Below are positions 1 to 10,772 of a stretch of DNA of 10,772 nt, piece after piece. The notes below the pieces were generated by a model. It saw only the letters and a program-made list of their open reading frames with translations. It was not told the DNA's origin and did not search any database. The position numbers were made by a program, and so were the translations under genes. The DNA is from Thermomicrobiaceae bacterium (GTDB lineage: Bacteria > Chloroflexota > Chloroflexia > Thermomicrobiales > Thermomicrobiaceae): positions 1-10,772 of the forward strand of contig SKTL01000021.1 of NCBI GenBank assembly GCA_007122555.1, given 5' to 3'. The stretch's first letter is position 1. Each line of letters opens with the position of its first letter.

Positions 1-692
1 ACGTATAGGCAGTCTTCCAGCGTATCGCAGGGCTGTTCCAGGTAGAAGGGCTCCGTGCCTTGCAGCAGGTTCAACGCGATCATCGCGTCCTGCAATCTCC
101 AGCCTCCGTTGGCGTCTGCGATGATCCGGTCATCCGGCTCGACGTGCTCCAGAATCGCTCGCAGGCGCTCAGCGTCAGCCCTCGGTTCATCGCCGATCTT
201 CACCTGGAAATGTCGTATGCCGGCGTCGCGACGTTCGCGAACCTGCCGGACCATCTGCTCCGGATCACCAAGGGGAATCGCTTCGTAGAGCAAGAAGCGC
301 TCATTGACGACGCCACCAAGCAACTGAGCCACAGGTTGAACAAACGCCTTGCCGGAAATGTCCCAGCAGGCGATATCGATCGGGCTCTTGGCGTAGCCGT
401 GACCGGCCAGGGCGGCGTCCATGAGCCGATTGATCTCCGCGAGGTTCAGCGGATTCGCCCCCAGGACCGCGGCGCCCAGCTCATGCAGCGCAGCGCGGGC
501 TCCCTGGGCATGGGACGGCAGGTACGTCGTCCCAAGCGGGCAGACCTCGCCCCAGCCAACAACGCCGTCATCAGTCGTGATGCGAACCAGCGTGCTTGGC
601 AATGCAGTGGAGCGCCGGCTATCGGACATTACATACTCGCCATGAGCGTATCGAAGGTCGAGTCCAAATACGTCTACGCGGCTGATCTGCAT
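1..692 (-). CDS. Enolase-superfamily (mandelate racemase/muconate lactonizing type) enzyme, hydroxyproline epimerase/dehydratase-like; N-terminal part, runs off the left edge
   Basis: Translating the minus strand from 692 gives an open frame of 230 codons to the window edge. It has the enolase-superfamily capping domain (about residues 1-125) followed by the start of the TIM barrel. Visible motifs are WGEVCPLGTTY (47-57), GHGYAKSPIDIACWD (97-111), QVKIG (163-167; K165 is the expected catalytic Lys), ADANGGW (192-198; D193 metal ligand) and EQP (219-221; E219 metal ligand). The third metal ligand and second catalytic Lys lie outside the window. From memory, the capping-domain motifs and the Gln replacing the first Lys of the usual KxK pair resemble 4-hydroxyproline betaine 2-epimerase (HpbD) and cis-3-hydroxy-L-proline dehydratase. 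Substrate is therefore inferred, not proven. The start at 692 is preferred over the in-frame ATG at 698 because AGGGG (minus strand, 699-703) sits 6 bases before it and abuts the other. The GntR gene ends 17 bases upstream, so the two are probably cotranscribed. Confidence 0.85.
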   Translation of the reverse strand, partial: MQISRVDVFGLDLRYAHGEYVMSDSRRSTALPSTLVRITTDDGVVGWGEVCPLGTTYLPSHAQGARAALHELGAAVLGANPLNLAEINRLMDAALAGHGYAKSPIDIACWDISGKAFVQPVAQLLGGVVNERFLLYEAIPLGDPEQMVRQVRERRDAGIRHFQVKIGDEPRADAERLRAILEHVEPDDRIIADANGGWRLQDAMIALNLLQGTEPFYLEQPCDTLEDCLY

Positions 693-698
693 TTCCAT

Positions 699-703
699 CC
701 CCT
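699..703 (-). promoter_or_regulatory. Shine-Dalgarno AGGGG that decides the start of the enolase-family gene
   Basis: On the minus strand AGGGG precedes the ATG at 692 by 6 bases. It would directly touch the alternative ATG at 698, leaving no spacer, so the downstream ATG is the likelier start. Confidence 0.55.
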
Positions 704-709
704 GTCGGA

Positions 710-1426
710 CTAACTCGCCGGCCCGAGTACGTTCATCGACTGAATCACCGGACTCGACATCAGCGCATTCATCACGAACGAGCGGGCGGATTCAATCTGC
801 TGCCGCATGACCGCCTCGGCGCGGTCGCCGTCTCCTGTGGCGAGGGCGTCGAGCAGCTCATGATGCTCATGGACCGCTTCTTCATTGCGATCTCCCAGCA
901 TATGGCTCAGGTGATTCAACCGTTCAGCGCGATCGAGCAGACTGGCCACGAACTCGGCCATGACCTCGTTACAAGACGCGCGCGCCACCTGAACGTGGAA
1001 CTCGCTGTTCGACCGAAGGAAGTCCTCCGCGCTCTGTCGATCGCCGGGTTCATATTGCGCTGTTCCCAGTCGCTCGAGCTGTTCGATCTGGTCAGCCGAC
1101 AGCTTTCCCGCAGCCAGCTTCGCCGCCGCCGGTTCCAACAGCAGCCGCATCTGGTAGACATCCTGCGCGTGTTTCAGGGTAATCGGCGCGATTGCATAGC
1201 GCTTCGCCGGTCCGACGTGAATCAGCTGCTCCTGATACAGACGTTTAACTGCTGCCCGCACCGCTGCACGACCGACGCCGTATTGCTCCGCCAGGAGTTC
1301 TTCCGTAAAACTCTGCCCCGGTTCCAGCGCACAGGTTATGATGTCGCGTTTTATCCGGGCATACGCGCGATCGGATAGCCCTGATGTTCGACCGTCTGTG
1401 CCGGCGTCCCGTGTCCTGGTTTCCAT
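710..1426 (-). CDS. GntR-family transcriptional regulator, FadR/FCD subfamily
   Basis: The 238-residue protein has the usual GntR/FCD size and two-domain layout. Residues about 17-80 form the winged helix-turn-helix: the YARIKRDII helix, LEPGQSFTEELLAEQYGVGRAAVR (recognition region) and the LIHVGPAKRYAIAP wing. Residues about 88-222 form the all-helical FCD effector domain, with R94 and E98 in the typical R..lE position, FH at 143-144 and EHHELLDAL from 187. Two of the usual FCD metal ligands look substituted: Asn140 stands where Asp is expected and Gln210 where the last His is expected, while His144 and His188 remain. Regulators of this type commonly bind a small carboxylic acid and control adjacent catabolic genes. 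The enolase-family gene 17 bases downstream is the natural target, and autoregulation is likely. AGGA lies only 1 base before the ATG at 1426, so the exact start is not certain. Confidence 0.93.
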   Translation of the reverse strand: METRTRDAGTDGRTSGLSDRAYARIKRDIITCALEPGQSFTEELLAEQYGVGRAAVRAAVKRLYQEQLIHVGPAKRYAIAPITLKHAQDVYQMRLLLEPAAAKLAAGKLSADQIEQLERLGTAQYEPGDRQSAEDFLRSNSEFHVQVARASCNEVMAEFVASLLDRAERLNHLSHMLGDRNEEAVHEHHELLDALATGDGDRAEAVMRQQIESARSFVMNALMSSPVIQSMNVLGPAS

Positions 1427-1528
1427 GTCCTGATTACTTCCCCTCGCGCCGAATCGCCCGAGTAAACGCAGATTCCCAGTATCCTAACCCAAAGCGCCAC
1501 GATTGGGAACCCCAGTAGCCTGAACTTG

Positions 1529-1557
1529 TTGACACAGGCGACTGAAGATGCTAATGT
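1529..1557 (+). promoter_or_regulatory. Sigma-70-type promoter reading towards the Asp-box protein gene
   Basis: A perfect TTGACA -35 box (1529-1534) is followed by a 17-base spacer and TAATGT (1552-1557), a fair -10 box. Transcription would start near 1564 and give a leader of about 245 bases before the ATG at 1808. Confidence 0.6.
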
Positions 1558-1742
1558 CTGTTTCATCAATCTCACAAGATGGCGCGCAGCGCATCGCCGA
1601 ACGACGTTTGAACAGGTCAATTCTCGCCGGTGGGGCCGCGTTTATGCAGTCGGATGCGGGTCAAGCTCCGGCTTCGCAACTAGGCAGCACCGCAGAGGGG
1701 CGCGAGATATTGGCGATCAGATTGGGTATTCAGCGTGACTAG
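1548..1742 (+). pseudogene. Possible relic of the N-terminus of an M14-type carboxypeptidase, or a chance open frame
   Basis: The 64-residue frame contains a twin-arginine-like stretch (RRLNRSILAGGAAF) and then LGSTAEGREILAIRLG, which resembles the G-x-S-x-E-G-R segment near the start of M14 metallocarboxypeptidase domains. The frame stops soon after and nothing downstream continues the family (no HGNE-like zinc motif). Its ATG overlaps the -10 box of the promoter described here and has no clear ribosome binding site. The resemblance covers only about 16 residues, so chance is quite possible. Confidence 0.2.
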
Positions 1743-1807
1743 CTATATTGCGCGGAGGCTACTCGCAGCGATTCCGAATTGAGGAAGCAGGAAGGTACTC
1801 AGAAGCA

Positions 1808-4800
1808 ATGATCAAGGATCAGACAGCGCTGCAATCGACACTCGACGCGCTCCCGTGGAGGAATATCGGTCCGTTCCGGGGCGGCCGCGTCGTGGCAGTT
1901 GCTGGCGATATCACCGAACCAATGACGTTTTACATGGGCGCGTGCGCCGGCGGGGTCTGGAAGACCGAAGATGGCGGCATGAATTGGCGCAACGTCTCGG
2001 ACGGGTACTTCAACACCGCGGCAATCGGCGCGCTGGCGGTCTCCGAAGCCGACCCGAATGTGATCTACGCCGGTACCGGCGAGACATCGATCCGAAATCA
2101 GGTTTCCCACGGCGATGGCGTCTACAAGTCCGAAGACGCCGGCCGGACCTGGAAGCACCTCGGGCGCTCGGACACGCGCTACATTGGCAAGATCCAGATC
2201 CACCCGGACAACCCGGACATTGTCTATGTCGGCGCGCTTGGACACGCCTTCGGGCCGAACGAGGAACGCGGCGTCTTCCGATCTGAGGACGGCGGAGCGT
2301 CCTGGGAAAAGGTTCTCCACGTCAGCGAGAAGACCGGCTGCCACGACGTCTCCATGGATCCGAACAACCCGCGAATTCTCTACGCGGTCGCCTGGCAGGT
2401 CCAGCGCTACCCGCACATCCTCTGGAGCGGCGGCGAGGAATCCGGACTGTGGCGCTCATTCGATGGCGGCGACACCTGGGAAGACATTACCCGGAACTAC
2501 GGCCTGCCACAGGGCATTCTCGGCAAAGCCGGGATCGTCGCATCGCCGGCGCAACCTGGTCGCGTCTATGCCGTCATCGAGGCCGAAGACGGCGCGGTCT
2601 TCCGTTCGGACGACTATGGCGATACGTGGGAACGCGGGAGCGAACAGTCGCTTCTGCGGACTCGCCCCTGGTACTACATGCACATCACCGCCGACCCGGT
2701 TAATCCCAACGTCGTCTGGGTGCAGAACTATCAGCTCTGGAAATCAATCGACGCGGGCAAGAGCTTTGACAACGTACCTACGCCGCACGGAGACGACCAC
2801 GCCCTCTGGATCGATCCGTACAACACGGACCGGATGATCGAGGGGAACGATGGCGGAGCCTGCGTGACGTTCAATGGAGGAAAGAGCTGGTCTTCCATTT
2901 ACAACCAGCCGACCTCGCAGTTCTACCACGTGACCACCGACAACCGGTTCCCGTACCGGATCTACGGATCGCAGCAGGACAACTCGGCCATGTCGATCCC
3001 GAGCATCTCGATCGACGGGGCGATTCACGAGCGTGATCTCTTTGCTCCAGGCGGTGGAGAAAGCGGCTACATCGGGATCAAGCCGGACGACGAAGATCTT
3101 GTCGTCGCCTCAGGCCCAGCCGGTCGCCGCGCCTATAACGACATCATGACACTCTACAATCATCGAACCGGGCAGATCTGGAACAACACGGTCTGGCCGG
3201 AACTCTGGGGTTGGGGTGTTGGAGCCGACGAGCTCAAGTATCGCTTCCAATGGACCTTTCCGATCATGTTCTCAAAGCATGATCCGGACGCGCTCTATGT
3301 CGCAAGTCAATTCGTCCATCGATCCTACGATCTTGGCGCGTCGTTCGAGATCGTCAGTCCGGATCTGACCCGGAATGATCCGGATAAGCTCAAGGCGTCG
3401 GGCGGGCCGATCACGCGCGACAACACGGGCGCGGAAGTCTACTGCGTCATTTTCGCCCTGGAAGAATCCCACCACGAACCCGGAACGTTCTGGGCCGGAA
3501 CCGACGACGGGCGGGTGCACATCACCCGGGATAACTGCCAGACCTGGGAGGAAATCACCCCGCCGGACATGCCGGAGTGGACCCAGATCAGCATCATCGA
3601 CCCGTCCCCGCATGACCCGGCGACCGCCTACATCGCCGCCATGCGCTACAAGTTCGACGAGAATGACCCCTACCTGTACAAGACGAACGACTACGGCAAA
3701 ACCTGGACGAAGATTACCGGCGGAATCCCGGATCACGAATTCACACGAGTCATCCGCGAAGACCCGAACCGGCGCGGGTTGCTGTACGCCGGAACCGAGA
3801 CGGGAATCTACATCTCATTCGACGACGGAGCAAACTGGGAACGCATCAACAGCAAACTCCCCGTCGTTCCGATCTACGACTTCGTCATCAAGGATCGGGA
3901 ACTGGTGATCGCCACGCACGGGCGCGGTTTCTGGCTCATCGACGATCTCACGCCGCTGCATCAGTTCAGCGACGAAATCGCCAAGAAATCCGCGCACTTG
4001 TATAAGCCGCGGGACGCCACCCGCTTGCGGATCTACGGGCGCTTCCGCGGCGAACCGAAGATCGGCTACACCAGCTACGCCCGCATCAGCACGAGCATTG
4101 CGCCATTGACCGGCGTTCGGAACAAGGACGGCTCGGTCGAGACGGTGATGCTGGACTCCGGAAAGAACCCGGAACCGGGCGTCGGCATCCACTTCCACCT
4201 GGGCCGGAATGCCAACGAAGTTGAGCTGTCCATTCTGGACTCGAACGGCGCCGAGCTGCGCCAATTCACGAGCGCCGACGGCCTGCTGCCCACATCTGGC
4301 GGCGCGCACCGGTTCCAGTGGGATCTGCGGCTGGCCGGCGCCGAGGATGTCAAAGACCCGGATCTCATTACCTGGAACAGCATGGGCCCGATGGTCTCTT
4401 CGATCGGCAAGGGACCGATGGTCGTCGCCGGCGAGTATCAGGTTCGCCTGACGGTCGATGGAGAGTCACAGACGCAACCGCTGACAGTTCGGAACGACCC
4501 GCGACTGGAGAACGATCCCAGCGATCTGGTCAAGCAGTTCAACCTGCTCATTGAGATCCGCGACACGATTTCCGGCCTGAACCGGATGATCGATCAGACA
4601 AGCGACCTGCGCAACCAGGCGGTTGCCTGGCGAGACCGAACCGCTGGCGTCGACGGTCGTGAGCAGATCGCCAACGAGGCCGAAAAACTGATCGCAGAGC
4701 TGGACGAGATCCGCCCGCAGCTGATCGATGTCAACATCTGGCAGTCCCAGCTCTACGCCAGCGGATTGCATGAGAAGCTGAACGCCCTGTTTGAATCAGT

Positions 4801-4969
4801 CGATAGCGCTGATCAGGCGCCGCCGAGACAGGCGGAAGACGTGTTCACGAAGCTCGGAGACGACATCGAACGGTTACAGTCGCGAATCAGCAACGCCGAA
4901 CAGGCGGCAGGAGCGCTTTCTCAGCAGATCAATGCGGCTGGAATCCCTATAATCAGTTCCAGGCGCTAG
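1808..4969 (+). CDS. VPS10/sortilin-like Asp-box (BNR) beta-propeller protein
   Basis: The protein has 1053 residues from the ATG at 1808. The frame is open from a TTG at 1748, but that codon has no good ribosome binding site, while AGGAAGG (1789-1795) precedes 1808, with a long 12-base spacer. It begins with WRNIGPFRGGRVVAVAGD and continues GVWKTEDGGMNW, typical of the sortilin-like/BNR-repeat family often annotated as glycosyl hydrolase or VPS10 domain protein. About eleven Asp-box motifs (S/T-x-D-x-G-x-x-W and variants) recur between residues 52 and 677, for example KSEDAGRTW, RSEDGGASW, RSFDGGDTW, RSDDYGDTW and KTNDYGKTW, implying one or two large beta-propellers. An Ig-like segment ending in GEYQVRLTVDG follows (about 790-890). 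The tail (about 905-1050) is charged, helical and probably coiled coil. No signal peptide or membrane segment is visible, unusual for a family that is commonly secreted. Catalytic activity cannot be assigned; the fold usually binds peptides or glycans. Confidence 0.9.
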   Translation: MIKDQTALQSTLDALPWRNIGPFRGGRVVAVAGDITEPMTFYMGACAGGVWKTEDGGMNWRNVSDGYFNTAAIGALAVSEADPNVIYAGTGETSIRNQVSHGDGVYKSEDAGRTWKHLGRSDTRYIGKIQIHPDNPDIVYVGALGHAFGPNEERGVFRSEDGGASWEKVLHVSEKTGCHDVSMDPNNPRILYAVAWQVQRYPHILWSGGEESGLWRSFDGGDTWEDITRNYGLPQGILGKAGIVASPAQPGRVYAVIEAEDGAVFRSDDYGDTWERGSEQSLLRTRPWYYMHITADPVNPNVVWVQNYQLWKSIDAGKSFDNVPTPHGDDHALWIDPYNTDRMIEGNDGGACVTFNGGKSWSSIYNQPTSQFYHVTTDNRFPYRIYGSQQDNSAMSIPSISIDGAIHERDLFAPGGGESGYIGIKPDDEDLVVASGPAGRRAYNDIMTLYNHRTGQIWNNTVWPELWGWGVGADELKYRFQWTFPIMFSKHDPDALYVASQFVHRSYDLGASFEIVSPDLTRNDPDKLKASGGPITRDNTGAEVYCVIFALEESHHEPGTFWAGTDDGRVHITRDNCQTWEEITPPDMPEWTQISIIDPSPHDPATAYIAAMRYKFDENDPYLYKTNDYGKTWTKITGGIPDHEFTRVIREDPNRRGLLYAGTETGIYISFDDGANWERINSKLPVVPIYDFVIKDRELVIATHGRGFWLIDDLTPLHQFSDEIAKKSAHLYKPRDATRLRIYGRFRGEPKIGYTSYARISTSIAPLTGVRNKDGSVETVMLDSGKNPEPGVGIHFHLGRNANEVELSILDSNGAELRQFTSADGLLPTSGGAHRFQWDLRLAGAEDVKDPDLITWNSMGPMVSSIGKGPMVVAGEYQVRLTVDGESQTQPLTVRNDPRLENDPSDLVKQFNLLIEIRDTISGLNRMIDQTSDLRNQAVAWRDRTAGVDGREQIANEAEKLIAELDEIRPQLIDVNIWQSQLYASGLHEKLNALFESVDSADQAPPRQAEDVFTKLGDDIERLQSRISNAEQAAGALSQQINAAGIPIISSRR

Positions 4970-5047
4970 CGGAAGGCCGACAGGCACTCCGCTGCGTCCA
5001 AGTTCCGCGCGGCAACGCAGGGGTGTATCCCTGTCACACGACACATG

Positions 5048-5052
5048 AAAGG
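5048..5052 (+). promoter_or_regulatory. Ribosome binding site of rocA
   Basis: AAAGG lies 8 bases before the ATG at 5061 and supports that start, which also gives the usual family length. The 91-base gap before rocA also has a small CAGGG/CCCTG hairpin (5018-5033) without a T-run, whose role is unclear. Confidence 0.5.
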
Positions 5053-5060
5053 CAGACGCT

Positions 5061-6617
5061 ATGCGAGGACCCTTCAAGACCGAGCAGCCGCTCGATTTCT
5101 CGATTCCCGAGAACGAGCAGGGCATACGCGAACAGATCAAGAAGGTCGAAAAACAGCTCGGCAAGGAATGCCCGCTAGTTATCGGGGGCGAAGAGCGCAC
5201 GACCGGGAACTGGATCACCTCGATCAACCCGGGAAACACCGATCAGGTGGTCGGCAAGGTCGCCAAAGCAGGCAAGAAGGACGCGGAAGACGCGATCAAG
5301 GCGGCAAAGAAGGCGTTCAAGACGTGGAGCCGGATGTCCGCCACCGCGCGGGCGAGCGTCCTCTTCAAGCTCGCCGGGATCATACGCAAGAACCGGCTTG
5401 AGCTCGATGCCTGGCTCGTCTACGAACTGGACAAGCCATGGGACGAAGCGGACGGCGAAGTGGCCGAAGCGGTCGATTTCCTGGAGTGGTACGCCCGCCG
5501 GGCGCTCGATCTCGAGAAACCGTACGATCTCGCCAGCCACCCCGAGGAAGCGAACGAGCTGCTGAACCGACCGCTCGGTGTTGGCGTGGTCATTCCGCCC
5601 TGGAACTTCGCCTGCGCCATCTACACAGCCCTGACGATGTCCGGCGTTGCGGCTGGAAACTGCGTCGTGCTCAAGCCAGCCAGCAACACCCCGGTCGTCG
5701 GCTACCGAATCTTCCAGATGATGCAGGAAGCCGGAGTGCCGGATGGCGTCGTCAATTTCCTGCCCGGTTCCGGCGACGAAGTCGGCGATACGCTCGTCGA
5801 GCACCCGGAGACGCGTTACGTGGCGTTTACCGGTTCCAAGGACGTCGGCGTCCGGATCTACGAAAACGCCGCCAAAGTCCAGCCGGGACAGCGCTGGCTC
5901 AAGCGCGTTGTCGCCGAAATGGGCGGCAAAGACGCGATCATCGTCGACAACGAAGCGGATCTCGACGCCGCGGCCGACGGCATTGTCTCCGCCGCGTTCG
6001 GATTCGCCGGTCAGAAGTGCTCCGCCTGCTCGCGGGCGATCATCCATCAGGATGTCTACGACGAGGTCGAAAAACGTGTTGTCGAACTGGCGAAACAGAA
6101 CGTCAAACTCGGAAACGCCGCCGAAGGGAACTACACGCTCGGCGCGGTGGTCGACGAAAAGCAGTACAAGCAGATCCTCGACTACATCGACGTCGGCAAG
6201 AACGAGGGCAAGCTGCTGCTCGGCGGCGGCAAGGCCGAGGGACGCAACGGCTACTACATCGAGCCGACCATCTTCGGCAGCGTCGACCGCACGGCGCGGG
6301 TCGCCTGCGAGGAGATCTTCGGCCCGGTCCTGGCGCTGGTCAAAGCGAAGGATTACCAGGACGCGCTGGACATCGCCAACGATTCCGAATACGGGCTGAC
6401 CGGGTCGGTCTACTCGAAGAACCGGGAGAAGCTGGAACAGGCCCGGTACGAGTTCGACGTCGGCAACCTGTACTTCAACCGGAAGTGCACCGGATCGCTG
6501 GTGGGGATTCACCCGTTCGCCGGCATGAAGCTCTCCGGGACGAATTCCAAGGCTGGCGGCCCGAACTACCTGATGAACTTCGTCGAAGAGAAATCCGTTT
6601 CCGAGGTGGTGGGGTAG
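5061..6617 (+). CDS. rocA: 1-pyrroline-5-carboxylate dehydrogenase (L-glutamate gamma-semialdehyde dehydrogenase)
   Basis: This 518-residue NAD-dependent aldehyde dehydrogenase oxidises glutamate-5-semialdehyde, in equilibrium with P5C, to L-glutamate. It is the second step of proline degradation in the cytoplasm. The length matches the Bacillus RocA type (about 515) rather than the bifunctional PutA fusion. Visible motifs are VVIPPWNFACAI (177-188), LKPASNTPVVG (204-214), FTGSKDVGVRIYE (256-268), AEMGGKDAIIVD with catalytic Glu286, FGFAGQKCSACSR with catalytic Cys320, and EEIFGPVLAL (417-426). The N-terminal 50 residues including LVIGGEERTTG are typical of the P5C dehydrogenase branch. Proline dehydrogenase, the enzyme of the preceding step, is encoded 203 bases downstream on the same strand, which supports the substrate call. 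The Asp-box protein gene ends 91 bases upstream. Whether it shares the transcript is unknown. Confidence 0.96.
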   Translation: MRGPFKTEQPLDFSIPENEQGIREQIKKVEKQLGKECPLVIGGEERTTGNWITSINPGNTDQVVGKVAKAGKKDAEDAIKAAKKAFKTWSRMSATARASVLFKLAGIIRKNRLELDAWLVYELDKPWDEADGEVAEAVDFLEWYARRALDLEKPYDLASHPEEANELLNRPLGVGVVIPPWNFACAIYTALTMSGVAAGNCVVLKPASNTPVVGYRIFQMMQEAGVPDGVVNFLPGSGDEVGDTLVEHPETRYVAFTGSKDVGVRIYENAAKVQPGQRWLKRVVAEMGGKDAIIVDNEADLDAAADGIVSAAFGFAGQKCSACSRAIIHQDVYDEVEKRVVELAKQNVKLGNAAEGNYTLGAVVDEKQYKQILDYIDVGKNEGKLLLGGGKAEGRNGYYIEPTIFGSVDRTARVACEEIFGPVLALVKAKDYQDALDIANDSEYGLTGSVYSKNREKLEQARYEFDVGNLYFNRKCTGSLVGIHPFAGMKLSGTNSKAGGPNYLMNFVEEKSVSEVVG

Positions 6618-6623
6618 ACGCAC

Positions 6624-6675
6624 TCACCCCTCCGGCCCCTCTCTCCCAAAACTGGGAGAGGGGGAGCGGGGGTGA
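6624..6675. repeat. GC-rich palindromic element just after rocA (REP-like; may terminate transcription)
   Basis: The core is a perfect 8-bp stem (6641-6648 with 6653-6660) closed by an AAAC loop and extended by pairs to 6637/6664. An outer 7-bp stem (TCACCCC 6624-6630 with GGGGTGA 6669-6675) encloses it across a short internal loop. It starts 7 bases after the rocA stop. The C-rich/G-rich arms with a CTCTCCCA/TGGGAGAG core look like dispersed intergenic palindromes seen in several bacterial phyla including Chloroflexota (from memory). There is no T-run after it, so a classical intrinsic terminator is not certain. Confidence 0.75.
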
Positions 6676-6747
6676 TGGCGAACATCAACATCTACCAGCA
6701 AGTCTTGCAGCGTGCAGGGTCGCACGACTCTGTGAGACCGGTTCGGA

Positions 6748-6782
6748 CCGACAGTATCGTCGGCCCCTACGAATGTAGAGGC
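6748..6782. repeat. Second pair of intergenic palindromes between rocA and the proline dehydrogenase gene
   Basis: Two inverted repeats are adjacent and overlap by one base. CCGAC (6748-6752) pairs with GTCGG (6759-6763) around a 6-base loop. GCCCCTAC (6763-6770) pairs with GTAGAGGC (6775-6782) around GAAT with one mismatch. The second resembles the arms of a known kind of dispersed repeat (CCCCTACGAATGTAGGGG-type) with one arm degenerated. Because they share base 6763 they could form mutually exclusive hairpins. Confidence 0.55.
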
Positions 6783-6806
6783 TCGCCGGGGCATCGGGCA
6801 CACCGA

Positions 6807-6813
6807 GAAGGGA
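6807..6813 (+). promoter_or_regulatory. Shine-Dalgarno GAAGGGA that fixes a TTG start for proline dehydrogenase
   Basis: GAAGGGA ends 7 bases before the TTG at 6821. No in-frame ATG with such a site exists before the conserved domain begins. Confidence 0.7.
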
Positions 6814-6820
6814 ACCAGGT

Positions 6821-7804
6821 TTGTCGTCCAACGGTCAGGGACCGATTACAGAGCCAGCCGACGGACGCTGGTCGTCAATCAACGGCATCTTCCGCAAGGG
6901 CATCCTGCTGGCGACCAGCAACCGGCTTGTCTCCAGCGGTGTCAAGCGCTTCGGCATGCGGCTGGGAGCCGGAAACTTCGTCGCCGGGGAAGACCTCGAT
7001 GCGTGCATCCAGGTCCTGAAAGCGCTGACAGATCGCGGCTTTCACACCAACACGACCCTGCTCGGAGAGCACGTGACAGACGAGCAGATGGCGTCCGACG
7101 TCGCCAGCGAATACATCCGGATCCTCGACCGCATCGATCAGGACGAATGCCGGACCAACATCGCCCTGAAACTGACCCATCTCGGACTCGATCTCGGCGA
7201 AGAGGTCGCCTATCGCAACGTCGAGCGGATCGTCACCCACGCCGAAACACTGGGCAACTTCATCCGGATCGATATGGAAGAGTCGGACCGGGTCGATCCC
7301 ACCATCCGCATCTTCAAACGGCTCCGCGCTGAGGGTCTGGAGAACGTCGGGACGGTCTTCCAGTCCTACCTCTACCGGACAGACGACGACATCAAGAACC
7401 TGCTCGACCTCGCCCCGAACCTGAACCTCCGCATCGTCAAGGGCGCCTATCTGGAGCCAGCCAGCGTCGCCTACCCGGAGAAAGTGGATGTGGATCGCAA
7501 GATGATCGAGCAGATCGAGACGCTGCTGGACAACGACTGCTACGTCGGCATCGCCACGCACGACGACCGGATCATCGACCACTTCAAGGAATACACCGAG
7601 CAGCACGGCATCGGACGAGACCGGTTTGAGTTCCAGATGCTCTATGGCATCCGCACCCAGTACCAGCAGGAACTGCTCGATGAAGGCTACAAAGTGCGCA
7701 TCGCCACCCCGTTCGGCCCCGAATGGTACCCATACCTGATGCGCCGCCTGGCCGAACGCCCGGCCAACCTGCTCTTCCTGGCGAAGAACGTCGTGCGGCG
7801 GTAG
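6821..7804 (+). CDS. putB: Proline dehydrogenase, monofunctional
   Basis: This 327-residue FAD enzyme oxidises L-proline to 1-pyrroline-5-carboxylate, passing electrons to the quinone pool. It performs the first step of the pathway completed by rocA just upstream. The size fits stand-alone PRODH of the Bacillus/Deinococcus kind (about 300-330), not PutA. Conserved blocks appear in order: LLGEHVTD (80-87), ALKLTHLGLD (115-124), IRIDMEESD (148-156), VFQSYLYRTDDD (179-190), RIVKGAYLEP (204-213), GIATHDDRII (243-252), EFQMLYGIR (270-278) and TPFGPEWYPYLMRRLAERPAN (296-316). The last block carries the substrate-contacting YxxRR-type element. The start is a TTG backed by a strong ribosome binding site. 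The 203-base spacer after rocA holds several palindromes, so coordinated but unequal expression is possible. No signal peptide or membrane span is seen; peripheral membrane association is typical of the family. Confidence 0.95.
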   Translation: MSSNGQGPITEPADGRWSSINGIFRKGILLATSNRLVSSGVKRFGMRLGAGNFVAGEDLDACIQVLKALTDRGFHTNTTLLGEHVTDEQMASDVASEYIRILDRIDQDECRTNIALKLTHLGLDLGEEVAYRNVERIVTHAETLGNFIRIDMEESDRVDPTIRIFKRLRAEGLENVGTVFQSYLYRTDDDIKNLLDLAPNLNLRIVKGAYLEPASVAYPEKVDVDRKMIEQIETLLDNDCYVGIATHDDRIIDHFKEYTEQHGIGRDRFEFQMLYGIRTQYQQELLDEGYKVRIATPFGPEWYPYLMRRLAERPANLLFLAKNVVRR

Positions 7805-7944
7805 CTGCTCGATTCATACCCGGTCGAAATTCTCTGTGGTTTCCCCGAAGTACCCCTGAGGGTCGCCCTGTCCTTTGAACTCACTCAGGACATTGTCACG
7901 CTGTCAAGCTCCTGAGGTCATGAATCCAAGTGCGATGCGTACTA

Positions 7945-7984
7945 TTGCATTCTTCCTATCCACGCATTAGACTGTACATACAGT
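7945..7984 (+). promoter_or_regulatory. Candidate promoter with overlapping palindromic operator
   Basis: TTGCAT and TAGACT with 17-base spacing form a mediocre sigma-70-type promoter. The perfect palindrome ACTGT-acat-ACAGT (7971-7984) overlaps the -10 box and the expected start point, a usual place for a repressor site. Confidence 0.35.
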
Positions 7985-8061
7985 GCAAAATCGCGGTATC
8001 TGTGCACGTTTGCCCGAGGTGCTGCAGGTCAGTATCGCTGGCAACGCTCCGGGATTATTCG

Positions 8062-8081
8062 AACATTGGTGAAACAATGTT
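8062..8081. promoter_or_regulatory. Perfect 7-bp inverted repeat, operator or small hairpin
   Basis: AACATTG (8062-8068) and CAATGTT (8075-8081) are perfect inverted copies around GTGAAA. Only two further T bases follow, and the stem is AT-rich, so it is a weak terminator. A protein-binding site in the leader is as likely. Confidence 0.35.
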
Positions 8082-8198
8082 TTCTCCCTGGACAACGAGG
8101 CAAAGGCTGTCGACATTTTGCGGCGTTTTTCGTACTTCGTCCGTAGTCCGAGGCGCCAACTGGAGACATCGACGTAGCTATCGCTTATCCGCCTGATC

Positions 8199-8202
8199 GG
8201 AG
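8199..8202 (+). promoter_or_regulatory. Shine-Dalgarno GGAG that fixes a TTG start for the ice-binding-like protein
   Basis: GGAG ends 7 bases before the TTG at 8210. Starting there gives a complete signal peptide with Arg6 and Arg9 before the hydrophobic core, whereas the next in-frame ATG would cut into it. Confidence 0.65.
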
Positions 8203-8209
8203 ATCCAGA

Positions 8210-9601
8210 TTGGTCATCTTTAGCAGACTTATTCGCCCGGTAACCATCATCGGCGTTGCGGTGCTGATGGTCCTGGCGGCAAGCGCATATCCAGGCATCG
8301 GAACTGCTCAGATCGCCCCGAACCTCGGGACAGCGGAAAGCTTCGCGGTTCTTGGCGGCCAGTCAGTGACGAACACTGGCCCGAGCGTCATTCACGGAGA
8401 TCTTGGCGTCAGTCCGGGGAGTTCAGTCACGGGCTTCGACGACCCAGGAGGGCCAGGAATTGTTAATGGAACGATTCATATCACAGATCAGGTTGCGGGG
8501 CAGGCACAGGCAGACGCCCTCCAGGCATATAACAGTCTTGCGGGACAGGCGCCGACCCAGGATTTGACTGGCCAGGATCTGGGCGGGTTGACGCTCACTC
8601 CCGGCGTTTACAGTTTCTCATCGACTGCGGGATTGACCGGTGAGTTGACGCTCAACGCCCAGGGCGATCCCGCCGCAGTGTGGATCTTTCAGATCGGAAG
8701 CGGGCTCACGACCGCCACCGACTCTTCCGTTACTGTTATCAATGGATTTACGAATTCTCACTGCAACGCCTTCTGGCAGGTTGGTAGCTCGGCTACGCTT
8801 GGAACGAACACCTCGTTCCAGGGGAGTATTATCGCGGACGCAAGTATTTCGCTGGTAACCGGAGCCACGATCGACGGAAGAGCCCTGGCGCTAAACGGCA
8901 CCACAAGTCTGGACACCAACGAAATTGACAGCCTGGAATGCTTGACGCCGGTCGACGACGACACTGTTTCCGACGATACTCCGTCCGATGACACGGTTTC
9001 CGACGATACTCCGTCCGATGACACGGTTTCCGACGATACTCCGTCCGATGACACGGTTTCCGACGATACTGTTTCCGACGATACTGTTTCTGACGACACC
9101 GTTTCCGACGATACGGTTCCCGTTGACGACACCGCTCCTGTCGATGACACCGACGACACGGTTCCTGTCGACGACACCGCTCCTGTCGATGACACCGACG
9201 ACACGGTTCCCGTTGACGACACCGCTCCTGTCGATGACACCGACGACACGGTTCCTGTTGACGACACCGCTCCTGTCGATGACACCGACGACACGGTTCC
9301 TGTTGACGACACGACGCCAGTCGATGACACCGACGATACGGTTCCTGTTGACGACACCGCTCCTGTCGATGACACCGACGACACGGTTCCTGTCGACGAC
9401 ACCGCTCCTGTCGATGACACCGACGATACGGTTCCTGTTGACGACAATGGGAAGATTACATTCCCCAAGACAGGTACTGCGGGATTTCTGGGAGATGGCT
9501 TCGAGCGGGTAATCGCTCCATCCAGTCTCCTGCTCGCCGCCGTCGTGCTGCTGGTCGGCGCCGGAGCGTATCTCCAGACGAACCGACATCGCTACGAGTA
9601 A
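8210..9601 (+). CDS. Sortase-anchored ice-binding-like (DUF3494) surface protein with Asp-rich repeat stalk
   Basis: The 463-residue protein has four parts. Residues 1-26 form a signal peptide (hydrophobic about 11-26, A-S-A cleavage site; a later site near Ala33 is possible). Residues 39-244 form a complete DUF3494 ice-binding-like domain: LGTAESFAVLGGQSVTNTGP, GDLGVSPGSSVTGF, AQADALQAYNSLAGQ, TPGVYSFSSTAGLTGELTL, AVWIFQIGSGLTTA, FWQVGSSATLGTNTSF and GATIDGRALALNGTTSLDTN. Residues 247-412 form an extremely acidic Asp/Thr/Val/Pro/Ser repeat stalk. FPKTG (418-422), a hydrophobic span (about 440-456) and the tail TNRHRYE form an LPXTG-type sorting signal. It should be exported, cleaved between Thr and Gly and attached to the cell wall, most likely by the sortase encoded next. 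The family includes proteins that bind ice or act as adhesins; ice binding is not proven here. Cys185 and Cys244 are the only cysteines of the domain and could form a disulfide. Confidence 0.93.
   Translation: MVIFSRLIRPVTIIGVAVLMVLAASAYPGIGTAQIAPNLGTAESFAVLGGQSVTNTGPSVIHGDLGVSPGSSVTGFDDPGGPGIVNGTIHITDQVAGQAQADALQAYNSLAGQAPTQDLTGQDLGGLTLTPGVYSFSSTAGLTGELTLNAQGDPAAVWIFQIGSGLTTATDSSVTVINGFTNSHCNAFWQVGSSATLGTNTSFQGSIIADASISLVTGATIDGRALALNGTTSLDTNEIDSLECLTPVDDDTVSDDTPSDDTVSDDTPSDDTVSDDTPSDDTVSDDTVSDDTVSDDTVSDDTVPVDDTAPVDDTDDTVPVDDTAPVDDTDDTVPVDDTAPVDDTDDTVPVDDTAPVDDTDDTVPVDDTTPVDDTDDTVPVDDTAPVDDTDDTVPVDDTAPVDDTDDTVPVDDNGKITFPKTGTAGFLGDGFERVIAPSSLLLAAVVLLVGAGAYLQTNRHRYE
8971..9060 (+). repeat. Three identical 30-bp tandem repeats in the stalk
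   Basis: 8971-9000, 9001-9030 and 9031-9060 are base-for-base identical and encode the DDTVSDDTPS unit. They are followed by four shorter 15-bp variants (9061-9120) encoding SDDTV-type units. Perfect identity over 90 bases implies recent duplication or gene conversion. Confidence 0.97.
9119..9433 (+). repeat. Seven 45-bp tandem repeats in the stalk
   Basis: Seven copies of the 15-residue unit PVDDT-A-PVDDTDDTV (residues 304-408) follow each other without gaps. The fifth has Thr instead of Ala. Copies differ at silent positions (GTC/GTT, GAC/GAT), so they are older or more diverged than the 30-bp set upstream. All unit lengths are multiples of three, so copy-number change keeps the frame. Confidence 0.97.
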
Positions 9602-9641
9602 CGTACACGTCCATGATGAGTATGTAGCTGGATGTTGAGGC

Positions 9642-9665
9642 GGGGCTCCCGTTTTCGGGAGCCTC
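9642..9665 (+). terminator. Strong GC-rich hairpin between surface protein and sortase genes
   Basis: A 10-bp stem (9642-9651 with 9656-9665, one G-T pair) closes on a TTTT loop. It is followed by TTCAAC rather than a run of T, so termination may be partial. It lies 40 bases after the stop of the surface protein gene and ends 26 bases before the sortase start, where it could attenuate sortase expression or protect the upstream message. Confidence 0.6.
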
Positions 9666-9679
9666 TTCAACAACCAGCC

Positions 9680-9684
9680 GGAAG
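9680..9684 (+). promoter_or_regulatory. Shine-Dalgarno GGAAG that decides the sortase start
   Basis: GGAAG ends 7 bases before the ATG at 9692. The alternative in-frame ATG at 9632 has no such site, and its extra 20 codons would run through the terminator-like hairpin. Confidence 0.65.
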
Positions 9685-9691
9685 ATCACAT

Positions 9692-10579
9692 ATGTCCACC
9701 GCGCCGCGCAACGCGAGACAATCCGGGATTACGGCCTTCCAGTGGGTGGCTGGATTATCGCTGCTCATCGGAATCGGTGCGGGCGCGATCGTGCTCGTCA
9801 TTTTGTTCAGTAACGCTCCTGCGCCGGCAGAAAGCTCACTCGTTCAAGGCCCAGTAAGCAGCACAGCAACCTCTGAACCGACCGATCAGGCCCTCCTGGC
9901 GGCTAACGACGAACCGTCAGAGAGCACTGGTGCGGAGACTCCGGAGGACACGCCCGCCAGCACCCCGGACACTGCAGAGCCCAACGTTGAACCGACCCCG
10001 GAGAGTGACAGCGCGACGTTCGCAGAGTCTCCGCCTGCAACAGCGACGGCGACTTCAGAATCTGAATCCTCCGGGAGTGAGGTTCAGGACGTCTCCGAAT
10101 CCGGGACGTCTGATCCGGCCGCACCAACCGGTTCGAACAAACAGACGACGCGGATCGAAATTCCGGCGATCGGAGTTGACGCTCCCGTCGAGGTCAAGAG
10201 CATCGATGACAACGGCGTTATGGAAAATCCGAGTTCATCGGAATCCGTTGCCTGGTACGACTTCACCGCTCGCCCGGACGATCAGGGCAATGCGGTCTTC
10301 GCGGGTCACCTCGACTATGATGGGGTAGGCCCCGCGGTGTTCTGGGAACTTGGGTCAGTGTCGCTCGGTGACGAGGTCAACGTAACCCAGGGGGATGGCA
10401 GCATCATCAGGTACCGGATTACTGGGGTTCGGTCAGTTCCCGCGGACGCCGACGCCAGTAATATCGTCGCCACAGGTGACGTCGCAAAGATCACGATTAT
10501 CACCTGCGACGGAAGTTTCGATCCCTCCAGCCAGGAGTACGATCAACGCATCGTCGTGACAGGCGAGCGAGTCGGGTAG
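9692..10579 (+). CDS. Sortase, class E/F type, membrane-anchored
   Basis: The 295-residue protein has a short basic N-terminus, one membrane span (about residues 14-38), a long Ser/Thr/Glu/Pro-rich linker (about 41-150) and a C-terminal sortase domain (about 155-295). The domain begins IEIPAIGVDAPVEVKSI and contains GNAVFAGHLDYDG with His206, ITIITCDGSFD with Cys272 and YDQRIVVTGER with Arg286, the His/Cys/Arg set of sortase transpeptidases. The short catalytic domain, and the IEIPAIGVDAPV and AGHLD segments, fit the small class E/F sortases better than class A or C. It should cut the sorting signal of surface proteins at the membrane outer face and join them to a peptidoglycan precursor. The FPKTG protein encoded 90 bases upstream is the obvious substrate. 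The long acidic linker is unusual for a sortase and may hold the catalytic domain away from the membrane. Confidence 0.93.
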   Translation: MSTAPRNARQSGITAFQWVAGLSLLIGIGAGAIVLVILFSNAPAPAESSLVQGPVSSTATSEPTDQALLAANDEPSESTGAETPEDTPASTPDTAEPNVEPTPESDSATFAESPPATATATSESESSGSEVQDVSESGTSDPAAPTGSNKQTTRIEIPAIGVDAPVEVKSIDDNGVMENPSSSESVAWYDFTARPDDQGNAVFAGHLDYDGVGPAVFWELGSVSLGDEVNVTQGDGSIIRYRITGVRSVPADADASNIVATGDVAKITIITCDGSFDPSSQEYDQRIVVTGERVG

Positions 10580-10658
10580 AGATTCGTTTCGGGATTCCGC
10601 GCAACTCAGGCCCGGGTCGTGAGGGCATAGCGTGGTGCGGATCGGATGGAGCACTCGG

Positions 10659-10772
10659 CTACTCCATGAACGGGAGTTCAACCAACTCCGCCTCGGCCGT
10701 ACCCCGCGGATGCCTGACCCTGACGCTCGTACCGATGGCGACACTTGACCGAACGACCGCATAGCCGATCCA
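10659..10772 (-). CDS. C-terminal end of a GcvT-like (aminomethyltransferase / glycine-cleavage T) domain protein; runs off the right edge
   Basis: The minus strand is open from the window edge to a TAG at 10659-10661 and encodes 37 residues. They read IGYAVVRSSVAIGTSVRVRH...AEAELVELPFME, which matches the end of the GcvT C-terminal beta-barrel, usually (L/I)GYA.V....... G..v.v..rg....a.vv.lPF. The same domain ends glycine-cleavage T-protein, YgfZ-type proteins and dimethylglycine or sarcosine dehydrogenases, so the exact enzyme cannot be told from this piece. It converges with the sortase gene, and the 79 bases between them hold no clear terminator. Confidence 0.72.
   Translation of the reverse strand, partial: WIGYAVVRSSVAIGTSVRVRHPRGTAEAELVELPFME

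What the first reader, a model, noticed from the sequence alone, without database searches (positions are those of the whole stretch)
8210..10579. Self-contained cassette: ice-binding-like head on an Asp-repeat stalk plus its own sortase
The sequence shows a signal peptide, a complete DUF3494 domain, an acidic repeat stalk and an FPKTG sorting signal, followed at once by a sortase with all three catalytic residues. DUF3494 proteins are best known as secreted ice-binding proteins or adhesins. A copy wall-anchored by a neighbouring class E/F-type sortase would be a distinct way of displaying this fold, particularly if the host is a member of Chloroflexota. The pair may be a mobile surface-display module for adhesion, ice or another repetitive surface.
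Basis: partly seen in the sequence, partly recalled or inferred. Interest (0 to 1): 0.7.

Follow-up and report, generated by a model that had tools for sequence, protein, structure and literature searches.

The report
DUF3494 surface protein with own sortase
A bacterium related to Thermomicrobium carries a surface protein built like an ice-binding protein beside the enzyme that probably fixes it to the cell wall, and in distant cousins the two are joined into one protein that holds both the attachment tag and the enzyme that should read it.

Summary
ORF 8210-9601 encodes a signal peptide, a full DUF3494 domain (PF11999, 207.7 bits), an Asp-repeat stalk, FPKTG, a hydrophobic stretch and a basic tail. 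ORF 9692-10579 encodes a membrane-anchored, class F-like sortase with His, Cys and Arg. A strong hairpin lies between them.

The pairing exceeds chance: a same-strand sortase lies within 3 kb downstream of DUF3494 at 6 of 11 places in the class (0.03 expected) and 12 of 80 in the phylum sample (0.16 expected; two of the 12 doubtful). Five Actinomycetota loci show it. Most DUF3494 genes still lack a sortase neighbour.

Beyond the window, 44 of 120 listed homologues of one fused protein have both domains in one polypeptide. In 136 of 140 sortase-bearing proteins examined, an xPx[TS]G motif precedes the sortase, with no membrane segment between. In genome G430 (97% complete) the fused protein is the only sortase found. 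This suggests a self-sorting protein, biochemically untested.

'Mobile' is not supported: the DUF3494 gene sits beside the same proline dehydrogenase gene in four same-genus genomes. Ice binding is untested. Best reading: a dedicated adhesin-sortase pair, a new variant of a known kind.

The parts
8210..9601 (+). DUF3494 surface protein: signal peptide, DUF3494 head, Asp-repeat stalk, FPKTG sorting signal
   Evidence: PF11999 207.7 bits; anatomy from the translation
8240..8290 (+). hydrophobic core of the signal peptide
   Evidence: sequence
8324..8944 (+). DUF3494 (Ice_binding, PF11999) head
   Evidence: PF11999 profile positions 1-207 of 208; closest solved chains by sequence 6eio (165.9 bits) and 5uyt (154.8 bits)
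8948..9450 (+). Asp-rich repeat stalk: 30-nt and 45-nt tandem units, no Lys or Arg
   Evidence: tandem repeats; composition
9461..9475 (+). FPKTG sorting motif (LPKTG in L169 and L170, FPNTG in L171)
9521..9598 (+). hydrophobic stretch and basic tail of the sorting signal
   Evidence: sequence
9634..9671 (+). intergenic hairpin without a T run; a hairpin of different sequence is at the same place in G107 and G110, not in G106
   Evidence: folds, alignment
9692..10579 (+). class F-like sortase: N-terminal membrane segment (9737-9808), S/T/P/E-rich stalk, catalytic domain 10133-10576 with His 10307-10309, Cys 10505-10507, Arg 10547-10549
   Evidence: PF04203 76.7 bits; NCBIfam; alignment A3; AlphaFold model, mean pLDDT 90.9, with sortases as best PDB matches

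Best explanation
A dedicated adhesin-sortase pair. The DUF3494 protein is exported and held in the membrane by its hydrophobic tail. The neighbouring class F-like sortase, itself membrane-tethered on a flexible stalk, cuts FPKT|G through Cys272 and joins the Thr to a cell-wall acceptor, so that the DUF3494 head stands out on a long, highly acidic stalk. Shown by sequence: all parts, their order, the catalytic residues, and recurrence of the pair. Inferred: cutting at FPKTG by this enzyme, the wall acceptor, and the role of the head (binding a regular surface or polymer, ligand unknown). In some Chloroflexota the same relation has become one polypeptide, head-linker-LPxTG-sortase, in which the enzyme carries its own candidate substrate.
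For: Pfam and anatomy. Neighbourhood: a same-strand sortase within 3 kb downstream at 6 of 11 DUF3494 places in the class (3 of 6 genera with DUF3494) and at 12 of 80 in the phylum sample (11 of 55 genomes), against 0.034 and 0.157 expected. Of the 80 kept loci, 11 have one directly downstream or fused, 5 of them Actinomycetota. Joint absence: G109 (98% complete) lacks DUF3494, and its seven sortase matches to the window enzyme are 28-40% identical, against 65-69% for the partners in G107 and G110. Fusions: 44 of the 120 proteins listed carry both Pfam domains; an [LVIF]Px[TS]G motif just before the sortase in 136 of 140 proteins, against 10 of 419 control windows. Paired and fused sortases lie on several branches of the tree, so the link arose more than once. 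Only one Lys in the window's mature protein before FPKTG, 3 residues from it, which favours wall anchoring over pilus building here.
Against: No biochemistry. G000 has three further sortases that might cut FPKTG. Most DUF3494 genes have no sortase neighbour: 5 of 11 and 68 of 80 without one, 69 of 80 (by my own profile); some are near contig ends. Of the 12 phylum pairs, G347 looks frame-damaged and G344's sortase is under the Pfam cut-off. G090 and G100 have sorting signals but no neighbouring sortase. Of 39 Chloroflexota DUF3494 proteins checked, 14 have xPxTG-like plus hydrophobic tail, 7 a hydrophobic tail only, 13 neither (one of these is the fused G430 protein), 5 are cut (rough patterns). 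The paired proteins of G084 and G085 are among the 'neither'. In four Actinomycetota partner sortases (L105, L135, L141, L155) the residue aligned with the catalytic Arg is Asn, so their activity is less sure. Head and sortase distances correlate only modestly (r 0.33, 2 of 5000 permutations, 22 pairs), partly through species kinship. The hairpin could limit co-transcription.
Confidence: 0.77

Rival explanations
1. Another sortase of the cell anchors the DUF3494 protein, and the neighbour is a chance or unrelated gene.
For: Three other sortase genes in G000. Anchor-type DUF3494 proteins of G090 and G100 have no sortase next to them.
Against: More neighbours than chance; repeated independent pairings; natural fusions.
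Confidence: 0.12
2. The sortase polymerises the DUF3494 protein into a pilus, as class C enzymes do.
For: The top five Foldseek matches of the window model are class C structures, at 16-21% identity, with class A, D and E close behind. Lys is present in some other paired or fused proteins (0 to 19 before the motif).
Against: In the window, G107 and G110 the mature protein has one Lys before the motif, 3 residues from it. The anchor scan of L001 and L002 (window 6848-10772) gave no second credible sorting signal.
Confidence: 0.05
3. The head is an ice-binding adhesin that holds the cell to ice.
For: The nearest solved relatives by sequence are named antifreeze or ice-binding proteins. The nearest named record probably comes from a southwestern Siberian lake; that such lakes freeze is my inference.
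Against: Same domain in many actinobacteria such as Streptomyces; NCBIfam ice-binding equivalog 81 bits against a cut-off of 400; no ice-specific evidence for this host.
Confidence: 0.15
4. A mobile surface-display cassette.
For: Patchy presence: 10 of 158 genomes in the class.
Against: Same place beside proline dehydrogenase in G000, G107, G108 and G110; no mobile-element family among the Pfam hits of the 7 window proteins scanned.
Confidence: 0.05

Closest known systems
AbpA-SrtB adhesin-sortase pair of oral streptococci (PMC4974636, passages read)
   Same: One adhesin gene beside one sortase that anchors it to the cell wall; shown there by experiment.
   [quoted passage not shown] another adhesin. 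The window has a DUF3494 head, an acidic stalk, a full sorting signal and a class F-like enzyme.
Fibrillar adhesin-like proteins with Ice_binding as adhesive domain (PMC8286594, passages read)
   Same: PF11999 is in that paper's set of adhesive domains; adhesive domain, stalk and sortase motif is the general plan.
   Different: The passages seen treat single proteins and give no DUF3494-sortase gene pair or fusion.
DUF3494 ice-binding proteins of the central Arctic Ocean (PMC9957290, passages read)
   Same: DUF3494 with other domains; one listed architecture carries the PEP C-term motif.
   Different: The paper has no 'LPXTG' and, as no held paper has both words, no 'sortase'.
Class F sortases (PMC13251363, passages read)
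   Same: Best NCBIfam match of the window enzyme; that paper says their physiological roles remain unknown.
   Different: The window enzyme scores under the class F cut-off.
Engineered self-cleaving sortase fusions: BISOP (PMC2901362) and STEPL (as described in PMC11561820); passages read
   Same: Sortase and LPETG in one polypeptide; the enzyme frees its own cargo. In STEPL the cargo is expressed as a fusion with sortase.
   Different: Man-made tools (BISOP has the sortase at the N-terminal end); the natural proteins have export signals and surface domains, and their activity is untested.

Membership tests
PF11999 Ice_binding (DUF3494) | Score over the Pfam cut-off, full-length domain | tested here: met
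   207.7 against 28.7 bits, profile 1-207 of 208
Ice-binding protein in function | Binds ice: thermal hysteresis or recrystallisation inhibition | not testable with these tools
   Needs purified protein; the NCBIfam equivalog IBP_CFB is under its cut-off, 81 of 400 bits
Sortase family PF04203 | Score over cut-off; His, Cys and Arg | tested here: met
   76.7 against 26.6 bits; His and Cys invariant in the 22 rows of A3; Arg present in the window but Asn in L105, L135, L141, L155
Class F sortase (NF033748) | Score over the curated cut-off of 166 bits | tested here: not met
   107.7 bits, the best of the classes listed
LPXTG-type wall-anchored protein | xPxTG, hydrophobic stretch, basic C-terminal tail | tested here: met
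   FPKTG, hydrophobic 9521-9574, NRHRYE tail; Phe instead of Leu at position 1
LPXTG-type wall-anchored protein | Covalent link to the cell wall | not testable with these tools
   Needs cell fractionation or mass spectrometry
Sortase-built pilus | Acceptor Lys in the subunit; a second pilin gene | tested here: not met
   One Lys, 3 residues before the motif; no second credible sorting signal in window 6848-10772
Mobile cassette | Different flanks in close relatives, or mobility genes | tested here: not met
   Same proline dehydrogenase neighbour in four same-genus genomes, the window's included
Self-sorting fusion (relatives only) | Sorting motif and sortase in one protein, motif conserved, no membrane segment between | tested here: met
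   136 of 140 with the motif; 0 of 136 with a membrane-like stretch between; control 10 of 419; 12 of 12 genome loci, one the query's own. The window itself is two genes.
Self-sorting fusion (relatives only) | The enzyme cuts its own motif | tested here: inconclusive
   AlphaFold model of the module: the first ten residues, which hold the motif, average pLDDT 55, residues 1-4 under 50; not docked with confidence

The most novel reading that the evidence does not exclude
Sortase and client were repeatedly brought together in Chloroflexota, as neighbouring genes (as in the window) and as one protein. In the fused form the sortase domain takes the place of the hydrophobic tail after LPxTG, so a surface protein carries its own single-use anchoring enzyme, cuts itself loose from it and leaves only the ectodomain on the wall. 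The same C-terminal module also ends giant surface proteins with open frames up to 3846 residues.
Probability: 0.5. Interest if true: 0.8.

Novelty: new variant of a known kind. Interest (0 to 1): 0.6.

Why it matters
Class F sortases have no known physiological role according to PMC13251363 (passages); a recurring client family would make that question testable. DUF3494 is mostly studied as an ice-binding domain; a wall-anchored form outside icy habitats would suggest a broader adhesive role. The fused form would be a natural counterpart of laboratory self-cleaving sortase fusions and a new way to anchor very large surface proteins.

Tried and rejected
Literature: 'DUF3494' with 'sortase' gave 0 papers in the held library; 'ice-binding protein' with 'sortase' gave 4 papers, 3 listed, none describing such a pair in the passages read. 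Searches for sortases of Chloroflexi and for natural sortase fusions showed no such fusion in the listings; of these I read passages of PMC2901362 and PMC4974636 only. Absence from this library is not absence from print.

Considered and rejected: intrinsic terminator between the genes (no T run; not in the scan); pilus building in this genus; mobile cassette. The apparent fusion in G347 (L158) is doubtful: the DUF3494 match stops early and the following letters look out of frame; it was described only. It is still one of the 12 and one 'fused' row.

Weak points of my counts. One search used places typed. Genomes of one genus are not independent: the class pairs stand for 3 genera, the phylum pairs for 9 of 41. 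The sortase profile used was built by me from 21 sequences and may miss other classes. One search left out three duplicates or near-duplicates (L011, L012, L023) and added 15 modules picked by hand; L160 is labelled 'other' there though its DUF3494 gene overlaps it. One search used 22 pairs; L158, the duplicates L011 and L012, and L037 (its DUF3494 piece too short in that locus) were left out, and L160 and L168 were not labelled as pairs. The motif screens are rough: for L001, L010 and L011 the printed match is a decoy, though FPKTG or LPKTG is there. The 140 proteins come from two searches seeded with fused proteins and listing the best 120 each, so they are not a random sample; the 4 without the motif are P0035, P0172, P0173 and P0204. 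Of 120 shorter proteins, 92 have the motif and 28 do not, 25 of these starting inside or close to the module; the 7 with a hydrophobic N-terminus all have it.

A survey of Actinomycetota genomes by the genome search was not possible.
Full report
WHAT IS THERE. ORF 8210-9601 is a 463-residue exported DUF3494 protein: signal peptide, complete PF11999 domain (207.7 bits), an Asp-rich repeat stalk (30-nt unit of 5.6 copies, 45-nt unit of 7.6 copies; 40% acidic, no Lys or Arg), then FPKTG, a hydrophobic stretch and NRHRYE. ORF 9692-10579 is a 295-residue sortase with an N-terminal membrane segment, an S/T/P/E-rich stalk and a catalytic domain with His206, Cys272 and Arg286. NCBIfam ranks class F first (107.7 bits), under its cut-off of 166. 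A model of the catalytic domain (mean pLDDT 90.9) matches sortase structures. One DUF3494 gene and four sortases were found in this incomplete genome.

BETWEEN THE GENES. The 90-nt gap folds into a strong hairpin (MFE -43.9 kcal/mol, z -5.75; 0 of 200 shuffles as low). G107 (z -1.94, 8 of 200) and G110 (z -3.31, 0 of 200) have a hairpin of different sequence at the same place; the G106 gap does not stand out (z -0.38, 59 of 200). No T run follows, so I read it as a possible brake or stability element that would give less sortase than substrate; this is inference.

THE HOST. CSSed names are used for Cock Soda Lake sediment, 55 g/L salt and pH about 9.9 (PMC6704655, passages; this MAG was not in the passages). 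The window's own origin is not given. Four other window proteins have pI 5.0-5.7, the head 4.05.

THE PAIR RECURS. In the class, 10 of 158 genomes have DUF3494, at 11 places. A same-strand sortase lies within 3 kb downstream at 6 of 11 (G000, G107, G110, G106, G084, G085; 3 genera), with 0.034 expected. G108's gene is cut by the contig end; G090, G100 and both G051 places have none. In the phylum sample of 400 genomes, 57 have DUF3494; without G000 and G110, 12 of 80 places in 11 of 55 genomes (9 of 41 genera) are paired, with 0.157 expected. Of these 12, G430 is a fusion, G347 is a doubtful one, and G344's sortase is under the Pfam cut-off. Of the 80 loci kept, 11 are paired or fused: six of the Chloroflexota side (L077, L088, L090, L097, L104, L152, of which L077, L097 and L152 match class contigs by length) and five Actinomycetota (L105, L121, L135 Rhodococcus opacus, L141 and L155 Nocardioides). 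Pfam confirms the sortases of L135 and L141. Four of the five carry YPRTG, HPETG, HPSTG or NPPTG near the C-terminus; in the partner sortases of these same four, Asn stands where the window has the catalytic Arg. The other 69 of 80 loci show no adjacent same-strand sortase by my profile.

NOT EVERY DUF3494 PROTEIN IS ANCHORED. Of 39 Chloroflexota proteins screened roughly, 14 have xPxTG-like plus hydrophobic tail, 7 a hydrophobic tail only, 13 neither (the fused G430 protein among them), and 5 are cut.

NOT MOBILE IN THIS GENUS. In G107, G108 and G110 the DUF3494 gene follows the same proline dehydrogenase gene as in the window (84-86% identity). G109 lacks DUF3494, has only a 44% proline dehydrogenase, and its sortases are 28-40% identical to the window's. 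So the block may have been gained or lost as a unit.

SORTASE HISTORY. In a tree of 71 sortase domains, starred branches force at least 6 changes of the label 'paired' and 3 of 'fused'. The window enzyme groups with those of G110, G107 and G106. Pairings in Actinomycetota, in family f31 and in G084/G085 sit on other branches, so the link arose repeatedly. Head and sortase distances correlate modestly (r 0.33; 2 of 5000 permutations; 22 pairs).

FUSIONS. Searching with the fused protein of G430 (L157), 44 of the 120 listed hits have both PF11999 and PF04203. A second search with the C-terminal region of one of them (P0035) lists the same module with many other precomputed Pfam domains, such as PF01833, PF01345, PF00082 and PF13229 (IPT/TIG, DUF11, subtilase and beta helix are names from recall). 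Of 140 proteins from both lists with a sortase domain, 136 have [LVIF]Px[TS]G just before it (LPxTG in 90), a median of 21 residues ahead of the profile start; control windows in the same proteins have it in 10 of 419; 0 of 136 have a membrane-like stretch in between; the Cys pattern is in 140 of 140, the His pattern in 137. The motif Pro and Gly and the following Phe are invariant in the 33-row alignment A2, as are His, Cys and Arg. In genomes, 29 of 400 from the phylum have the module at E 1e-20 or better (28 of 284 of good quality), with open frames up to 3846 residues; 12 of 12 loci checked have [LI]PxTGF before it. In G430 (97% complete) the fused protein is the only sortase match; the other 28 genomes have two or more.

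HOW IT LIKELY WORKS. Window: export, retention by the tail, cut at FPKT|G by the neighbour, transfer to the wall. Fusion: the module replaces the tail; the enzyme may cut its own or a neighbour copy's motif and be left behind. An autoinhibitory role of the motif is not excluded: the model leaves it undocked, and a solved sortase with a self-derived tripeptide exists (7f87, by its title). The head's ligand is unknown.

NOVELTY. Sortase-client gene pairs are known (AbpA-SrtB), and PF11999 is in a published set of adhesive domains. No paper in the held library has both 'DUF3494' and 'sortase'. The window is a new variant of a known kind; the fused form goes further and deserves its own test.

Noticed in passing
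L157 (G430:C27:1-5000), L088, L090, P0001-P0216: Natural proteins of the form ectodomain-linker-LPxTG-sortase in Chloroflexota and metagenomes, with many different ectodomains and open frames up to 3846 residues.
   Followed up: yes
L105, L135, L141, L155: In four Actinomycetota sortases next to DUF3494 genes, Asn stands where the window sortase has its catalytic Arg, while His and Cys are kept.
   Followed up: no
L172, L173 (G085, G084) and L008:7759-8862 (own genome): A repeat of the pattern ETG...FW..NGG...FG.P...YFER is shared by the DUF3494 C-terminus and the N-terminus of the adjacent sortase in G084 and G085, and by a sortase of the window's own genome; no Pfam family covered it in the two proteins scanned, the L173 DUF3494 protein and the L008 sortase.
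   Followed up: partly
L007:9665-11581 (own genome, C435): A second candidate substrate-sortase pair: a DUF4397 protein ending in PAGTG plus a hydrophobic tail, then a sortase.
   Followed up: partly
L006:8268-8873 (own genome) and L178 (G110:C43): Sortases whose N-terminus looks like a lipoprotein signal (LALSAC, VMVSAC, LLLSAC); two lie in tandem in G110.
   Followed up: no
L122, L126, L143: DUF3494 proteins of Nitrosospira, Methylobacter and a Methylococcales MAG end in VPEP-type tails like PEP-CTERM signals, so the same head is joined to different sorting signals in different lineages (the name PEP-CTERM for these tails is my reading).
   Followed up: no
window 5061-7804: L-glutamate gamma-semialdehyde dehydrogenase and proline dehydrogenase genes side by side, a proline breakdown unit, just upstream of the pair.
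   Followed up: partly
P0003, P0006, P0009: Source names 'type VI secretion system secreted protein VgrG' on DUF3494-sortase fusions look like misannotations.
   Followed up: no
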